Part shown: piece after piece, positions 1-64,000 of the stretch
Layout of the letters: each line of letters begins with the position of its first letter
Position numbering within the stretch: position 1 is the first letter of the stretch
Virus record (IMG/VR): IMGVR_UViG_3300032309_000931
Coordinates: 1-64,000 of that record
Source of the DNA: a virus
Strand: one strand, 5' to 3'
Length of the DNA stretch: 64,000 bases
The notes under the pieces: model-generated
What the model saw: only the letters and a program-made list of their open reading frames with translations
Told to the model about the DNA's origin: nothing
Databases searched by the model: none
Made by a program: the position numbers and the translations under genes

Positions 1-743
1 ACTGCCCCAGCCCCCTGACGAGCACCTAGCTGGTTAGCATAAGAGAATGAGTCTTCAAGAAGCTTCATTACTGGAATGACCCCTGAAGACTGGTTCTCAA
101 CCTTTTTGATTGGAGCACCTGCTTCACGAAGGTTTGTTAGGTTTAGTGCTACACCACCACCACGCTTTGAAAGCTGGAGTGAGGAGTTGATTGCACGAGC
201 AATCGATTCCATATTATCCTCAATACGGAGTAGGAAGCAAGAAACAAACTCTCCCCTTTGTTTCTTTGCAGCATTGAGAAATGTTGGTGTAGCAGGTTGA
301 AAGCGACCAGAGATTAGTTCATCAACTATATCAATCGCAAGTACTTTATTTCCGTTGGCAAGCATAAGGGCTGTAACAACTACACGATCTTCAAATCGTT
401 CTAGATAGCGTGAGCCATCGAATGTCTTGAGTGCATATGAGGTATAGAACTTGTATGCTCCAAGGAATGTTGGGAAGCGGAATCGCTTTGCGTATGCGTG
501 TTGAAACGCTGACTTAATAAAAGGGAAGTCGTAGAGATCTAAAACATCCTTGTCATAGTATTCGTGTTCAACTAAATAGTCCAGCTTCTCCTGAAGGCTG
601 TGGAAGAAGACAGTATTTTGGTTCACGTGGTCAAGGAAGTATGCCTTTGCAGCCTCCTTGTCTTTGTGAAACTGAATCTGACCATTCTCGTCATAGAGAT
701 TCAGCATTGCATTTAGTTCGTGGTAACTGTAGTTACTTGTCAT
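1..743 (-). CDS. nrdE: Ribonucleotide reductase class Ib large subunit, N-terminal part
   Basis: This encodes the first 247 residues of the alpha subunit of an aerobic class Ib ribonucleotide reductase, which reduces ribonucleoside diphosphates to deoxyribonucleotides for phage DNA synthesis. The gene is cut by the left edge. It begins [19 protein letters not shown]. It contains [17 protein letters not shown], whose cysteine matches the redox-active active-site cysteine of the family, followed by the LSKRGGGV and ENQSSGVIP blocks and QLGARQGAG at the edge. The ATG lies inside the end of nrdI (11-base overlap), so the two are coupled. The family assignment is confident; completeness cannot be judged. 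Confidence 0.93.
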
Positions 744-1134
744 CTAGCATCGCCAGCCTTTCTTTTATAGTGTTTACATCGTGGTCTGTGCCGAATATCT
801 CTACCCTGCCTAATATGGGGACACCTGTTTTAGCTGCAATCATTTCTGCAGCTTTACAGTAGTCTTCCCCAAAGTTTGTGTTCCCAAGCCCTACAACGCC
901 TACTAGCTTGTCTCTGTTACTTGCTACATTAAGGAATGAGCGAACCTGCCTTGGAATAGCGTGGCTCTCGCTCCCACCGCCGTAGGTTGGAACAAATAGT
1001 ACATATCTATCTTGTATTATGATTGGATCATCTGGATCACTGATTGGAATCCTGACTGCTTTTAATTCTAGCTTTTCTACAAACCTTTTAGTGTTTCCAG
1101 AATAGTTAGAAAAATAAACAATGTCTAAACTCAT
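733..1134 (-). CDS. nrdI: NrdI flavodoxin-like protein
   Basis: This is a 133-residue flavodoxin-like protein. NrdI proteins carry FMN and supply the oxidant that assembles the dimanganese-tyrosyl cofactor of the class Ib small subunit NrdF. The N-terminal [16 protein letters not shown] is the phosphate-binding loop, and [18 protein letters not shown] is the second conserved family block. The start is well supported by AGGAG seven bases upstream. The gene sits nine bases after the terminase stop and overlaps nrdE. No nrdF is visible; it probably lies beyond the left edge. Confidence 0.92.
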
Positions 1135-1143
1135 TGCTTGCTC

Positions 1144-2928
1144 CTAGATTGCTTTAAATTGGTCAAGATAGTCACGGACATCGTTTGGGATAGAGTTATA
1201 TTCTATCACACCTTTAGGACGATCCGCAAGTGCAGTCTTAGGTTTTTGCTTAAACGTATGAATCTCTACCTCAAGGTTAAGGTCTTTAGGTGTATGAGAG
1301 ATTGCACCAAAGATTGCACCACACACAGCATCTGCAAGGTCCTTAGATTTCTTGCGAGGGTGGTCAACCCTGTTGTTTCTCATAATCTTAAGCTCTGTTA
1401 ACTCTTCAAAAAGTAGATCAATTGATGGCATAGCGAGACGTTCTTCGTAGACTAACATTGCCATATCTTCATAGTGCTTCTTAGCAACAGAAACAGTTTC
1501 AGTTCTCATACCCACCTGCTTTAGCTCGTTCTGAATATCGAATGATTGCCAACGGTCAAATGAGACCATACCAATATTAAATCCTAGACGACGCAGGTTC
1601 TGAATCCACTGCTTGACTTCTGACAGGTTGACAGGACCTTCTACTTTTGGCTCCCACCACGCTACCGCATCTACTACAACTACTGGTGCTACCTGCTGGT
1701 AATCCTTGATTACCTGAATGTTTACCCACTTGTCTACGTGAGCAATGGCTACAGCACACTTGTCGTGGCGTTGTGCAAGGTCAGCGTGTACAAAGTAAAT
1801 CTTATCTGGGTCAGGAACGAAGGTCTCGTCAAATCGTCTGTTGCTGTCTAGTGGGTTACGAAGTGTCATTGCATTCTGGACTTTTTCAATCTGCTTAAAG
1901 AACGCATCTGAGCTATAGGTAGGCACACAGGCGAAACGCATCATAGCGTCTCCTAGGTCTGTGTAGAATGCCAGTTTAAAATCGTCAATCTTACGAGTGG
2001 GGTTTACTACCCACGTTGGTCTCTTGATTGCAAACATACCAGGATACTTATAGTTAATAATTGTGTCTTCATCCCACGAAATTTCTAGAGTGTTTCCGTC
2101 TGCATCTTCTGGCAGGTCTGGATTCATAATAAACTTGTGAGTCTTTGTAATAATTTCTTTGTCCATAATTACATCATCATAACGTTGTGAAATAAAGTCT
2201 CCAGGATAGCGAGGGAATGACAGTAGGGCTACCTTACCCAAGTCTGGGAAACGTGAATCTACAGAGGCACGGAAGGCTTTATAGATGTTGTCTGCGGTCT
2301 TGCCTTGTTCATTCCCAGTGTTTGTTTCTTGTGCAAAACCAGAGATCTCGTCAAGCACCGCTAGGATAAGGTTGAGACCCTCGTGTGATTCTCGCTCTGA
2401 GTGACCAGAATAAACAGTAATAGCATTATCAAACTCAATGCTATCTACCTTTGCGTAGAACTTGCCAGCGAACCAGGGGGAGCGTTCGATCTTAGACTTG
2501 AAACCTTTGAAGAAGACGTTCTTGGCTTGCTGTGCGTTAATAGCCACATTAATAATATCAATAGCGTCACCAGATGGCTTACCAAAGTATCTTGCTGGAT
2601 CTTTGAGGCATAGAAGTTTGTACACGATATATGCACACGCTACTGTAGATACGAAGTCTTTGCCACTACCCTTGCCAAGCTGAAGAATGACTTCGTTCTT
2701 AGTATATTTCTTGTAGTATCGTGTACCCTCTTCAGTACCCATAATGTCAATCAAGTCTTCAAGCTTATAGATCTGGCTCATAGCCTCTACAATGTCGTAC
2801 TGGATTTGTGATAGCGGTGGCTGTCCAAGATATGCCTCACCCTCAACAAAGGTTCTGGCATCTACTGGTGTCTCTTCAAAGTTGTTATCTTTTAGAACTT
2901 CAAAGAAATCATCAAACATCTCTGACAA
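1144..2928 (-). CDS. terL: Terminase large subunit
   Basis: This is the DNA-packaging motor, an ATPase-nuclease of 594 residues that pumps DNA into the prohead and cuts it. The ATPase half has a Walker A LGKGSGKDFVS near residue 85 and a Walker B LILAVLDEIS near residue 190. The C-terminal RNase H-like nuclease shows YFVHADLAQRHDKCAVAIAH (first acidic residue) and later SFDRWQS and DLADAVCGA. The start is probably TTG at 2928 with AGGTGA upstream; the alternative is ATG at 2919. It overlaps the presumed small subunit gene by 17 bases. Confidence 0.93.
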   Translation of the reverse strand: MSEMFDDFFEVLKDNNFEETPVDARTFVEGEAYLGQPPLSQIQYDIVEAMSQIYKLEDLIDIMGTEEGTRYYKKYTKNEVILQLGKGSGKDFVSTVACAYIVYKLLCLKDPARYFGKPSGDAIDIINVAINAQQAKNVFFKGFKSKIERSPWFAGKFYAKVDSIEFDNAITVYSGHSERESHEGLNLILAVLDEISGFAQETNTGNEQGKTADNIYKAFRASVDSRFPDLGKVALLSFPRYPGDFISQRYDDVIMDKEIITKTHKFIMNPDLPEDADGNTLEISWDEDTIINYKYPGMFAIKRPTWVVNPTRKIDDFKLAFYTDLGDAMMRFACVPTYSSDAFFKQIEKVQNAMTLRNPLDSNRRFDETFVPDPDKIYFVHADLAQRHDKCAVAIAHVDKWVNIQVIKDYQQVAPVVVVDAVAWWEPKVEGPVNLSEVKQWIQNLRRLGFNIGMVSFDRWQSFDIQNELKQVGMRTETVSVAKKHYEDMAMLVYEERLAMPSIDLLFEELTELKIMRNNRVDHPRKKSKDLADAVCGAIFGAISHTPKDLNLEVEIHTFKQKPKTALADRPKGVIEYNSIPNDVRDYLDQFKAI

Positions 2929-3445
2929 CGGTAATCACCTCTTGGTTTTTTGAAACCTCAGAAAGTCTACGCATAATCTTGTCACGAACTTCTGGATGTT
3001 CTGCAGCAATATCTTTAAGAATGTCTTTAAGGATATCCTGTCTACGCTCAATCTCTAGCATCTCTTCTGCTAGTTCTTTGTTCTCAAGTAGACCAGCCTT
3101 CTGTAGCATATCAATACGCTTAGACTCAATGTCAAGAACTAGTTTGATACCTGCTGTTTTTGCACCTAAGTTTGAAATAGTTGTTGCTTCTTCAATAACT
3201 TCATATGCTTTGCTAATTAGTTTATTATAGTGAGTGTCTGCAGAGACAAGTGCTTCCTTAGCACGAGCACGAATCATTGCATTGTCTGCAGCCATAAGTT
3301 GCCACTCTTTAATGTGTGCAACAACTTTCTGACGTGGCAGAGACAGCTCTTTTGAAATTTGAGTTGGATCATTACCCTGTAGGTACTTCTCAACAACCTT
3401 GTTTACTTCGTCAAGGTGCTCTACTGTCAAGTCTTCAAACGACAC
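2912..3445 (-). CDS. terS: Probable terminase small subunit
   Basis: This 177-residue protein has an N-terminal helix-turn-helix-like stretch (NDPTQISKELSLPRQKVVAHI, residues about 25-45) and a long, charged helical C-terminal half. That fits the usual small terminase plan of DNA recognition followed by oligomerisation. The strongest evidence is its place directly before terL with an overlapping stop. The start is GTG inside the previous gene and has only a weak ribosome-binding site. The role is inferred from architecture and position, not from a specific family match. Confidence 0.7.
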   Translation of the reverse strand: MSFEDLTVEHLDEVNKVVEKYLQGNDPTQISKELSLPRQKVVAHIKEWQLMAADNAMIRARAKEALVSADTHYNKLISKAYEVIEEATTISNLGAKTAGIKLVLDIESKRIDMLQKAGLLENKELAEEMLEIERRQDILKDILKDIAAEHPEVRDKIMRRLSEVSKNQEVITVVRDV

Positions 3446-3737
3446 TTGGCTTCGCCTTTCTTGGGCGACGCTTTGGGATACGCTTTACACGGTCAATAGC
3501 GAATGAGCGGTATGCCCCTGTTCGTCCTCGCCACATCTCAAAGCAATCAACCCAGACAGCACCATTCTTGGGGTTAGTTGTAATAGACTCGAACTTAAAT
3601 TTGGTTCCATACTCGCCAGTAACCTTAATCAAATCTCCACGCTCGATTGTGAAATTACCAAATGGCATTTCATAAATACGTTCATATGGATCTTTAGTCA
3701 CAGGACCATTATACTCTGTCTTACGAAGTCTAGCCAT
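3435..3737 (-). CDS. Small basic protein of unknown function
   Basis: The 100-residue product is rich in arginine and lysine and ends in a basic tail (KRIPKRRPRKAKP), so it may bind nucleic acid. The middle (FGNFTIERGDLIKVTGEYGTKF) looks like a small beta-barrel. I do not recognise the family. It is coupled to its neighbours by an 11-base overlap with terS and a one-base overlap with the DUF3310-like gene, which suggests co-expression with packaging genes. Confidence 0.75.
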   Translation of the reverse strand: MARLRKTEYNGPVTKDPYERIYEMPFGNFTIERGDLIKVTGEYGTKFKFESITTNPKNGAVWVDCFEMWRGRTGAYRSFAIDRVKRIPKRRPRKAKPSVV

Positions 3738-3973
3738 TAGAATTTCCCTTCAAGTCTTTTAATTTCATCCTGAATATAGAAGATAGCTTTTTCAAGATCT
3801 TGGATTGTCTTAGCTTGGTCTTTAAGTCCTGCCCTCCACAGATACTTAAATGCGTTGCCGACATTAAAGTTGCGGTGGCGTGTTATCTGGATGCATTCAA
3901 CTCCGCTTGGGTCTTGTGTATAGTGTGGTGGGTGGTTAACTTGGTCTACTGTAATTTTAAGGTTATCACTCAT
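3737..3973 (-). CDS. DUF3310-like protein
   Basis: This 78-residue protein has the typical DUF3310 pattern: VNHPPHYTQDPSGVECIQI at the front, then FNVGNAFKYLWRAGLKDQ and a helical end. The family is common in phages and includes part of T7 gene 1.7, linked to nucleotide metabolism; a precise activity cannot be assigned here. Its ATGA start overlaps the stop of the preceding helix-turn-helix gene. Confidence 0.88.
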   Translation of the reverse strand: MSDNLKITVDQVNHPPHYTQDPSGVECIQITRHRNFNVGNAFKYLWRAGLKDQAKTIQDLEKAIFYIQDEIKRLEGKF

Positions 3974-4125
3974 CGTTTACTCTTTCTTAGTCCGAACTTT
4001 GCAAGGTATACATAGATTGTTTCAACACTCGTTCCACACTCTTTAGCAATCTCCTCTGGAGTCTTGCGATCAATGTGATAGCGTTTGCGAAGCCAAGCTT
4101 CTGATTGATATAGTTTAGCACCCAT
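3970..4125 (-). CDS. Small helix-turn-helix protein
   Basis: I take ATG at 4125, five bases after the resolvase stop, giving 51 residues. An upstream in-frame extension would run back through the resolvase gene. The protein (YHIDRKTPEEIAKECGTSVETIYVYLAKFG) is almost entirely one helix-turn-helix of the kind seen in small phage DNA-binding proteins. It resembles in size and style the plus-strand mini-protein at 57329. The DNA target is unknown. Confidence 0.8.
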   Translation of the reverse strand: MGAKLYQSEAWLRKRYHIDRKTPEEIAKECGTSVETIYVYLAKFGLRKSKR

Positions 4126-4129
4126 AAAC

Positions 4130-4705
4130 CTATTTGTCAACCTTCTCCCAATTATTAATAGCCCAGTGACCAATTCCGATAGCGTCTGCCACGTCATTAT
4201 CACTAATAGACTTATTATAATACGTACTAACATAACGTATTGTTTTGTTTTTTCTGATTTCACGTTCTTGCCCCTTATACCAAGATTCAGACTTGCCTGG
4301 ATTATCTTTGCGAAGCTGCTGCTTTTCTACCGCAGATAATTTTGTATTACCAATAAATGATTGCCAAGTAATTGGGTTAACAGATCCACCTATCCTGATA
4401 CCGTTGATCTGTGCAGCACCTAGCATAGCTCCCTGAACTAGTGCTAAGTCTGCAGCAGTCTTTGGACTATTGATAAATACTGTATGCTCAATAACTATGG
4501 AATCAATATTAAATTTTTTAAAAAATGCTACACACTTTCTTGCAGCATCTCCAACTTTTTCATATGCATTACGACCAACAAAGTTAATTTTGCCAAATCT
4601 AATAAGTGACTTGTCTTCAAAAATAGCAAAAGCCAAACTGTTGGTGCTTGCATCTATAGAACAAATAGTTTTAGGGGCTGTGTTAATCAAGCTCAATTTT
4701 ACCAT
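4130..4705 (-). CDS. RuvC-like Holliday junction resolvase
   Basis: This 191-residue RNase H-fold nuclease probably resolves branched DNA before packaging. The acidic active-site pattern is visible: ICSIDASTNSLAF near the N-terminus, SIVIEHTVF in the middle, and NDVADAIGIGHWA near the C-terminus. I place the start at ATG 4705 because AAGGGG lies seven bases upstream; a TTG six bases earlier is possible. It overlaps the zinc-finger gene before it by 23 bases. Confidence 0.85.
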   Translation of the reverse strand: MVKLSLINTAPKTICSIDASTNSLAFAIFEDKSLIRFGKINFVGRNAYEKVGDAARKCVAFFKKFNIDSIVIEHTVFINSPKTAADLALVQGAMLGAAQINGIRIGGSVNPITWQSFIGNTKLSAVEKQQLRKDNPGKSESWYKGQEREIRKNKTIRYVSTYYNKSISDNDVADAIGIGHWAINNWEKVDK

Positions 4706-4976
4706 CAGCAATCCCCTTCAACTCTTTTAAAATTTTATTTACTTCGGATGGGTTTATATCGCATCCAGAACAAGTCTGTTCATCGTTATAGATAGATAGT
4801 GTAGACCCACAGTTTTTACATTTTCTGTTCTTGCGAGATGCCTTCTGTAATCTATTTCTTGCATAACGCTCAGCTATCTTTTCTCTAGTAGCTAGTTCCC
4901 TACATTCAGGGGAGCAGTATATCTGATAAGATACATTTGGTTTAAACTGATTATCACACCATTGACAATGCTTCAT
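4683..4976 (-). CDS. Zinc-finger protein
   Basis: The 97-residue product has two cysteine clusters, HCQWCDNQF...YCSPECRE near residues 3-27 and CKNCGSTLSIYNDEQTCSGC in the second half, enough for two zinc ribbons. A basic helical linker (IAERYARNRLQKASRKNRK) joins them. The first cluster resembles zinc knuckles of HNH-type proteins, but no HNH catalytic histidines are seen. Function is unknown. It overlaps the Cas4-like nuclease gene by 23 bases. Confidence 0.8.
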   Translation of the reverse strand: MKHCQWCDNQFKPNVSYQIYCSPECRELATREKIAERYARNRLQKASRKNRKCKNCGSTLSIYNDEQTCSGCDINPSEVNKILKELKGIADGKIELD

Positions 4977-5757
4977 CTATTTGCTCCAGTGACTTAATTT
5001 GTATTGTCCCTGGACCAGCAATATCGCAAGTTGCCCTAACTGGACACGTCTTGCAAATTTTTGAGTTGGATCGATAGTTCTTAGTAGGAAGAGTTTTATT
5101 CTCCCAAGCACTACGAACTTGTCGCATCCAATCAAATGCGGAGTCTACCCACCCCTTAAGGTAATCGTTCAGGACTACTGGGAGTACAAGCAACTCGTGG
5201 TTATTCTTGTTCTCATAGATTAGTACTGCACGTTCCCTTCCAAGAATCTTCATATAGATAAGCAACTGTACAAGGTGACCAAGTTTTGGCTTCCCTGCGG
5301 CTTTACGATATTCAAATCCTTCATTTGGCATTGTTTTAATTTCGCCAAGCAAGTCTTCTCCACCCCATTTAAGAATTACGTCACCGTAACCAAAGATGGG
5401 TGGATCCTGACTTGTAATTTTAAATTCAGAGTCAACTAGGAGGTCTGGCACGTTTGCCATAGCTTGCTGGATACGTTCGTGTGACTTAGTTCCAGCAGTC
5501 ATATTGGCTCCACCATATGCATCTGCATTATCTGTAAATGTTGCACCCTCAAAAGCAATGTACCAGTAACGAGGACACTCTCCGTGGGAGAATGCAATTG
5601 TACTGGGGGCAAAGGTCTTCTTTTGCTGGTGCTTATCAACACGGTTAATAATATATCCGTGCTGAATCTTTTTGATTAGCTCGTCAGTGTCTAAGAACGA
5701 TGTCTTCTTGTCATTAGCACCCTTGAGCATAACCTGGTTTAGTAAATTTTTTGCCAT
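4954..5757 (-). CDS. Cas4/RecB-like PD-(D/E)XK exonuclease with Fe-S cysteines
   Basis: This 267-residue nuclease of the PD-(D/E)XK superfamily has motifs IFGYGDVILKW, LLGEIKTMPNEG (the ExK motif) and HLVQLLIYMKIL (the QxxxY motif). One cysteine near the front (GECPRYWYIAFEG) and a C-terminal cluster CKTCPVRATC form the four-cysteine iron-sulfur signature of Cas4 and AddB nucleases. There is no CRISPR array nearby, so a role in recombination or host DNA degradation is more likely. The start is ATG 5757; the upstream extension is AT-rich and has no supporting ribosome-binding site. Confidence 0.87.
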   Translation of the reverse strand: MAKNLLNQVMLKGANDKKTSFLDTDELIKKIQHGYIINRVDKHQQKKTFAPSTIAFSHGECPRYWYIAFEGATFTDNADAYGGANMTAGTKSHERIQQAMANVPDLLVDSEFKITSQDPPIFGYGDVILKWGGEDLLGEIKTMPNEGFEYRKAAGKPKLGHLVQLLIYMKILGRERAVLIYENKNNHELLVLPVVLNDYLKGWVDSAFDWMRQVRSAWENKTLPTKNYRSNSKICKTCPVRATCDIAGPGTIQIKSLEQIDEALSMV

Positions 5758-5764
5758 AATGTTT

Positions 5765-6070
5765 TTAACGAGTAATATATTTAAGTGCAGCAACTAGCTC
5801 ATTGATTGAACTAGCGGCTGTAAAATAAATATTTTTCTTCGCCCTATCTCCCTTATCTACGTTTGCCATCCAAGTAGCCTTGAATGACATCTTAGCAGCA
5901 ATGGCTTGCAACCGAACAATTTCAATAGAGGCTACCTGTGCAGGAATCTCTGGCTTAAAAATGATCTTTGCAATAAACGTAAGAGCTTCGGTAAGCTCTT
6001 CATCGTTCATAAAATCAGCGATCTCACTGAGACCATTGACTCGTTCTAATGTTGTCTTTGTTTCTTCCAT
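5765..6070 (-). CDS. Conserved small helical protein, unknown
   Basis: This protein has about 101 residues, is mostly helical and acidic at the front, and ends in AASSINELVAALKYITR. I do not recognise a family. A TTG start at 6079 is possible and better spaced from AAGGATAG. An extended -10 box (TGTATAAT) lies about 25 bases upstream, so this gene may open a transcription unit that includes the nuclease. Confidence 0.68.
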   Translation of the reverse strand: MEETKTTLERVNGLSEIADFMNDEELTEALTFIAKIIFKPEIPAQVASIEIVRLQAIAAKMSFKATWMANVDKGDRAKKNIYFTAASSINELVAALKYITR

Positions 6071-6095
6071 TGTTTCCAACTTCTACTATCCTTCT

Positions 6096-6103
6096 ATTAT
6101 ACA
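6096..6103 (-). promoter_or_regulatory. Extended -10 promoter
   Basis: TGTATAAT on the minus strand, upstream of the gene at 5765-6070, in an otherwise non-coding gap. No clear -35 box is seen. Confidence 0.5.
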
Positions 6104-6391
6104 CTACTCAGATGGTTCAGTCAATTGTTCTAAGATACCCAGCTCAATGACTGCTAGTCTTACTTTAGAATTACCCTCGCCAAGTACAATAATAATTGCT
6201 GGGTCTTTGTTACCACGAATTGCGTCAGTCGTAGCTTTAGCCCAAACTTCCTTATTGATAGTAAATGATTTCGATACCTCTTTAAAGTCAACAACAAACT
6301 GTCCCCAAGTAGCATCACCTTTGGTCGTATTACGTCCAGAATTTTTGTGTTGTTTTGCACCAATTCTCTTACTCTCGTTCTTCTCGCTCAT
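6104..6391 (-). CDS. Phage protein of unknown function, possibly nuclease-like
   Basis: This is a 95-residue protein with a basic front (KRIGAKQHKNSGRNTTKGD) and the block FVVDFKEVSKSFTINKEVW. That arrangement recalls small PD-(D/E)XK resolvase-like phage proteins, in which a D...E/KxSxSF pattern supports catalysis, but I would not assert activity. The start at 6391 is supported by AAGGAG six bases upstream. It overlaps the zinc-ribbon gene by 23 bases. Confidence 0.72.
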   Translation of the reverse strand: MSEKNESKRIGAKQHKNSGRNTTKGDATWGQFVVDFKEVSKSFTINKEVWAKATTDAIRGNKDPAIIIVLGEGNSKVRLAVIELGILEQLTEPSE

Positions 6392-6557
6392 ACTGCTCCT
6401 TACGTTTTTTAGTATTGAGATCAACCTTGCTCAAGTGTCCATCTGGGCATAGCCAGGTAAGCTCTTTTAGTGTCCAGTACCACCTAATTGATTGCACCTG
6501 TGTTTTGCAAGTATGACAACTAAATGCACCCTTATACACATCGTACTTAGCTGCCAT
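6369..6557 (-). CDS. Zinc-ribbon-like mini-protein
   Basis: The 62-residue product has CHTCKTQVQ near residue 14 and a single later cysteine (WLCPDGHLSK), a CxxC plus C/H arrangement typical of small zinc ribbons. A highly charged tail (NTKKRKEQYEREERE) follows. The gene overlaps recA by 11 bases and the next gene by 23 bases. Confidence 0.75.
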   Translation of the reverse strand: MAAKYDVYKGAFSCHTCKTQVQSIRWYWTLKELTWLCPDGHLSKVDLNTKKRKEQYEREERE

Positions 6558-7557
6558 TTAGCTGATCCTCAATAGACTTTCTAAACTCGTCGTTTTCTTT
6601 GACATAGTTAATAAAGGCTTCTCTACCCTGAACCTTCTTATCCTCAGAGACAATGTACCAAGCACCTGTACGAGATACTATACCTGCCATCTCAGCGGTG
6701 TCCACAAGGTCTCCAATAGCATCAATTCCAACATTAGCACCACGGAAGTAGAAGTCGTATTCACCGCTCTGAAAGCCTGGAGAGGTCTTAGAGAACTGTA
6801 ATTCCCACTTGACCTTACGACCAATCTTTTCTTCAATGAGTTTGTCTCCTACTGGAATCTTGCCCTTGATAGCCTGATTGTCAGACTCAGACGAGAACAA
6901 CTTGATAACAGTTGAGGAGTAAAACTTAGTAGCCTGTCCACCTGTTGGCTGTTGCTGAGTATACATTGCAGAGATGTTGTTGCGTGACTGTGAGATCAGG
7001 ACAAATAATGTTGGCTTGACTTTGTTGTTAGCATAGTTAATCATCTTCCAAGCGTTACTAAAGTCACGAGACTCTGCACCAATTTGCTTGGTGTTTTCAA
7101 GCTGCTTAAGTTCATCAGAATCCTTCTCAAAATAGATGGCAGGTAGTAGTGATGTAATAGAATCAACCACAACCATATCTACTCCTGCATTGATTAGTGC
7201 TGTGCCTACATCTACCATCTCATTAATAGTACGAGCCTGTGAGACAATGAGGTTTTCTGTGTCTACCCCAAGCTTCTTAGCCCAAGCTTCATCATACGAC
7301 ATCTCAGCATCAATCCACGCACAAAGCTTTCCCTCTGCTTGTGCAAGACCAACCATCTGAAGACAAAGAGAAGACTTCGCACTTGACTTTGACCCCCAGA
7401 TAAGAATCTGACGACCATATGGAAGTCCACCACCCAAAGCACGATTTAGACCGTAGCTAGGGGTAGGCTGGAATTCAGTTTTAAATCCTGCACCGTTAGA
7501 TAGACGCTTGCGGATGCGTGGGTCTAGCTGTGCTAGTGCTTCTTCCATAGTTGTCAT
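6547..7557 (-). CDS. RecA/UvsX-like recombinase
   Basis: This 336-residue strand-exchange ATPase probably acts in recombination-dependent replication and repair. Its Walker A loop is GSKSSAKSS, with alanine where bacterial RecA has glycine; UvsX-type phage recombinases also deviate here. Walker B is DMVVVDSITSLLP, and the L2/ATP-sensing region appears as TLFVLISQSRNN. ATG 7557 overlaps the stop of nrdH by one base (TAATG), so translation is coupled. Confidence 0.92.
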   Translation of the reverse strand: MTTMEEALAQLDPRIRKRLSNGAGFKTEFQPTPSYGLNRALGGGLPYGRQILIWGSKSSAKSSLCLQMVGLAQAEGKLCAWIDAEMSYDEAWAKKLGVDTENLIVSQARTINEMVDVGTALINAGVDMVVVDSITSLLPAIYFEKDSDELKQLENTKQIGAESRDFSNAWKMINYANNKVKPTLFVLISQSRNNISAMYTQQQPTGGQATKFYSSTVIKLFSSESDNQAIKGKIPVGDKLIEEKIGRKVKWELQFSKTSPGFQSGEYDFYFRGANVGIDAIGDLVDTAEMAGIVSRTGAWYIVSEDKKVQGREAFINYVKENDEFRKSIEDQLNGS

Positions 7558-7781
7558 TAGATAGCCAACTTGTCTAGCTTTTCTGGAATGTATCCAGACC
7601 AACTATCGTTATCTGTAATCACTACAGGTGCTGATCGATATCCCAAACTAATCAATCTATCAAGTGCCGTGACATCGTTTGTAATGTCAACAAGGTCATA
7701 CGATACATCGATCTTATCTAAGTGACGCTTGGTAGCCTCACACTGTACGCAATTTGCTTTTGTAAATACTGTTACTGCCAT
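7557..7781 (-). CDS. nrdH: NrdH-like glutaredoxin
   Basis: This 74-residue thioredoxin-fold protein reduces the class Ib ribonucleotide reductase. The active site is FTKANCVQCEATKRHL (CVQC, where NrdH usually has CVQC or CMQC). The conserved cis-proline block is RSAPVVI, and WSGYIPEKL matches the NrdH-specific WSGF-PD signature. It is separated from nrdE/nrdI by 6.4 kb but belongs to the same pathway. TAATG overlaps link it to recA and mazG. Confidence 0.93.
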   Translation of the reverse strand: MAVTVFTKANCVQCEATKRHLDKIDVSYDLVDITNDVTALDRLISLGYRSAPVVITDNDSWSGYIPEKLDKLAI

Positions 7782-8116
7782 TAGAATTTTACTCCGTGTT
7801 TCTGTGGTCGTGACTTATTGAAAGCCGTCTTTTTTTCAAATGCCTCGTCTAGCGAGATGTGTGTGTATTCGTGCTCTACAAGCCCAGCGTAGAGATCAAG
7901 TGTGCGGATGATAATGTCTGCCATCTCGTCTGCTACTTCTTCTGGACCCTTTGATTTACGAATAGCCTCCATAACCTCAACTGCTTCTGACACAATCATC
8001 ATTAGCTGTTTAGCCATAAAGATATCCTTCTGCTCCTGTGATGCATCTTTAATTACATCCCAGAAACCTTTCTCTACTGCAATCTCGTGCAGGTGCTTTG
8101 TTACTTCATCAAACAT
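7781..8116 (-). CDS. mazG: MazG-like nucleotide pyrophosphohydrolase
   Basis: This 111-residue all-helical protein carries the MazG metal-binding pattern: IVSEAVEVMEAIRKSKG (E..E), then EEVADEMADIIIRTLDLYAG (E...D). Such enzymes hydrolyse NTPs or dNTPs, and phage versions are proposed to cleanse the pool or modulate ppGpp. I choose ATG 8116 because GGAGG is nine bases upstream; it overlaps the dnaE stop by eight bases. Confidence 0.9.
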   Translation of the reverse strand: MFDEVTKHLHEIAVEKGFWDVIKDASQEQKDIFMAKQLMMIVSEAVEVMEAIRKSKGPEEVADEMADIIIRTLDLYAGLVEHEYTHISLDEAFEKKTAFNKSRPQKHGVKF

Positions 8117-11100
8117 CGAATACATCCTCCATAATTGTTGTTCCGTCTTTTGTCTTACCAAAAGAGAATTTATATACGTTGCCTTCCCTAATCTTCATAT
8201 ATGCCTTGGCAAATGTAGTTGGGAAGATTGTGATTGAGTGCAGATCTCGTGAAGAGTCTGCCACTACCATTGATGCCATTTTCTTACCAGCTTTAGTAAT
8301 ACGTGGTCTGAATGACACAACCATCATCTGGTCGTCTGTATATGGTAGCATACGGTAATTAAGAATCTTTACAAGACCTGAATCATTACCCTTGATTTCA
8401 TCTGCAGGGATTGCCGTAACAATACGATTATCACTTGCAAGAATAAGATAGGTACGTCCTGCTTCAACCTTAGATTGTTCTTCATCAAAGATACCGATGG
8501 CACCTGTCTTGTCTAGTATCTCTACTCTTGACCAGCCCTTGCCTCGCTTGATGCCCTTGACAATTCCCATAAGAATAAACGAACCCTTTTCCTCGTACTC
8601 TTCAACGTCATTGATAAATGCGTGATAGTGCTGTGGAATTGTTGTGTTGAACTCTGGTAGGTTTAGGTACTCATACAAGTTCTCACGAATCTCTTGGTCG
8701 TTACGAGGCTGGTCTGGGAACGTTGCAGCACCAATCAGACGTAGTGCTGACAATGCACGAGAATTAACTCCGTTGCCCTTACCAAACGAGAACTCTTCAA
8801 GTTCTTTGTATGAGTTGAATGGTCGTGCAGCAATGTACTTCTCAGCAATGTTATCACTAATAAACTTAATACCACTGAGACCGAATCGAATACCCTTGCC
8901 CTCAATCTTGAAGTCAGCATCTGAATCGTTGACGTGTGGTAACTTGATTGGGATACCCATACGCTTTGCTTCGATAAGATACTCTGTACGAGCATCCTTG
9001 TCCTTCTCGTTCTTAAGAAGTGCAAACATAAACTCGATTGGGTAGTAGTACTTGAGCCAAGCAGTCCAGTAGGACAGTGTTGAGTATGCTACAGCGTGGG
9101 ACTTATTGAATGAGTACCCAGCGTGAGCCTCAAAGTCGTGCCACAGTTCTTCTGCCACTTCTGGACGAACGTGCTGAGAAGCACCCTTAACGAATCGCTC
9201 TTTGAACACATCAAACTCACGAGCGTCTTTCTTCTTACCAATGATCTTACGAACCTTGTCAGCTTCTGCCATTGACATACCGCCAAGTTCTGTACACGCA
9301 AGCATAACCTGCTCCTGGTACAAGACACAGCCGTATGTTTCATTCGTAAATGTCTTCATCTTTTCGTGCAAGAATGTAATGCGTTGTTTGCCGTGCTTGC
9401 GAGCAATGTAGTCCTTACCAATGGTGTTCATAGCACCTGGACGGACGAGAGCATTAGAAGCAGCAAGCTCTGCAAAGTTCTTGACACCCATCTTCACCAG
9501 AAGGTTGGTATATGGTGTGGCTTCACACTGGAACACACCCTTAGTGAATCCATCGGACAGCATAGCATAAACATTCTTATCTTCCATATCAATCTTAAGA
9601 AGATCAATGTCTTTGCCTTCACGATCCTTGATGATTGCAAGCGTGTCCTGAAGAACAGATAGTGTCTTGAGACCAAGAGCATCAATCTTAATAAGACCAA
9701 TACGTTCTGCCTCTGTCATATCTACCGCAACAACAGGGATACGCTCTTTAGTTCCTGGTGCTGTGCGTGTCTCCATTGGAGCAAACTTAAAGATAGGCTC
9801 CTTAGATGTAACGACACCTGCAGCGTGAATACCAGTACCACGGATACGACCACGGAGCTGTTCTCCATATTTTTCAATCTCTGGATACTTCTCACGGAAT
9901 TCTGCTGTGGATGATGAAGAGCAATAGTCTTCCCACGTATCAACAAGCTTCATAACCTTATTAACGTCAGGAAGTGGGATATTGAGTACACGAGCAATGT
10001 CTCGCACAACACCCTTATCCTTGAACTGCAAGAACGTAGCAATAGAGGCAACGTGACGGTACTGGCGTACAAGGTAGTCCTTGACTTCTTCACGTCGTGT
10101 ATCCTGAATATCTGTATCAATATCTGGGAAGTCATTACGCTCTGGGTTAATAAATCGGAAGAACAGTAGACCGTGTACGATAGGGTCAATGTCTGTGATA
10201 CCAAGTGAATAACAGAGTAGCGAACCAGCAGACGAACCACGTCCTGGTCCGACCATAATGCCTTCCTTCTTAGCCCAAGCAATCATAGAGCGTACAACGA
10301 GGAAGTATGGACCAAAGTTTTTAGCCTTAATGATCTCTAGCTCTTCGTTGAGGCGGTCAATATATTCCTGGTTCTGGTCTAGCCCCTTAGCCTTTAAGCC
10401 CTCCAGAGCGAGGCTGAGGAGCTCTCCGTCTGGGTCCTGGTACTGTACAGGGAGCAAATCACGATAGTCTTGAATGTCGTAATCCTCAATCTTGTTTACG
10501 ATTTCAATAGTTGCTTCATACATATCCTCACGGTCAATACCCTGAGCTTTCATAGCATTGTGCATCTCTTCATCGGAGAGCAGGTGGATATCAAACTTGT
10601 TAAACGACATTTGACGGTCTTCACCATAAAGGTAGTCCAGCTTGTCCATAAGGTTGTCATACTTCTTTGTACCGTTGTATGTTGCATCTCCAACAGTCTT
10701 GTTTGAGTATGAGTTAAGGATTAGTTTAAGTTCCTGGATTTCTTTCTGACTGGTATCAGAGTGGTGGCAGTCTGGTGTAACGACAGGCTTGATGCCAAAC
10801 TCGTCTGCAAACTCCAAAAGCATTTTATTGACTTCTGCAGGGTTGTGTGGCATTACCTCAATGTAGTAGTCGTCACCGAATGTTTCCTTACACCACTTAA
10901 TGTGTTCTTTGGCATAGGCTAGGTTGTCTGATTCAATTGCCTTAGCCAGTACCCCAGACAAACAGCCAGAGGTAATAATAAGACCTTCTTTATACTGTTC
11001 AAGGATCTTCCAGTCGATGCGAGGCTTCTTGTAGAACCCCTCTGTCCAAGCAAGCTCATTAAGCTTGTTAAGGTTCTCAAGACCTTTTGTATTCTTTGCA

Positions 11101-11387
11101 AGAATGATAAGGTGATTATAGTTAAGATCAAGTGGGTCGTTCTTGTCTTTTTTGTCTGTGTGGTCTAAACGGTCTTTGGTGATGTATCCCTCAATACCAA
11201 GAATTGGTTTAATACCAGCCTCTTTAGCAGAGCGATAAAGCTCACGGTGTCCTGAGAGGCTTCCGTGGTCTGTAATAGCGATGGCTGGCATTCCAAGTGC
11301 AACTGCACGATCCACATATTCCTGTGGTGTAGCAATGCCATCAAAAAGCGAGTAGTGGGTATGAACGTGAAGCCCAGCGTAACTCAT
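8109..11387 (-). CDS. dnaE: DNA polymerase III alpha subunit (DnaE type)
   Basis: This is the 1092-residue replicative polymerase. The N-terminal PHP domain has HVHTHYSLFDG, ITDHGSLSG, ILGIEGYI, ITSGCLSG and TPDCHHSD, so the full set of metal ligands used for proofreading in mycobacterial DnaE1 appears present. The palm shows GPGRGSSAGSLLCY and the catalytic NDFPDIDTDI, with the third acidic region further on. VLYQEQVML and AGYSFNKSHAVAYS are conserved finger and tandem helix-hairpin-helix regions. The C-terminus has an OB-fold-like region (GSFILMGIVKGI). The start has AAGGATT upstream. Confidence 0.96.
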   Translation of the reverse strand: MSYAGLHVHTHYSLFDGIATPQEYVDRAVALGMPAIAITDHGSLSGHRELYRSAKEAGIKPILGIEGYITKDRLDHTDKKDKNDPLDLNYNHLIILAKNTKGLENLNKLNELAWTEGFYKKPRIDWKILEQYKEGLIITSGCLSGVLAKAIESDNLAYAKEHIKWCKETFGDDYYIEVMPHNPAEVNKMLLEFADEFGIKPVVTPDCHHSDTSQKEIQELKLILNSYSNKTVGDATYNGTKKYDNLMDKLDYLYGEDRQMSFNKFDIHLLSDEEMHNAMKAQGIDREDMYEATIEIVNKIEDYDIQDYRDLLPVQYQDPDGELLSLALEGLKAKGLDQNQEYIDRLNEELEIIKAKNFGPYFLVVRSMIAWAKKEGIMVGPGRGSSAGSLLCYSLGITDIDPIVHGLLFFRFINPERNDFPDIDTDIQDTRREEVKDYLVRQYRHVASIATFLQFKDKGVVRDIARVLNIPLPDVNKVMKLVDTWEDYCSSSSTAEFREKYPEIEKYGEQLRGRIRGTGIHAAGVVTSKEPIFKFAPMETRTAPGTKERIPVVAVDMTEAERIGLIKIDALGLKTLSVLQDTLAIIKDREGKDIDLLKIDMEDKNVYAMLSDGFTKGVFQCEATPYTNLLVKMGVKNFAELAASNALVRPGAMNTIGKDYIARKHGKQRITFLHEKMKTFTNETYGCVLYQEQVMLACTELGGMSMAEADKVRKIIGKKKDAREFDVFKERFVKGASQHVRPEVAEELWHDFEAHAGYSFNKSHAVAYSTLSYWTAWLKYYYPIEFMFALLKNEKDKDARTEYLIEAKRMGIPIKLPHVNDSDADFKIEGKGIRFGLSGIKFISDNIAEKYIAARPFNSYKELEEFSFGKGNGVNSRALSALRLIGAATFPDQPRNDQEIRENLYEYLNLPEFNTTIPQHYHAFINDVEEYEEKGSFILMGIVKGIKRGKGWSRVEILDKTGAIGIFDEEQSKVEAGRTYLILASDNRIVTAIPADEIKGNDSGLVKILNYRMLPYTDDQMMVVSFRPRITKAGKKMASMVVADSSRDLHSITIFPTTFAKAYMKIREGNVYKFSFGKTKDGTTIMEDVFDV

Positions 11388-11399
11388 AGAATCCTTACG

Positions 11400-11456
11400 T
11401 TAGAAATGAAAAGTTTAAGGTGGGCAGATTATAGTGATGCCCAGCACTGTGAAATA
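11400..11456 (-). other. Intergenic hairpin between ssb and dnaE
   Basis: The gap contains TGGGCA...TGCCCA, a six-base stem around TCACTATAATC, with TATAAT in the loop. It could be a weak terminator after the ssDNA-binding protein or the -10 box of a dnaE promoter. Neither is proven. Confidence 0.35.
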
Positions 11457-12107
11457 TTACCAGTCAGTGTTTGTTGCTGAGGTAATTGATGGAGCATCGA
11501 AACCGAAGTAGAATGCTTCCTGTTCTGAGTAAGGAATCTCACGAAGAACGTTGTCCAAGTTGTGGAACTCGTGGGTTGACCAGTCGAAAGGCTCTGTGTC
11601 AGGTCCCTTTGGAAGAAGTGTGTAGCTGGTTTCAGTTCCCTGACCATTACGCTTGATCTTCCAAACAACGTTTGAAATACCCTTAGTGTCGTCAAAGTAC
11701 TCCATCAATGTGGGTACGGCAGACTGCTTTGAGATACCTTGTGACCATACAGCCACGTAGGGGTCTTCAAGACCGTCTTCAACGAGGACGTTGCAGTAGA
11801 AGCGGTTACGTGCTCTCCAGCCAGACTTGGGCTCCTTACGAGCCATTTCACAGCCGTAGCAGCGACCTTCCGAATCCATTGTACAAGCAGCCTTACGCTT
11901 GTAGTCCTTTGGGTTGGTGTGTTCTGCAAAGACAACAGCTTCTCCACGACTTTCATCGAAGTAGGGTGAATCTGCATCTAGCTCTTCTACGAAACGAATC
12001 GTAGCAGACTGTCCGTCAGCAAGCTTAAGCCAACGAACCTTTGTTCCTTCGAACTTTGGTTTTTCGAGTAGGGCATTTAGATTTTTAAGTCCCTTAATTG
12101 CACTCAT
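11457..12107 (-). CDS. Probable ssDNA-binding protein
   Basis: The 216-residue product resembles gp32-like single-stranded DNA-binding proteins of large phages. It has a short charged N-terminus, an OB-fold-like core, and an inserted zinc site (CTMDSEGRCYGCEMARKE, with more cysteine at RFYCNVLVEDG). The C-terminus is acidic and aromatic (EAFYFGFDAPS...TDW), as in SSB tails that recruit partners. AAGGAG seven bases upstream supports the start. Position between primase and polymerase fits the role. Confidence 0.82.
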   Translation of the reverse strand: MSAIKGLKNLNALLEKPKFEGTKVRWLKLADGQSATIRFVEELDADSPYFDESRGEAVVFAEHTNPKDYKRKAACTMDSEGRCYGCEMARKEPKSGWRARNRFYCNVLVEDGLEDPYVAVWSQGISKQSAVPTLMEYFDDTKGISNVVWKIKRNGQGTETSYTLLPKGPDTEPFDWSTHEFHNLDNVLREIPYSEQEAFYFGFDAPSITSATNTDW

Positions 12108-12134
12108 AGTTTTCTCCTTGTGTTGTTGAGGTTA

Positions 12135-13079
12135 TCAGTTTAGCATAGATATGATGGTTTTGTCAAATGCCACATCTAGTTTGGCAATATCTTCATCCGT
12201 CATATCTCCGATATCCTTGTATTGTTTTTCTAGTGTGATTACGGATACACGAGAGCCAAGTTTCTCAATGATCTTTGACTTCATATTTCCTCCTGCTTCA
12301 TCATTATCTGCAATAACGATTATGTTATTGAAATACTTCTTAAGCAATTCAATCTGTATGTTGGATACGTTAGAACCTAAAGTTGCTACCGCTGGAAATC
12401 CAACTTGGTCAAGGCGTATGGCATCGAAAGATGATTCGACAACATATACCCTGTCTGCTGTTTTGACCCTATGTAGGTTAAACAGAAGTTTTGATTTAGG
12501 CATACCTGGAGTATTCTTAAACTCCTTGCCCTCAATGGAACGACCCACAAACCCAATTGACATACCGTCTGGAGCTTGCACAGGAATAGTTACCATATCC
12601 TGCTTCTCAGAAAAACCAAGAGCAAACTTCTTTACCGACTGCTCTGTTACTGATCGACCTGCAAAGTATCGCATAGCACGAGGTGATTCTAATGCTTGTG
12701 TGTTTAGTCTCTTAATCAGTAAATCGTCAAACTGCACATAGTCTGGCTTAGTGTAAAGCTGACGGTTAATCTCTGATGTAAGATCTGACTCTGTACCCTT
12801 AGACTTAATAAAGCGTACTGCCTCAAAGTATGTACGACCAGATGTCTTTACTACAACTTCAACTAGATCTGCAACGTGGTGACAGGAAAAACAGAAAAAT
12901 GTTCCATTACGCTTGTCGATTTCACCTGCTGGTGAGCGATGATTAGCGTGAAATGGGCAGAAGATAATGTAATCTGAATCTACTTCTGATTCAATATTTA
13001 TGCCTGATCCTGCAAGGACTCTTTTAATTTGTTCTTGTGTGTAGGAACTATTTGTGTTCCGTCTATTCCTGTTATCCAT
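12135..13079 (-). CDS. DNA primase (DnaG-like, zinc and TOPRIM domains)
   Basis: This 314-residue primase makes RNA primers. The zinc domain has FCPFHANHRSPAG and FFCFSCHHVADL (C-H-C-C ligands, residues about 40-67). The TOPRIM part shows VYVVESSFDAIRL (catalytic Glu) and IIVIADNDEAGG (DxD). It is shorter than bacterial DnaG and lacks an obvious helicase-interaction domain. ATG 13079 has no clear ribosome-binding site and lies 82 bases inside the upstream gene. Confidence 0.93.
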   Translation of the reverse strand: MDNRNRRNTNSSYTQEQIKRVLAGSGINIESEVDSDYIIFCPFHANHRSPAGEIDKRNGTFFCFSCHHVADLVEVVVKTSGRTYFEAVRFIKSKGTESDLTSEINRQLYTKPDYVQFDDLLIKRLNTQALESPRAMRYFAGRSVTEQSVKKFALGFSEKQDMVTIPVQAPDGMSIGFVGRSIEGKEFKNTPGMPKSKLLFNLHRVKTADRVYVVESSFDAIRLDQVGFPAVATLGSNVSNIQIELLKKYFNNIIVIADNDEAGGNMKSKIIEKLGSRVSVITLEKQYKDIGDMTDEDIAKLDVAFDKTIISMLN

Positions 13080-13324
13080 TGTGTTTTATTTTTTCCTAAG
13101 TATGTTCCATATAGTGATAATTGAAATTCAAAGATTTCTTTCTCGTGGTTAAAGAAGATTGTAAAGTCTGGGTCAATATCTAGTCTGGGTGCATACCCAG
13201 TTAAAATCATCTCAGTCTTTAATAGTCTAATATATTCTTGTCTAAGCCTAACAATTGCTGACTCGTCGTGAATAGTGCCATCCAGACCAAATCGTTTGAT
13301 CGGTTTGTGATGTTGATTTTGCAT
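12998..13324 (-). CDS. Hypothetical protein overlapping primase
   Basis: The 108-residue protein has an N-terminal helical region and a middle with aromatic beta-strands (DFTIFFNHEKEIFEFQLSLYGTY). Family unknown. Its last 27 codons overlap the primase gene in another frame, an unusually long overlap for this genome. It starts 13 bases after the helicase gene ends, so it is probably co-expressed with replication genes. Confidence 0.68.
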   Translation of the reverse strand: MQNQHHKPIKRFGLDGTIHDESAIVRLRQEYIRLLKTEMILTGYAPRLDIDPDFTIFFNHEKEIFEFQLSLYGTYLGKNKTQWITGIDGTQIVPTHKNKLKESLQDQA

Positions 13325-13336
13325 ACTCCATTATAA

Positions 13337-14557
13337 CTAGTTATCTTCAAAGTCTTTGTATTTGTACATACCCTTGTCGAAGTCAACCTGAACCATAAAT
13401 TCACCCATAAATCCATTACGGTTCTTACGGAATACGCACTCAATAACATCTGAGTTTGCACCACGACCAAGAGCCATTACCCAGTCAGCATCGTAAGCAA
13501 TCTGACGTGACCACGCTGTTTGACCAAGTGTAGGAACTGTGTCCAACTTGTTTACATCGTCAGGTGTGGCAGACGAGATGGCAATGATAGGGACTTCCTC
13601 AGAGATAGCCATAAGCTTGAGTTCACGAGAAAGGTTCTTCATACGAACAGTCTCATTATCTGACTTCTGGTTTGGTGACATAAGCTGTAGGTAGTCTACA
13701 ATTACAAAATCTGGTTTGTACTGATCAATCTTCCCTCGCATAACCGATGGAGTAACCTCTCCACCAGAATCATTAGAGATAATGTGGAACTCAGGCTTGC
13801 CTTGTAGATTTTTTTGGTGCCAAGACTTAAGCATATCTAGCTCTACCTGACCAGAGGATAGCTTACGGTGAGACCAAAGACCTTCGCCCATAATTGTGTA
13901 GACACGATTACGAACTTCTGTCTCGCTCATTTCAAGGCTTACAACCATAGGTGACTTGCCCTGCTTCCAAGCTTGTACAGCAAAGTAGAGTGACAACCAC
14001 GACTTACCAATACCTGGATAGGCAAGGAATACACCAAGCTGTCCTGGCATAATGCCAGCAGGAAGATAGTTATCAAATCCAGGAAGACCAGTCTTAATAC
14101 CAATCTGTCCTAGCTCATTCTGCTTCTGTACATTCTCATAGTATGCAATAGCATCATCAATGTCTGTAACATCAATATCACGAATTGATGCAGTATTCTT
14201 CTTAAGTTCTGAAGTCATTTGAATTAGTGATTCAAGTGCTTCGGTACCCTTGCCACCCTGCACATCTGCAGCAGTATTACGAAGGATATCCTTGAGGCTA
14301 TCGTTGAGATATTCTGCCTGTAACTCTTCTAGGTGGTGCTTAGTTGCACCTATGCCATCAACAGGCTGAAAGTCACGGAACTTGTCTACTACGAGGGTAA
14401 CAGGTGGGACAGTGCCGTTATGCTCAGAGTAATTCCTAATGAACTGCCATATGTCATTGTGAGTACGAAGAATGTTTTCGACATTCGCCTGGAGTAAAAC
14501 GTGTACTTGCTTGTCTTGTAGTACTGCTGAAATAAGCTTTGCTTCTGAATCATTCAC
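13337..14557 (-). CDS. DnaB-like replicative helicase
   Basis: This is a 406-residue RecA-fold hexameric helicase that unwinds DNA at the fork. Walker A is AYPGIGKSWLSLYF, Walker B is DFVIVDYLQLMSP, and an arginine-finger-like block follows (WSRQIAYDADWVMAL). MVVSLEMSE is typical of the DnaB family. The front (residues 1-130) matches the helical DnaB N-terminal domain in position. It overlaps the next gene by eight bases. Confidence 0.93.
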   Translation of the reverse strand: MNDSEAKLISAVLQDKQVHVLLQANVENILRTHNDIWQFIRNYSEHNGTVPPVTLVVDKFRDFQPVDGIGATKHHLEELQAEYLNDSLKDILRNTAADVQGGKGTEALESLIQMTSELKKNTASIRDIDVTDIDDAIAYYENVQKQNELGQIGIKTGLPGFDNYLPAGIMPGQLGVFLAYPGIGKSWLSLYFAVQAWKQGKSPMVVSLEMSETEVRNRVYTIMGEGLWSHRKLSSGQVELDMLKSWHQKNLQGKPEFHIISNDSGGEVTPSVMRGKIDQYKPDFVIVDYLQLMSPNQKSDNETVRMKNLSRELKLMAISEEVPIIAISSATPDDVNKLDTVPTLGQTAWSRQIAYDADWVMALGRGANSDVIECVFRKNRNGFMGEFMVQVDFDKGMYKYKDFEDN

Positions 14558-14858
14558 TTAACCACTTCCTTGCTTGTTCTCGGCGGATTGCCCTATCAAT
14601 TTGATCATTCTTTTGCATCTCTCGTGCGGAGATAATTGTGTCTGCGTAATTTGTAAAATACTTCCACGTTGGTGTTTGTGCTACGTCAAAGTAGTACTCT
14701 AGCAGGTCGTAGCACATTGGTAGACCATAAGATTCTATCAATGCATCAGCAGCCCACTGCTCTACATTTAGGTTTAATAATGGCTTCATCTCGTGCTTTA
14801 TAATGTAAAGCTTAGAGTATCTACTGAGCAAAGCCATTCGGTCTTTGCGTTCAGCCAT
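14550..14858 (-). CDS. Hypothetical helical protein before the helicase
   Basis: This 102-residue, mostly helical protein (MAERKDRMALLSRYSKLYI at the front, basic C-terminus IRREQARKWLSE) lies directly before the helicase with an eight-base overlap. A helicase loader would be a natural occupant of this position, but I see no specific motif, so that remains a guess. Confidence 0.72.
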   Translation of the reverse strand: MAERKDRMALLSRYSKLYIIKHEMKPLLNLNVEQWAADALIESYGLPMCYDLLEYYFDVAQTPTWKYFTNYADTIISAREMQKNDQIDRAIRREQARKWLSE

Positions 14859-15067
14859 TACTTGCTATCGATCTCGTCTTTTGACTCATTGATCTTTTCA
14901 ACAAGTCGTGCTTCTACAAACTCGTACACACGGTCAAATGCCTGTTGTACGGTTTCTCCCTCACGGCGTGAATCTTCAACGCCTAAGTCAATGCGGAGTG
15001 ATTGAAAGTTACCAAGATTGAGCGTATAGCCCAATGCTATGTTAATCTTTGTGTTTTCGTTTTCCAT
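14858..15067 (-). CDS. Small conserved-looking phage protein, unknown
   Basis: This is a 69-residue protein with a beta-rich front (KINIALGYTLNLGNFQSLRID) and an acidic helical end (QQAFDRVYEFVEARLVEKI). ATG 15067 is chosen because AAGGG lies seven bases upstream; a GTG at 15100 would add 11 residues. The layout resembles small proteins seen next to phage replication genes, but no function is known to me. Confidence 0.75.
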   Translation of the reverse strand: MENENTKINIALGYTLNLGNFQSLRIDLGVEDSRREGETVQQAFDRVYEFVEARLVEKINESKDEIDSK

Positions 15068-15081
15068 CTCATACCCTTCGG

Positions 15082-15603
15082 TTAAATACTTTCGGACCAA
15101 ACAGGAACAAACCTGCCGTCTTCAGTTCTCGTATATGTCAGTATACCATCTCCCATACGCCTTGTCAACTCTTGTGGCGAAGGCGTAATGTCATTAGTAA
15201 CTAACCTGTCTTTTCTTGGTCTACCAATATGGTAGGTAGCAAGTATATCACGAATATCACGCACTTGTGATTCGGAGTAATAGCATCGCACTTGCCAGCC
15301 ACGCTCTCCGCCCTTCTGAGACCCCATAGGCTCTGGGATAACCCCACGTTTCATAAGGCTTGGCATATACTTTTTATGCCTATTTACTAGGATTGCTGTT
15401 TCTCCTACAGTGTAGGCTCTTTCACGATTACGCTTGAAGTCTACAACTAGACAGCTTTCAACCTGATCTTTAGTTATATTATATACGGACATAATTCCGT
15501 TAGATCTGTTGAAGTGGTGTATACGAACTAGGTCACCATTAATAAACCAGACCTTCTTGCTTCCTGGAATGACTGGTGACGAGTTGTATACCTCTCTGTC
15601 CAT
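15082..15603 (-). CDS. Putative DNA-binding protein with a MerR-like segment
   Basis: The 173-residue product contains YTVGETAILVNRHKKYMPSL followed by MKRGVIPEP and a beta-hairpin. This is the helix-turn-helix and wing order of MerR-type or excisionase-like DNA-binding domains. Further on, YYSESQVRDIRDILATYHI fits the next MerR helix. It may be the transcription regulator of the block or act at the replication/virion boundary. TAATG couples it to the virion gene at 15603-16037. Confidence 0.7.
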   Translation of the reverse strand: MDREVYNSSPVIPGSKKVWFINGDLVRIHHFNRSNGIMSVYNITKDQVESCLVVDFKRNRERAYTVGETAILVNRHKKYMPSLMKRGVIPEPMGSQKGGERGWQVRCYYSESQVRDIRDILATYHIGRPRKDRLVTNDITPSPQELTRRMGDGILTYTRTEDGRFVPVWSESI

Positions 15604-16037
15604 TAGACAGGGACACCAACAGCAATAATGTTTACAGACATATTGGAAGTTCCTGCAAGTTCAAACTTAACAAAGCCTTCAATTTTTGCTGTATCAACTG
15701 CAGTGATTACTGCATAAGTATTTTTACTAGCGTCACTAGAGTCTGTAGCAATTGGTGTTACTGTTACAATGGGTGGCAACTTAAATGGAATATCGAAAGT
15801 ATAAGAAAACTTTTGATAGTCGTTAGCCTTTACTGTTGAATTGGTAAGCTTATATTGACCAGTAACAATTTTTACCTCTGAGTTACGAATATTTTTCTTT
15901 CCTTCAGATGTCCATAGAATTGCATAAGCAGAAACATTAATTGCAATTCGATCCCAAAGGGCATTTATTGATTCAACGATTTTATAAATTAGAGATACGT
16001 CAAATGGTTGACCTCGTTGTGGGAGTGGTAGCTTCAT
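15603..16037 (-). CDS. Virion appendage protein, unknown
   Basis: This 144-residue beta-rich protein (FDIPFKLPPIVTVTPIATDS) resembles the H-type-lectin-like domains found at the ends of phage fibres, in which a PPxVxVTP strand is typical. A TGTATAAT box lies seven bases before the ATG and no Shine-Dalgarno sequence is visible, so its mRNA may have only a one-base leader. Confidence 0.72.
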   Translation of the reverse strand: MKLPLPQRGQPFDVSLIYKIVESINALWDRIAINVSAYAILWTSEGKKNIRNSEVKIVTGQYKLTNSTVKANDYQKFSYTFDIPFKLPPIVTVTPIATDSSDASKNTYAVITAVDTAKIEGFVKFELAGTSNMSVNIIAVGVPV

Positions 16038-16044
16038 AGTTTCT

Positions 16045-16052
16045 ATTATACA
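16045..16052 (-). promoter_or_regulatory. Extended -10 promoter before 16037
   Basis: TGTATAAT on the minus strand, ending eight positions from the A of the ATG at 16037. The expected transcript start is within a base or two of the start codon. Confidence 0.5.
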
Positions 16053-16507
16053 CTAAAAGATTCGGTATAAACACCAGTTCCTGGATAAACTTCTATTGTT
16101 GAGCTTAAAGCATTTTCATAGCTTGAGACCTGAACAATAAACTTCACTCTGTTTACGCCACTTGGCTTTGTTATTGAATATGCGTGTACGCTAGATGAAC
16201 CGTGATAAGTATAGCTTGAGTATGAAGACCCATTATTTGTAGAGGTTGCAATAAAAATATCATACTCTGGTCTTAAATTTGCATCATCCCAAGCAAAAGT
16301 AATAACACTACTAGCACTTGTTACCTGACCAGTTACTGCGGTAATAGCAGATCCGTCAATTTCATAAAATGGAGACCAAGACGAAACTCTAGATAAATCA
16401 TCAGTTACAATCCTAAATCTTAAATGATGTTTATTATTTGAGTTTACTTTATTTAGCTGATCTTTAAATATAAAAGCTTTTTTAATGTCTTCTTGTGATC
16501 TAGCCAT
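16046..16507 (-). CDS. Minor tail protein with fibronectin-like fold
   Basis: The 153-residue product has a helical front (SQEDIKKAFIFKDQLNKVN) and a beta-sandwich-like part (FAWDDANLRPEYDIFIATS, VNRVKFIVQVSSYE) resembling a fibronectin type III domain. Such domains are common in tail appendages and may bind carbohydrate weakly. It is coupled to the next gene by TAATG. Confidence 0.72.
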   Translation of the reverse strand: MARSQEDIKKAFIFKDQLNKVNSNNKHHLRFRIVTDDLSRVSSWSPFYEIDGSAITAVTGQVTSASSVITFAWDDANLRPEYDIFIATSTNNGSSYSSYTYHGSSSVHAYSITKPSGVNRVKFIVQVSSYENALSSTIEVYPGTGVYTESFSV

Positions 16508-18138
16508 TATCCACCTACATTAAGCCCTAAGTTTAGTTTTACGTCAATAAGATTTTTTGAGTTTGTATCTTTTAGTGCTGGCTTACTATTTGAATCTTTT
16601 ACTGGAGAATATGTTGTCATACCATAAAGTGGATTTGCTGCAGTATCAAAGTTGTTTTCAAATCTTAGCCCATCTAGTGCAACAAACATACTTTGTCCAT
16701 CACGAGTAAGGGTTCCTGCTGGTGATACCGCAGCACTAGTAACGTTTGCATTTGTTTTTGCATAAGAAATTGTGTTGCTAGAATTAGAAACGGCGGTTAC
16801 GGTATATGTTCCATTAAAAGTTGCATCAACACCAGCAACAGTAATAGAATCACCCACCGCAACATAGTGTGCTGCTGAGGTTGTAATTGTTGCAACGTTA
16901 CTTGTAAGAGCTTTGTTTGTAATGCTGCGAGTAGTTGGAATAACTTCTACATATACCTTTGCAATTTTTACACTTTCCCACGTAAAGTTGGAACTTCTAA
17001 GTAGATCAGCTAGGGTCTTTCTTTTAACAAAATAATAGTATCCGTCATTATTTGCAAAGTCTGTAGAAGAAAGTTCTATTTGCATTTTTGCATATGCTTG
17101 ATTTGCATCATTTTCTTCTGAAGAAAACTCTACTAGAATATATACATTTGTTGGATTATCATCTGCTGGATATCTTCTAATAATAGAAAAGGCAAGAACA
17201 AGTTCGTCGGAAGAAGAATTTATATCCATTGGATAAGTTTGACCTGTAAGGTGAATATGCGGTTGATCTACACTAGAAACAACCGTTGTCCAAGTTGTAT
17301 TTGTAGTATCAATAGCAGACATATTTCCAGCAACAGTAATTGAATTCTTTAACATCCTTGGTTGTTCTTTATGTTGTAAATCAGACCTATAGGTGCTTGA
17401 AAATATACCGTCGGTATTATCTAAAAGAAAGGCAGAGCTTAGATTAGGATTAATTACGGTAGAGACTTGATAAGCTGTTCCTCCATAAGTTGCGGCTGGT
17501 GCTACTTCAAGCGGAGGAACTTCTGAGGCTGGAGCTTTAATTTCAAATATATTGCTGGCGTTATGATATTCCCAGTTTTCAGATGAAGAAAATGTAGAAA
17601 GCATTCTGCTATCTGAAGTTACAGCAATTGGGTTACTTCCTGCAGAAAAAACTCCAGCTTCTGTCATATAGTATCTTTCTTGGCTTGGAAGTTCTGCACT
17701 AAATGTTACCTGAGAAATTCCGTTTTCGTTTACAGAATAGCTTCTTGAAATAATTGGCACTCTAAACATTTCAAAATCAAGCTTTTCTTTATTCTCAAAA
17801 CTAAGTGTTGCTGAAGAAGATAAGCCAGTATTTGTTGCATTTGAAGCAACTAAGTCAAATCTAAAATTGTTTGTAGTAACATTAGTAATAAGGTGTGTGC
17901 CATTGATTGTGGAATTAACATTAGAAATAAAGACATAATCTCCCAAATTAAAACCGTGACTTGTTGCTGTAACGTTTACAACATTAGACGATATATTTGC
18001 TGCAGTTACAGTATATGGGTTGTACTTTGCAGAGGTTCTAGGATTATGCCCTCCTCCTACGGCAATATATGCGGCATAAGACGGTGCTTGATCAATAAGA
18101 TACTTAGCAATAATTGACTTTCCAGTTGTTGTAATCAT
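16507..18138 (-). CDS. Minor tail protein
   Basis: This 543-residue protein opens with MITTTGKSIIAKYLIDQAPSYAAYIAVGGG, a start typical of siphovirus minor tail proteins of actinophages. It has two related beta modules (residues about 40-90 and 405-455; compare GTHLITNVTTNNFRF with GTYTVTAVSNSSNTI) that look like small bacterial Ig-like repeats. AGGAG precedes the ATG. It is probably part of the baseplate or tip. Confidence 0.75.
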   Translation of the reverse strand: MITTTGKSIIAKYLIDQAPSYAAYIAVGGGHNPRTSAKYNPYTVTAANISSNVVNVTATSHGFNLGDYVFISNVNSTINGTHLITNVTTNNFRFDLVASNATNTGLSSSATLSFENKEKLDFEMFRVPIISRSYSVNENGISQVTFSAELPSQERYYMTEAGVFSAGSNPIAVTSDSRMLSTFSSSENWEYHNASNIFEIKAPASEVPPLEVAPAATYGGTAYQVSTVINPNLSSAFLLDNTDGIFSSTYRSDLQHKEQPRMLKNSITVAGNMSAIDTTNTTWTTVVSSVDQPHIHLTGQTYPMDINSSSDELVLAFSIIRRYPADDNPTNVYILVEFSSEENDANQAYAKMQIELSSTDFANNDGYYYFVKRKTLADLLRSSNFTWESVKIAKVYVEVIPTTRSITNKALTSNVATITTSAAHYVAVGDSITVAGVDATFNGTYTVTAVSNSSNTISYAKTNANVTSAAVSPAGTLTRDGQSMFVALDGLRFENNFDTAANPLYGMTTYSPVKDSNSKPALKDTNSKNLIDVKLNLGLNVGG

Positions 18139-18149
18139 AATTCTCCTAT

Positions 18150-18611
18150 CTATATTGTATCATTAAGCACAGCCCCAGCAGAAAGAATTTCTACCTCTAC
18201 AATATAATCTTGCTGTAAATTTTTTAAATTGATTGTTGTAACTCCACTATCTGTATCTGTCTCAATTATTGGATTTTCGGAAAGCTGTGGGATGTGATAG
18301 TTAAGATCGATAGTGTATGTGTTAAACACATTTTTACTTCCGTCATTAAACACAATCGATGGCTGGTTATTAAATATTGTACCTGCGTCGCTTAGTGGCG
18401 TGTATCCATCATTGTACGGACTATTGATTAGATCGTGTCTTGATGCTGATAGCAGTTCTATTCCACCAATTGATGCCAATGAGTATTGTGACATTGCATC
18501 ATATGACAAAGTTTCATTGTCAAGCAAAATATCTGGTGTAGCTATTTTTATTCCAGATTTTTCAGATACGTAAATTGGTTCTGGTAAAAATGCATTTGTG
18601 GAATCTACCAT
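18150..18611 (-). CDS. Minor tail protein, small
   Basis: This 153-residue, beta-rich product without motifs I can name lies between two large tail-tip genes and starts two bases after the preceding stop. Its end (VTTINLKNLQQDYIVEVEIL) looks like a beta-sandwich. The structural role is assigned from position. Confidence 0.65.
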   Translation of the reverse strand: MVDSTNAFLPEPIYVSEKSGIKIATPDILLDNETLSYDAMSQYSLASIGGIELLSASRHDLINSPYNDGYTPLSDAGTIFNNQPSIVFNDGSKNVFNTYTIDLNYHIPQLSENPIIETDTDSGVTTINLKNLQQDYIVEVEILSAGAVLNDTI

Positions 18612-18613
18612 TA

Positions 18614-21600
18614 CTAAGTTATCTCCTTAACTTCTGGAATTTGACTAACATAAATAGTCATTTCTGGACCATTTACATTTCGTGAATACTCAATATTATA
18701 CACAACAAACCTAGCATTTTCATCAATAATTTGATCAATTTCTGAGTCTGTTGATTTATAGTCGAGGGTTATAATGTCCCCAAGCTGAAGTGTAGGATTT
18801 GCAAACATAGAAACTCCGAGAGAAAGTCTAGGAGCAATTACTTTATTTGTTAACCAAGACATAAGGCTATCTGCGGCATCTTGTGTCTGAATATAATCAG
18901 AGTCGATGTTGAATTCTTTCTTGCCATAAGTTATTCTACTATTTTTTATTGATTGATAATTTCTCTTATTGTTTAGTGGATCATTTGTAATAATGTTTTT
19001 AAACATTTCTGGATTAGAAAAATCACTCTTTTGTTGGAAATATTCGTCTACAGTAAAGTCGTGCTTTGCTTCTTGTGTAAACGTCACGCCCATAATTCTT
19101 AGATAGTTCCCACTTGTATTATCTAGGTTAATAATCTTATCCGTTGTATTGAATACTAAGAATTCTGCACCATAGGCATTTGCAACAAATCCAGAAATTG
19201 CATACCCTTTAAGTTTATTAAATGTTGGTGCAATTTTTGCAATTAGTGCTGGGTATGCTTTGTCATATTTAATATTAAAGTATGCTGCTTCACGCATAAT
19301 TGTTCCAAACTCTTCGTAATACATATCTGAGGATCTGGTTGATATAGGGCTAATTCCAGATAGATAGGAATCTTGAATTGCTGGTGGAAGAGAGTATTTA
19401 GAAAATGCTTCATCTGTTTCATATTCTTTGTTTAGTGAAAATGATTCTTTAAATGGTGCATTAGATACATTTGAATAGTTTGATGCTTCATTTGTTTTCA
19501 ATGCATAAAGATGTTCAAACATACACTTTGATGTACCACGAACAAATAGTGCTACATTTTGTGTTCTATTTTTTAGAGGTACTTCATCTACAACAGTTCC
19601 TACAAGTTTTCCATTAATATAAAGGTAAAACTTTATGCTCGATGTCTTGCTATCTTTAACATCTTCGCACTCTACTGATAAATCATATACGCTAGGATTT
19701 GCTTCAGCAATATCTCTATACTGTCCAGTAAATCTTCCATCGTCAACAACGATGCTGGATCTGCCCTTCCATAATGTTTTTGGTATAGACTTTACACTTG
19801 AGTTTTCACTTGTTGCTGTCTCTGCCTCAATTTTATAAAAATGAATATTGCTAATATCGTCACTATCTGTATATTTTTCAATAGAGTTTACTGTTAGTGC
19901 TGATAGTTCAAAAAAGTATCCAGTGTTGTTTGTTGGATTTACAAAAATTCCAAGACCACCGCCACCACCATTAATTATTGTTGGAACTGTTGAGTCTTTT
20001 GTGGTTGTAGCATAGTACGGCATTGATCCAGCAGGGCTTTGATATATATCTAAATTATTTTCTAATGTTCCAACGACCCTCATTCTTGTTCCAAAATGTG
20101 AGTACTTTCCGTCTAGAGTATTATAGGTATATGAAAGAAAATCTTTAGAGTTATAATTTGTTGGGAATGTCGGTCCAGACATAACTAGTGCCGAAGACTG
20201 AACTTTTCCAGTCTGTGTAGCGTTAATAGATGTTGTTTGATTTTCTGATGGATAAGAACTGCTCATAAAGTTTCTGATTAAAGAACTTCTATTTCCTTGA
20301 GCCGCTAAGTTTCTAGATGCAATATCTCCGACACTCATTCCAGAGGCATATTCACCAGTCTCTACTAGTTCAGAGTCATAAATCTTTACTCCGCTAAGAG
20401 TAATGGTTGCATCTAAAGCCCCAGTCACACTCTTGTCAAGCTTAAGACCGTAAGCTGTCTTGCTCTTTACCTTAGCTCCGTTGGGTATATTATTTCCAGA
20501 TACTTTTTGATCAACCCTAACATATTTTCTAGAATCTACGTCAAGGTAAACTTCTTTTCCATTTGTTCCAGCAATTGTAGTAACTATAAATCTTTCTTTA
20601 TATGGGTTAGCAAATGTAAAGGTTGAGTTTATTGCACAGCCAGCAATGTTATCATTTACCCACGATGGTAGTCCAACCGTATGCTCTTTAATTTCTGTAT
20701 TGAATTGTCCTCTGCCGTGCTTAGCTACAGCCCCTTCTTTCAATGTGGTGATTGCGTTAACAGTTTCGTAGTTTGGCTCCGCAAAGATCCTGACTTTGCC
20801 TGTTGGATATATTTTTCCATTAAACGGAACTTTTGAAAAATAATTTTGATAATCTTCGACATTAGCAATCCAGTAATTTGCTGAAGCAAGTTTTGCTACT
20901 GCAGTTGTGTTTCCAGCAGCAATATGATTAGACGCTAGTGTAAATGTTGAAGCGGTACTGTTTACACTGGTAACAGTAGTATTAGTACCAAATCTTCCAG
21001 GATCGGCACCTCCAGTCCTAATAACTTTATCACCAACCTTTAGTCCAGCAATACTTCCAGAAGTTACAGAAACAATGTTTGTTGATGTGTTAGCAAGGTT
21101 TACACTAAACTCAGAAGTAACGGAAGGTTGAGACACACTGTATTCAACAGCATCAAATTTAATAATTTCTCCGTTAGAATAAAAGTATCCATTATACCTT
21201 GGCATCCAATAAATAGCCTCACCCATATCAATAACATTATTAATAATATTTCCAGATTCTACAGATGGAATATTGACAGTAAGATTTGAGTTAAGTGGAA
21301 TTGCTGACAAAGCATACGCTGCCTGAGAAGTTTTTTCTTCGTTGATAGATTTTGTTTCTTCTGAAGGAGCTATTTCCCAAAGAAGTGCTGGCTTATATGT
21401 CCACACAACATCTTCGTCGACTAGGTTAGCCTGTCTAATTTCTTTATAAGTTTTTTGAATATATCGTGAAGTATAAATAATTTTGCCATCGTTAAACACA
21501 TCATTATTTTTGCTACTTACTTCTATTATGTTTGCAAGGTTAGCACCGTCTGCCGTTGCATTTTTGACACGCCCAGACCTTGTGCTATCTTGACTTCCAA

Positions 21601-23332
21601 AAAGCTGAAGATTAACTTCTGATTCAGGATCGTCTAGATTTCTGTCTCCTGCACTGGCAAGCATATAGCTCTTGCTCATAAGAACCAGGTTATTAGATTC
21701 GTCAAAGAACATCGCTGTCTGAGTAGATATAGCAAGTTGTTGAAGCACTTGTGCCACAGTCATATTTGGTCCAATATAAAAATATGGAATAATTAAATCT
21801 TTGTCTTTATTTGATTTACGATAAATATAATTAGAATAGCCCACAGAGTCTAATAGCATTGCTATAGCATAGCTAAACGATACATCTACAAACAGTGCTT
21901 CTGGTGCTGTCAATGATTCAAAGTAAAAGTACAGGTCTCTCAAATTTATAGTGGCTGTGCGGCTTTCATTATTAATTTCTGGAAAAGATTCGGCATACAT
22001 TGTTTTAATTGGAACATAAAAAGAAGTCAGTGTTGTAATTTCGTCTACTGTGACTGGAACATTTTTAATAATCTCATAAAATTTTACTTGCATATTGCGT
22101 TTCACATATGGTGCGATTACGCTGTTTGTATTATTAACATTTAAAACCTGATCAAAATCTGCTATTGTAATGGATCCAGTAGAGGCTAAGAGCTGTCCTA
22201 CTGGTAAACCACTTACTCCAAGATCAGACGCTACTTTATTAATCTTATAGTCTTCTATAATATCTGTCATATTTGTTGCTAGTCTTGGAGAAATTTCAAT
22301 TAGTTCAAATGGAACGTCTTTCTTGCTCATTGTGTCTACAACAATTCTTAGTCCTTTAATATACATAAATTGTGTCGGTGTCACATTTTCTTTTGGTTTA
22401 ACAAAGTCTGTAAGGAATGGCGTAGTCGAAGATAGCGTTTCACTTCCCTTAGACCATACCCCAGAGCTATAATGAAGTTCAATATAACCATCTCTTGGAA
22501 TAAGTGGTTCAGTAGAGTTATCGGTATTGTTAAATGTTTTTGCATTAGTCCAAGCCCCTGTATCTGGATGTAAGTACTGAATCTTCCAATTAATCGGAAC
22601 AGTCCTGTTAACGATTTGATTTGGTGCATCGTAAAGTGGATCTGAGTCAGAGGAAACACCGTTATAAACATTACCAATGGTTGCTTCTCCCACGTGAGTT
22701 TGCATCTTAATGATTATGCGATTTACTGGAATTTTATCTTTATACACAACAAATGGTGCAGCATCATCTATGTAATACTGAACACGACTATTTAGTGTTA
22801 CCGCCTTGTTTGATATTCCTCGCTCTACTGTAGCTGAAGATGTTCCAGATTGCTCTGTTCTAAATGATGTCCAATATTTAAATTTATCATCTTTGTCAGC
22901 AATATAGTATCTTGGTCTTTGCATCATACTGGTTGATGTATTGTGAGAAAAATGTCCTGCAAAATTACCATAAGATACAGCTTTATTAATGCCAGAGCGT
23001 GGTCGGAATCTTTGAATACAATCTTCTAAAGAAAACAATAATTTTTTCTTGGCATCTATAGAGCTAAAGGCTGCAGAAACATTTGCAGAAATATCGTAAC
23101 CGCCGTCAATAACAATGTCAGAGTCTGTATATCCTTCATAAAATACTTTATTTTCATTATCAGTTCCAAATACAGAATGTATTGTTTCAGAATCTGATGG
23201 GCGATTTCTATAGTTTCCAATTATGCTAATGTTTTCTGCATAGTTCATATTTATTTCTGAATATATTCCAGCTTCAACATCGATATCGCTAGAAGTATTT
23301 AGGTGTGTTTTTAAATATTGATTCTCGTACAT
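18614..23332 (-). CDS. Large minor tail protein (tail tip/hub-like)
   Basis: The 1572-residue product is the largest tip protein. The middle has the hub-like order LRDLYFYFESLTAPEALF, VGYSNYIYRKSNKDKDL, GPNMTVAQVLQQLAISTQ and FFDESNNLVLMSKSYML, as in proteins that cap the tail and carry receptor-binding parts. About residues 1140-1260 resemble a laminin-G/concanavalin fold (KFYLYINGKLVGTVV). The C-terminus (LQLGDIITLDYK...EMTIYVSQIPE) is typical of actinophage tail tip proteins. Its ATG directly follows the stop of the Dit-like gene. Confidence 0.78.
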   Translation of the reverse strand: MYENQYLKTHLNTSSDIDVEAGIYSEINMNYAENISIIGNYRNRPSDSETIHSVFGTDNENKVFYEGYTDSDIVIDGGYDISANVSAAFSSIDAKKKLLFSLEDCIQRFRPRSGINKAVSYGNFAGHFSHNTSTSMMQRPRYYIADKDDKFKYWTSFRTEQSGTSSATVERGISNKAVTLNSRVQYYIDDAAPFVVYKDKIPVNRIIIKMQTHVGEATIGNVYNGVSSDSDPLYDAPNQIVNRTVPINWKIQYLHPDTGAWTNAKTFNNTDNSTEPLIPRDGYIELHYSSGVWSKGSETLSSTTPFLTDFVKPKENVTPTQFMYIKGLRIVVDTMSKKDVPFELIEISPRLATNMTDIIEDYKINKVASDLGVSGLPVGQLLASTGSITIADFDQVLNVNNTNSVIAPYVKRNMQVKFYEIIKNVPVTVDEITTLTSFYVPIKTMYAESFPEINNESRTATINLRDLYFYFESLTAPEALFVDVSFSYAIAMLLDSVGYSNYIYRKSNKDKDLIIPYFYIGPNMTVAQVLQQLAISTQTAMFFDESNNLVLMSKSYMLASAGDRNLDDPESEVNLQLFGSQDSTRSGRVKNATADGANLANIIEVSSKNNDVFNDGKIIYTSRYIQKTYKEIRQANLVDEDVVWTYKPALLWEIAPSEETKSINEEKTSQAAYALSAIPLNSNLTVNIPSVESGNIINNVIDMGEAIYWMPRYNGYFYSNGEIIKFDAVEYSVSQPSVTSEFSVNLANTSTNIVSVTSGSIAGLKVGDKVIRTGGADPGRFGTNTTVTSVNSTASTFTLASNHIAAGNTTAVAKLASANYWIANVEDYQNYFSKVPFNGKIYPTGKVRIFAEPNYETVNAITTLKEGAVAKHGRGQFNTEIKEHTVGLPSWVNDNIAGCAINSTFTFANPYKERFIVTTIAGTNGKEVYLDVDSRKYVRVDQKVSGNNIPNGAKVKSKTAYGLKLDKSVTGALDATITLSGVKIYDSELVETGEYASGMSVGDIASRNLAAQGNRSSLIRNFMSSSYPSENQTTSINATQTGKVQSSALVMSGPTFPTNYNSKDFLSYTYNTLDGKYSHFGTRMRVVGTLENNLDIYQSPAGSMPYYATTTKDSTVPTIINGGGGGLGIFVNPTNNTGYFFELSALTVNSIEKYTDSDDISNIHFYKIEAETATSENSSVKSIPKTLWKGRSSIVVDDGRFTGQYRDIAEANPSVYDLSVECEDVKDSKTSSIKFYLYINGKLVGTVVDEVPLKNRTQNVALFVRGTSKCMFEHLYALKTNEASNYSNVSNAPFKESFSLNKEYETDEAFSKYSLPPAIQDSYLSGISPISTRSSDMYYEEFGTIMREAAYFNIKYDKAYPALIAKIAPTFNKLKGYAISGFVANAYGAEFLVFNTTDKIINLDNTSGNYLRIMGVTFTQEAKHDFTVDEYFQQKSDFSNPEMFKNIITNDPLNNKRNYQSIKNSRITYGKKEFNIDSDYIQTQDAADSLMSWLTNKVIAPRLSLGVSMFANPTLQLGDIITLDYKSTDSEIDQIIDENARFVVYNIEYSRNVNGPEMTIYVSQIPEVKEIT

Positions 23333-23944
23333 TTAAACCTCTTCCAAGGTTACCGAAACATTCCAGAAGTCGTGATTGGTTGCTCCACGACTAACTATGT
23401 TATATGAAAAATCTGAAATATACATTTCTATAACCTCACTATATTCGCTGAGTCTGTCATAATCGTTGTCAAAGTTTTGTGGATTATCATATGAAAGATA
23501 AACAAAGAATGAGCCAGTATGACTGTTGTACCAATCTAGCAGGTCTGATGCACCAGCACCACCATCTACTGTATATTGTGTTGTAGATCCCGACAATGGA
23601 GATATCCCAGTAGTTGTATTAAATTGTGGATCCCCTGCAAATCTTCTAGACGGCAACATTTCCCAAGAAGTAGAAATCTTTATTTTATCTGCAACGTGAA
23701 AAGAACGCATACGACCATTAATCATACGTTTTCTAGTTTGAATTCTTTCAGTGGCTACGTCAATGTCTGATCGATTATGGTCTGAAAGTATCAAGAAGGA
23801 TTGGTCGATTGCACTGGCGGTTGACCCATATTCAAATCCAGGTGGCACTAATGGATCTTCTGCTGTGGCAGGGGCAGTATAGTTATCTGACCACAACATT
23901 CCTTGTGGACGACCATACTTCTGACGATTATTAATATATGCCAT
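23333..23944 (-). CDS. Minor tail protein (distal-tail position)
   Basis: This 203-residue protein lies just after the tape measure, the usual place of the distal tail (Dit) protein. The front has the block NRQKYGRPQGMLWSDNYT; the rest is beta-rich (HTGSFFVYLSYDNPQNFD, HDFWNVSVTLEEV). Function is assigned from position and fold impression. A TAATG overlap couples it to the tape measure. Confidence 0.72.
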   Translation of the reverse strand: MAYINNRQKYGRPQGMLWSDNYTAPATAEDPLVPPGFEYGSTASAIDQSFLILSDHNRSDIDVATERIQTRKRMINGRMRSFHVADKIKISTSWEMLPSRRFAGDPQFNTTTGISPLSGSTTQYTVDGGAGASDLLDWYNSHTGSFFVYLSYDNPQNFDNDYDRLSEYSEVIEMYISDFSYNIVSRGATNHDFWNVSVTLEEV

Positions 23945-26900
23945 TAGAACCTATTCCCCTTAAATCTAGTTGCTTCTACCTGTTTGATTTTTCCAATAAC
24001 GGTACGTGCAATATCATCTGCACTTGCGTTACTTCCAGCATTAACAGTTACACTATAATTATACACCGAACCGTTAAGAGATTTACCACTATTGATTGCT
24101 TGAAGATTTTTTACCCCAAAACTTTGAACAGCAGGACGCTTAATAACAAATTCTCCAGGAGTAAGCATAGCAGAAATTGTATCTGAACCAATAGATCCAC
24201 CAGATGCCATATATCTATTTCCAACCCTTCCGCCCATTGCATATCTAACAAGTCCACCCATAGCATACGCAACTGGTCCACGTCCTCCGCTGCCTGCTTG
24301 CAAACTGGTTAGTTTTGCTCTTGCATCACTTAGTGCTTGTTTTGTATATGCAAGCTGTTGTTTTTTTTCATTTAATTTTGCTTGAGCAGCACCTCTAGCA
24401 ATAACCGACATTGAAGCATCTCTTTGTTTTTCAAGTGCTGCTATTTCAGCTGCAAGGACTCCAATGCTTTGCCCTATTTGACTAACCTTAAGGTTTTGTG
24501 CGGCAATCGCTGCAGTCTTGGCTTCTGTTGCAGTTGGTGCGGCTGGTCTAGATGGTGTGGTTACTGGAGTAGTCGTGGTTGTTGGAGTAGTCGTGGTTGA
24601 CCCATTACCGCTACCACCTCCAGAGCCTCCTCCAGATGTTGCTGCACCATTAGCAAGAGCTAACTCTCGTTCAGCAATTTGAAGATTAAGTTTTGCAATT
24701 TCAGCTTCATAAGCTTCCTTTGTTTTGCCATTAACAATAATTCCGTCAAGTTCGGCTTGTCTCTTAGCTTCGAGTGCTCTCATTTGTTCTTCTTGGGCAT
24801 ATGAAGCTGCCTTAACTCTTTGATTCTGTACCGCTCGTGCTGCAGCTGCTACATCGCCAGAAGTAAGAGCAATAGCTACGTCAAGCTGGTCTTTTTGCTG
24901 GTCTGCAATGTTTGCATTAATCTTTGCAATATCCTCAAGTGCCTTTTTACGCTTGTCGTATATTTTATTAATAGCATCTTCTTTGAGTGCAATAACGTTA
25001 AGTGCTTTTTGTTGTTTATCTTTTAGGTCATTAAGCCTTACGAGCTCTGCGTCTTCTGGAGTACCTCCGCCTCCTCCACCACCACTGGAAGATGTGTCGG
25101 ACTCTGTGTCGCCACCACTACCACCGCTAGAGGTAACGCTTGATGTTGCTGCCTTATCCATAACTGCAGCAGCGTATGCTGCTGCAGAGGCATCCATACC
25201 ATATTTACGCCTTAGTGTAGCCCAACCCTTATATCCAGGGTCATTTCCATTAACTGCTGAAGAGAATACTGCGTGATATTGTGCTAGATATTCTATTTTA
25301 TTTTTCTTTGGCAATTTATTAAATGCCGCATTATCCTTTAAGGCATTTGCTGCTGCCGTACTGTTAGTATATTTTGCAATAAGCTCTGTAGTAAATTTTC
25401 CTCCATTATTTTTAAGTTCTCTTTCAATATTCTTTACATCGTCAGCAAATGCTTTAAGAACTTCTCCATTGTCAGCATTAATATTTATGCTAACATTGCC
25501 ATATGTGTTAAGCCACTCTATTGCCTGTGCTGCCCCAGCTAATTGTTCTGCAGTATACTTACTGTCGGGAGTAGAAACAATATTTAGCATAAGTGTTTGT
25601 GTTTGTACCTTTGCTCCAGCAGCCTGTAAGGAAGAAATCATATTGAGTGTTTCTACTTCTCCAGCTGCTTTAATTGCTAGGTCATATGCTGCACCAAACC
25701 CTTTATTTTTTGACGCATTGTTCATAAGGACTTCAATTGATGCTGGCGAAAGTGTTCCAGAAGCAAGTTGAGCTTGAATTCTTGTCTTAAATGTACTATT
25801 ACCAAGAGCATTAATTTTTTCTGCAGTCTTGTACATTGCACTATCAGTACTAAAGTTTTGTTTAATATTTTCTAGGAAGTTTGCATTGAAGTCAGTTTCT
25901 GTTAATATTGCTTTTTGAGACCTGATAGTTTCATATGCCTCTTTTTCAATCTTAAGTTGTTTTTCAAGCTCTAGTGTTCTGTTTTTTTCAAGAGTGTCTA
26001 TTTCATCTTGTGTCTTTGCTTGTGCAACTTGGGTGTCAAACTGTGCGTTGATTGCATCAGTAGCACCAACAGCCTGTCCATAAGTATTAATTGTTGCTGT
26101 AGAAGCTGTTCTAGCTTTATTCTTGCTTTCTTTTTGACCAAATGGACCACCCTCATAGACGGTATACCTTCCACCCATAGAGTTTATCTCACTAGACGCA
26201 ATTTGACTATTAAAATCTGATGTTGCTTGTGACAAAGCGGCGGCAGTTGTAAGTCCTGATGTTTTTGTAAGGTCTCTTGTGTATTCAGTAAATTGTTTTG
26301 ATGCAGCAGATGAAATTCCAAGATTACCACTTTCAACACCGAGAGCTGCAATAATTTGACGACCCTGCTCTTGAGTAATTACATTTTGTGCAACAGAGTT
26401 TGCAAGATCTGATGCAAGAGATGTTGCAATCTGCTCAACACTCTTTCCAGAATCTTGCATTGTTTTGGTATTAGACAGCAGCTTCTTTCCGCTCTCTGTT
26501 TCTCTAATATATTGTTGAGCAGCACTAAGCTCTTCTGCCTTAACACTAGTAAGTTTTGCAGACATTTCTGCTTCTCTGGATTGAGTAGCACTAACAGTAC
26601 CCATATCTTCAGCCATTTTGTTCATTGAGTTAATGCTCATTACCTGAGCATTTCCAAGTTCAATAGCTTTCTTACGTTGTTCTTCTTGTGCTTGAACTAA
26701 AGCAAATACTCCAGCACCGAGAGCTCCTAGAGCTACTACAGCAATACCAATTGGACCAGGTAGCATCATAAGCAATGGACCAAGAACCGATACTGCCATT
26801 CCAAGTCCTTCAAGTCCAGGGATCATAGCTACTCCCATACCTGCCATAGATAGTCCCATCCCCATACCCATACCGCCTCCACGTACACCACTAGCAATAC

Positions 26901-29900
26901 GTGAGCCAATGCTTGGTTTCTTTGGTGCTGCTGCTGGTGCTGGTGCTGGTCTGTTTGCTCTTGCTTCTCTGGCTTGTGCATTTCTATTATTTGCACTCTC
27001 TACTTTTGCAATAGCGGCTTGTCCATTTTTTGCAGAAATTTGTTTTCCATTTAAATAATATCTTTGATTTCCATTTTTATCTGTTCTTACTTCAACTTTT
27101 CGTGCTTCAGACATAGTTAAATTATTATTTTTTAAACCTTGTGTTCCTGTTGCTGCAGACTGTCCATCTGGCATTGCTCCAAATGATCTTCCAGGTGATG
27201 CTGGCTTTGAGTAGTAAATTCTTTTTTTCTTAGTTTTGCTGTCACGCTGCCTTACAACAGGCGATCCAGAGTTAAGTAGTTCTTGTCTTTCTGCGGCTGT
27301 CATACCAGCACCAGAAAATCTTACATCTCTAATTTGACCAAGAGCCGCTGCTCTCATTGCTGCAAATTTTTTATTTGTTTTTCCAACCTCTGTTGCAACT
27401 TCTCTGTCTAAAGCTTCTATTGATCTTGCAAATTTTCTTTGATTTTCTGGCAATGCCCGAACTTGTTCTTCTGTATCATAGATTGCTCTTACTCCAGCTT
27501 TTCTTAGACTAGCAATTTTTTGTTGCATAGCAGTGTCGTAAGCTTTAATTTCTTTTTGCAATTCAACATCATTTATATCAGCCTTAGCAAATTTTGCAGA
27601 CTCTCCATATCTTTCTGTTATGTTTTTACCAGAAAATTCTTTTTCAACATCTCTAATGTCAGCCCCAGATGGAAGCTTTCTGTTTGTTTTCCCAGACATT
27701 TCTGCTCCCCAAGCGTGTTTAAGATCCATAACTGCTGTTTTGCTAATTGAAACAACTTGCTCTAAGTTTCTTCTCATTGCCTGTGTCAATCTTATGTCTG
27801 ATGAAGATAGGGCATCTTGTACAGAAATTGAACTTCCAGGTCCAAAATGAGCAAAGTTGCTCTCTGATCCCTTACCCCTTGAATATCCAGGAATACTTCC
27901 AGAAATCATCCCATTAATGAGACCGCCATACTTCTTTGCCATTGCTGCAGGAATAACTGCTTCTCCTGGTGAAAGCATTGCAGGAACTATATCTCCCCTG
28001 CCTTTTGGACCAGGAACACTAACTACACCGTTTTTGTATCCAGAAGGTTTTGGCATATTCCTTAATCCAAAACCAGGAAGTCCTGTCATCCAACTAGTAA
28101 AAGCATCTCCGTGCTTATAACCTAAGTAACCTTCTTTAATCAATGCCTGAATTAATGGGTCATTATATGGTGCTCCAGATAGTCTAGAATCTACATCTTT
28201 TCCACCAACAATTACTCTTGGAAGTACTGCTCCTCTGTCTGTTCCAAGTTCTGGATTCTTTTTTATAAATTTAAATAGAGTATCTAGTGTAATATATCCT
28301 TTACTTTTTTTGACTATTTCCATTGCTTCTGGGGAAAGATCTTGCCTGTATTGATTGTCTCCGTATGCTCTAAATGTTGTGTCTGAAAGTTTTTGATTTT
28401 TTGCAAAATACATTCCTGGACCAAAAGTTCTATTGATGTCGGATTCTGGAGTATAGTCTTTGGGGTGTCCTAGATTGTTTTCAAGGTTGCTATCCTCACT
28501 TCTATGCCTCATATTTTTTGTATAGCGTAATGCCATTTGTCCAGGAAATAGTTTTGATGCAATTGTAGATGGACTCATAGATACTCGAAGTCTGTGAAGA
28601 CTATCACGTACTGCAGATCTAGGATCTTGAAGATTTGCTACCAACCTATTTAATGCAAAGAGTGGCGACTCTTGATAATCCTTTGCACCACTACTACTGT
28701 ATACACTTTGTGCGTTTAAAAGATCTTGAAGTCTATTATCTCTACCTCTTGACGTTTTTAATCTTGCAAAACTTTCTAATCCATAAGCACCAAAAGGCAT
28801 CTCCAAAGAGTGTCTTCCAACACTTCCTATTCCACCACGGTCTCTTATAATTTGTGCAAAATCTTTAGAAAATCTTGGATCTTTTTGAATAGCAGCAAGA
28901 GCTTTTTGGGGAGACATTCCACTATTAATAAGGCTGTTAAGACTTTCTAGTATTGGAAGATCTTGCTTAGATATTTTTGCACCTTGCTGTAATCTGTTTG
29001 CAGATTGTGCTGGACCACTAAACGGATTCATTCCTGAGAATCCAAAATTTCTAAATCCTTTACCTGGTGATCTTGCAAACATAAATTTAAAAGCATTCAT
29101 TGTTTGTCTGATAAAACCTCCACCAGCAAATCCAGGAAGATTTCCAGCAATCATTCCTTCAATAAGACCCCTGTATTTTTTAGTTTGTTTTGCAGGAATA
29201 ATAGCTTCACCATTTGAAAGCATTGCAGGAATTGAGTCTGATGTTCCAGATCCTGGACCACGAACTATTCCACCAGTAGCAAGATTCTTTGCTTTTGTGC
29301 TTGACCTAGATACCCTGCCTCCAGGAGTGGCAAAGCCACGTTGTGCTGTAATAGATTTTTGATATGCAGCAGTTAGAGCGTTGAGGGCTGCTGCCTCTAC
29401 GCTAAATGTTTGTGTAAGTTTGCTGTGTGACTGATTTAGTGATGCTGCTACTGCTGCTGCCTCAATTTGTTGTTGAGTCATATAGTCTGTTTGTGTGCCA
29501 AGAATTCCTGTGTCTACCCCAGTTTTTCTAAATATGCCTCCAAGAAGCTGGAACATTTTAATAAGGTTAGCTACACCGTTAGCAACAAGACCAACAGTCA
29601 TAAGTAGTATAGGACCAATACCTGCAACTACGGTTGTAAGAATAACTGTAAAGTTTTTGGCACCATCGCCCATAGAATTAAACTGATTAAGAAGCTTTGT
29701 TCCAAACTCAATCACTGGAGTAACAGCTTTAAGGAATGATTCTCCAACTGGGGCTAAGGCTGCTTGGAAATCAGCAAATGCTTTCTCAAACTTGTAGGTA
29801 GTTGTATCCTCTACCTTTTTAAGTTCTCGTTGAGACAGGATTGCAAGTTCTTGTGTTGTTGCCTTGGTTAACTCAAGAACACGAGCTGCTTGTGTACCCT

Positions 29901-31281
29901 CGCCAATTACGTTCTGAAAGAGTGTTGATAGACGTGAGAATTGGAACTTACCAAATAGTTGCTCAATTGCACGAGCACGATTAAGTGGGTCAAGAGTATC
30001 CAGTGCTGATGCAAAGTCAATAACGAGACCCTTGATGTCTCCCTTATTTGAATTAACAATTTTCTCAATGTTAATGCCAAAACCTTGAAGCATTTCTTTT
30101 GCTTTTCCAGTTGGATTAATAAGAGCAGCAAGACCAGACTTAAGTGCGTTAGCACCTTCAGATGCATTAATGCCACCCTCTTTCATAGCGGTCAGGAAGA
30201 ATGCAAGGTCTTCTACGTCTCCACCAAGTTGCTGAACAACAGGACCAGCTTTTGGGATTGCTTCGGTAAGATCTTCGATAGATGTTACCGACTGGTTTTC
30301 AACTGCGTTAAGGAAGTCGATCTTTGAGGCAAGCTGTTCTGTTGCTGTACCAAAAGCATTGGTAATAGACATAGTTGTTTCAAGAGCCTGAGTTTGTTCT
30401 ACGTTACCCAGAACTGCTAGACGAGTAGCTTCTGAAACCTGTGCAAGAAGTTCTTGTCCAGTCTTACCAGCCGCTGCTGCTTCTGAAGCAAGACCAATAG
30501 TCTTTTCAACTTCAATGCCATATTTTGTGTACTCTCCTGCAAGAGCTTTGATAGATGCAACCATATCGTCTGTTTCTTTAACTGTAGTACTAAAGTCACC
30601 ATAAACACGACGAATTTTAATTACCTGCTTTTCAATCTCCATAAAGGATTTAGCTGCAGATGTGGCAAATAGTGTAAGGGGAATAGTAAAACCAACCATA
30701 AGCTGACGACCAGCCCATTGAGTATTTTTACCAAAGTTTAGAAGGTTTGTAGAACCTTGAGTTAGAAGCTGATTAAACAACTGTTGCTTTTGTGCAGCAA
30801 CCATTGTTCTGGTAGCAAGATTATCCATATCAAGGGATAGTGGTCTAACCTTGATAGATTGCAATGCACCATTTGCGTCACGACCCATAGAAATATATTG
30901 AGTTTGTAAATCTTTAACTCGTTCTATTGCTACCTTTGAGATAGTGTCAAACTCTGACTTGAACGCTCTACCGAAAGTTTTGCTTGCTCCACCAGCATAT
31001 CTAAAGTACTGACCCATTGTCAGCTTGTTCTTTTCAAGTGCTGTGGTGAATGCTTCCGTGGTTGAATTTACACGAGTCATACTGGCTTGGAATTGACCAG
31101 TAGCATTTACTGCATTTAGAAGGGATGACTGTAGTTGGGCAGCCTGAGCATTTGCGGTTGCCCCACCACGAGCCATCTGAGTGTGAAATAGAGAAATCTC
31201 TCTTTGAAGATTTTTGAGAGAAGCAATGGCTGAAGACGTATCAATATTTACGCCAATATTAGCATTTACATCGTCAACCAT
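23944..31281 (-). CDS. Tape measure protein with embedded ADP-ribosyltransferase-like segment
   Basis: This 2445-residue ruler sets tail length; at about 0.15 nm per residue it predicts a tail near 370 nm. The N-terminal 550 residues match the TP901-type tape-measure core (WAGRQLMVGFTIPLTLF, AGEYTKYGIEVEKTIGLASE). Hydrophobic stretches lie near residues 550-580 and 1470-1530, and a coiled coil near 2075-2135. Three copies of a glycine/PAMLSxGEA(I/V)IPA motif occur near 690, 1107 and 2370. Between the first two, about residues 905-1070 contain FGPGMYFAKN and a C-terminal GYLGYKHGDAFTSWMTG, resembling PARP/ADP-ribosyltransferase folds. The start has AGGGGTG upstream. Confidence 0.93.
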   Translation of the reverse strand: MVDDVNANIGVNIDTSSAIASLKNLQREISLFHTQMARGGATANAQAAQLQSSLLNAVNATGQFQASMTRVNSTTEAFTTALEKNKLTMGQYFRYAGGASKTFGRAFKSEFDTISKVAIERVKDLQTQYISMGRDANGALQSIKVRPLSLDMDNLATRTMVAAQKQQLFNQLLTQGSTNLLNFGKNTQWAGRQLMVGFTIPLTLFATSAAKSFMEIEKQVIKIRRVYGDFSTTVKETDDMVASIKALAGEYTKYGIEVEKTIGLASEAAAAGKTGQELLAQVSEATRLAVLGNVEQTQALETTMSITNAFGTATEQLASKIDFLNAVENQSVTSIEDLTEAIPKAGPVVQQLGGDVEDLAFFLTAMKEGGINASEGANALKSGLAALINPTGKAKEMLQGFGINIEKIVNSNKGDIKGLVIDFASALDTLDPLNRARAIEQLFGKFQFSRLSTLFQNVIGEGTQAARVLELTKATTQELAILSQRELKKVEDTTTYKFEKAFADFQAALAPVGESFLKAVTPVIEFGTKLLNQFNSMGDGAKNFTVILTTVVAGIGPILLMTVGLVANGVANLIKMFQLLGGIFRKTGVDTGILGTQTDYMTQQQIEAAAVAASLNQSHSKLTQTFSVEAAALNALTAAYQKSITAQRGFATPGGRVSRSSTKAKNLATGGIVRGPGSGTSDSIPAMLSNGEAIIPAKQTKKYRGLIEGMIAGNLPGFAGGGFIRQTMNAFKFMFARSPGKGFRNFGFSGMNPFSGPAQSANRLQQGAKISKQDLPILESLNSLINSGMSPQKALAAIQKDPRFSKDFAQIIRDRGGIGSVGRHSLEMPFGAYGLESFARLKTSRGRDNRLQDLLNAQSVYSSSGAKDYQESPLFALNRLVANLQDPRSAVRDSLHRLRVSMSPSTIASKLFPGQMALRYTKNMRHRSEDSNLENNLGHPKDYTPESDINRTFGPGMYFAKNQKLSDTTFRAYGDNQYRQDLSPEAMEIVKKSKGYITLDTLFKFIKKNPELGTDRGAVLPRVIVGGKDVDSRLSGAPYNDPLIQALIKEGYLGYKHGDAFTSWMTGLPGFGLRNMPKPSGYKNGVVSVPGPKGRGDIVPAMLSPGEAVIPAAMAKKYGGLINGMISGSIPGYSRGKGSESNFAHFGPGSSISVQDALSSSDIRLTQAMRRNLEQVVSISKTAVMDLKHAWGAEMSGKTNRKLPSGADIRDVEKEFSGKNITERYGESAKFAKADINDVELQKEIKAYDTAMQQKIASLRKAGVRAIYDTEEQVRALPENQRKFARSIEALDREVATEVGKTNKKFAAMRAAALGQIRDVRFSGAGMTAAERQELLNSGSPVVRQRDSKTKKKRIYYSKPASPGRSFGAMPDGQSAATGTQGLKNNNLTMSEARKVEVRTDKNGNQRYYLNGKQISAKNGQAAIAKVESANNRNAQAREARANRPAPAPAAAPKKPSIGSRIASGVRGGGMGMGMGLSMAGMGVAMIPGLEGLGMAVSVLGPLLMMLPGPIGIAVVALGALGAGVFALVQAQEEQRKKAIELGNAQVMSINSMNKMAEDMGTVSATQSREAEMSAKLTSVKAEELSAAQQYIRETESGKKLLSNTKTMQDSGKSVEQIATSLASDLANSVAQNVITQEQGRQIIAALGVESGNLGISSAASKQFTEYTRDLTKTSGLTTAAALSQATSDFNSQIASSEINSMGGRYTVYEGGPFGQKESKNKARTASTATINTYGQAVGATDAINAQFDTQVAQAKTQDEIDTLEKNRTLELEKQLKIEKEAYETIRSQKAILTETDFNANFLENIKQNFSTDSAMYKTAEKINALGNSTFKTRIQAQLASGTLSPASIEVLMNNASKNKGFGAAYDLAIKAAGEVETLNMISSLQAAGAKVQTQTLMLNIVSTPDSKYTAEQLAGAAQAIEWLNTYGNVSININADNGEVLKAFADDVKNIERELKNNGGKFTTELIAKYTNSTAAANALKDNAAFNKLPKKNKIEYLAQYHAVFSSAVNGNDPGYKGWATLRRKYGMDASAAAYAAAVMDKAATSSVTSSGGSGGDTESDTSSSGGGGGGGTPEDAELVRLNDLKDKQQKALNVIALKEDAINKIYDKRKKALEDIAKINANIADQQKDQLDVAIALTSGDVAAAARAVQNQRVKAASYAQEEQMRALEAKRQAELDGIIVNGKTKEAYEAEIAKLNLQIAERELALANGAATSGGGSGGGSGNGSTTTTPTTTTTPVTTPSRPAAPTATEAKTAAIAAQNLKVSQIGQSIGVLAAEIAALEKQRDASMSVIARGAAQAKLNEKKQQLAYTKQALSDARAKLTSLQAGSGGRGPVAYAMGGLVRYAMGGRVGNRYMASGGSIGSDTISAMLTPGEFVIKRPAVQSFGVKNLQAINSGKSLNGSVYNYSVTVNAGSNASADDIARTVIGKIKQVEATRFKGNRF

Positions 31282-31304
31282 TCATTTACACCCCTATTTT
31301 AAAT

Positions 31305-31616
31305 TTAGCTAATGCCAAGTGCATCTGAGAGTCTTACTCCTGATGCGGCTTCCACAACCTGATATACCGTTGGTAGATCAATGTTGTCTTCAAGAGCAGC
31401 TAGGTCTCCTGCAAGTTCTGGCTTGTACTGCTTCATTGCAATTTGAACACATTCCATAAGAAGATTCATAGACTTTGCGTTGTCTTCTGCAACTGCTGCA
31501 ATGCCCTCAAACTTCTTCATAAAATCACGAAGTAGTGAAATCTTTAGTGGTCGAACTGTAATCTCTGTACCGTCAATTAGGACGATCTTTGATTCTTCAT
31601 TAATTGTTGTTGCCAT
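31305..31616 (-). CDS. Tail assembly chaperone, short paralogue
   Basis: This 103-residue protein is homologous to the first 100 residues of the gene before it (shared MATTI, LIDGTE, PLK, LRDFM and DNIDLPTVYQV). Such chaperones coat the tape measure while the tail tube polymerises. It stops cleanly (GIS) 24 bases before the tape measure start, and I see no slippery site. AAGGAGG supports the start, and TGATATAAT lies upstream. Confidence 0.85.
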   Translation of the reverse strand: MATTINEESKIVLIDGTEITVRPLKISLLRDFMKKFEGIAAVAEDNAKSMNLLMECVQIAMKQYKPELAGDLAALEDNIDLPTVYQVVEAASGVRLSDALGIS

Positions 31617-31642
31617 TGTTTCCTCCTTGTTAGGCTTATTAA

Positions 31643-31650
31643 ATTATATC
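31643..31650 (-). promoter_or_regulatory. Extended -10 promoter before short chaperone
   Basis: TGATATAAT on the minus strand, 27 bases before the ATG at 31616, in the gap between the two chaperone genes. It could give extra transcript of the short chaperone and tape measure. Confidence 0.5.
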
Positions 31651-31661
31651 ACAAAAGCCGT

Positions 31662-32360
31662 TTAGTTTTCGACTAGTTTTTCATATCCTAGCCCCATACC
31701 AATACCAAATCCAGCCTGTGCAGCATTATGTCCTTGATAAGAAACAATGTCGTTCGGGTCTCCAGTAGCACCACCACTAAAGAATTTAGCTTTCTTTTCT
31801 TCCCAGATATCCTGTCCACTCTTACCGCCATTTTGTTTATCTAAGTCTACCCCCTGAATACCTGCAAAAAATTTTTTCTCTTCGTAGTCTAAATCTCTTT
31901 TAATGTTTAAAATTGATATTAACTCTGGCATAGATATTGATTTCTCAAGTTCTTCAAAGTCTTTCCAAATACCAAGCAAAAAAACTTCAGACTCAAGCTT
32001 AGCCAGATCAAGATCTTCCCAAGTAGACCCACTTTCGACTGCTTGCTCTTTTACCGTCTCTTCTTCTTTATCATCATTAATTTTAATATCTGCACAGATA
32101 TCCAAAATCTTGTAAATAGTTGGAAGATCTACGCTATCTTCTAAGTCTTCAATTGTTTTTATTGATGGGTAGAACTGTTTCATACACACCCTTGCACACT
32201 CTGCCAATGCTGAAATTGCTTCGGCATCTCCGTTTGCAATTCTTACTTTTTCGAATGCTACCATAAACTCTCTAAGGTATTTTAATTTTAGTGGTGTTAT
32301 ATATAGCTCTGTTCCATCTATTAAATGTACAGTGCCTGATTCGTAAATTGTTGTTGCCAT
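31662..32360 (-). CDS. Tail assembly chaperone, long paralogue
   Basis: The 232-residue product has an N-terminal domain like the short chaperone (HLIDGTELYITPLK, DSVDLPTIYKILD) and a C-terminal extension (FLLGIWKDFEELEKSISMPEL, then DYEEKKFFAGIQGVDLDKQ). That extension matches the part other phages add by programmed frameshift. TACAAT lies exactly seven positions before the ATG and there is no Shine-Dalgarno sequence, so the gene is probably leaderless. Confidence 0.87.
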   Translation of the reverse strand: MATTIYESGTVHLIDGTELYITPLKLKYLREFMVAFEKVRIANGDAEAISALAECARVCMKQFYPSIKTIEDLEDSVDLPTIYKILDICADIKINDDKEEETVKEQAVESGSTWEDLDLAKLESEVFLLGIWKDFEELEKSISMPELISILNIKRDLDYEEKKFFAGIQGVDLDKQNGGKSGQDIWEEKKAKFFSGGATGDPNDIVSYQGHNAAQAGFGIGMGLGYEKLVEN

Positions 32361-32366
32361 ATATCT

Positions 32367-32372
32367 ATTGTA
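32367..32372 (-). promoter_or_regulatory. -10 box of leaderless chaperone gene
   Basis: TACAAT on the minus strand, with the expected transcription start at the A of ATG 32360. It abuts the terminator that ends the major tail gene. Confidence 0.5.
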
Positions 32373-32412
32373 CCAAAAACAAAACTGCCCAGAGCCGAAA
32401 CCCTGAGCAGTT
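32373..32412 (-). terminator. Intrinsic terminator after major tail protein
   Basis: On the minus strand AACTGCTCAGGG pairs with TCTGGGCAGTT around a TTTCGG loop (12-base stem with two G-T pairs), followed by TTGTTTTTGG. This separates the abundant tail protein from the chaperones. Confidence 0.85.
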
Positions 32413-32426
32413 CTGATTGTATTAAA

Positions 32427-33128
32427 TTATGATGCGAGTGTGCGGTCTACAATCTTTCCATAAGACGCATTGTCGTTAGGAAGAAGTCTGAATGAGACTT
32501 CGAACATTGTAGCTTCGTCACGCTTAGCTGAAACTGTAACACTCTCGATTGAGAGAGCACGGTATCCAACGTAAACACGCTCGATGGATGAACCAGCTGC
32601 ACAGTCTCCTGTTCCTGGACCAACTGCAACGAGACCACGCTCAACTGGACATTCACCAATGTTTCCTGCACCAAGGTTAAGAACTCGGTCACCGTCGTAA
32701 GTTGGTGTACCGAATGCACTCTGTGATGTGGAGCTAGTGTATGTAGCTGAAAGGTCGCTTGATTGTCCTGCAATTGCGAAGAGCAAGTTGTCAAGTGTCG
32801 CTTCAGCGAATGCTGTGTTAAGGTTAACCTGCATTCCCTGCTTGTAAAGCTTTGCAACGTCGAGAACCTGGTCAACCTGTACCTCACCGAAGTCAGGCTG
32901 GAAGACAATTTCAAGACCGTTCATTGTGTAACCAACATTACGGAAGTCGACATCATTTGAGAGTGTCTCCTTGTAAGAAATGTTAGTTTGGAAGTTGGGC
33001 AAATCGAGTTCAGCCTGAGTGTTGGTAATACCACCAGTTGTGTTCTGACCGATTGGACCGTCTTCATATGTGAAAAGTGCTGCTGCACCAACGATGATGT
33101 TAGCACTTGTACCACGTGAATATGCCAT
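32427..33128 (-). CDS. Major tail protein
   Basis: The 233-residue tube protein lies upstream of the chaperones, where the major tail protein is found in nearly all siphoviruses. It is beta-rich with a short front (MAYSRGTSANIIVGAAALF) and ends in SVTVSAKRDEATMFEVSFRL, a strand pattern common in tube proteins. It has its own strong terminator and an upstream TGTATAAT box, as expected for a protein needed in many copies. Confidence 0.85.
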   Translation of the reverse strand: MAYSRGTSANIIVGAAALFTYEDGPIGQNTTGGITNTQAELDLPNFQTNISYKETLSNDVDFRNVGYTMNGLEIVFQPDFGEVQVDQVLDVAKLYKQGMQVNLNTAFAEATLDNLLFAIAGQSSDLSATYTSSTSQSAFGTPTYDGDRVLNLGAGNIGECPVERGLVAVGPGTGDCAAGSSIERVYVGYRALSIESVTVSAKRDEATMFEVSFRLLPNDNASYGKIVDRTLAS

Positions 33129-33182
33129 AATTATTTCACCTCTTTCTTGTTATAGATTTTGGGTGGGTGTTTCCTCTCTTTA

Positions 33183-33190
33183 ATTATACA
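33183..33190 (-). promoter_or_regulatory. Extended -10 promoter before major tail gene
   Basis: TGTATAAT on the minus strand, about 55 bases before the ATG of the major tail gene. The leader contains GAGAGG and AGAGGTGA. Confidence 0.5.
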
Positions 33191-33193
33191 GGC

Positions 33194-33781
33194 TTATTGT
33201 ACAAAAGAGTCTGACTTGTGCCAATCATAGTCGATAATTATTTTATTCCCTGCATAAGTACGAGCAGTACCAAAATCAATAATGTCACGAGTTTCTTCAA
33301 GTTGATAAATCTTAATTTCGTGGAAGAAGGGAATTAAAAAGTCTGTGCCATCGAAAGTTACTTTATTATGAGTAACTCCATCTACCGTGACTGTTCCACT
33401 TACCTTAGATGCAATCCAAGCATTAAGATCTTTAGCAGAGTCGTCTCCGTTATCAAGTAAGTCTTGGATCTCTTGTGTCATTTCAATCAAGTTAACTACC
33501 GCTGTTTCTGTAAGTGCATAGAAATAATACAGTAGCTGTTCACACTTAATGTATGGGAATGGTGTGCGACGCATTTTAAACATTCTGTCAAATACCGCTG
33601 CCTGTCCTTGGAAGGTGTATCTTGCCGTAGTTCCTGCTGTTAAAACATCTAGGCTAAAGCTTTCTGCGATGCTAAAGTCGCTTGGATATGTAGGGAACAT
33701 TGGAACCGCACCAAATCCTCTACGAGCAAGTTTCTCTTGCAAGTACTTATTAATAAAAATTGGGGGATAGTATATTGCCAT
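33194..33781 (-). CDS. Head-tail joining/tail terminator-position protein
   Basis: This 195-residue protein is immediately upstream of the major tail gene, the common site of the tail terminator or head-closure protein. The sequence (YIKCEQLLYYFYALTETAV, IDFGTARTYAGNKIIIDYD) gives no motif I can name with confidence. It is coupled by TAATG to the gene before it. Confidence 0.68.
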   Translation of the reverse strand: MAIYYPPIFINKYLQEKLARRGFGAVPMFPTYPSDFSIAESFSLDVLTAGTTARYTFQGQAAVFDRMFKMRRTPFPYIKCEQLLYYFYALTETAVVNLIEMTQEIQDLLDNGDDSAKDLNAWIASKVSGTVTVDGVTHNKVTFDGTDFLIPFFHEIKIYQLEETRDIIDFGTARTYAGNKIIIDYDWHKSDSFVQ

Positions 33782-34455
33782 TATGTAGTTACTCCTATGT
33801 TTGCTACCCAGGTATAGCCTGTTGAGATTCCTACAGACCTACCGCCTCGTTTACCAGCAGACAGATTCTTTTTGTATGCTACTGGATTTGTTAAATATTG
33901 CATAACGCCACTTGATTTAATAAAAGCTTGCGTAAAATAGTTATTAAAGAATGAGTCAAAGATTCTATTGAATCCACCCTGTGCCTCTGTTCCTCCAGGA
34001 TTCTCAACAACAATCGGGTTCTTGGTAAAAACCTGCTCACCAGCGTCACTGAAGGCTAGTACAGACGCTCTTACTGGTCTAATGACCACTGGGATACCAT
34101 CTTCTATGATTCTGGCTTTATTATAAAACGGAACAGTAGAACCTTCTTTAATTGAAGTAGATTGTCTGAAGGTGGACTTAATAGAAAGACCAATGCCCGA
34201 AATAGTGTAGTCTATATCAAAAAGTCTTGCTGCTGGACTTCCAGTTTGATTCCACTCGTATACGTGGTGAAGAATTGCAGGATTTGTTCTTGCAGAAGAA
34301 TCAATATACTGTTTTAAAAGCTCAATGGCATTAACACCAATTGCAGATAGAATGTGCTTTTTACCTCGCTTAACTCCTTCTGTAAATCCAATTGAATACT
34401 GAATAATGTTATTCATTTCTTTTAAGAATAGTTGATCGTTGAATGTAGTTTGCAC
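33781..34455 (-). CDS. Head-tail connector protein
   Basis: The 224-residue product begins with GTG in a TAGTG overlap with the previous gene. The front is helical (FLKEMNNIIQYSIGFTEGVK), then a region with VPFYNKARIIEDGIPVVIRP and a basic end. Position between adaptor and tail terminator suggests a minor virion or tail-completion protein of the HK97 gp10 type. A later ATG at 34416 is an alternative start. Confidence 0.68.
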   Translation of the reverse strand: MQTTFNDQLFLKEMNNIIQYSIGFTEGVKRGKKHILSAIGVNAIELLKQYIDSSARTNPAILHHVYEWNQTGSPAARLFDIDYTISGIGLSIKSTFRQSTSIKEGSTVPFYNKARIIEDGIPVVIRPVRASVLAFSDAGEQVFTKNPIVVENPGGTEAQGGFNRIFDSFFNNYFTQAFIKSSGVMQYLTNPVAYKKNLSAGKRGGRSVGISTGYTWVANIGVTT

Positions 34456-34904
34456 TAGACATCTACCCCCTGATTTTCAGAGCGTCTTAGAACAACTTTG
34501 TGATACTCAACTGTTCCAAAAGGATTAACGAATGGTGCCTGAGTTGCAATTTCAAAAAGGGTAGACTTTCCATTTCTAGGTCCAGATGTTTCTATATAAA
34601 TTGGATTCTCAAATCTGTCACGAATATTTGTTATAAGAATATTGGTAGCTGCATTCTTTGCATCTACGCTTGAAATACGAATATCTTTTTTAACTCTACC
34701 CAAAAGAATCGTATCTGTTTTTATGTCTGGGTCTGGCTTAATGTCTTCTTTATAAGAAACACCAGCATCATTAAAAGAACAGACAATTGTTTTGTCCAAT
34801 ACCCAAGACTTTGTTACGTTTCCGTATGCGGTTGTTTCAACAATTGGGTAGTAGATATCCGCCATCATTGGGAACATAAAGTCTGGTGTTTCACAAATAG
34901 ACAC
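34455..34904 (-). CDS. Head-tail adaptor/stopper-like protein
   Basis: This 149-residue protein with a beta-rich middle (ETTAYGNVTKSWVLDKTIVC, DTILLGRVKKDIRI) resembles the small head-closure (stopper) proteins that sit under the portal. Assignment rests on gene order and size. The GTG start is in a TAGTG overlap. Confidence 0.66.
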   Translation of the reverse strand: MSICETPDFMFPMMADIYYPIVETTAYGNVTKSWVLDKTIVCSFNDAGVSYKEDIKPDPDIKTDTILLGRVKKDIRISSVDAKNAATNILITNIRDRFENPIYIETSGPRNGKSTLFEIATQAPFVNPFGTVEYHKVVLRRSENQGVDV

Positions 34905-35815
34905 TACAGCACCCCTAGTCTTGTAATAGACTTAGCATACTTAGAAAGTATCTTGTCTACAAGAATATTACCTGTTCCTTCGAATGACTGCTTGTCGAAT
35001 TGTAGTTTGTACTGATCGGTATTGTAGGCTGTGACATATCGCTTGTAGTAGTCAAGCTGACCGCATTCAATGTCTGTAATCAAAAGATTGACAGCACGAG
35101 CAATATCAGATGGTACCGCTGTATACCCAGATTCTACAATAACTCTATAGTCATATGTTTTAGGGAATCCACCCCATACACCAAAGTTTAAATCTAGATA
35201 ATCTGTGCTTCCAGCAGGAAGAATTAAGTCTGCACTTTCACTTCTATTTAGCTCACCTGTATAGGTTTGAGTTATAGCAGTCTTATCTTTTGTAATCTCA
35301 AAATTACGTACATAAGCTGTTGGGTTACTTGCATCATAAATAAGAACGTTGTTCTCATATACCTGCAAAATTTTCTTTGCGTCTACCCATAGTGGTAAGT
35401 AATCTGCCCCAAGACCAGTAGTCTCAAAAGTTGTTTTCTTGTAGTAAAATCCTTGAGGAATTACAGAGTCAACAATTGCTCTTGCTAATTCTTCATTAAC
35501 TGTTTTTGTAGCTATGTCAGACGCTGTGTCTGCTAGTGTGTTTGGGTCTAGGTATGGTCTACGAACCTGATAGGTATCGTCGTGAATAATATCACCTGAT
35601 GCATCAGTAATTACAACTCTATAGTCTGTGTCATACTTTCCTGGTAGTGTAATTGTCCACACATAGGCTGCATTGTCTGTTACGGTTTGTGTAGTTGAGC
35701 TAAGGTCTGCCAAGTCAGTAATGGTTGCTGTAAACACCTCATTAGTTGTATAAGTCGCTGGGATAGTGTATGTAAACCCAACGCTAGTGTATGGCGATAA
35801 CCTTAGTAATTCCAT
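34904..35815 (-). CDS. Head-tail connector-region protein with Ig-like front
   Basis: The 303-residue product has an N-terminal beta-sandwich-like domain (FTYTIPATYTTNEVFTATIT, residues 10-90) joined to a helical and beta part with DTASDIATKTVNEELARAIV and GGFPKTYDYRVIVESGYTAV. The second part resembles gp6-type adaptor proteins that bind the portal. The Ig-like domain could be exposed on the head or neck. Confidence 0.66.
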   Translation of the reverse strand: MELLRLSPYTSVGFTYTIPATYTTNEVFTATITDLADLSSTTQTVTDNAAYVWTITLPGKYDTDYRVVITDASGDIIHDDTYQVRRPYLDPNTLADTASDIATKTVNEELARAIVDSVIPQGFYYKKTTFETTGLGADYLPLWVDAKKILQVYENNVLIYDASNPTAYVRNFEITKDKTAITQTYTGELNRSESADLILPAGSTDYLDLNFGVWGGFPKTYDYRVIVESGYTAVPSDIARAVNLLITDIECGQLDYYKRYVTAYNTDQYKLQFDKQSFEGTGNILVDKILSKYAKSITRLGVL

Positions 35816-36279
35816 TAAACTCCGTACTCCCTTGCAACCTCTTCTGGGGTTGCGGTACGCACGTGATCTCGCTTAAGCCACTTTTCAGCCTCTGCTTTGT
35901 CTACTATATTGTACCCTTTGTCAATCTTCCCTACGCCTTCCCACAAGACATTTCGTGTAGAGAACAATGCTACTGTTTCTTTCTTAACAACTTCAGGCTC
36001 TACCACCTTTACTTTTGGTGATTTACTTGCGGCTCCTGAGCCGATAGCACCACTTTCTGTTGGTGTAATTGAACCAGACTTTTTGCCACCTTTGGCAACG
36101 GTACGAGATGAACCGATTACGTTATCTTCATCTGTTTCTGGCATACCCTTTGACTTTTGTTTTAAATCTGCAATTGATTCTTCTAGTGCTTCTACAGAAT
36201 TGTCTACTATTTCTTCAATTGTTTCTAGTACTTCTTCAACTGTCTCTTCGACTGTTTCGATAATTGTTTCATTTGACAT
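35815..36279 (-). CDS. Head protein with acidic coiled-coil front
   Basis: The 154-residue product starts with a run of acidic heptads (VEETVEEVLETIEEIVD, residues 7-45) that should form a coiled coil. It then has a low-complexity linker and a C-terminal domain LWEGVGKIDKGYNIVDKAEA ending in HVRTATPEEVAREYG. It follows the capsid gene and may be a head-decoration or connector protein. AAGGAGG precedes the ATG. Confidence 0.68.
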   Translation of the reverse strand: MSNETIIETVEETVEEVLETIEEIVDNSVEALEESIADLKQKSKGMPETDEDNVIGSSRTVAKGGKKSGSITPTESGAIGSGAASKSPKVKVVEPEVVKKETVALFSTRNVLWEGVGKIDKGYNIVDKAEAEKWLKRDHVRTATPEEVAREYGV

Positions 36280-36297
36280 TAGAAACCTCCTTCAATA

Positions 36298-36305
36298 ATT
36301 ATATC
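36298..36305 (-). promoter_or_regulatory. Extended -10 promoter after capsid terminator
   Basis: CTGATATAAT on the minus strand, 19 bases before the ATG at 36279 and immediately after the capsid terminator. Confidence 0.55.
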
Positions 36306-36316
36306 AGATAGTAAGA

Positions 36317-36342
36317 GAGGCAAGGACCGAAATCCCTGCCTC
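36317..36342 (-). terminator. Hairpin terminator after capsid gene
   Basis: GAGGCAGGGA pairs with TCCTTGCCTC around TTTCGG on the minus strand (ten bases, one G-T), 20 bases past the capsid stop. The trailing bases are only partly T-rich, so it may act as a processing or partial terminator. Confidence 0.65.
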
Positions 36343-36362
36343 CCCTAAGAGTTGAACTCAAA

Positions 36363-37457
36363 TTATGAAGATGAGTCCTGGCTGTCGCTGTCAACCCAAG
36401 CTACAGCGTCTTCCTCTTCCCACTGAAGTCCGAAACGAACGAATACGGTGTATTCGATTGTGTCTTTCTTCGCTACGTATTCACGGTTTACAGTGATGTC
36501 TCGCTGGAAACCCCAAATGCGGTTTGAAGGGAATGTAAGGTCAACGTAGTTGTCTGGGTAGTAAGGAACTTCCATTACTGGAATACCTAGTACACGAGTT
36601 GTACGACCCTCTCCTAGAACCTGGTCAGTACCTGCAAGGTATGCATTACGGTACTGCTCGGTCCAGATGTTGTTTGCTGCTGTACCATTTTGCTTAACGA
36701 TGTCAGCAAATGTGTCGGTGCTTGCATAGAACTTAAGACCATTCTTGAGAGCACGATACTTTCTTGGTAGAGCAGAAATGACACCCTGAAGAACCTCTGG
36801 AGTCCACGCACCGCTTGTAACGGTTGCAGAATACTCGTGAGCATCTCCACCGAAACGAACCTTGCGAACGAATCCTTCCATAATGTTAAGGAATGAGTTT
36901 CCCCCAGTTCCTGTACCATTGATGGCAAGATCTTCAATGTCATTTGCGAATGCGTTGGTCATTAGACGAACAAGGTGGTCCTCAAGGGCTGCACCTTCAA
37001 TGTTGTCTTCTAATGCCTCAGCAGAAACTTCCCAGTCAAGGCGAAGCTTCTTTGTTGTTAGTTCAACCTTAGCAAAGGTTGCACCTGCGTTTGTGTATGT
37101 CGCATCAGCCTGGTTAGCAGCACGAATAACTCGTTCTCCAACGTTGACTTTTTCGAGTTCCATTGTATTGGCTCTCATTGTGACACGACGACCATCTTTA
37201 GCGAGAATAGTACCGTCCCAAACGTAGTCAATAAATCTACGAGCCTGTTCAGGTCGTAGAATACCACTACCTGCATCACCCGAAGGATTTACGGCGTTTG
37301 ATCCAGTTGTAACACCAAAGTTTGCGGTGGGGATGTTTCCAAGTGTATCTGCACCTGGGTTAGCAACACCACCAATTCCTCCAGACGCGAATGCACCCTC
37401 ACCATTGGTTTCGTTTGCACCAGCTCCTGGATAGTTTTTAATAATTTCTTCCGACAT
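36363..37457 (-). CDS. Major capsid protein (HK97 fold)
   Basis: This 364-residue shell protein forms hexamers and pentamers. It has the HK97-family order: an N-terminal arm, then LELTTKKLRLDWEVSAEALE-like strands (KVELTTKKLRLDWEVSAEAL), EDHLVRLMTNAFANDIEDLA, KNGLKFYASTDTFADIVK, and a C-terminal IWGFQRDITVNREYVAKKDT. ATG 37457 is chosen for the perfect AGGAGGTGACAAA in front. It follows protease and scaffold and is capped by a terminator. Confidence 0.93.
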   Translation of the reverse strand: MSEEIIKNYPGAGANETNGEGAFASGGIGGVANPGADTLGNIPTANFGVTTGSNAVNPSGDAGSGILRPEQARRFIDYVWDGTILAKDGRRVTMRANTMELEKVNVGERVIRAANQADATYTNAGATFAKVELTTKKLRLDWEVSAEALEDNIEGAALEDHLVRLMTNAFANDIEDLAINGTGTGGNSFLNIMEGFVRKVRFGGDAHEYSATVTSGAWTPEVLQGVISALPRKYRALKNGLKFYASTDTFADIVKQNGTAANNIWTEQYRNAYLAGTDQVLGEGRTTRVLGIPVMEVPYYPDNYVDLTFPSNRIWGFQRDITVNREYVAKKDTIEYTVFVRFGLQWEEEDAVAWVDSDSQDSSS

Positions 37458-37480
37458 TTTGTCACCTCCTAAGTGATTTT

Positions 37481-37987
37481 TTATTTGAATAGATCGGCTG
37501 TTTTGAGGAAACGTCCGTCCCATAGGGATTTCTCAATCTTGTCTGATTGAGCTTCCTGTACGATCTCGCCTAGATCGCCAGACTTGCGGAAAGCGGTATC
37601 TGCCTCAACAGCATCAACTCTCTTTCCAAACTCATTAAACTCGCCCTTGGCTTCTGTTACCTCATTTTTTACAGAGTCAATTGACTTGCTTAGTTGTGCA
37701 ATTTGTTCGGCTTGTGCCTGAACAACTGCGGTTAGATCGCTAAAGGCTTTTGTAACGGTATCCTTGATTTCAGCAACTGCGTCTACAAGAACCTCGTCTG
37801 ACTTGGATACTGAATCAGCCTTTTCAGCAACTTCTTCATCAGCAACAACCTCTTCAGCTGCCACCTCTTCAGTTACTTCTTCAGCTACTTCTTCTGCTAC
37901 TTCAATATCTGCCTCTGGAGCGACCTCTGCTTCAACAGCGACTTCTTCTACTGTCTCAGCGACTGTTTCATTTACTTCATCAGTCAT
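37481..37987 (-). CDS. Nested in-frame scaffold protein
   Basis: This is an internal in-frame start of the protease gene. ATG 37987 is preceded by AAGGAGGTAAGTCCT, a full anti-16S match at good spacing and stronger than any signal at the main start. It would give a 168-residue, highly acidic scaffold (MTDEVNETVAETVEEVAVEA...) ending in a coiled coil. Lambda makes its Nu3 scaffold in the same way from inside gene C. Expression is inferred from the ribosome-binding site. Confidence 0.78.
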   Translation of the reverse strand: MTDEVNETVAETVEEVAVEAEVAPEADIEVAEEVAEEVTEEVAAEEVVADEEVAEKADSVSKSDEVLVDAVAEIKDTVTKAFSDLTAVVQAQAEQIAQLSKSIDSVKNEVTEAKGEFNEFGKRVDAVEADTAFRKSGDLGEIVQEAQSDKIEKSLWDGRFLKTADLFK

Positions 37988-38746
37988 AGGACTTACCTCC
38001 TTAGTTATCTTAGAAGTATTAATGCCTTTAGCACTATCTACTAAGAACTTCACCATTTCTGGTTTTTCTGCATCTGACTTCTCCACAAAGCCGATGTTCT
38101 TCATTGTTGCACCACTAGTGGGGCTAACCTCTGAATCGTTTTCTGAAAGCATTACAATACCGTTTGCTTCATCCCAGAAAACATTTTCAATTTCTACGTC
38201 CACGCCATCTCCCTTGATTACGTCAACTCCGTCTACTTTTTCGACAGATAAAACATTTGCAAACTGATTTGCAGGTGTGTCAACTAGTGACAACTCAATG
38301 AGGTCGTAGTCTTTAATAATACGGATAGTTGCATCCATCTTTTCATCGAATGCGTCGTCCCACTTATTCATTCTACCGCCAATTGAGAAGCCTGAGAGTG
38401 TTCCGTCTAGAACCTTCTCCCAAGTGTCTTGAGCACCCTTTGAAATATATGTAGAGACATAAACTCCTGCATAAAACTTTTTTGACTCTGGGTCAAAGAA
38501 CTTGTCCTCTTTGAATGAAACCATTTTGCCTACTGCTTTTGGCTGGTGCATTTCACGAATGTTGCCACGGAATTTTTCAAAAGCTTTCATTGAAGCTTCT
38601 GGAGTAACAATGTCATTCTGCTTGTCGACGTTATCTAGGGTTGCAAAACCAGAGACGATACGTCGCTCTTCGTCAACTTTTGAGAATGGCATTGAAAGGC
38701 GAACGTTTTCGCCTTCAGTGTCCCAGTGGGCTTTAGAAATAGTCAT
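37481..38746 (-). CDS. Prohead protease fused to scaffold
   Basis: This 421-residue U35-type protease matures the prohead. Residues 1-175 hold the protease, with GFATLDNVDKQNDIVTPEAS, the His block FRGNIREMHQPKAVG, the Ser block GTLSGFSIGGRM and LIELSLVDTPAN. From about residue 250 a strongly acidic alanine/valine/glutamate run and a coiled coil form the scaffold (delta) domain. The ATG has no Shine-Dalgarno; TATAAT lies nine positions away, so the leader is only about two bases. Confidence 0.9.
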   Translation of the reverse strand: MTISKAHWDTEGENVRLSMPFSKVDEERRIVSGFATLDNVDKQNDIVTPEASMKAFEKFRGNIREMHQPKAVGKMVSFKEDKFFDPESKKFYAGVYVSTYISKGAQDTWEKVLDGTLSGFSIGGRMNKWDDAFDEKMDATIRIIKDYDLIELSLVDTPANQFANVLSVEKVDGVDVIKGDGVDVEIENVFWDEANGIVMLSENDSEVSPTSGATMKNIGFVEKSDAEKPEMVKFLVDSAKGINTSKITKEVSPMTDEVNETVAETVEEVAVEAEVAPEADIEVAEEVAEEVTEEVAAEEVVADEEVAEKADSVSKSDEVLVDAVAEIKDTVTKAFSDLTAVVQAQAEQIAQLSKSIDSVKNEVTEAKGEFNEFGKRVDAVEADTAFRKSGDLGEIVQEAQSDKIEKSLWDGRFLKTADLFK

Positions 38747-38754
38747 ATTAATTA

Positions 38755-38810
38755 ATTATATACTGTTTTTTACAACAATGTAATATTGTTCTTACATTTA
38801 AAATTATAGC
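38755..38810 (-). promoter_or_regulatory. Promoter region for protease/capsid operon
   Basis: The gap has TATAAT at 38760-38755 (minus strand), very close to the protease ATG, a second TATAAT near 38806, and an inverted repeat AACAAT...ATTGTT between them. It separates the portal and protease genes. Confidence 0.5.
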
Positions 38811-38815
38811 ACAAT

Positions 38816-40420
38816 TTATGCAGATGATCTGCCTTCGCCCTGAGCGTTTCTTCCAGTAGTTGTTGATAGACTATCTGAATTATTATTTGTTCGTTCAGCA
38901 TCACGCTGTCTATTGTTTGCCAAGTTAGCACGAGCATCCGTTGCTTGACGTGGTGTCATTTGAAATACTTCGTCTCCGTCTGCACGTTGAGGAAGTCCAA
39001 GCTGATCTCTAGCCTCGTTAGGAGTAATAATCTGTGTCTTAACATAGCGTTCTAGAATTTGTGACTGTGAAATCTCGTCTGTAAGAGTTAACTCATTAAA
39101 CTTAAACTCTAGGATGTCTGTCTTCTCTTTAATAATCTTGCTAAGAACTTTCTCAAGATTGGTTTGTGCAGGACGTGCAACCTGTTCCTTAAATGTGCGG
39201 TCCTGTGCAAGAGCAGCAGCGATACTTGCGGCATCTCCACCACCGATCTTAGAGAGTGGAACTTGGTGAGCAACAAGAATGTCGTCACGGTTACGAATGC
39301 GGTATTGGTTGAATGATGCTTCCTGTACGCCATTCTCAATTGGCTCCATCTTGAACTCAACCTTGTTTGTATCTGAGTCGCCAGGAAGTGGAATGTAGAG
39401 TGTTCTGTGTGACTGCCCCTTTAGGCTTGTCTGTAGGAAGCGGAACATCTTGTCTTCTGCATCGTCTGAAAGTTTTGCACCTTTAAGAGTTACGACATAA
39501 CGAGGTACAGCTTTGTTGCTAAAGTAGTCAATGTTGTATTGTGAAGCAAGCTGATCTCCGTGAAGAGAAGAGATTGCAGACATAATATCTGGGATTCCGT
39601 AGTATGTGTTGAGTGGAGAATATTCCTTGTAATGAATAATCTCATTGGGTCGTGGGTCGTCAGTTACTGGGTTTGGGTTAACTGCCCCGAAATTTCTGAA
39701 GTAGACAACCTTGTTACCGATAATCTGAACGTAGCCATCTTTTAGTCTACGGACTCGCATTGTGGTTGAGGGAATGTGACCAACGTATCCAATCTCACCT
39801 GTTACTGTGCGACCAACCTCAAGGTATCCATTTCCTGTAGCCTGAACATCTGTATAAAATTTCATCATTGTGTTTGTAAAAGAATCATCATCGTTGAGTG
39901 TTTCTATCCATTCACGCATTGCAATTCTTGCACGTTCAATACGCTTACGTGCTTTTTCTGCAGCCGAATCTGTAGAACCTTCAATAGCAAACATTGTGCT
40001 TTTTGTTGGTTGAAAGTCATAGCCAAGACCAACAATGTTTTCTACCTTTGCATCGATAGCAGCGTGGTTAGCAAAAGATGTGTCGTAGTAGTTTGCAAGT
40101 TCGTAAAGATTCCAGGGTGGGGTAATGACATCAAAAAGACCGTAGCCATTGTGGTAGACAGTTCCAGGATTAATTTCCTTTGAACGTGCTCCATTAACAC
40201 CTGAGCTTGTAGCCATTGCACTGTCAAGATATGCTGGTGTAATATCTACAGCTTTTGACATTCTTGTTGCACGACGCTTAAAGTTTGCGTTGAGACCAGA
40301 TAGTGACTTGATACCCTCCCAATCTTTAATGAATGGATCTTGTGCTTTAAACACATTCTCTTCTTCTGCAAGACTATCCATCTTTGCACGAATAATGTGT
40401 TCCATAGGTTCTTCTCTCAT
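38816..40420 (-). CDS. Portal protein
   Basis: The 534-residue dodecameric portal is the channel for DNA entry and the tail docking site. Family features are the front block TPPWNLYELANYYDTSFANH, TGNGYLEVGRT, YFRNFGAVNPNP, the stem region SAISSLHGDQLASQYNIDYF and a C-terminal helical barrel with a disordered tail. The start overlaps the previous stop (TAATG); an ATG five codons later is possible. Confidence 0.9.
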   Translation of the reverse strand: MREEPMEHIIRAKMDSLAEEENVFKAQDPFIKDWEGIKSLSGLNANFKRRATRMSKAVDITPAYLDSAMATSSGVNGARSKEINPGTVYHNGYGLFDVITPPWNLYELANYYDTSFANHAAIDAKVENIVGLGYDFQPTKSTMFAIEGSTDSAAEKARKRIERARIAMREWIETLNDDDSFTNTMMKFYTDVQATGNGYLEVGRTVTGEIGYVGHIPSTTMRVRRLKDGYVQIIGNKVVYFRNFGAVNPNPVTDDPRPNEIIHYKEYSPLNTYYGIPDIMSAISSLHGDQLASQYNIDYFSNKAVPRYVVTLKGAKLSDDAEDKMFRFLQTSLKGQSHRTLYIPLPGDSDTNKVEFKMEPIENGVQEASFNQYRIRNRDDILVAHQVPLSKIGGGDAASIAAALAQDRTFKEQVARPAQTNLEKVLSKIIKEKTDILEFKFNELTLTDEISQSQILERYVKTQIITPNEARDQLGLPQRADGDEVFQMTPRQATDARANLANNRQRDAERTNNNSDSLSTTTGRNAQGEGRSSA

Positions 40421-40803
40421 TAGTCTTCAGCTCCGTATAGGTCTAGAGTTTTCTTTGCAGCAATGACTGCTCCAAGGTCATTCATATTTGGAATGAATCC
40501 CTGCTTCATACGGTCAATTTGTTCGGAGTGTGTCTCGTCTGAAATCTGTCGTGTATTTGGGTAGAAGATAGCCTGACCCTCTGCTTCTCCATAATATGCA
40601 GCGGCATCCATAAGCTTCTTTACACGTTCGTGATCATTCTTGTATGCCTCGATAGAAAGAACGTTGTTGTCGCCATCAGTAAATGGCTTGCCGTTTGCTT
40701 TTACCCAAATATATGTGCCGAAGTCTGAGTATTCTTCTTTGACCACTGTTAGTCTAGCTTTTCCAAGAGCTTCCTCAATTGGATCTATTTTTTCCTGTTC
40801 CAT
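40420..40803 (-). CDS. Hypothetical protein before the portal
   Basis: This is a 127-residue protein with a beta-hairpin front (KARLTVVKEEYSDFGTYIWV) and a helical end (MNDLGAVIAAKKTLDLYGAE). No family recognised. Its position between the fibre gene and portal, with a one-base overlap, implies a virion-assembly role. ATG 40803 follows GGTGG. Confidence 0.68.
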   Translation of the reverse strand: MEQEKIDPIEEALGKARLTVVKEEYSDFGTYIWVKANGKPFTDGDNNVLSIEAYKNDHERVKKLMDAAAYYGEAEGQAIFYPNTRQISDETHSEQIDRMKQGFIPNMNDLGAVIAAKKTLDLYGAED

Positions 40804-40821
40804 AACCACCAGTATACCATA

Positions 40822-43800
40822 TTATAGCGGTGACACCTTAATTAGTGACGATCTAATACCAAGATATGTGCTATAGTCATCCTGAGCCATCTCTATAATA
40901 TACTGATCTTCGTTTGCAACTATTCTACTATTTCCAACATATGCACCATAAATTGCATTAGCATCTAGTTTAATATCAATACTTCCCTCGCCACTGATTA
41001 GCTGTTGTTCCCATCCACCAGCTGCATCTAAAACTTGTTGCCAAGTATTATTATCTGTATCTGACCAAAGATAAAAAGAGAAGTTGCTGTTTTCTGTTGA
41101 TTCATCAATTTGATAATCTGAAATATTGTTTATTATAAATGGACCAGTAATGTCAATTCTATTTGTTGATGCCCCACCAAAATCTAGTAAGCCATTAAAG
41201 AGTATTCCAATCATATTCCATTCACCATATCTGATTGTTGCGTCTTCTGTTCCATTAACAAAAAATTTAACAACTGGACTTCCCCCTGTACTTATGATTG
41301 TTCCGTTGCTTAATTTTGCTGTTAGTTCTGCATAGTTTGAATCTGTACGGTCTGCATAAACAGTAATGGTATCTTCATTATATTTAATTCTAAATAACTC
41401 TACGTCAGCGGCAAACGGTTTTTCGTACATAGCTGATACAGATAAAACGCTAACCTTATAGTAATCTTTTGCAGATTCATTGATCGGAATTTCAATTCCT
41501 CTTGTACCGTCAAAAGTTGATCCTAGTAGCTTAACTCCACTTTGCTTAGTAAGATATAAATATGGAGTAGTTCCTTTATAGATTGAGTATGGATTTTTCT
41601 TAGAGTAGTCTCTTGTTCCAGAAGTAGTACCAAATGAATAAATATCTTTTCCAAACCTAGTTCCGATTGGTGTCTTTGTCGGTGAATAGTTTAGTGCTTG
41701 TGATGCAACCTGTAACATTTTTATTTTTACTGGATTTCTTATTATTCCAGGGACAAAAAATTCTATGTGAGTTACTAGTCCTAAGTCATTATAATCTCCA
41801 TATCCACCAGTTGGAAGATATACAATACTTCCATTTATAAACTCATATTTATTATTTAGCCACTCAGTCAACGGATCAATAACATTGGTTGATTGAACTG
41901 ATATGTTTGTTTTTGTTATTTGATTTGTGGATACAACAGAGGTTGCTATTTCTGAAAACTCTACATATGATCTAACTGATGAATTAACAACATTGCTCAT
42001 TTGCGGAACATCAATGTTAAGCTGAAGAAAATCTATAGAGTATGCAGTATTTCCAGACTGGTCGATAGATATATTTTTATCCATCTGACTTAAAGATATA
42101 TAGTCTCGCCAGGTTCCATTAACGGCTATGTCTAAACTAAAAGTATTTAAGGTATTGATTCCAAAAAGAGTATAGCTTGCAATATGCGAATCAAACTCTG
42201 AGGTAGTTGCGGTATCGGCTACACCATCAACAAAGTTGTTGCTAATCTTGTTGAGATTGTTTTGATTACAGAATCCAAACTTGTAAATGTTACCGCTAAA
42301 AAGTTTTGGGCTGTCTTCACTGATTGCAGTGCCGCCATTGAATGAAGGTGGTCCACCAAGAAAAACCTTTAACTCTGATGCGTTATTGAAGAATTTTGAC
42401 ATTTGCCCATTTTCTTCTTCTGTAACGATTGCATCTATATCGATGCCAACAGTAAACTTATTGTTTATTGTAACCACGTTAGCAGATACTTTTTCATATG
42501 TTGTTATTGCTGGTGAGACAAATCTATATGTAATATCGTTATTATCTAACACTACCTCAAAGTATTCATTTGAAGAATTAGATATTCTAAAAAGAAGTTC
42601 TTCTGATGTTGGAAGAGAGGAAACGGAGAATACTCCATATACTGATTTTACTGGGTCTTGTAATAAGTTAAACTTATCGAAATATAAATACCCAGCATAA
42701 TTAAATGTTGTGTTTGCAACGTTATCTGGAACTATTTTAAAGAAAACATCATTATCTATTAATTCGCCATTAGATAGATTAATAGAATTTGATTGACCAG
42801 AAAGATTTCTTTGAAGATCATTCCAGTCAGAAACTGTGCGATAATTATCTTCTAGTATAAGTTGTGGCAATTGATAGTTTGGTGCAGAAAGAACATTGTT
42901 GTCTGTTGAAATATTATCTATAACCCCATTTCTCCATCTACCAGTTCCAGGATAAGTGTAGTTATTTGCATACTTTGACATTTGATAATCTATAATAACT
43001 GGTACGTCAAAATATGAAGAGTTTTTTATTTCTGGCGACTCTACCGATTGCCCTTTTACAAAATGAAGCTTAGCTTTCTCTATTGGTATTTGATATGGGT
43101 AAATAGAAACACAGTCAATCTGGAATGGAACAATATCTGAATATGCATAAAATCCAATCCAGTCTTGATCTTCTGATGCAGCATTTAATTTTGTAGGAAA
43201 CTCAATAGTTCGGTAATCATAGTTAATAGATATTACGGATTCTCCGTTTAAAATTACACCTGCAGAAGTTCCTGTATAGTATATGTGAACAAGCATTGGT
43301 CTGCCCCACTCACCCACATAGTGAGAGCAAATGTTTTCTCCAATCTTTAAAGATAGAAATCCACCGCTCACATATAGCCCATTGTCTCCAGTTATTGGAC
43401 CAATAATTCTTCTTGGGGTTTGTGTTGAAGGAGAAACTCTAATCCAAGCTTCAAGTGTTAGTCTTTTATTTTTGCCATTTTCATTTAAAAATCCAAATCC
43501 AGGAATTATTAATGATGGGTCTGGAATGTTTGCAAGACTTTGGCTATAATTTTCAGTTCCTGACCACACAAAATCTATAATGCCTATATCAGTTGAAGAA
43601 CCGTCAAAGTATGTCCCTGGTGAGCTTGCTCTTTCAAACAAGACAGCATCTACATAATGATTATTATCTGTGGTTCCAGAAGATGTTTTTTCTATTATTA
43701 TTCTTACATACTCAGCATTGTTTGGCAAAGTAGATGTTACGGAAATTCTTCTCCAGGCTGTTCTGGATGAAGTAACAGTTGTTCCAGAGCTTGTCCCAAC

Positions 43801-44385
43801 TGTTGTAATGCCATTACTGCCAATCCACGTAATGTTAGCCCTAAAATCTTCCGCTGCCTGATCTGATCTAACGTATGCACTAAAAGTATAGTCTTCTGTG
43901 TCACCAGATGTGAGTGTGATCAGTTCAGATCGAACATTCCAGCTAGTGGTTGACTGAGTAACCTTTAGAGAATGTGTTCCAGAATAAGATTGATCTGTTG
44001 ACAAAACATTTGATAAGGCACCATTTACTGTCCAGCCAGTAACATTAGCCTCAAATGATGGATTTCTCTGTATGTTTGTTGCTATAGTAATTGTGTTTGG
44101 ATCAATGCTTGTTACGTTTGTTGCTCCGTATACCATCGGAATACCAGAAGATCTTGCCTTTAGTGTTGATGTTGTTGCAGATGTTCCCAAGTAATACCCT
44201 TGGTTTTTTTCAGATCCATAAGCTAATGCAGGTACTCCATAACTACTGTATGCAACATTTGATGATCCATTAAGTGCAATGTTTGAGGGAATTGCAGAAA
44301 GAGATCCTACTGCAAGATCATCATCTAATGCCCATAGTGCTGTTGGGTTTTCTGCAAAGATTGCATCTGCATATAAATTAGTCAT
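40822..44385 (-). CDS. Large fibre protein with carbohydrate-binding and LamG-like domains
   Basis: The 1187-residue product has an N-terminal anchor (NLYADAIFAENPTALWALDD) and a CBM4/9-like jelly roll near residues 100-260 (NPSFEANVTGWTVNG ... YVDAVLFERASSPGTYFDG). Several LamG/concanavalin-like domains follow (RLTLEAWIRVSPSTQTPRRI, WNMIGILFNGLLDF). This is typical of a receptor-binding appendage. ATG 44385 is supported by AGGAG; the longer frame reaches into the divergent promoter region. Confidence 0.82.
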   Translation of the reverse strand: MTNLYADAIFAENPTALWALDDDLAVGSLSAIPSNIALNGSSNVAYSSYGVPALAYGSEKNQGYYLGTSATTSTLKARSSGIPMVYGATNVTSIDPNTITIATNIQRNPSFEANVTGWTVNGALSNVLSTDQSYSGTHSLKVTQSTTSWNVRSELITLTSGDTEDYTFSAYVRSDQAAEDFRANITWIGSNGITTVGTSSGTTVTSSRTAWRRISVTSTLPNNAEYVRIIIEKTSSGTTDNNHYVDAVLFERASSPGTYFDGSSTDIGIIDFVWSGTENYSQSLANIPDPSLIIPGFGFLNENGKNKRLTLEAWIRVSPSTQTPRRIIGPITGDNGLYVSGGFLSLKIGENICSHYVGEWGRPMLVHIYYTGTSAGVILNGESVISINYDYRTIEFPTKLNAASEDQDWIGFYAYSDIVPFQIDCVSIYPYQIPIEKAKLHFVKGQSVESPEIKNSSYFDVPVIIDYQMSKYANNYTYPGTGRWRNGVIDNISTDNNVLSAPNYQLPQLILEDNYRTVSDWNDLQRNLSGQSNSINLSNGELIDNDVFFKIVPDNVANTTFNYAGYLYFDKFNLLQDPVKSVYGVFSVSSLPTSEELLFRISNSSNEYFEVVLDNNDITYRFVSPAITTYEKVSANVVTINNKFTVGIDIDAIVTEEENGQMSKFFNNASELKVFLGGPPSFNGGTAISEDSPKLFSGNIYKFGFCNQNNLNKISNNFVDGVADTATTSEFDSHIASYTLFGINTLNTFSLDIAVNGTWRDYISLSQMDKNISIDQSGNTAYSIDFLQLNIDVPQMSNVVNSSVRSYVEFSEIATSVVSTNQITKTNISVQSTNVIDPLTEWLNNKYEFINGSIVYLPTGGYGDYNDLGLVTHIEFFVPGIIRNPVKIKMLQVASQALNYSPTKTPIGTRFGKDIYSFGTTSGTRDYSKKNPYSIYKGTTPYLYLTKQSGVKLLGSTFDGTRGIEIPINESAKDYYKVSVLSVSAMYEKPFAADVELFRIKYNEDTITVYADRTDSNYAELTAKLSNGTIISTGGSPVVKFFVNGTEDATIRYGEWNMIGILFNGLLDFGGASTNRIDITGPFIINNISDYQIDESTENSNFSFYLWSDTDNNTWQQVLDAAGGWEQQLISGEGSIDIKLDANAIYGAYVGNSRIVANEDQYIIEMAQDDYSTYLGIRSSLIKVSPL

Positions 44386-44459
44386 TTTTCTCCTAATTAA
44401 GTTTACCACAATACGTGTTTCGTGGTATACTATTAATACAATTAACAGATGGAGAGACA
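44386..44459. promoter_or_regulatory. Divergent promoter region
   Basis: Plus strand: TTACCA (44403-44408), 17-base spacer ending in TGG, then TATACT (44426-44431), and GGAGAG before the glycosyltransferase ATG. This is a good extended -10 promoter. The minus-strand fibre gene has a weaker TAAACT near its ATG. Confidence 0.65.
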
Positions 44460-45233
44460 ATGCATTTACACATTGCTACCCCTATGTATGGGGGAAACTG
44501 TAAAGGCGTTTACGTTGACGGTCTAATGGCTCTAACCTTTGAGCTTGCACGAAAGGGATATCAAGTATCCTTTTCCAAGATCTACAACGAAAGCCTTATC
44601 ACTCGTGCTCGTAACAACCTTGTTTATGAGTTCGAAAAGTCTGGTGCCGACGCACTACTATTCATTGATGCCGATGAAGGCTTTAATCATATGGATGTTA
44701 TCAAGATGATTGAGTCCGACAAAGAAGTTATCGGTGCTATCTACCCAATGAAGAATATCAACTGGGAACAAGTTCGACAGGCTGCTCTTGAAGGTAAAGA
44801 GAATCTTTCTGATTACTCTGGATTCTTTGCTATGAATATGCTACCTGGCGAAAATACGTTTAAGCTTGGTGACCCAGTTCCTGTAACTGAGGTTGGCACT
44901 GGAATGCTTTTCATTAACAAAGAAGTGTTTGAGCTAATGAAGCCACACTGCCCACAGTATATGTTAAATACGTCTACTGGAGCATTTAATCCAGATGCAA
45001 TGGTTACTGAATACTTTGCTACTAGTATTACTGATACTGGGGTATTGTTATCAGAGGATTACCACTTCTGCCGTAAGTACCGTGAACTTGGAGGTACTGT
45101 ATATGCAGCTCCTTGGGTAGACATTGTACACGCAGGAGAATATATCTTTAATGGTAAGTTTGCTCACCAGATTATGCTTACCGCAGAAAAGGTAGAAGAA
45201 GATCCACCAAAGCATAAAACTAAAAAGAAGTAA
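44460..45233 (+). CDS. Phage glycosyltransferase (GT2/Anp1-like)
   Basis: This 257-residue enzyme has a GT-A-like fold. HIATPMYGGNCKGVYVDGLM is the nucleotide-binding front, ITRARNNLVYEF the family block, LLFIDADEGFNHMDVI the DxD-type metal/nucleotide-sugar motif, and DYHFCRKYRELGGTVYAAPW the acceptor-side region. It could glycosylate virion proteins or host surface sugars. It stands alone on the plus strand between minus-strand virion genes, with its own promoter and terminator, as a moron-like insertion. ATG 44460 is supported by GGAGAG; the tail is lysine-rich (KHKTKKK). Confidence 0.85.
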   Translation: MHLHIATPMYGGNCKGVYVDGLMALTFELARKGYQVSFSKIYNESLITRARNNLVYEFEKSGADALLFIDADEGFNHMDVIKMIESDKEVIGAIYPMKNINWEQVRQAALEGKENLSDYSGFFAMNMLPGENTFKLGDPVPVTEVGTGMLFINKEVFELMKPHCPQYMLNTSTGAFNPDAMVTEYFATSITDTGVLLSEDYHFCRKYRELGGTVYAAPWVDIVHAGEYIFNGKFAHQIMLTAEKVEEDPPKHKTKKK

Positions 45234-45240
45234 AAGAGAA

Positions 45241-45267
45241 GCCAGGATTAATTTCCTGGCTTTTTCT
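45241..45267. terminator. Intrinsic terminator after glycosyltransferase
   Basis: GCCAGGA pairs with TCCTGGC (loop TTAATT), followed by TTTTTCTTTATT on the plus strand. The minus strand is also T-rich after the stem, so it may stop the convergent transcript as well. Confidence 0.88.
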
Positions 45268-45459
45268 TTATTCTTCTATAATGTCTGGCTCTTCTGGTGG
45301 GGTAAAAGTATTTCCATTCCAATACCATCCAATGCCAAAGTCTAAGTCTTCTGCAACTGGAACTAGTGTACAGAACAAATCTTGTTCAGACTTTTCCTTA
45401 TCATCTGTAACAATTATGTTTACTACTTGACTGCCCTTAATCATAATGTATTTATTCAT
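45268..45459 (-). CDS. Small fibre-associated protein
   Basis: This 63-residue protein with the pattern VVNIIVTDD ... DFGIGWYWNGNTFTPPEEP resembles the short C-terminal caps or chaperones found after phage fibre genes, where W-x-NGxF is common. AGGAG upstream supports the start. Exact role unknown. Confidence 0.7.
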   Translation of the reverse strand: MNKYIMIKGSQVVNIIVTDDKEKSEQDLFCTLVPVAEDLDFGIGWYWNGNTFTPPEEPDIIEE

Positions 45460-45467
45460 AGTTTCTC

Positions 45468-46373
45468 CTAATAGTATAAAAGTATAGCCCCACTACCACC
45501 AGAGCCTCCAGTTCCAGAAGTTCCACCTCCGCCACCTCCACCGCCCAAGCCGCCGTCACCGCCAGCCCCTGCAGTTGCGTTTGAGCCAGGTGCAAGATAT
45601 CCAGCACCGCCACCGCCTCTAGAAGTTCCATTTACAACTGCTGTATATGCATTTCCTCCAGCACCACCATAGCCAGCCCCTCCATTTCCACCATAAGCAG
45701 TTCCAGTAGAGGTTGTTCTTCCAGCTCCACCGCCACCTCCAACAAATCCATTACCGCCAGTACCACCAGTAACAGTTCCTGAAGATTTTGTATTAGGAGC
45801 ACCACCACCACCGCCACTAAATCCATTACCACCAGAGCCTCCAACAGTATTAGTAGCAGTAATGTTTGATGTGTATCCACCACCAGTACCAGCCCACGAA
45901 GAGAAACCGTTAATGGCGTTTTCTGTGGCTACAACACCTGGACCACTAAGTGAGAATCCTGCTCCAAATATGTTTTTTGTAACTGCGGTAGGATTAGCAG
46001 ACGTACCTGCACCACTGGTTCCAGCTGCAAAAAAACTTGTTGATGCGTAAGTACCGCCTCCAGCAATTAAATGACCATAGCTTGATTGTCCACCGACTGC
46101 GGCACCGCTGAATGCTCCAGTGCCTCCAGCACCAACTATACAAGTGTTTGCTGCAAATGTCCATCCCCAGATAATTCCGCCAGCACCTCCGCCACCACCA
46201 TTACCAGATCCAGCACTAATTCCTCCACCAGCACCACCACCAATTACTATTGCAAAAACAAGATCAACTCCGTTCGGTATTGTTACGGATGTTCCAGAAG
46301 TAATTGTTTGACGAAGAACAAGACCTTCAGGCACTATGCTGTTGTCAAAACTTTTTGATATGTTAATTGTCAT
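45468..46373 (-). CDS. Glycine-rich adhesin 1
   Basis: The 301-residue product has an N-terminal beta domain (LVFAIVIGGGAGGGI) followed by long glycine-rich runs with polyglycine II-like spacing (GGGGGAGRTTSTGTAYGGNGG, shown in part). Such domains form the exposed tip of adhesins, as in T4-like gp38, and vary to change host range. It is a paralogue of the gene at 46382-47341. No collagen GXY repeat is present. Confidence 0.8.
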   Translation of the reverse strand: MTINISKSFDNSIVPEGLVLRQTITSGTSVTIPNGVDLVFAIVIGGGAGGGISAGSGNGGGGGAGGIIWGWTFAANTCIVGAGGTGAFSGAAVGGQSSYGHLIAGGGTYASTSFFAAGTSGAGTSANPTAVTKNIFGAGFSLSGPGVVATENAINGFSSWAGTGGGYTSNITATNTVGGSGGNGFSGGGGGAPNTKSSGTVTGGTGGNGFVGGGGGAGRTTSTGTAYGGNGGAGYGGAGGNAYTAVVNGTSRGGGGAGYLAPGSNATAGAGGDGGLGGGGGGGGTSGTGGSGGSGAILLYY

Positions 46374-46381
46374 ATTTTATC

Positions 46382-47341
46382 CTAATAGTATATATATAAT
46401 ATACCATTTCCTCCGTTGCCGCCTGTCCCACCAGTTGTTCCATTCGTACCAGCTCCACCACCACCACCGCCACCTTCTCCGCCTGTACCACCGTTAAGAC
46501 CAGAGGCATCTCCTCCAACTGCATAAAAACCAGCTCCTCCACCTCCACCGCCATTGGTATTTGATCCAGTAGTTCCTGCTCCTCCAGCACCACTGTAACC
46601 AGAACCACCAGTTCCACCTACACGAGTACTCCCTGCAACGTTTGTTTGTGCTCCACCAGCTCCTCCACCAATAAGACCGCTGCCTCCGTTGCCGCCAGTA
46701 GCTGTAGTTCCAGCGGTTGTTAGAGGGATATTAGATCCCCCACCTCCACCAGAGATATATCCTCCACCAGCACCACCAGCTCCTGTTACTGTAGCACTAG
46801 ATTTTGAGCCACCACCACCGCCGTTGACAGCATTTCCACCAGCGTTTCCACCTGACCCTCCACTACTCCCAGCACCTCCAGCTGGATAACCACTTTCTGA
46901 AATACTACCTGCTGATGCACTTAAATTTATACTAATAAATGCACCACCACCGCCGCCGCCACCAATAGTTCCATATGTAGTATTGCTTGCATTTGCAATA
47001 CCACTTGCTCCAGTAGATCCACCAGGAGCAAGTAATCCTCCGTAAAGAGTTGTTTGACCAACTGTTGCGTTTGTACTAGCAGACCCACCACTACCACCCA
47101 GTCCAATAAAGCATACAGTGTCTGAATTAGCCCAACCAGCACTAAATGCTCCTGCTCCTCCGCCGCCAAGAGCTCCTCCGCCTCCAGCACCAACCAGCAC
47201 AGCCCAAACTGTTTTTATATTTTCTGGAATAGCAACAGTACCAACACCATTTGTTGTGTTTGCATAGCGAATAGTATGCCTTAATTTAAATCCATAAGGA
47301 GTTCCTGGAATAGACTGTGGAGGATAAGAACTAGTTGACAC
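46382..47341 (-). CDS. Glycine-rich adhesin 2
   Basis: This 319-residue paralogue of adhesin 1 shares the block GTPYGFKLRHTIRYA in place of VPEGLVLRQTI, then the AVLVGAGGGGALGGGGAGA core and a repeated glycine field, ending with ILYIYY against adhesin 1 ILLYY. It starts with GTG (TAGTG overlap). Likely a trimeric tip for receptor recognition. Confidence 0.8.
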   Translation of the reverse strand: MSTSSYPPQSIPGTPYGFKLRHTIRYANTTNGVGTVAIPENIKTVWAVLVGAGGGGALGGGGAGAFSAGWANSDTVCFIGLGGSGGSASTNATVGQTTLYGGLLAPGGSTGASGIANASNTTYGTIGGGGGGGAFISINLSASAGSISESGYPAGGAGSSGGSGGNAGGNAVNGGGGGSKSSATVTGAGGAGGGYISGGGGGSNIPLTTAGTTATGGNGGSGLIGGGAGGAQTNVAGSTRVGGTGGSGYSGAGGAGTTGSNTNGGGGGGAGFYAVGGDASGLNGGTGGEGGGGGGGAGTNGTTGGTGGNGGNGILYIYY

Positions 47342-47673
47342 TATGAAATCTCACTTCCAAAAGCGGTAAATGTTAGATAGTTAGCTACGTTTGTACGGAC
47401 TGTTAATACATCTGCTGCAGCTAGTGTAATACCAAGTGTAAAGGTTACTGTTGAGTTACCTGCAATTGGTGTGTCATAAATAATTGCATTAGAGGTTGCT
47501 GCTGCTGCCCCAGCAATTCGTGCAAAAACACGAGCTGAAGCTGTATTAGCATTTGTATTTGTAATTACGAGTGTTGAAACAATTTCTGATTGTCCAGCAC
47601 TAACAGTAATAAGATCAGCGTTTGATGTATTACTAGGTGCTGATTGACCTAAAATTTTATATGCGATTGCCAT
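47341..47673 (-). CDS. Small virion-associated beta protein
   Basis: The 110-residue protein (ILGQSAPSNTSNADLITVSA ... LTVRTNVANYLTFTAFGSEI) resembles small beta-sandwich proteins that phages carry next to fibre genes. It may decorate the virion or bind a fibre. AAGGAGG is seven bases before the ATG, and TGATATACT lies upstream. Confidence 0.72.
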   Translation of the reverse strand: MAIAYKILGQSAPSNTSNADLITVSAGQSEIVSTLVITNTNANTASARVFARIAGAAAATSNAIIYDTPIAGNSTVTFTLGITLAAADVLTVRTNVANYLTFTAFGSEIS

Positions 47674-47689
47674 AATTCCTCCTTATCTA

Positions 47690-47697
47690 AGTATATC
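47690..47697 (-). promoter_or_regulatory. Extended -10 promoter before 47673
   Basis: TGATATACT on the minus strand, in the gap after the large fibre gene stop, ahead of a clear AAGGAGG. Confidence 0.5.
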
Positions 47698-47698
47698 A

Positions 47699-50600
47699 TT
47701 ATCCACCCATCAAAAGGAAGGGGGAGATTGGTTCTACGTATGCACCCTTAATTTTAACATCTCCAGTAAAATTATTAGCACCTGAAAGATAGGATACCCC
47801 GATTGAACCTATAGCACCAGATGTAGATGCATTGGCTGTGCCTGTCCACGCATAATCGATACCGTTGGCATCTGGTGTATTTCCATCAAAGAATGTTCCA
47901 GTGTAAGTAGAGGTTAGTTCAAGAATTAGCGAGTCAACAAACAGCGTTACATTATCTCCAGAAACGCTCATTTGAAAAGTAGTATTACCAGCAGCAGTTG
48001 TTGCTGGTGCTTCAATAAACTGCCAAGAAGTAGTTGCGGTAAAATAAACTGTTCTGTTTGCACCATTTCCAAAATAAAAATCTACTGTTATGGGTGCAGT
48101 TCCAGACTCAATTCTGACCCAAACACCAGCACGATAACTAGTTCCAATTACAACTGCATTTGCTTGGGTATACTGCATAAGAACGTATGGGTCTTCGCCG
48201 TTAGTCATTGCACGTACAGAATAAGTGCCAGATTGAGGATTTTCTGTGACTCTATCTGTACCACTGTACCCCGAAGCCCAGCCAGCCACATTTGTTTCAA
48301 GATTAGGGTTTGTGATAAGATTGGTGCGAGTAAATGGAGTAAGGAAAGACTGGGCATTAACATTGCCGCTCATACTTATATTAGTACCAGCAACATTGCC
48401 AGTAAATGTAGCACCTGAAAGATTGGCTACCCCAGCTTCTTCAGCTGTTTGATTAATCCAAAGACTAGATGCAGAGTTATAAGCTAAAAGTTCGTTGTCT
48501 GCTGGCGTACCGTCAATCGCTACGTCGTGTAACCACTCAAGGTGGTGATTTCCTGGAATAATACGTACAGCAATCTGTCCAGTTGATGCGTGTCTAATAG
48601 TAATAAATGCAACTGCAAGGTCGTGCTGTGGACGAACCTTAGTTAGTTTTCCTGCAACGGTGGGGTGTGCATAAAGAATATCCCCCTCTGCCCAAGTTTC
48701 GTCACCAACAGCGATAGCACTGGCAGTATCTCCTCTTGTGTCTATTCCAACAAGAGTTCCAAAACTAATAACTTCACCATTTACACCATTAGAAATGTTT
48801 GCTGTTGCCATTCCCATTACACGAAGTTCAGAGTCTTGTGTTCCAGTAGTTGAATGTGGTGCTACGTCAATGCGACCACTTGGTTCCGCACCTGAAGCTG
48901 ATACTAGTGTTCCCTTGGAAATTGTTGAGCCAGTGTTGTTACGAACTAAGTAATAAATTTTTTCAGCATAATCAACTGAGAATGTTACTGTGTCTGATGT
49001 TGCATTGCCAACAATTGACATTCCACTACCAGGAGTAATTGTGAGGGTATCTGTAGAAGAGTCGGCAACTACTGAAGTACCGTTTGCAGAAATGGTTTCA
49101 AATGAATTTCCACTACTACCAGCAATAGTAATGTTACCACCAAGGGCAACAGCATTTCCATTAATAGTAATAGAGTTGTTTACTAATGAAGAGTTTGGAA
49201 TTGATGTAAGACTTGCACCGCTACCGCTAAAAGTTGTAGCACTAACCACGTTTGCAGCAAAACTACCATTTGCATCACGAGCAACGATAGTTGAAGCACC
49301 GTTAGCAGAGTTTGCTGATGTACGTGCATTTGCAATAGTTCCAGTTGTGATTGTAGAGGCGTTAGTGTTTCCGATCAGGGTAGTTGCATTTACTGTTACT
49401 GCATTAACATTGCCACTCATACTTATGTTAGTACCAGCAATATTTCCAGTAAAAGTACCACCTGCAAGTGTTGCCAATCCTACTGCTGACCCTGTAGCGG
49501 TTGATGTTGAAGCATTGGCTGTGCCAGTCCAAGCATAATCTACAATGCTAGTATCTGGAGTATTACCGTCAAAGAATGTGCCATTATATGTTGAAGATAG
49601 TTCTACAATTGCTGAGTCAGCAAAAAGTGTTCCGCTAAAACCTGCATAAGTATTTGGTGGAGTTACCCTTAATTGTAAGTTACCATTAGAGGTGGCGGTC
49701 ACAGGACCTACTTGAACAAACTGCCACGAAGTAGTTGCAGTAAAATTAGTAAATGATGATGAAGCTCCTGCTTCAAGAGTAAGTCGCATACCAAAAGTTC
49801 CAGAAGCAATTCTTACCCAGATACCAGCACGGTAACTTGTTCCAACTGTTAAAGCATTTGCTCTAGTATAGATGGGACCAAGGTCACCATCTTCGTCTGG
49901 TGTTGCTGCTAGACACCAAGAGCCAGTTTGTGGCGTTGTGCTGACCCGACTAACAGAACCGTAAAAAGCTGTCCAATCAGTTGCGTTTGTTTCAAAATTA
50001 GGATTTGCAACAAGGTTAGTGCGAGTAAAAGCTGCAGTGCTAAAAGACTGGGCAGAAACAGAGGTCGCAGAAACAGATGGGGCAGTAATAAGATTAGCAG
50101 TAACATTACCAGTAACATTTACAGATGTTCCAATTGCTGCCCCAATATTTGGGGTAGTTAAAACTGGACTTGTAGAAAATACTAATGTGCCAGTACCAGA
50201 CTCGTCTGTAACAGCATTTAAAAGATTTGTGCTTGAAGGACTAGCAAGGAATGTTGAAACATTAAATCCAAGACCAGTTACATTTGCAAGTGCCACGTTT
50301 CCATTAAAGTTAGGTGCAGTAACATTACCAGCAAAAGTAGCACCAGAAAGATTTGCCACACTAACTGTGCCTGTGCCTGTGGTAGTTGATGTAGATGCAT
50401 TTGCTGTACCAGTCCACGCAGCACCTGGGGTATTGCCATCAAAGAAGCCTTCGTAACTTGATGTTGTTTCAACTATTACAGAGTCAACAAAAGTTACTGC
50501 ATAGTCTGAACCGCTTGCTGGTCTAAGTGTAATGTAGCAAACGCCAGACCCTCCAGCAACAACAGTTGATGTAATTTGTGTCCAACTTGTTCCAACAGAA

Positions 50601-50983
50601 ACAATACTTTCTGATGTAGTAGAGCCTCCATAAAAACTAAAGCTAATATTCTTTGTTCCAGAATCAATTCTCACCCACAAAGAAACGGTATATGAAACAC
50701 CTGAAATTAAAGTTCCAGCACCTGCGGTGTATCCTAAAAATGTTGGATAGTCAGCCTGAGCACACCACGTGCCATTTTTAGGATTTGTACTTGTTCTTAC
50801 CAGGGTTGACTCATCGTCAACGCCCCAGCCAGTTAGGTTTGTTTCAAAGTTAGGATTTATAACAAGATTAGTACGAGGAGATGGAACGTTAAAAGACTGG
50901 GCAGAAACAGCACCATCAAAAGTACCGTTTCCTCCAACCTCTAAGCCATTTTTGACCTTAAAGTTTTTATTAGTAGTTGCCAA
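47699..50983 (-). CDS. Tail fibre with three carbohydrate-binding modules
   Basis: The 1094-residue protein starts MATTNKNFKVKNGLEVGGNG, the same anchor as the gene at 51037. It carries three copies of a CBM4/9-like jelly roll (each beginning RTNLVxNPNxETN and ending FFDGNTP...AWTGTANAST; about residues 35-205, 325-500 and 880-1060). Beta-helical spacers and a hub-like region (IYYLVRNNTGSTISKGTLVS) lie between. The start is TTG, with AAGGTG upstream; no in-frame ATG fits the shared anchor. Confidence 0.85.
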   Translation of the reverse strand: MATTNKNFKVKNGLEVGGNGTFDGAVSAQSFNVPSPRTNLVINPNFETNLTGWGVDDESTLVRTSTNPKNGTWCAQADYPTFLGYTAGAGTLISGVSYTVSLWVRIDSGTKNISFSFYGGSTTSESIVSVGTSWTQITSTVVAGGSGVCYITLRPASGSDYAVTFVDSVIVETTSSYEGFFDGNTPGAAWTGTANASTSTTTGTGTVSVANLSGATFAGNVTAPNFNGNVALANVTGLGFNVSTFLASPSSTNLLNAVTDESGTGTLVFSTSPVLTTPNIGAAIGTSVNVTGNVTANLITAPSVSATSVSAQSFSTAAFTRTNLVANPNFETNATDWTAFYGSVSRVSTTPQTGSWCLAATPDEDGDLGPIYTRANALTVGTSYRAGIWVRIASGTFGMRLTLEAGASSSFTNFTATTSWQFVQVGPVTATSNGNLQLRVTPPNTYAGFSGTLFADSAIVELSSTYNGTFFDGNTPDTSIVDYAWTGTANASTSTATGSAVGLATLAGGTFTGNIAGTNISMSGNVNAVTVNATTLIGNTNASTITTGTIANARTSANSANGASTIVARDANGSFAANVVSATTFSGSGASLTSIPNSSLVNNSITINGNAVALGGNITIAGSSGNSFETISANGTSVVADSSTDTLTITPGSGMSIVGNATSDTVTFSVDYAEKIYYLVRNNTGSTISKGTLVSASGAEPSGRIDVAPHSTTGTQDSELRVMGMATANISNGVNGEVISFGTLVGIDTRGDTASAIAVGDETWAEGDILYAHPTVAGKLTKVRPQHDLAVAFITIRHASTGQIAVRIIPGNHHLEWLHDVAIDGTPADNELLAYNSASSLWINQTAEEAGVANLSGATFTGNVAGTNISMSGNVNAQSFLTPFTRTNLITNPNLETNVAGWASGYSGTDRVTENPQSGTYSVRAMTNGEDPYVLMQYTQANAVVIGTSYRAGVWVRIESGTAPITVDFYFGNGANRTVYFTATTSWQFIEAPATTAAGNTTFQMSVSGDNVTLFVDSLILELTSTYTGTFFDGNTPDANGIDYAWTGTANASTSGAIGSIGVSYLSGANNFTGDVKIKGAYVEPISPFLLMGG

Positions 50984-51001
50984 GTATCATCACCTTAGTA
51001 A

Positions 51002-51009
51002 ATTATACC
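51002..51009 (-). promoter_or_regulatory. Extended -10 promoter before fibre gene
   Basis: TGGTATAAT on the minus strand, 19 bases before the TTG start at 50983, in a 50-base gap. Confidence 0.5.
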
Positions 51010-51036
51010 AGATAATGATACTCGACAACTAACTAA

Positions 51037-52332
51037 TTAGAGTTCGATGTATGTTTTGATTACTTTAAATGTAGTTCCAGCTGTGGTTGTAGCAGTTAAA
51101 CGAACATATGATGCTTCTCCACTTTCGTAGGCTGCAGTATATTCTGCAAGAGATGCATTTGAGAACATATTTGCATACTCAGTAATGTATACATTATTGC
51201 CTGAATCATAAGTTACAAGTAATTCTGTAACTTCAACATCACCAGCTTTGTAAGCCTGAATAATGTATTTTGCTGTTCTATAAACATCAACATCAAATGC
51301 GTCTACACTAACTGTTGTGCTTGATGATGTTACTGTTCTACTGTCAATAAGCCCATTTACTAACTCTACCGACCCAACCTGAAGTTGTGCAGTAGCATTT
51401 GTACCAATTGTAACTGTGTCACTTGTTGAATTTACATTTACTGTAATAGCACCAGAACCAGTGAAGGTTAGAGTATCGTTTGAGCTATCTGGTGTTGCAG
51501 TTGTTGCCCCATCTGAAATAGTGTTGAATAGGTTAACACTTCCACTAGTTGTAATTGCTGCTTCTGTGGCTGCACCTGCACTATCTCCAGGTGTTGAAAG
51601 ATACCAAGCGTTCGCTGTCTCATTCCAGTAAATTTTTGCATTGGTATAAGATCCACGCTCAACTTCAATACCAGCGTCAAGATTTGGTACTCCAGTAAAG
51701 TTGGTGTTAAGCATAACAATGTTATCTTCAACAGCAAGGGTATCTGTATTAAGAGTTGTAGTTGTACCACTAACTGTTAGGTTTCCTGTAACAGTAAGGT
51801 TGTTACCAATTGTTACGTTGTCTGGAAGACCGATTGTTACTGAACCAGTACCTGCAGAAACTTCAATCTCATTTGCAGTTCCAGAAACTCCTGTTACACC
51901 AGAGTTGGTAATTGTAATGGTATCGCTTGTTGCATTTCCTGCAATGGTAATACCAGTGCTTGGTGTAATGGTAATTGTGTCAGAGTTATTAGCTGCGACA
52001 ATTGATGTTCCATTTGCAATGAATGTTTTAAAGATGTTTTGCGATGAACCAAGGTCTGAGTTAGAAATTGTGATTGTATCGCTTGTTGCGTTACCCACAA
52101 TTGTAATTCCAGTGCTTGGTGTGAGTGTAAGTGTATCAGTGCTGCTATCTGCAACTACTGATGTTCCGTTAGCACTAATTGTTCCAAATGTGTTTGGAGC
52201 AGCTGGATATGCTACGGTAGCTTCGGTAAGAATGTTTGAGCTGTTGATGGTTCCGTTTGTACCTGTAATGGTTACGTTACCGTCAACAGTCAGACCGTTC
52301 TTAACTCTAAAGTTTTTGTTTACGGTTGCCAT
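51037..52332 (-). CDS. Tail fibre protein with shared N-terminal anchor
   Basis: The 431-residue protein begins MATVNKNFRVKNGLTVDGNV, like the larger fibre. It has repeated beta strands of the form GTSIVAANNSDTITITPSTG (about three degenerate copies) suggesting a beta-helical shaft, and a C-terminal domain (YRTAKYIIQAYKAGDVEVTE) related to that of the next gene. AAGGAGATAATAAAATG gives a clear start. Confidence 0.83.
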   Translation of the reverse strand: MATVNKNFRVKNGLTVDGNVTITGTNGTINSSNILTEATVAYPAAPNTFGTISANGTSVVADSSTDTLTLTPSTGITIVGNATSDTITISNSDLGSSQNIFKTFIANGTSIVAANNSDTITITPSTGITIAGNATSDTITITNSGVTGVSGTANEIEVSAGTGSVTIGLPDNVTIGNNLTVTGNLTVSGTTTTLNTDTLAVEDNIVMLNTNFTGVPNLDAGIEVERGSYTNAKIYWNETANAWYLSTPGDSAGAATEAAITTSGSVNLFNTISDGATTATPDSSNDTLTFTGSGAITVNVNSTSDTVTIGTNATAQLQVGSVELVNGLIDSRTVTSSSTTVSVDAFDVDVYRTAKYIIQAYKAGDVEVTELLVTYDSGNNVYITEYANMFSNASLAEYTAAYESGEASYVRLTATTTAGTTFKVIKTYIEL

Positions 52333-52347
52333 TTTATTATCTCCTTA

Positions 52348-52794
52348 TTATGCCTTTAATCCCATACGAGCGAATCGTACAGTGATTGGCGTTACGGCAG
52401 GATTTGGGGTAACTACAAGAGTTACGTTTGCTCCTACCTGAGAGACGCTAACGGTTCCAATATCCCCATCATTGTCTATTGATCCATATTGACTAACGTT
52501 AACGTTTGTTCCGTCAATAAGGATTGTTAATTCGGTTGCAAAGAATTTATTTGCACCGCCTGTAATTTTAGAAATAGAAACTATGTACTTAACCATTCTC
52601 CAACTAGATGCTGGGAAGGTGTCTACTGTAGTTGCATTCTCAATTCCATTAATTGTTTCTTCGTTATTACCACTTGACCCAAGCTCTGTTGCTTGAGCTG
52701 CAAGTGTGTCAATTAATAGTGCGTAGTCGGCACCGTTTGGGACATCACCAGTTTCAAACTTAGCTTTAATTTCTGCGAGGGTAGGTCTAGGCAT
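52348..52794 (-). CDS. Fibre-type protein with RMVKYIV domain
   Basis: The 148-residue product has an N-terminal helical block (IKAKFETGDVPNGADYALLI) typical of small phage fibre anchors and a C-terminal beta domain (SSWRMVKYIVSISKITGG). That domain also ends the neighbouring 431-residue fibre. It may be a short fibre or trimerisation cap. A TGATATAAT box sits ten positions before the ATG. Confidence 0.78.
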   Translation of the reverse strand: MPRPTLAEIKAKFETGDVPNGADYALLIDTLAAQATELGSSGNNEETINGIENATTVDTFPASSWRMVKYIVSISKITGGANKFFATELTILIDGTNVNVSQYGSIDNDGDIGTVSVSQVGANVTLVVTPNPAVTPITVRFARMGLKA

Positions 52795-52803
52795 AATACA
52801 TTA

Positions 52804-52811
52804 ATTATATC
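52804..52811 (-). promoter_or_regulatory. Extended -10 promoter before 52794
   Basis: TGATATAAT on the minus strand, predicted to start transcription within about three bases of the ATG; no Shine-Dalgarno is seen. Confidence 0.5.
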
Positions 52812-52821
52812 ATTAATGTTT

Positions 52822-53130
52822 TTATAAAATGTAGTTACTTACACCAACAATAGCAATACCAATGGGTGCTGGATTTCCTGGTCCATACCCTGCGATTCCA
52901 ATGTCTGTAAATCTTACATAAAAAGGAATAACATCAATAGCTCTGGCGGTATAAACAATATCTTGAACTGTTGTAAGTGGATATCCCACTGTTGTAACTT
53001 TTGCATCGTGAATAATGTCTGTAATCTTTGCAGAATGTGCCTCACCTGTTACAGAAGTATTTGAGTATGAGGTTTGTACCACGGAACCAAGGTATCCAGG
53101 CTTAATGTCACTAATAACTGCTTTAGCCAT
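52822..53130 (-). CDS. Virion protein, unknown
   Basis: This 102-residue, beta-rich product (VTTVGYPLTTVQDIVYTARA) contains a glycine/proline loop (GYGPGNPAPIGIAIVGV). Family unknown. It is coupled by TAATG to the previous gene in the appendage block, so a baseplate or fibre role is likely. Confidence 0.66.
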   Translation of the reverse strand: MAKAVISDIKPGYLGSVVQTSYSNTSVTGEAHSAKITDIIHDAKVTTVGYPLTTVQDIVYTARAIDVIPFYVRFTDIGIAGYGPGNPAPIGIAIVGVSNYIL

Positions 53131-53534
53131 TAGCTCATTCCTGAATTAGTAATATCCTCAATTACAATCATACTGCCCTGGCAGACTGTCCAAATTCTTG
53201 TAGCATCTTTAATTTCAATATCAAACAGGTCGCCAGTCTCTAGACGGTTTGTTTGTGATGCGGTTAGCTTTACTGTAAATTCTCCAACACCATCTCCTGC
53301 AACTGCAGCAGGTGTAACAGTTGTAATAAGTGTGGCAGCGTCTGTCATTTCTGGTACTGTCTGTTCTACTGTTGGACGTTTAATCTGCATTGATTTAGTC
53401 CAAGATGTAACATTGAGTGCAGCCTTTGTATCGTCAGTTACATAGACACGAAATGCGGCGGTATCTCCACGAACTACAGTCCAAGTTACAAGTGGTGGAA
53501 CATTTCCAACAGGATAATTTTTACGAGTTGCCAT
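53130..53534 (-). CDS. Baseplate-upper-like protein A
   Basis: The 134-residue product has LVTWTVVRGDTAAFRVYVTD near the front and IEIKDATRIWTVCQGSMIVI at the end. This is the two-strand pattern of small BppU-like N-terminal domains that attach appendages. It is a paralogue of 55048-55419 (shared VTWxVVRGD). No Shine-Dalgarno: TGATATAAT is ten positions from the ATG. Confidence 0.75.
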   Translation of the reverse strand: MATRKNYPVGNVPPLVTWTVVRGDTAAFRVYVTDDTKAALNVTSWTKSMQIKRPTVEQTVPEMTDAATLITTVTPAAVAGDGVGEFTVKLTASQTNRLETGDLFDIEIKDATRIWTVCQGSMIVIEDITNSGMS

Positions 53535-53543
53535 AGTATTTAA

Positions 53544-53551
53544 ATTATATC
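53544..53551 (-). promoter_or_regulatory. Extended -10 promoter before 53534
   Basis: TGTGATATAAT on the minus strand; the predicted leader is three bases or less. Confidence 0.5.
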
Positions 53552-53554
53552 ACA

Positions 53555-54532
53555 CTATGTGATGTTAGACCATCCAGAGCCATTCCAAATTTTTATTTGA
53601 GCACCAGATGTCCAGGTACTGCCATTCCAAACCTTTATTTCACTTTGTGACCAACCTGACCCATTCCAAACTTTTGGACCACCAGGAAGTGTTTGTGCGG
53701 TAACAGTAGAACTTCTTTGTCCAACCACTGCTGTTATAGAAGCATAGTTAGATGATGTATGATCATTGGTAACAGCGTTAAGTGCGGCAATTTGAAAATC
53801 ATAAGATGTATTTCTTGTAAGACCAGTTACATTATAAGATCTTGTAGTACTTCCAGTATTTCCAACTAAAACTGACCAGGCACTTGATGAAGATAGCTTA
53901 TAGTTAATTCTATATCCAGTAATTGCAGTACCACCATTATCTGACGGAGCATTCCAGGAAAGTGTAAGTGTATTTATCGAAACATTTGATGATGTTGGTG
54001 ATAGTGGTGCAGATGGTATTGTTTGAAACGCCAGGTAACCACTAATGCTACCAGTATGGGTTGTTGCAGATGGAAGGGTTCGATATGTAGCTCCAGTAGC
54101 ATTTGCAGATCTAGCAAAAGTAAATGTCGAGCCAGAAGTAGTTCTAACTCCATATCCATACTCTGTACCAGCATTAAGAATATATCCAGTCATACCAGAG
54201 TCTGTATATGTTGTAGTTGTATTTGTTAACGCCTTAGCACTACCATAATATGTTCCAGTTATACCCATCTGTACTGATATTCCTGAACCATATGCACCAG
54301 CTGTAGAGTTGTAGCCACCTAATCTTAAAGATATTTCAGAAAGTCTAATTGGATAATTTGTGGCTGCTACCGTTCCTCCAGACTGAAATGCACCAGACTG
54401 AATGGCATCGGTTGTTAGAGGTGTTATTACTGAATAAGCCTCATCCCCAGCACCAAGGCTAAAAATATATGCCGCAGACGATCCAGTTGTATCCCCAGTA
54501 CCATCTCCAACACTATATCCAAATGTAGCCAT
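53555..54532 (-). CDS. Tail appendage with fibronectin type III domain and WNGSxW repeats
   Basis: The 325-residue product has a beta domain at the front, a fibronectin type III domain near residues 180-270 (APSDNGGTAITGYRINYKLS; TRNTSYDFQIAALNA) and a C-terminal tail with three copies of VWNGSGW/IWNGSGW about 13 residues apart. The repeats resemble small aromatic sugar-binding or coat motifs on phage fibres. Confidence 0.82.
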   Translation of the reverse strand: MATFGYSVGDGTGDTTGSSAAYIFSLGAGDEAYSVITPLTTDAIQSGAFQSGGTVAATNYPIRLSEISLRLGGYNSTAGAYGSGISVQMGITGTYYGSAKALTNTTTTYTDSGMTGYILNAGTEYGYGVRTTSGSTFTFARSANATGATYRTLPSATTHTGSISGYLAFQTIPSAPLSPTSSNVSINTLTLSWNAPSDNGGTAITGYRINYKLSSSSAWSVLVGNTGSTTRSYNVTGLTRNTSYDFQIAALNAVTNDHTSSNYASITAVVGQRSSTVTAQTLPGGPKVWNGSGWSQSEIKVWNGSTWTSGAQIKIWNGSGWSNIT

Positions 54533-54540
54533 TGATTATC

Positions 54541-54921
54541 CTAGTAGTCTACCCAGATATCTCCAGCTGTAAGATTTGCTGTAGCTGGTTCATTTGTAGA
54601 AACAATAATTTTTCTAGTTTCGCCAATAGCTGTTGTATTAACATTAAATCCAGCAGTGGTTGTTCCATACCAGATGGCACCCTTGATTGCTGAAGATGCC
54701 TGTCCAACTAAATTAATTGCAGTATTTGCTGAAGTAGCTGAAGACGTAATTGTTCCTGTAGACGAAATTGCACCAGTAAAAGCTTGACCAGCAGTATTTG
54801 CTTTTGATGCAATGTCGTCAGCAATACTTACGTGATAATTTGAGAATGCTGCAACAATATTAGCATTTTCTCCTAGATCTGGAATAGTTCCAGTAATTCC
54901 TGAGCTTGTGTTTGATCCCAT
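54541..54921 (-). CDS. Small appendage protein
   Basis: The 126-residue product has an N-terminal helical block (TIPDLGENANIVAAFSNYHV) and a C-terminal beta cap (RKIIVSTNEPATANLTAGDI, WVDY) common at the ends of phage fibre proteins. TATAAT lies eight positions before the ATG, so the transcript is almost leaderless. Confidence 0.74.
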   Translation of the reverse strand: MGSNTSSGITGTIPDLGENANIVAAFSNYHVSIADDIASKANTAGQAFTGAISSTGTITSSATSANTAINLVGQASSAIKGAIWYGTTTAGFNVNTTAIGETRKIIVSTNEPATANLTAGDIWVDY

Positions 54922-54928
54922 AAAATTA

Positions 54929-54936
54929 ATTATATC
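54929..54936 (-). promoter_or_regulatory. Extended -10 promoter before 54921
   Basis: TGATATAAT on the minus strand, with the predicted transcription start one base from the ATG. It overlaps the stop of the 37-residue gene at 54935-55048. Confidence 0.5.
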
Positions 54937-55048
54937 AGAAAACTAGAGATGTAGTTTTGTTTTTGTAAACTGTAGGAACTCCGCCTACTGTTACTTTAAT
55001 TACTGGAGGTAATGAGGTTTTAGAATCTACAATTTTGATAACTGCCAT
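54935..55048 (-). CDS. 37-residue mini-protein
   Basis: MAVIKIVDSKTSLPPVIKVT... is a tiny beta-rich peptide that begins in a TAATG overlap with the stop of 55048-55419 and ends at the promoter of the next gene. The coupling and its position within the appendage block suggest a real gene; function unknown. Confidence 0.62.
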   Translation of the reverse strand: MAVIKIVDSKTSLPPVIKVTVGGVPTVYKNKTTSLVF

Positions 55049-55419
55049 TAGAGGCTACCCCCAACATCTCCAACTACACTAATAGTTCCAACGATAGGAG
55101 TCCAGATTTCTGTACCAGTATCTATCTGTAGGTCGAATAATAATTCTGCTACGATTGATCCGTATGTGTTACCCCACTCAACAGTAACATCTGATGGTGC
55201 TGTAATTGTCAAAACGTTTGCAGCAAAAGAAGTTTCAAGCTCATACTCTGTATCTGTCTTTGGGTTAAAGGCAACTGCCACAAAGTCCCAACCAGTTGTT
55301 GTATAAGATGTAGTTTCATCATCATTTAAAAATGAAACTTTAATAGAAGAGCTATCACCACGGACAACTTTCCAGGTAACACGAGCAGGGTCAGACCCAA
55401 AGAATTCTTGAAGTGCCAT
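55048..55419 (-). CDS. Baseplate-upper-like protein B
   Basis: The 123-residue paralogue of 53130-53534 shares VTWKVVRGDSSSIKVSFLND at the front and the ending TEIWTPIVGTISVVGDVGG. Probably an adaptor that holds fibres on the tail tip. TATAAT lies exactly seven positions before the ATG, so it is a leaderless candidate. Confidence 0.77.
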   Translation of the reverse strand: MALQEFFGSDPARVTWKVVRGDSSSIKVSFLNDDETTSYTTTGWDFVAVAFNPKTDTEYELETSFAANVLTITAPSDVTVEWGNTYGSIVAELLFDLQIDTGTEIWTPIVGTISVVGDVGGSL

Positions 55420-55425
55420 ACCTTT

Positions 55426-55431
55426 ATTATA
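55426..55431 (-). promoter_or_regulatory. -10 box of leaderless gene 55419
   Basis: TATAAT on the minus strand with the predicted +1 at the A of the ATG. AAAGG lies between but is too close to serve as a Shine-Dalgarno site. Confidence 0.5.
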
Positions 55432-55444
55432 ACATAATTAAAGA

Positions 55445-55489
55445 CTGACACTCAGGATGGTGGGTATGAGAGACGAACCTGAGTGCCAG
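55445..55489 (-). terminator. Long hairpin, terminator or attenuator
   Basis: CTGGCACTCAGG pairs with CCTGAGTGTCAG (12 bases, one G-T) followed by TCTTTAATT on the minus strand. The stem contains nearly the whole predicted 13-residue peptide gene at 55452-55493, so it could be an attenuator. Confidence 0.75.
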
Positions 55490-55493
55490 CCAT
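55452..55493 (-). CDS. Possible leaderless leader peptide
   Basis: MAGTQVRLSYPPS starts exactly seven positions after a TGATATAAT box (minus strand, -10 ending at 55500) and lies within the terminator stem. This geometry matches other leaderless genes here, but a 13-residue reading frame could be chance. Confidence 0.35.
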   Translation of the reverse strand: MAGTQVRLSYPPS

Positions 55494-55499
55494 TATTTA

Positions 55500-55507
55500 A
55501 TTATATC
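55500..55507 (-). promoter_or_regulatory. Extended -10 promoter upstream of hairpin
   Basis: CTGATATAAT on the minus strand, just beyond the lysis peptidase stop; it would transcribe the hairpin and then 55419-55048. Confidence 0.5.
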
Positions 55508-55510
55508 AGA

Positions 55511-56209
55511 TCAATCAATAGTTATGTAAAACAAAGAACTACCTTTTTCCATCTGAATAAGAGTTCGTTGATGAGCATCAAAATTTCTGTCTGCTTCTAT
55601 AACTCTAACAAATGTTGGTCTACCAAGCCAGGAATTTAGTAGTTCTAAATCTCTAACATAAGTATCCCTATAAGGATTAAGTGCGTCAATCACTTTACCG
55701 TCACCGATATAAATACCGATGTGGTGGAAGTAACGCCCCCATCCCCATCCTACAAGGTCTCCAGGTAGAACATTTGCTTGATCAACTCTTGGACCCAAAG
55801 CCATAATTGATGAAGCTGAATGCCTAACATCAATTCCTAGCTGATTTGCCAAGACGTGTTTAACAAATCCACTACAGTCAAAACCTCTTGTAGTTGAACC
55901 ACCATACCAGTATGGAGTTCCTTGGAAAGATACAGCGTATGCAACAAATTTTGACTGTACAGATTCAGGATCAGCAATGCGATCTGCTTCTGCTTTCATA
56001 ACTTGTTCATATGCTGCGTCATATTTAATTTTATATTCTGCTTGTGCAGATTGTACTGTCTCTCGTAATTCAGCTCCCGAAAGAACTGACCTAGAAATAG
56101 TGACATCATCTGCCACGGCATCTGGAGAAGAGCATACGCTCAGCCCAAATAGTATTGATAAAACAATAGAACTTAATAAAAAGCTCTTTAGTCTAGGATT
56201 TGTTTTCAT
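55511..56209 (-). CDS. Secreted NlpC/P60 peptidase (endolysin-type)
   Basis: The 232-residue peptidoglycan peptidase has an N-terminal signal peptide (MKTNPRLKSFLLSSIVLSIL, then LFGLSVCSSPDAVADD), so it can be exported by Sec. A coiled segment follows, then the NlpC/P60 domain: GGSTTRGFDCSGFVKHVLAN (catalytic Cys), WGRYFHHIGIYIGDGKVIDA (catalytic His). It cuts stem-peptide bonds for lysis. AGGAGGAGG precedes the ATG. There is no canonical lipobox. Confidence 0.87.
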   Translation of the reverse strand: MKTNPRLKSFLLSSIVLSILFGLSVCSSPDAVADDVTISRSVLSGAELRETVQSAQAEYKIKYDAAYEQVMKAEADRIADPESVQSKFVAYAVSFQGTPYWYGGSTTRGFDCSGFVKHVLANQLGIDVRHSASSIMALGPRVDQANVLPGDLVGWGWGRYFHHIGIYIGDGKVIDALNPYRDTYVRDLELLNSWLGRPTFVRVIEADRNFDAHQRTLIQMEKGSSLFYITID

Positions 56210-56246
56210 ATTTCAGATACCTCCTCCTCTTATAAAGAGAAAACAC

Positions 56247-56261
56247 CTTATTGGCTAAGGC
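56247..56261 (-). terminator. Small hairpin upstream of lysin gene
   Basis: CCTTA-GCCAA-TAAGG then TGTTTTCTCTTT on the minus strand, a short terminator or 5' hairpin between the holin-like gene and the peptidase. TATACT lies just upstream (56280-56275), so it may instead be in the peptidase leader. Confidence 0.5.
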
Positions 56262-56358
56262 GTTGTAGGTTCAAGTATAACAGAGTTTATTCGATATTGC
56301 AAATTGCAACTGTTACGAAATGTTACACCAGTAATTTACAGGTATTTTGATATCAGAG

Positions 56359-56388
56359 TTGACAGGGGTTGCTGAGGTGTGTTATATT
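56359..56388 (+). promoter_or_regulatory. Consensus-like promoter (TTGACA/TATATT)
   Basis: TTGACA with an 18-base spacer to TATATT is the most sigma70-like promoter in the window. It points into the purine-rich region and toward the holin-like gene in antisense. Confidence 0.65.
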
Positions 56389-56394
56389 ACTATA

Positions 56395-56448
56395 ATGGGG
56401 GGGAATAGAAGTATAAGAAAAAACAAAATAGAAGAAAGAAACCCCTAA
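56395..56448 (+). CDS. Possible leaderless 17-residue peptide
   Basis: MGGNRSIRKNKIEERNP starts exactly seven positions after TATATT, the spacing of the leaderless genes. It is basic and without similarity known to me. It may be a leader peptide or simply a by-product of an antisense RNA. Confidence 0.35.
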   Translation: MGGNRSIRKNKIEERNP

Positions 56449-56500
56449 GAAAAGTTCTTCGAAAACAAGTCAAATCAAGTCCGAAGGACATTAGTGTTAC

Positions 56501-56791
56501 TTATTTTTTGCTAATGTAATTGACGAACATCTCAGTTAACTTGTCAATCTTATCATCTAGCTTTTCGTGAAATTTTTCACCTTGTTGATTCTGAACTTTT
56601 AAATCTAGAATATCTTGTTCAAGTCTAGTTACTTGATCTTTCATTGATGAACCACTATTAGGTTTAAGTTCTTTTTTGATATCATCGAAGTAGTGTCTGA
56701 CTAACCATCTTACTCCTGTTGCTGTGATAGTAATAATAGTAGCAGCACTAATTGTTATACCAAGAATCATCTGAAAAACCTCTAAAGCCAT
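56501..56791 (-). CDS. Holin-like membrane protein
   Basis: This 96-residue protein has one strong transmembrane helix (MILGITISAATIITITATGV) and a coiled-coil C-terminal half (DQVTRLEQDILDLKVQNQQG). Placed before the exported peptidase, it probably permeabilises or signals at the membrane for lysis. The positive face (RWLVRHYFDDIKK) follows the helix. TATAAT lies ten positions before the ATG. Confidence 0.78.
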   Translation of the reverse strand: MALEVFQMILGITISAATIITITATGVRWLVRHYFDDIKKELKPNSGSSMKDQVTRLEQDILDLKVQNQQGEKFHEKLDDKIDKLTEMFVNYISKK

Positions 56792-56995
56792 AGTATAACT
56801 ATTATAAACTATCTTTTACTACATCTTGATATAAAGTTCTCCGACAATAACTAGATATAGTGTCATTAAAGCGAAGCGGAAAATTCGGCGGCGAATAGAG
56901 TATCCCAAACACCCTATCCCCAAACAAGGATAAAGAAACATCCAATACAGGGGCAATATGTGTTAACACACCGAATGTGTTGATATACTAGATAT
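56792..56995. promoter_or_regulatory. Divergent intergenic region with operator-like palindrome
   Basis: This 200-base gap holds the minus-strand holin promoter (TATAAT near 56806) and, toward its right end, the perfect palindrome GTGTTAACAC (56960-56969) next to GTGTTGA and the plus-strand -10 TATACT at 56984-56989. The palindrome sits in the -35 area and could be an operator. Confidence 0.5.
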
Positions 56996-57205
56996 ATGAC
57001 CGATGAACAAAAGCCTGTAATGCCTTGGGACCTACTTAATCCAAACCAGCCTCGTAGCACAAAAGAACTTAAAGCAGAGCGTCTTGCCATATGTGCAGAA
57101 TGTCCTTTATATAATTCATTTGCCCATACGTGTACAATATGTAAATGTTTTATGAAGATGAAGACTAAACTTGCTCACGCTTATTGTCCTATACATAAAT
57201 GGTGA
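56996..57205 (+). CDS. Cysteine-rich metal-binding mini-protein
   Basis: The 69-residue product has ICAECPLYNSFAHTCTICKC followed by FMKMKTKLAHAYCPIHKW. CxxC ... CxxCxC ... C is a well-known small phage family (also in cyanophages) thought to bind zinc or an iron-sulfur cluster. It is a leaderless candidate: TATACT ends exactly seven positions before the ATG and there is no Shine-Dalgarno. Confidence 0.85.
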   Translation: MTDEQKPVMPWDLLNPNQPRSTKELKAERLAICAECPLYNSFAHTCTICKCFMKMKTKLAHAYCPIHKW

Positions 57206-57316
57206 ATACACATCAGGCAAGCGTTGCTTGCTGTATACCGTTGAAAAATAGACCATCTCGTATCCAAGTACCAAAATATATTCTAGCTCGTTAGAGAGCC
57301 TCTGAGAGCTTTATGA

Positions 57317-57322
57317 TATAAT
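57317..57322 (+). promoter_or_regulatory. -10 box of leaderless gene 57329
   Basis: TATAAT, with +1 predicted at the ATG. A GAGAGCCTCTGAGAGC stretch (57295-57309) precedes it, resembling the structured repeat at 58302. Confidence 0.5.
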
Positions 57323-57328
57323 TATTCT

Positions 57329-57502
57329 ATGGAAACAAATTATATGCACAAGGACTGGCTCACCGAACAATTTGTAGAGCTAAAGAAAACATCTCGTCAG
57401 ATCTCAAGAGAGATTAATGTATCAAGAAAGATTATTAACGTATGTCTATTGAACTTTGGTCTTATTACAAGAGATGAATTGGAAGATTCTGATCTACCGT
57501 GA
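57329..57502 (+). CDS. Leaderless helix-turn-helix mini-protein
   Basis: The 57-residue protein (SRQISREINVSRKIINVCLL) is a bare helix-turn-helix. It could be the regulator that binds the right-arm promoters or the upstream palindrome. The A of the ATG is seven positions after TATAAT and no Shine-Dalgarno exists. Its TGA overlaps the GTG of the next gene. Confidence 0.72.
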   Translation: METNYMHKDWLTEQFVELKKTSRQISREINVSRKIINVCLLNFGLITRDELEDSDLP

Positions 57503-57645
57503 CAAATAGTGACATCTTCATTTTGATCATTTGCTTTGCACCTGTTGCAGCAGTGGCTATTGGGTTATTGTCTTTCTATTATGCATTTAGAGTTGATCAG
57601 GATGTATTTAGTGGAGATCTAGACTTCGATACCGTCGATTTCTAA
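57499..57645 (+). CDS. Single-span membrane mini-protein
   Basis: This 48-residue protein begins GTG within the preceding stop (GTGA). One transmembrane helix (IFILIICFAPVAAVAIGLLS) is followed by a short acidic tail (QDVFSGDLDFDTVDF). It may be a spanin, toxin or superinfection-exclusion factor; I cannot choose. Confidence 0.66.
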   Translation: MTNSDIFILIICFAPVAAVAIGLLSFYYAFRVDQDVFSGDLDFDTVDF

Positions 57646-57885
57646 AACATCCAAATCTGAATAATTTTTTATTTGTCGTATGCGACGAATTCTGAATATT
57701 TTTTTTTATTTTTGGATTTAGACATTTTCTGAATAATTTGATTATGTGTATGATACACGATCTGAGAGAATAAAACACTAAATCTTAGTGAGCACACTGC
57801 CTAAGCACTGCCTCTAATCGAGAATTGACTACTGGTGCCACCTAATAAATAGGAATAGTACTAGTGACTAGTGCCACCTAGTAAT
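57646..57885. other. AT-rich gap with CTGAATAATTT iterons and CTAG-rich repeats
   Basis: No gene is seen in this 240-base gap. CTGAATAWTTT occurs three times (57657, 57692, 57729; spacing 35 and 37) within a very AT-rich stretch with a T9 run. From 57831 a 23-base repeat ACTRGTGCCACCTARTAA occurs twice with inverted CTAGG/CCTAG around it, forming the 3' end of the minus-strand gene at 57886. It could be an easily melted element. Confidence 0.5.
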
Positions 57886-58047
57886 CTAGGCTAGTGGAAT
57901 CCAAGACCCACACTCTAGGCACGTGTCCGTAGCAACGTGGAACCAAGATTCTTCGTCACACACTACGCAGTCAGCGATAGCGTATCCTTCAACGTGCTGT
58001 CCACTAGCGAGCATTTCGTCACATTCTTCTGAGAGTAGCATTTCCAT
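57886..58047 (-). CDS. Zinc-ribbon mini-protein (minus strand)
   Basis: The 53-residue product (AIADCVVCDEESW ... DTCLECGSWIPLA) has two CxxC pairs. AAAGGACAGACAA precedes the ATG, the same leader as the plus-strand cassettes, and a TGTCCGTGCT-(N6)-TAGTAT promoter lies upstream, so this is the only cassette that points left. Confidence 0.8.
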   Translation of the reverse strand: MEMLLSEECDEMLASGQHVEGYAIADCVVCDEESWFHVATDTCLECGSWIPLA

Positions 58048-58083
58048 TTGTCTGTCCTTTGTTTGTGTTTCTTTGATATCTAA

Positions 58084-58105
58084 ATACTATGTCATAGCAC
58101 GGACA
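58084..58105 (-). promoter_or_regulatory. Cassette promoter, minus strand
   Basis: TGTCCGTGCT then TAGTAT, 16-base offset, driving 58047. This is the sole reverse copy of the right-arm promoter family. Confidence 0.72.
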
Positions 58106-58165
58106 TATAACTACCAATACCGCACATATTTAGGTGAACAATAGGTTAACAAATTTTGCGCCCCC

Positions 58166-58189
58166 CACGCAACATTCTTGCGTGTTTTT
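58166..58189 (+). terminator. Intrinsic terminator hairpin
   Basis: CACGCAA-CATTC-TTGCGTG followed by TTTTT. This is a perfect seven-base stem, preceded by the GCGCCCC element found in several gaps. Confidence 0.82.
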
Positions 58190-58247
58190 ACGACTTACGC
58201 AATAAATCCCCAAATAGCCTGTTTTTAGCCCTATTCTGGTAGTTTTA

Positions 58248-58269
58248 TGTCGGTGGTCGATGTTACACT
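58248..58269 (+). promoter_or_regulatory. Cassette promoter 1
   Basis: TGTCGGTGGTC with TACACT 16 bases downstream of the first T. It transcribes the structured RNA element and the gene at 58389. Confidence 0.75.
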
Positions 58270-58288
58270 AAATATATAAACAAACAGA

Positions 58289-58370
58289 GAAACCAAAGAG
58301 AGTGAGCCTCTCAGAGCAAATAAGACCCAAAGGGTATGAGCCTCTCAGAGCAAATAAATCTCAAGGTTTC
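58289..58370 (+). ncRNA. Structured leader with two conserved loops
   Basis: GAAACC/GGTTTC and GAGA/TCTC form an outer stem. Inside lie two copies of TGAGCCTCTCAGAGCAAATAA (58303 and 58337) with ACCC-AAA-GGGT between. A related single-loop element is at 60375-60416. It lies in the 5' leader of the mini-gene at 58389 and may be a ligand- or protein-binding RNA. Confidence 0.55.
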
Positions 58371-58388
58371 AGATAAGGATAGAAAATA

Positions 58389-58499
58389 ATGAATGAATTT
58401 CACGGAAATTGCCAAAAGTGTGGCACTTGGAATCGAATTGCGTTTGTAGGTTCGATGTCCCTTAGCCAATTGCTTTGCAAGGCTTGCCGTAACAAGTAA
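58389..58499 (+). CDS. Zinc-ribbon mini-protein, paralogue A
   Basis: This 36-residue protein (MNEFHGNCQKCGTWNRIAFV, then LLCKACRNK) has CxxC...CxxC ligands and is a close paralogue of 58692-58814. It starts right after the structured leader, with AAGGATAG upstream and a TAATG junction. The base-pairing leader suggests regulated expression. Confidence 0.78.
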   Translation: MNEFHGNCQKCGTWNRIAFVGSMSLSQLLCKACRNK

Positions 58500-58645
58500 G
58501 CCCCATAGCTTGTGCATAAGTTATCCACAGGCGGCGCACCACCATATCTAGTAACATACTGACATTTACGTACTACATATAGATTCCCCTGAATTATAAC
58601 AAAATGGTAACATAGCGTAACAATAGGGCATATCGATTAGTTATA
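58500..58645 (+). other. Gap with DnaA box
   Basis: This holds the first perfect DnaA box (58521-58529) within TTATCCACAGGCGGCGCACC, and AT-rich sequence up to the next promoter. No gene is seen. Confidence 0.5.
58521..58529 (+). other. DnaA box 1
   Basis: TTATCCACA, a perfect match to the DnaA-box consensus TTATNCACA. Confidence 0.8.
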
Positions 58646-58667
58646 TGTCGGTGGTCTGTGTTAGGCT
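58646..58667 (+). promoter_or_regulatory. Cassette promoter 2
   Basis: TGTCGGTGGTC then TAGGCT (weaker -10), offset 16, driving 58692. Confidence 0.68.
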
Positions 58668-58691
58668 GTAGACATAAAGAAAGGAAATGAA

Positions 58692-58814
58692 ATGAACGAA
58701 TTTCACGGTAACTGCCAGAACTGTAAGGTCTGGACAAAGGTAGCCTTCAATGGCTCAATGGGTCTGAGTGAGTTGCTCTGCTCGCTCTGCCGTATGACAC
58801 AGGCTACCAAGTAG
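58692..58814 (+). CDS. Zinc-ribbon mini-protein, paralogue B
   Basis: This 40-residue protein (MNEFHGNCQNCKVWTKVAFN, LLCSLCRMTQATK) is a tandem duplicate of 58389 with the same CxxC pairs. AAAGGA lies upstream. Its TAG overlaps the front of the next promoter. Confidence 0.8.
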   Translation: MNEFHGNCQNCKVWTKVAFNGSMGLSELLCSLCRMTQATK

Positions 58815-58819
58815 TTTCG

Positions 58820-58841
58820 TGTCGTACCTCTAGGCTATACT
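58820..58841 (+). promoter_or_regulatory. Cassette promoter 3
   Basis: A variant core TGTCGTACCTC followed by TATACT at the same 16-base offset; drives 58867. Confidence 0.68.
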
Positions 58842-58866
58842 GATAACAACAAGTAAGGACAAACAA

Positions 58867-59046
58867 ATGGAAATCGAAAACGAAATCGACATCAACGAAG
58901 TTGAGGACATCAACATCAACACTCTCACGCCTAAGCAAATGGCACTACGCCTAAACGCTCTCGTTCGTTTGGCTCAGGGTGAAACATTCACTACCCACGA
59001 TTTTGAGGAAGCCCTAACGCTCACTCGCAAACTGGCTAAGCGATAG
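58867..59046 (+). CDS. Acidic small protein, unknown
   Basis: The 59-residue protein has an acidic front (MEIENEIDINEVEDININTL) and a helical end (FEEALTLTRKLAKR). Clear AAGGACAAAC upstream. No motif is recognised; an acidic DNA-mimic-like front is possible. Confidence 0.74.
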   Translation: MEIENEIDINEVEDININTLTPKQMALRLNALVRLAQGETFTTHDFEEALTLTRKLAKR

Positions 59047-59054
59047 GGGAACCA

Positions 59055-59144
59055 ATGCTAGTCTCAAACATCGCCACAGTAATTTGTGTGCTACTAATCG
59101 GATACCTAATAATCTACATCGCTCAGGAGATAAGCAATGACTAA
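59055..59144 (+). CDS. Membrane micropeptide
   Basis: This 29-residue peptide is almost all one transmembrane helix (IATVICVLLIGYLIIYIAQE). AGGGGAACCA precedes it. The end overlaps the next gene by eight bases. Confidence 0.65.
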   Translation: MLVSNIATVICVLLIGYLIIYIAQEISND

Positions 59145-59226
59145 ATGTAAAGAGTGTAAGCGTAACCTAACTGTAATAATCGAAAACTATCCTGATTTGT
59201 GTTGGTCGTGTGTGATGGAACAGTAG
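59137..59226 (+). CDS. Zinc-ribbon micropeptide
   Basis: MTKCKECKRNLTVIIENYPD, then LCWSCVMEQ: 29 residues with two CxxC pairs and little else. CAGGAGATA within the previous gene gives a ribosome-binding site. Confidence 0.72.
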   Translation: MTKCKECKRNLTVIIENYPDLCWSCVMEQ

Positions 59227-59236
59227 GCGGATCGAC

Positions 59237-59288
59237 TTATCCACAGCCCCCGAAAAGTTATCCACAGGGGGGCGCAAACTTATCCACA
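59237..59288 (+). other. Three DnaA boxes, helically phased
   Basis: Perfect TTATCCACA at 59237-59245, 59258-59266 and 59280-59288, in one orientation and spaced 21 and 22 bases (two helical turns), so DnaA molecules would sit on one face. Confidence 0.82.
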
Positions 59289-59347
59289 GCCTGTTAGTAA
59301 CTTAGTTACGAATTGTTACGAACTTTCCCTAAAATTCCCTAGTTTTA

Positions 59348-59369
59348 TGTCGGTGGTCAATGATAAAAT
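59348..59369 (+). promoter_or_regulatory. Cassette promoter 4
   Basis: TGTCGGTGGTC with TAAAAT at 16-base offset; a TTCCCT box lies upstream. Drives 59396. Confidence 0.73.
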
Positions 59370-59395
59370 GTAAACATACAAGCAAAGGACAAAAA

Positions 59396-59512
59396 ATGAA
59401 CTGGTATCAAGTACTCGTAGAGTATGATGAAATGATTGGCACAATCTATGTTGCGGCAGATGAATTGGAAGCATTCAAGGCAAAGTATAAAGTGCTAAGC
59501 GTAATCATCTAG
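59396..59512 (+). CDS. Small protein, unknown
   Basis: The 38-residue product (MNWYQVLVEYDEMIGTIYVA ... VLSVII) looks like a small alpha-beta fold; AAAGGAC upstream. It resembles the next gene in size and style (front TVLVE). No function is known. Confidence 0.74.
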   Translation: MNWYQVLVEYDEMIGTIYVAADELEAFKAKYKVLSVII

Positions 59513-59519
59513 GGTTTCG

Positions 59520-59541
59520 TGTCGGTGGTCGCTGGTATACT
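59520..59541 (+). promoter_or_regulatory. Cassette promoter 5
   Basis: TGTCGGTGGTC with TATACT at offset 16, eight bases after the previous TAG. Confidence 0.77.
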
Positions 59542-59568
59542 AATAACATAAACAAGAAAAGGACAATA

Positions 59569-59709
59569 ATGACAAAGAGTCGATACACAACCGTACTGGT
59601 GGAAATGCCAGACAAGATTTTTTTCCAAGCAATCCACATCTATGATTGGGCTAAGGAAATCGAATACTTGAAATCTCAGGGTGCTACTTCTATCACTATA
59701 GCCAAGTAG
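59569..59709 (+). CDS. Small protein, unknown
   Basis: A 46-residue protein (MTKSRYTTVLVEMPDKIFFQ ... LKSQGATSITIAK) with beta-alpha-beta character. AAAAGGACAATA precedes the ATG; its stop abuts a DnaA box. Confidence 0.75.
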   Translation: MTKSRYTTVLVEMPDKIFFQAIHIYDWAKEIEYLKSQGATSITIAK

Positions 59710-59782
59710 TTATCCACAGGGGTATCGAATGAGCCTGTAGTTATCCACAGCAAATAAGTCGATACCCCCAAAGTTATCCACA
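59710..59782 (+). other. Three DnaA boxes, helically phased
   Basis: Perfect TTATCCACA at 59710, 59741 and 59774, spacing 31 and 33 (three turns), same orientation as the others. Confidence 0.82.
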
Positions 59783-59793
59783 GGCTGCGCCCC

Positions 59794-59810
59794 ACGCAAG
59801 TTTATTGCGT
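59794..59810 (+). terminator. Terminator hairpin
   Basis: ACGCAA-GTTTA-TTGCGT followed by CTTTAT, six-base stem after GCGCCCC, the same design as at 58166. Confidence 0.68.
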
Positions 59811-59853
59811 CTTTATGAAGATAGTTGCGTTTTCCCTGAATTGGGGGGTTTTA

Positions 59854-59875
59854 TGTCGGTGGTCGGCTGTATACT
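59854..59875 (+). promoter_or_regulatory. Cassette promoter 6
   Basis: TGTCGGTGGTC with TATACT at offset 16, preceded by TTTTCCCTGAATT. Confidence 0.78.
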
Positions 59876-59901
59876 GATAACATAGACAGAAAAGGACAAC
59901 T

Positions 59902-60081
59902 ATGACAAATCAACTCCCAGAAAACAAGGCAACTGCCGAACAGTATGAAACTCTCAAATCGCTTATCACAAAGCGTTACCCTGACGCAGACCTGCTTCAC
60001 ATCTACGCTTCACTCTCAGGCGTACTTTCAGTAGGCGTATCTGAAGAGGCTATGGCACGACTTATCGAACTACACCAGTAG
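59902..60081 (+). CDS. Small helical protein, unknown
   Basis: The 59-residue protein (MTNQLPENKATAEQYETLKS ... SEEAMARLIELHQ) is mostly helical. AAAAGGACAAC is the ribosome-binding site. Family unknown. Confidence 0.75.
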   Translation: MTNQLPENKATAEQYETLKSLITKRYPDADLLHIYASLSGVLSVGVSEEAMARLIELHQ

Positions 60082-60086
60082 TTTCG

Positions 60087-60108
60087 TGTCGGTGCTCACC
60101 AGTATAAT
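60087..60108 (+). promoter_or_regulatory. Cassette promoter 7
   Basis: TGTCGGTGCTC with TATAAT at offset 16; begins five bases after the previous TAG. Confidence 0.78.
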
Positions 60109-60133
60109 TGTAATACAAGCAGAAAAGGAAAAA

Positions 60134-60367
60134 ATGGAACAACTAATCGGAACAAACGTAAAAACACACAACCACGCTTATCTTGGTGAGGTTCGCAACG
60201 TGTCTAGACTGTTTGTAAAGCCTATCTATCGTCACCTGAGAGGCATTGAGGCTAACGAGCCTTATGTTGCCTACGCTGTCGAAATCGAAGGCTCGGACAG
60301 TCCTAAAGGCTGGACAACGCTTATCGCTCGTGATGAAGCAGACATCCTGAAGCGTTACGCAGTCTAA
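60134..60367 (+). CDS. Small protein, unknown
   Basis: The 77-residue product (MEQLIGTNVKTHNHAYLGEV ... LIARDEADILKRYAV) is a small beta-rich fold with a helical end. I start at ATG 60134 with AAAAGGAAAAA upstream; the longer frame runs back through the promoter. Confidence 0.76.
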   Translation: MEQLIGTNVKTHNHAYLGEVRNVSRLFVKPIYRHLRGIEANEPYVAYAVEIEGSDSPKGWTTLIARDEADILKRYAV

Positions 60368-60530
60368 TCCGTAAGGGGAGAGAGTGAGCCTCGCAAGAGC
60401 AAATAAATCTCTCCCCAAACAGGATACATTCCAAAATGGGAATGTGTGTCAATCTCAAAAAAATGCGCCCCCCCCCACCCCTAGCCTTAATTACGAATTA
60501 AGAAAACAAATCCCAGATTCCCGAATTAGA
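60368..60530 (+). other. Gap with structured element and poly-C
   Basis: After the stem-loop at 60375-60416 comes AATGCG followed by C9 ACCCC and a TTCCCGAATT box before the next promoter. No gene is supported. Confidence 0.5.
60375..60416 (+). ncRNA. Structured repeat, single-loop copy
   Basis: GGGGAGAGA pairs perfectly with TCTCTCCCC around a 24-base loop GTGAGCCTCGCAAGAGC + AAATAAA, nearly the loop at 58303/58337. The stem sequence differs from the first element but stays paired. Confidence 0.58.
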
Positions 60531-60552
60531 TGTCGGTGGTCAATGTTATACT
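60531..60552 (+). promoter_or_regulatory. Cassette promoter 8
   Basis: TGTCGGTGGTC with TATACT at offset 16. Confidence 0.77.
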
Positions 60553-60579
60553 GTATACATAACGAAAGGACATAAGCAA

Positions 60580-60846
60580 ATGGCTTACTCAAACACTCAC
60601 GCAGATTTCTACCAGACGGCTATGGGGACTATGGTCACAGAGCCTCAGTCGGCTTGGGATACCTCTACTCACTGTGCAGACTGTGGCGTTCAGTACGCTT
60701 ACTGTGGCTGCCCCAACGAGGACATTGACGAGCCTGTTGATGGCTTTGCTGTCTGTGCTGTCTGCGACTATACCGTTCGTGGACTATTCTATCTCAATGG
60801 GGATTCAACTGGTCGCTGTGCTGGATGCCATAACTCTATTCGATAG
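60580..60846 (+). CDS. Double zinc-ribbon small protein
   Basis: The 88-residue protein has STHCADCGVQYAYCGCPNED and FAVCAVCDYTVRG ... GRCAGCHNSI, eight cysteines in two ribbons. CGAAAGGACATAAGCAA precedes the ATG. Probably a regulatory or scaffold protein; function unknown. Confidence 0.8.
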   Translation: MAYSNTHADFYQTAMGTMVTEPQSAWDTSTHCADCGVQYAYCGCPNEDIDEPVDGFAVCAVCDYTVRGLFYLNGDSTGRCAGCHNSIR

Positions 60847-60849
60847 GAG

Positions 60850-60858
60850 TTATCCACA
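60850..60858 (+). other. DnaA box 8
   Basis: TTATCCACA immediately after the stop at 60846, then GGCTGGGGCGC. Confidence 0.8.
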
Positions 60859-60933
60859 GGCTGGGGCGCAGCTTTTGATCCTAGACATAATTACGTAAGC
60901 ATTAAAAATACCCTGGAAATTTCCCTAGTTTTA

Positions 60934-60955
60934 TGTCGGTGCTCAGATGTATAAT
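60934..60955 (+). promoter_or_regulatory. Cassette promoter 9
   Basis: TGTCGGTGCTC with TATAAT at offset 16, preceded by TTTCCCTAG. Confidence 0.78.
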
Positions 60956-60985
60956 TATATTATCAACCAAACAAAGGACAAAGTA

Positions 60986-61537
60986 ATGACTACTCTCACC
61001 GCTAACGAAATTCACACCGCAACTGCTACAGATTTGTACCGTGACCTGATTGTTCGTGCTACTCTTGGACAGGTCGAACAGGCTAGTGTCTGGTATCACG
61101 AAGCACAAGAAGTTGCCCAAGAGGTTGCTCGTAATCTGGACACAACGCTAGAGGTTGGTGCTAGTGTCGTATCTGCGTTTTCTCCTCGTGAGCGTTGGGC
61201 AAGCAACATCGAAAAGGCTGTGGCGTTCTCACTTGGACACACGCCTAAAGGATTGGGCAACAACCTCAAAATGGCACAGTCCTCGCTGACTGCTGGATTC
61301 TATGCCCTCAAGGGTCTCAAGACTAATGCGTTTGCTCGTGCCATTGCTGGAGATACTGACGCTGTTGTGATTGACATTTGGATGATGAGAGCGGCAGGTA
61401 TGGAAACTGATAGCCCAACTCAAGGACAGTATTTCGCACTCTCACTTGCTTGCCGTAATGTCGCTAAAGAATTTGGGCTTACTCCTCGCACCGCACAGGC
61501 TCTGATTTGGATTCTCGTGAGAGGCTCAGCAATCTAA
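60986..61537 (+). CDS. DUF7178-like actinophage protein
   Basis: The 183-residue product fits the layout of a widespread actinophage protein family: VVSAFSPRERWASNIEKAVA, GLGNNLKMAQSSL, GLKTNAFARAIAGDTDAVVI and IDIWMMRAAGM, then a QALIWILVRGSA end. The all-helical design with a conserved D-x-W motif recalls helix-hairpin-helix base-excision glycosylases, but catalysis is unproven. ATG 60986 follows ACAAAGGACAA. Confidence 0.78.
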   Translation: MTTLTANEIHTATATDLYRDLIVRATLGQVEQASVWYHEAQEVAQEVARNLDTTLEVGASVVSAFSPRERWASNIEKAVAFSLGHTPKGLGNNLKMAQSSLTAGFYALKGLKTNAFARAIAGDTDAVVIDIWMMRAAGMETDSPTQGQYFALSLACRNVAKEFGLTPRTAQALIWILVRGSAI

Positions 61538-61564
61538 GGGCTACCCCGAAAGGGGTTGCGCCCC

Positions 61565-61581
61565 ACGCAGCTTTCTTGCGT
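61565..61581 (+). terminator. Weak terminator hairpin
   Basis: ACGCAG pairs with TTGCGT (one G-T), after GCGCCCC; AATT follows rather than a T-run. Same family as 58166 and 59794. Confidence 0.45.
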
Positions 61582-61625
61582 AATTACGAACAATTTTTGT
61601 TTTTCCCTAAATTTGGGTAGTTATG

Positions 61626-61647
61626 TGTCGGTGCTCTGATGTATACT
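61626..61647 (+). promoter_or_regulatory. Cassette promoter 10
   Basis: TGTCGGTGCTC with TATACT at offset 16; ATG is seven positions after the -10, so the transcript is leaderless. Confidence 0.78.
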
Positions 61648-61653
61648 AATACT

Positions 61654-61818
61654 ATGAAGAAAAAGAACCCAACTCACAAAGGTATTGAGAACAAGCCCTA
61701 CATTGAGGCTATGCGTGAATTGCGTAGGTCTAACGCAGCCACTACCCACGACAACCGCCCTAACCGTTTGCGTACTCGCAAAGCAATCAAAACCCAAGCA
61801 ATCAAGGAGAACGAATAA
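61654..61818 (+). CDS. Basic small protein, leaderless
   Basis: The 54-residue protein is strongly basic (MKKKNPTHKGIENKPYIEAM, NRLRTRKAIKTQ), suggesting nucleic-acid binding. No Shine-Dalgarno lies before it. TAATG couples it to the next gene. Confidence 0.75.
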   Translation: MKKKNPTHKGIENKPYIEAMRELRRSNAATTHDNRPNRLRTRKAIKTQAIKENE

Positions 61819-61985
61819 TGGAATGTGAATTCTGCACTAATGAAAAACTGGCTACCGTTTCGGTTATGCACCTGCGTGACCGTATCGAACAAGCCGCCTG
61901 TGGCAAGTGTGCCAACGACCTATCTGATGAAAAGTGGGTAGTCACTCACGAATTCGACACATCTATCTGGGATTTTGCAGGGTAG
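61818..61985 (+). CDS. Zinc-ribbon mini-protein
   Basis: The 55-residue product (MECEFCTNEK ... AACGKCANDLSDEKW) has two CxxC pairs. It is translated from the TAATG junction with AAGGAGAACGA in front. Probably part of a two-gene cassette with 61654. Confidence 0.78.
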   Translation: MECEFCTNEKLATVSVMHLRDRIEQAACGKCANDLSDEKWVVTHEFDTSIWDFAG

Positions 61986-61990
61986 TTATG

Positions 61991-62012
61991 TGTCGGTGGT
62001 CTAGGTTATAAT
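61991..62012 (+). promoter_or_regulatory. Cassette promoter 11
   Basis: TGTCGGTGGTC with TATAAT at offset 16. Confidence 0.78.
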
Positions 62013-62040
62013 AGTAATACGAACAAAGAAAAGGACAGAA

Positions 62041-62214
62041 ATGAAAAAGTACAACTTCACTGGTTTCGCATTCGGTAGTAACGGAGAAATGGTTTTCCGT
62101 ATTGAGGTTCTGAACCACACCGAAAACGGAACAAATGTTTCCACCCAAATCGATTTGGAACTCACACCAGAGGAACGAACCGAACTCATCACCCAACTTA
62201 TCTCAATCAAGTAG
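62041..62214 (+). CDS. Small beta-rich protein, unknown
   Basis: The 57-residue protein (MKKYNFTGFAFGSNGEMVFR ... ERTELITQLISIK) has two beta strands and a helix. AAAAGGACAGAA upstream. Unknown function. Confidence 0.75.
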   Translation: MKKYNFTGFAFGSNGEMVFRIEVLNHTENGTNVSTQIDLELTPEERTELITQLISIK

Positions 62215-62219
62215 TTTGG

Positions 62220-62241
62220 TGTCGGTGCTTCACGCTATAAT
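62220..62241 (+). promoter_or_regulatory. Cassette promoter 12
   Basis: TGTCGGTGCTT with TATAAT at offset 16; drives a chain of overlapping mini-genes. Confidence 0.76.
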
Positions 62242-62265
62242 AGAACTACGAACAAAGGACAATAA

Positions 62266-62445
62266 ATGAAAGACACAATCAACCGTTCAGGTGAGGTAAT
62301 CGAAAATCTCACAATCGCACAGGGTGACCGCCGTTATGCTTACGCATTTGCGTTTGGATTTGCGTGGTCTTTGCTCTCGGAAAAGAACCGTAAAGAGTTG
62401 CTGAAAATCTCAGAACGAAAAGCACAAGAAAAGGACAACGACTAA
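62266..62445 (+). CDS. Small protein, unknown
   Basis: The 59-residue protein (MKDTINRSGEVIENLTIAQG ... SERKAQEKDND) has a short hydrophobic middle (YAYAFAFGFAWSLL). It ends in a TAATG junction with the next gene. AAAGGACAATAA upstream. Confidence 0.74.
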   Translation: MKDTINRSGEVIENLTIAQGDRRYAYAFAFGFAWSLLSEKNRKELLKISERKAQEKDND

Positions 62446-62642
62446 TGACAAAGTATCCAGAAATCGAAGTACAACTTACAGGACAAGACGGCAACGCATT
62501 CGCAATTATGGGTGCGGTATCTCGTGAACTCCGCAAGGCTGGGGTATCCAAAGAGGAAATCAACGAATACACTACGCAATCTATGTCTGGCGACTATGAC
62601 AACCTTTTGCGTACTGCTATGGCTTGGGTGAGTGTATCCTAA
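62445..62642 (+). CDS. Small protein, unknown
   Basis: The 65-residue product has a beta strand and helices (MTKYPEIEVQLTGQDGNAFA; RELRKAGVSKEEINEYTTQS). This pattern resembles a family of small phage proteins of unknown role. Starts at TAATG and ends at TAATG. Confidence 0.76.
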   Translation: MTKYPEIEVQLTGQDGNAFAIMGAVSRELRKAGVSKEEINEYTTQSMSGDYDNLLRTAMAWVSVS

Positions 62643-62821
62643 TGATGACACGCAAAGACTATGTAGCCGTTTCAGAATTGCTGAACACCTACGCTCTCAA
62701 AATAGATGAGCAAACATTCGACCTACTCATTCACGACTTTGCTGGACTGATGGCAAAGGACAATGAGCGTTTCATCGCTGACCGTTTCATCTCCGCTTGC
62801 TGGAATGGCGAGAATGCTTGA
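62642..62821 (+). CDS. Small helical protein of a TRKDY-type family
   Basis: The 59-residue protein (MMTRKDYVAVSELLNTYALK ... KDNERFIADRFISACW) matches a small, widely found phage and bacterial family with TRKDY at the front and F-R/D-RF-ACG at the end; function unknown. It overlaps the next micropeptide. Confidence 0.76.
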   Translation: MMTRKDYVAVSELLNTYALKIDEQTFDLLIHDFAGLMAKDNERFIADRFISACWNGENA

Positions 62822-62879
62822 GATTATTGTTATCACGCTGGGGGTATTGGCAGTACTCCTGGCGTGGTTCAATGACTAA
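62805..62879 (+). CDS. Membrane micropeptide
   Basis: MARMLEIIVITLGVLAVLLA plus WFND: one transmembrane helix in 24 residues (or 21 from ATG 62814). It overlaps the previous gene and resembles 59055. Confidence 0.6.
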   Translation: MARMLEIIVITLGVLAVLLAWFND

Positions 62880-62998
62880 AATTTTGCGCCCCCCTGCCCT
62901 CACAAACCTATTACTAACCTTACGATCTTTTTCCCGAAATTCACAGAGTTTGATGTCGGTGGTACTTGGTATAATAGAAACATAACGAAAGGACACTA
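62880..62998 (+). other. Gap with GCGCCCC element and promoter 13
   Basis: GCGCCCCCC at 62884, no hairpin of note, then TTTTTCCCGAAATT and the promoter. No gene is seen. Confidence 0.5.
62954..62975 (+). promoter_or_regulatory. Cassette promoter 13
   Basis: TGTCGGTGGTA with TATAAT at offset 16. Confidence 0.76.
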
Positions 62999-63304
62999 AT
63001 GAACGACGGAACATACCTCAACCTTGACGGAAAGTTTATTCTCTCTCACGCCAAGTCTGGCTATTGGGTAGCCGTTCACAAGTACGACAGCCTTGACGAC
63101 ACTATTTCAGGGGATTACGTAGGCGTGTGGACAAATCCCGAAACTGGCGTTATGTACCTTGACCGTAGCGTTTGGGTGTCTGACTTGGACAACGCTATCG
63201 CTCTGGGTAAGTCACAAGGACAATTGGCTATCTGGGACTGTGCCAATGAAACAGAAATCTGGCTCAACGAATACTTTGCCGATGTATTCAAAGACGAAGT
63301 TTGA
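62999..63304 (+). CDS. Conserved-looking phage protein, unknown
   Basis: The 101-residue product (SGYWVAVHKYDSLDDTISGD; YLDRSVWVSDLDNAIALGKS; QLAIWDCANETEIWL) fits a small phage family with repeated aromatic beta strands. ACGAAAGGACACTAATG gives the start. Unknown role. Confidence 0.78.
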   Translation: MNDGTYLNLDGKFILSHAKSGYWVAVHKYDSLDDTISGDYVGVWTNPETGVMYLDRSVWVSDLDNAIALGKSQGQLAIWDCANETEIWLNEYFADVFKDEV

Positions 63305-63326
63305 TGTCGGTACTCCCCTGTATAAT
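63305..63326 (+). promoter_or_regulatory. Cassette promoter 14
   Basis: A variant core TGTCGGTACTC with TATAAT at offset 16; ATG is seven positions after it, so it is leaderless. Confidence 0.75.
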
Positions 63327-63332
63327 TAGACT

Positions 63333-63443
63333 ATGAACGAACAATTTATCGAATGCCCCCAATGTGGCGACACAGTAATCGAATCCGATATGCGTGAGGT
63401 AGGCGTATGTTGGGAATGTGACTATCTACCAGAGGAGAAATAA
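63333..63443 (+). CDS. Zinc-ribbon mini-protein, leaderless
   Basis: The 36-residue product (ECPQCGDTVIES ... GVCWECDYLPEEK) has two CxxC pairs. The mRNA is expected to begin at its A. The next ATG follows its stop immediately. Confidence 0.8.
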   Translation: MNEQFIECPQCGDTVIESDMREVGVCWECDYLPEEK

Positions 63444-63722
63444 ATGGGAAGAATGTTTGTAGAGAGTATCAAGGAACTTGGCGATATCGAATTAGAGGAT
63501 ATGGTGAGTATGCACTTCAGTAGCAATTGCTACCCCCCAATTCCACAGTTTATGGTGCAGTCAGCGGTAGCCGCTATCAACGCTTGCAACTATGGTGACT
63601 ACAATGAGGTAATCCAATTGCCACACGGAGTCACTTACAGGGGTAGTGAGTTTGTTGATGCAGCCACCTATGTCGAAGCACACCGCCTTGAGGGATTCGT
63701 AGAATGGGAGTATGAGGACTAA
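63444..63722 (+). CDS. Hypothetical protein
   Basis: The 92-residue product (MGRMFVESIKELGDIELEDM; YPPIPQFMVQSAVAAINACN) has a helical front and mixed end (EAHRLEGFVEWEYED). AGGAGAAATAA precedes it. No family recognised. Confidence 0.74.
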   Translation: MGRMFVESIKELGDIELEDMVSMHFSSNCYPPIPQFMVQSAVAAINACNYGDYNEVIQLPHGVTYRGSEFVDAATYVEAHRLEGFVEWEYED

Positions 63723-63811
63723 TGGACTGGGAAAACGTAATTGACTGGAAAGTTGTTGACAGGTTGACAGACGAACAGGTATCCGCTATACTGGATATGT
63801 TCGACAAGTAA
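63722..63811 (+). CDS. Acidic micropeptide, unknown
   Basis: MDWENVIDWKVVDRLTDEQV, then SAILDMFDK (29 residues), from a TAATG junction. The amphipathic helix may bind a partner. Unknown. Confidence 0.66.
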   Translation: MDWENVIDWKVVDRLTDEQVSAILDMFDK

Positions 63812-63818
63812 GGATAAA

Positions 63819-63992
63819 ATGACTGACTATATACTCAAATATCAGGTATGGAATGGACACGAGGACGGTAAGTTGGCAACGTTCCGTCACTTGGAACAGG
63901 CACAACTGTTTGTCGATAGCGTGAGAGCATTCTATCCCAAGGTATTTGTTTATGATGTTTTGACTGGACAACGATTGGTGAGTGCAGACTAG
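63819..63992 (+). CDS. Small protein, unknown
   Basis: The 57-residue product (MTDYILKYQVWNGHEDGKLA ... VYDVLTGQRLVSAD) resembles the small beta-alpha-beta proteins of the arm (59396, 59569). AAGGATAAA precedes the ATG. The window ends eight bases past its stop. Confidence 0.74.
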   Translation: MTDYILKYQVWNGHEDGKLATFRHLEQAQLFVDSVRAFYPKVFVYDVLTGQRLVSAD

Positions 63993-64000
63993 GAGCTGCG

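Follow-up and report, generated by a model that had tools for sequence, protein, structure and literature searches.

A phage promoter array that matches the actinobacterial RecA-NDp/PafBC promoter class

The window analysed here, a stretch of 64,000 nucleotides, corresponds to bases 1-64000 of a 93,875-base IMG/VR virus record. The phage carries genes typical of tailed phages, namely those for portal, tape measure, terminase and a DnaE-like DNA polymerase, together with genes for a primase, a DnaB-type helicase and RecA. No DNA-level relatives of the phage were found in the annotated phage collection, and among Rfam families tRNAs alone were matched. The DnaE-like polymerase is 54-56% identical to those of the Stanwilliamsviridae, a family of Streptomyces phages that includes Samisti12, and a DUF932 protein reaches 54% identity to its counterpart in the same family. 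Because of these two resemblances, the host of the phage is almost certainly an actinobacterium.

Between positions 58084 and 63326 lies a series of promoters, each composed of a conserved box, termed the -26 box below, and a -10 hexamer. The original prediction of fourteen plus-strand copies and one minus-strand copy was borne out in full, the minus-strand copy running from 58105 down to 58084. This divergent copy (58084..58105; TGTCCGTGCTA N5 TAGTAT) is degenerate and stands about 30 nt upstream of the ATG of an ORF at 57886-58047 on the same strand. The plus-strand copies start at 58248..58269 (TGTCGGTGGTC N5 TACACT), ahead of a gene at 58389, and continue with 58646..58667 (-10 TAGGCT, gene at 58692) and 58820..58841, where a variant -26 box, TGTCGTACCTC, seen again at 68800, is combined with TATACT upstream of the gene at 58867. 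The copy at 59348..59369 (gene at 59396) has TAAAAT, and TATACT is used at 59520..59541, 59854..59875 and 60531..60552, ahead of genes at 59569, 59902 and 60580, respectively. TATAAT is present at 60087..60108, 60934..60955, 61991..62012, 62220..62241 (TGTCGGTGCTT) and 62954..62975 (TGTCGGTGGTA), preceding genes at 60134, 60986 (a DUF7178 gene), 62041, 62266 and 62999. In the two remaining copies, 61626..61647 (TATACT) and 63305..63326 (TGTCGGTACTC, TATAAT), the -10 is followed by an ATG at 6 nt, so that the promoter directly precedes the start codon; this leaderless type of arrangement is common in actinobacteria. Start codons otherwise lie mostly 17-24 nt downstream of the predicted +1. A motif scan of the complete record showed that the array continues beyond the window with six further plus-strand copies at 64064, 64516, 65544, 66904, 68142 and 68800, for a total of about 21 copies extending to 68.8 kb. 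The small genes behind the array are probably early or host-takeover genes, judging by their size, by where they lie and by what is seen in relatives.

The distance from the first T of the motif to the start of the -10 hexamer is 16 bases in all 15 copies, as had been proposed. The description of the motif itself as shared was slightly generous: TGTCGGTG[GC]TC is matched exactly by 10 of the 15 copies, those at 62220, 62954 and 63305 have one mismatch, and the minus-strand copy and the copy at 58820 (TGTCGTACCTC) have two and three, respectively. Of the 21 copies in the record, 17 carry the TGTCGGTG core, and the variants are TGTCGGTA (63305), TGTCCGTG (64516 and 58105) and TGTCGTAC (58820 and 68800). 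Sixteen sites in the record of 93,875 bases fit the pattern TGTCRGTG-N8-TANNNT, whereas 200 dinucleotide-shuffled versions contained 0.13 on average and never more than 2. Other offsets yield no sites at 12-15, 17 and 19-21 and one each at 10, 11, 18 and 22. The -10 boxes of the array are mostly TATAAT or TATACT and thus near-consensus, and many copies have a TG immediately 5' of the -10. Upstream of the motif, the reported conservation of AGTTTNR was confirmed within the window phage's own group only, and the TTCCC box, described as often present, was found at 23 of 44 own-group sites, about half.

A canonical sigma-A -35 element (TTGACA-like, about 17 bp from the -10) was looked for at the array promoters and is absent. 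The best TTGACA match scores 2.45 of 6 at these promoters and 2.93 of 6 in the background, no better than at random positions, which upholds the initial view that the key element lies between the -35 and -10 positions and that there is no ordinary -35. Canonical TTGACA-17-TATAAT promoters are found elsewhere in the same phage, e.g. at 65633 (plus strand), 72909 (minus strand) and 73904 (minus strand). The -26 promoter at 65544 stands in tandem with a canonical one, and both are kept in seven sequences.

The published consensus of the RecA-NDp promoter is tTGTCRgtg - 8 nt - TannnT (PMC5656591). Its regulator is PafBC, a heterodimer with WYL domains whose binding sites were mapped in vivo (PMC6789036). 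Within the heterodimer, PafB is the subunit that binds the -26 motif and PafC the one in contact with domain 4 of sigma-A, and ssDNA held in the WYL domains activates the complex (PMC11804915). The 8-base core and the 8 nt after it add up to exactly the 16 bases between the first T and the -10 in the phage. By sequence comparison, it is nearly certain that the array belongs to the actinobacterial RecA-NDp/PafBC promoter class, with TGTCGGTG as the -26 element in place of a -35, and that the motif is not new. Because the element sits at -26, it falls between the places where a -35 and a -10 are normally found. The agreement with promoters of the recA P1 type (Gamulin 2004; PMC5656591; PMC11804915) covers the TGTCRGTG core, the spacing of exactly 8 nt, TANNNT, the missing -35 and a ninth base that is mostly G in both. 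The phage differs from the host promoters in having about 20 copies in one arm, in its mostly near-consensus -10 boxes, where host sites usually have a weak -10, and in the extra upstream AGTTTNR of the window phage's group. In addition, the base preceding TGTC is A or G in the phage and the leading t of the consensus is absent; this t is lower-case (weak) in the published consensus, and several host recA sites have C or A in its place. A weight matrix trained solely on recA sites placed 18 of 20 plus-strand phage sites within the top 280 of 187,704 positions, although the matrix is imperfect and unrelated positions score high as well, because the genomes behind the training sites are related and the spacers have bases in common. 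With five column-shuffled control matrices, no phage site was among the top 20.

On the host side, class-level sampling of Actinomycetes (297 genomes, 30 recA loci and 34 PafC searches) followed sampling at the phylum level, in which the recA regions of small genomes contained no good RecA-NDp site. The motif with its 16-base spacing is present in 277 of the 297 Actinomycetes genomes, with a reversed-pattern control near zero, and a single genome contains up to 198 sites, compared to none for the reversed pattern. Upstream of recA, it occurs within one mismatch in 26 of 30 small Actinomycetes genomes (13 exact), and several of these sites are directly followed by a LexA-type box, TCGAACAGATGTTCG. 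None of the 30 recA loci has the motif at any of the remaining offsets between 10 and 22, on the opposite strand or with the word reversed. Of 34 Actinomycetes genomes searched for PafC alone, 30 encode it. Few genomic sites combine the TGTCGGTGG box with a near-consensus -10 (11 in 397 sampled genomes). Exact motif matching failed as a means of host assignment: a genome-wide scan with a consensus -10 returned 58 scattered matches, below the even-composition estimate of about 120. The alternative raised at the outset, that the array is simply the host promoter type, is right about the host origin of the type and wrong about its plainness, as the class is inducible by DNA damage and not housekeeping.

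Sites of the same kind are present in 20 other IMG/VR records, with 1-24 sites each and none for the reversed-pattern control; all carriers come from metagenomes and may be fragments. Scanning IMG/VR for TGTCRGTGG-N7-TATAAT gave many multi-match stretches among the matches listed, and with the two words set at offset 15 or 17 instead, 100 and 59 stretches were obtained, respectively, each with a single match among those listed. Eighty sampled loci at offset 16 contain 304 sites, and 47 of the 80 have at least three, each array being strand-pure; no locus in the offset-15 and offset-17 sets has three or more sites on one strand. Since nearly all array-bearing loci share genes with either the G000/G013/G019 type or the G014 type of record, the carriers are mainly one large uncultured clade related to Stanwilliamsviridae. 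The polymerase of G014 is 54% identical to that of the window phage and hence about as distant as those of the Streptomyces phages. A further record, G020, has four sites per strand and just six ORFs in common with the window phage, and is probably a second lineage. The flanks of the motif vary between phage groups, AGTTTNR being limited to the window's own group, and both A and G are found at the R of the core in other groups; core and spacing remain constant, which points to a shared host reader. Nine cultured actinophages were rejected as array carriers: no exact site was found in Samisti12, Annadreamy, Wakanda, Kimona, Sheen, TM4, Giles and phiC31, and the two sites of Patience are scattered and form no array. 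The cultured Streptomyces relatives of the phage are thus without the motif, although the class Actinomycetes carries it broadly. DSL-LC01, a phage of 54% GC from a lake-water assembly, has no site at offsets 12-20. Together with the cultured actinophages, it indicates that actinophage status alone does not yield the motif.

The array had been interpreted as one coherent regulon read through one factor, and as a single promoter class this interpretation is supported. The suggested phage-encoded activator or repressor is a different matter, as the motif is of host type and no WYL-domain protein was detected in the window's record or in 20 related records (21 in all, some fragments), so that the reader is probably not phage-encoded. 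Nothing points to the altered polymerase that was also suggested, and a promoter of a single-subunit phage RNA polymerase was rejected on account of the sigma-type -10 boxes. Among the regulators put forward, the small HTH proteins at 57329 and 3970 match HNH/DNA-binding PHROGs, the latter with an additional sub-threshold match to sigma-70 region 4, and the supposed MerR-like product at 15082 matches a PHROG of unknown function, with no MerR match. A MerR-like or HTH phage regulator was rejected accordingly, given that family searches lend it no support. With no WYL protein found in these records and no family-supported regulator in the window phage, host PafBC is the simplest reading and the likely reader of the array. 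The conserved AGTTTNR and TTCCC boxes of the window phage's own group are not explained by PafBC. They could belong to a phage factor that reads the -26 box, having converged on the PafBC element or competing for it, for instance by silencing the array or displacing PafBC, and the two small HTH proteins might be taken as candidates. Such a factor is nevertheless unlikely: the spacing is identical to that of host recA promoters, the core is common to phage groups with unlike flanks, a WYL protein is missing from all 21 records and the families matched by the HTH proteins are not known regulators of this kind.

The near-consensus -10 boxes, in contrast to the usually weaker -10 of the host, suggest that the phage promoters are stronger than those of the host and may have PafBC-independent (basal) activity; they might not need PafBC. 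Taken to its end, this would make them strong housekeeping promoters of the extended -10 type, read directly by the sigma-A RNA polymerase, with the TGTCGGTG box as a minor or PafBC-free spacer element. The predominance of TATAAT and TATACT and the TG ahead of many -10 boxes fit such promoters, which are still quite improbable here, since a box of 8-11 bases is kept at fixed spacing across hundreds of sites with variable flanks and the same phage also has canonical TTGACA-17-TATAAT promoters without the box. Very improbable is another host regulator acting at the same place, e.g. ClgR or a SiwR-like WYL homodimer. PMC5656591 cites a report that ClgR recognises the recA P1 motif, and SiwR likewise acts at the -26 region (PMC10693628). 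However, RecA-NDp has been assigned to PafBC by in vivo binding-site mapping (PMC6789036), and SiwR was rejected as the reader because its site is an imperfect palindrome with a GGA triplet and therefore a different motif (PMC10693628).

The best explanation, and a quite probable one from the sequences compared, is that the phage uses host PafBC to express its arm of about 20 genes. Following the mycobacterial mechanism, host PafBC, once bound to ssDNA, would connect sigma-A to the -26 element, a mechanism called sigma adaptation, and thereby start transcription. By recruiting the host's own PafBC, the phage would have its arm of about 20 small plus-strand genes expressed, the triggering ssDNA could arise during phage replication, through recombination or as host DNA is broken down, and these genes would fire in the manner of a DNA-damage regulon. 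We lean towards the wider reading that the small-gene programme of a large uncultured actinophage clade is a PafBC regulon, in which phage-made or phage-caused ssDNA is sensed by host PafBC and about 20 promoters are fired in parallel to host recA. If true, the host alarm would serve as the timing device of the phage, and phage and host repair genes would compete for one activator, with a whole clade appearing to build a gene arm on a damage-inducible activator. The proposed trigger (ssDNA), reader (PafBC) and mechanism (sigma adaptation) are all testable in laboratory actinobacteria, and pafBC mutants are predicted to resist such phages or to slow their growth. The motif array may also be used as a sequence signature that links uncultured phages to actinobacterial hosts.

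Phage dependence on host DNA-damage regulators is known chiefly from temperate phages under LexA repression. In the titles and abstracts of the openly licensed literature searched, no report of phage promoters of the PafBC/RecA-NDp class was found, although this does not establish novelty. The closest precedent is GIL01, a phage of Bacillus thuringiensis that is controlled by host LexA (PMC4551915). Both cases place phage promoters under a host DNA-damage regulator; LexA, however, is a repressor at a temperate switch, whereas an activator at many parallel promoters is proposed for the window phage. The array can also be compared to the middle promoters of T4, in which a MotA box is combined with sigma appropriation. 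There, too, many phage promoters have a sigma-type -10 and, at a set distance from it, a dedicated box instead of a -35. MotA is phage-encoded, whereas in the window phage the box equals a host element and family searches found no phage reader, small HTH proteins being present. Finally, Samisti12 of the Stanwilliamsviridae resembles the window phage in having a small-gene arm near its DUF932 gene, but this arm lacks a RecA-NDp array and has -10 boxes such as TAGACT, with TTGACA in places.

The -26 promoter at position 65544 of the complete record is part of a tandem pair (65544-65720, corresponding to 1645-1821 of stretch L009), in which a perfect TTGACA-17-TATAAT promoter follows approximately 90 nt downstream. 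Mycobacterial recA has a similar layout of two promoters. Between the pair lies a short leader, AGGCAGGGARAYGAAGTCGGAAGTCCCC, which is conserved in seven sequences and could represent an RNA element.

Among the promoter sites of the window phage's own group, 23 of 44 present a TTCCC/TCCCG box about 12-23 nt upstream of TGTC, and an AGTTTNR box abuts the promoter motif. Both boxes are confined to this phage group, and PafBC, the host WYL-domain heterodimer considered the likely reader of the array promoters, does not explain them. Because two copies (window 58820 and record position 68800) carry the identical deviant box TGTCGTACCTC, this sequence may constitute a second version of the -26 element rather than decay.

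Within the array, two adjacent genes (window 58389-58499 and 58692-58814), each with its own -26 promoter upstream, encode paralogous, zinc-ribbon-like mini-proteins (MNEFHGNCQ...) that contain CxxC pairs and yield only a weak Pfam match. The sole minus-strand promoter copy precedes a short leftward ORF (window 57886-58047, minus strand), divergent from the array. The DnaA-box word TTATCCACA occurs between array genes in eight copies, all on the plus strand (window 58521-60850), out of 11 in the entire record, and the relatives G003 and G007 contain 11 and eight such words on one strand, counted in their array regions only. These words may mark an origin of replication or a cluster of DnaA-binding sites.

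Eight -26 promoters, four per strand, are also present in G020 (L205), a seemingly unrelated phage of 48.6 kb; hairpin-like sequences precede two of its plus-strand promoters. Among bacterial genomes, Pseudonocardia eucalypti repeats TGTCGGTGSTCGAACATATAATCGAA at five sites in one genome (L062, L064, L072, L100, L106), each directly followed by a possible ORF start, and similar sites are found in Actinomadura and Spirillospora.
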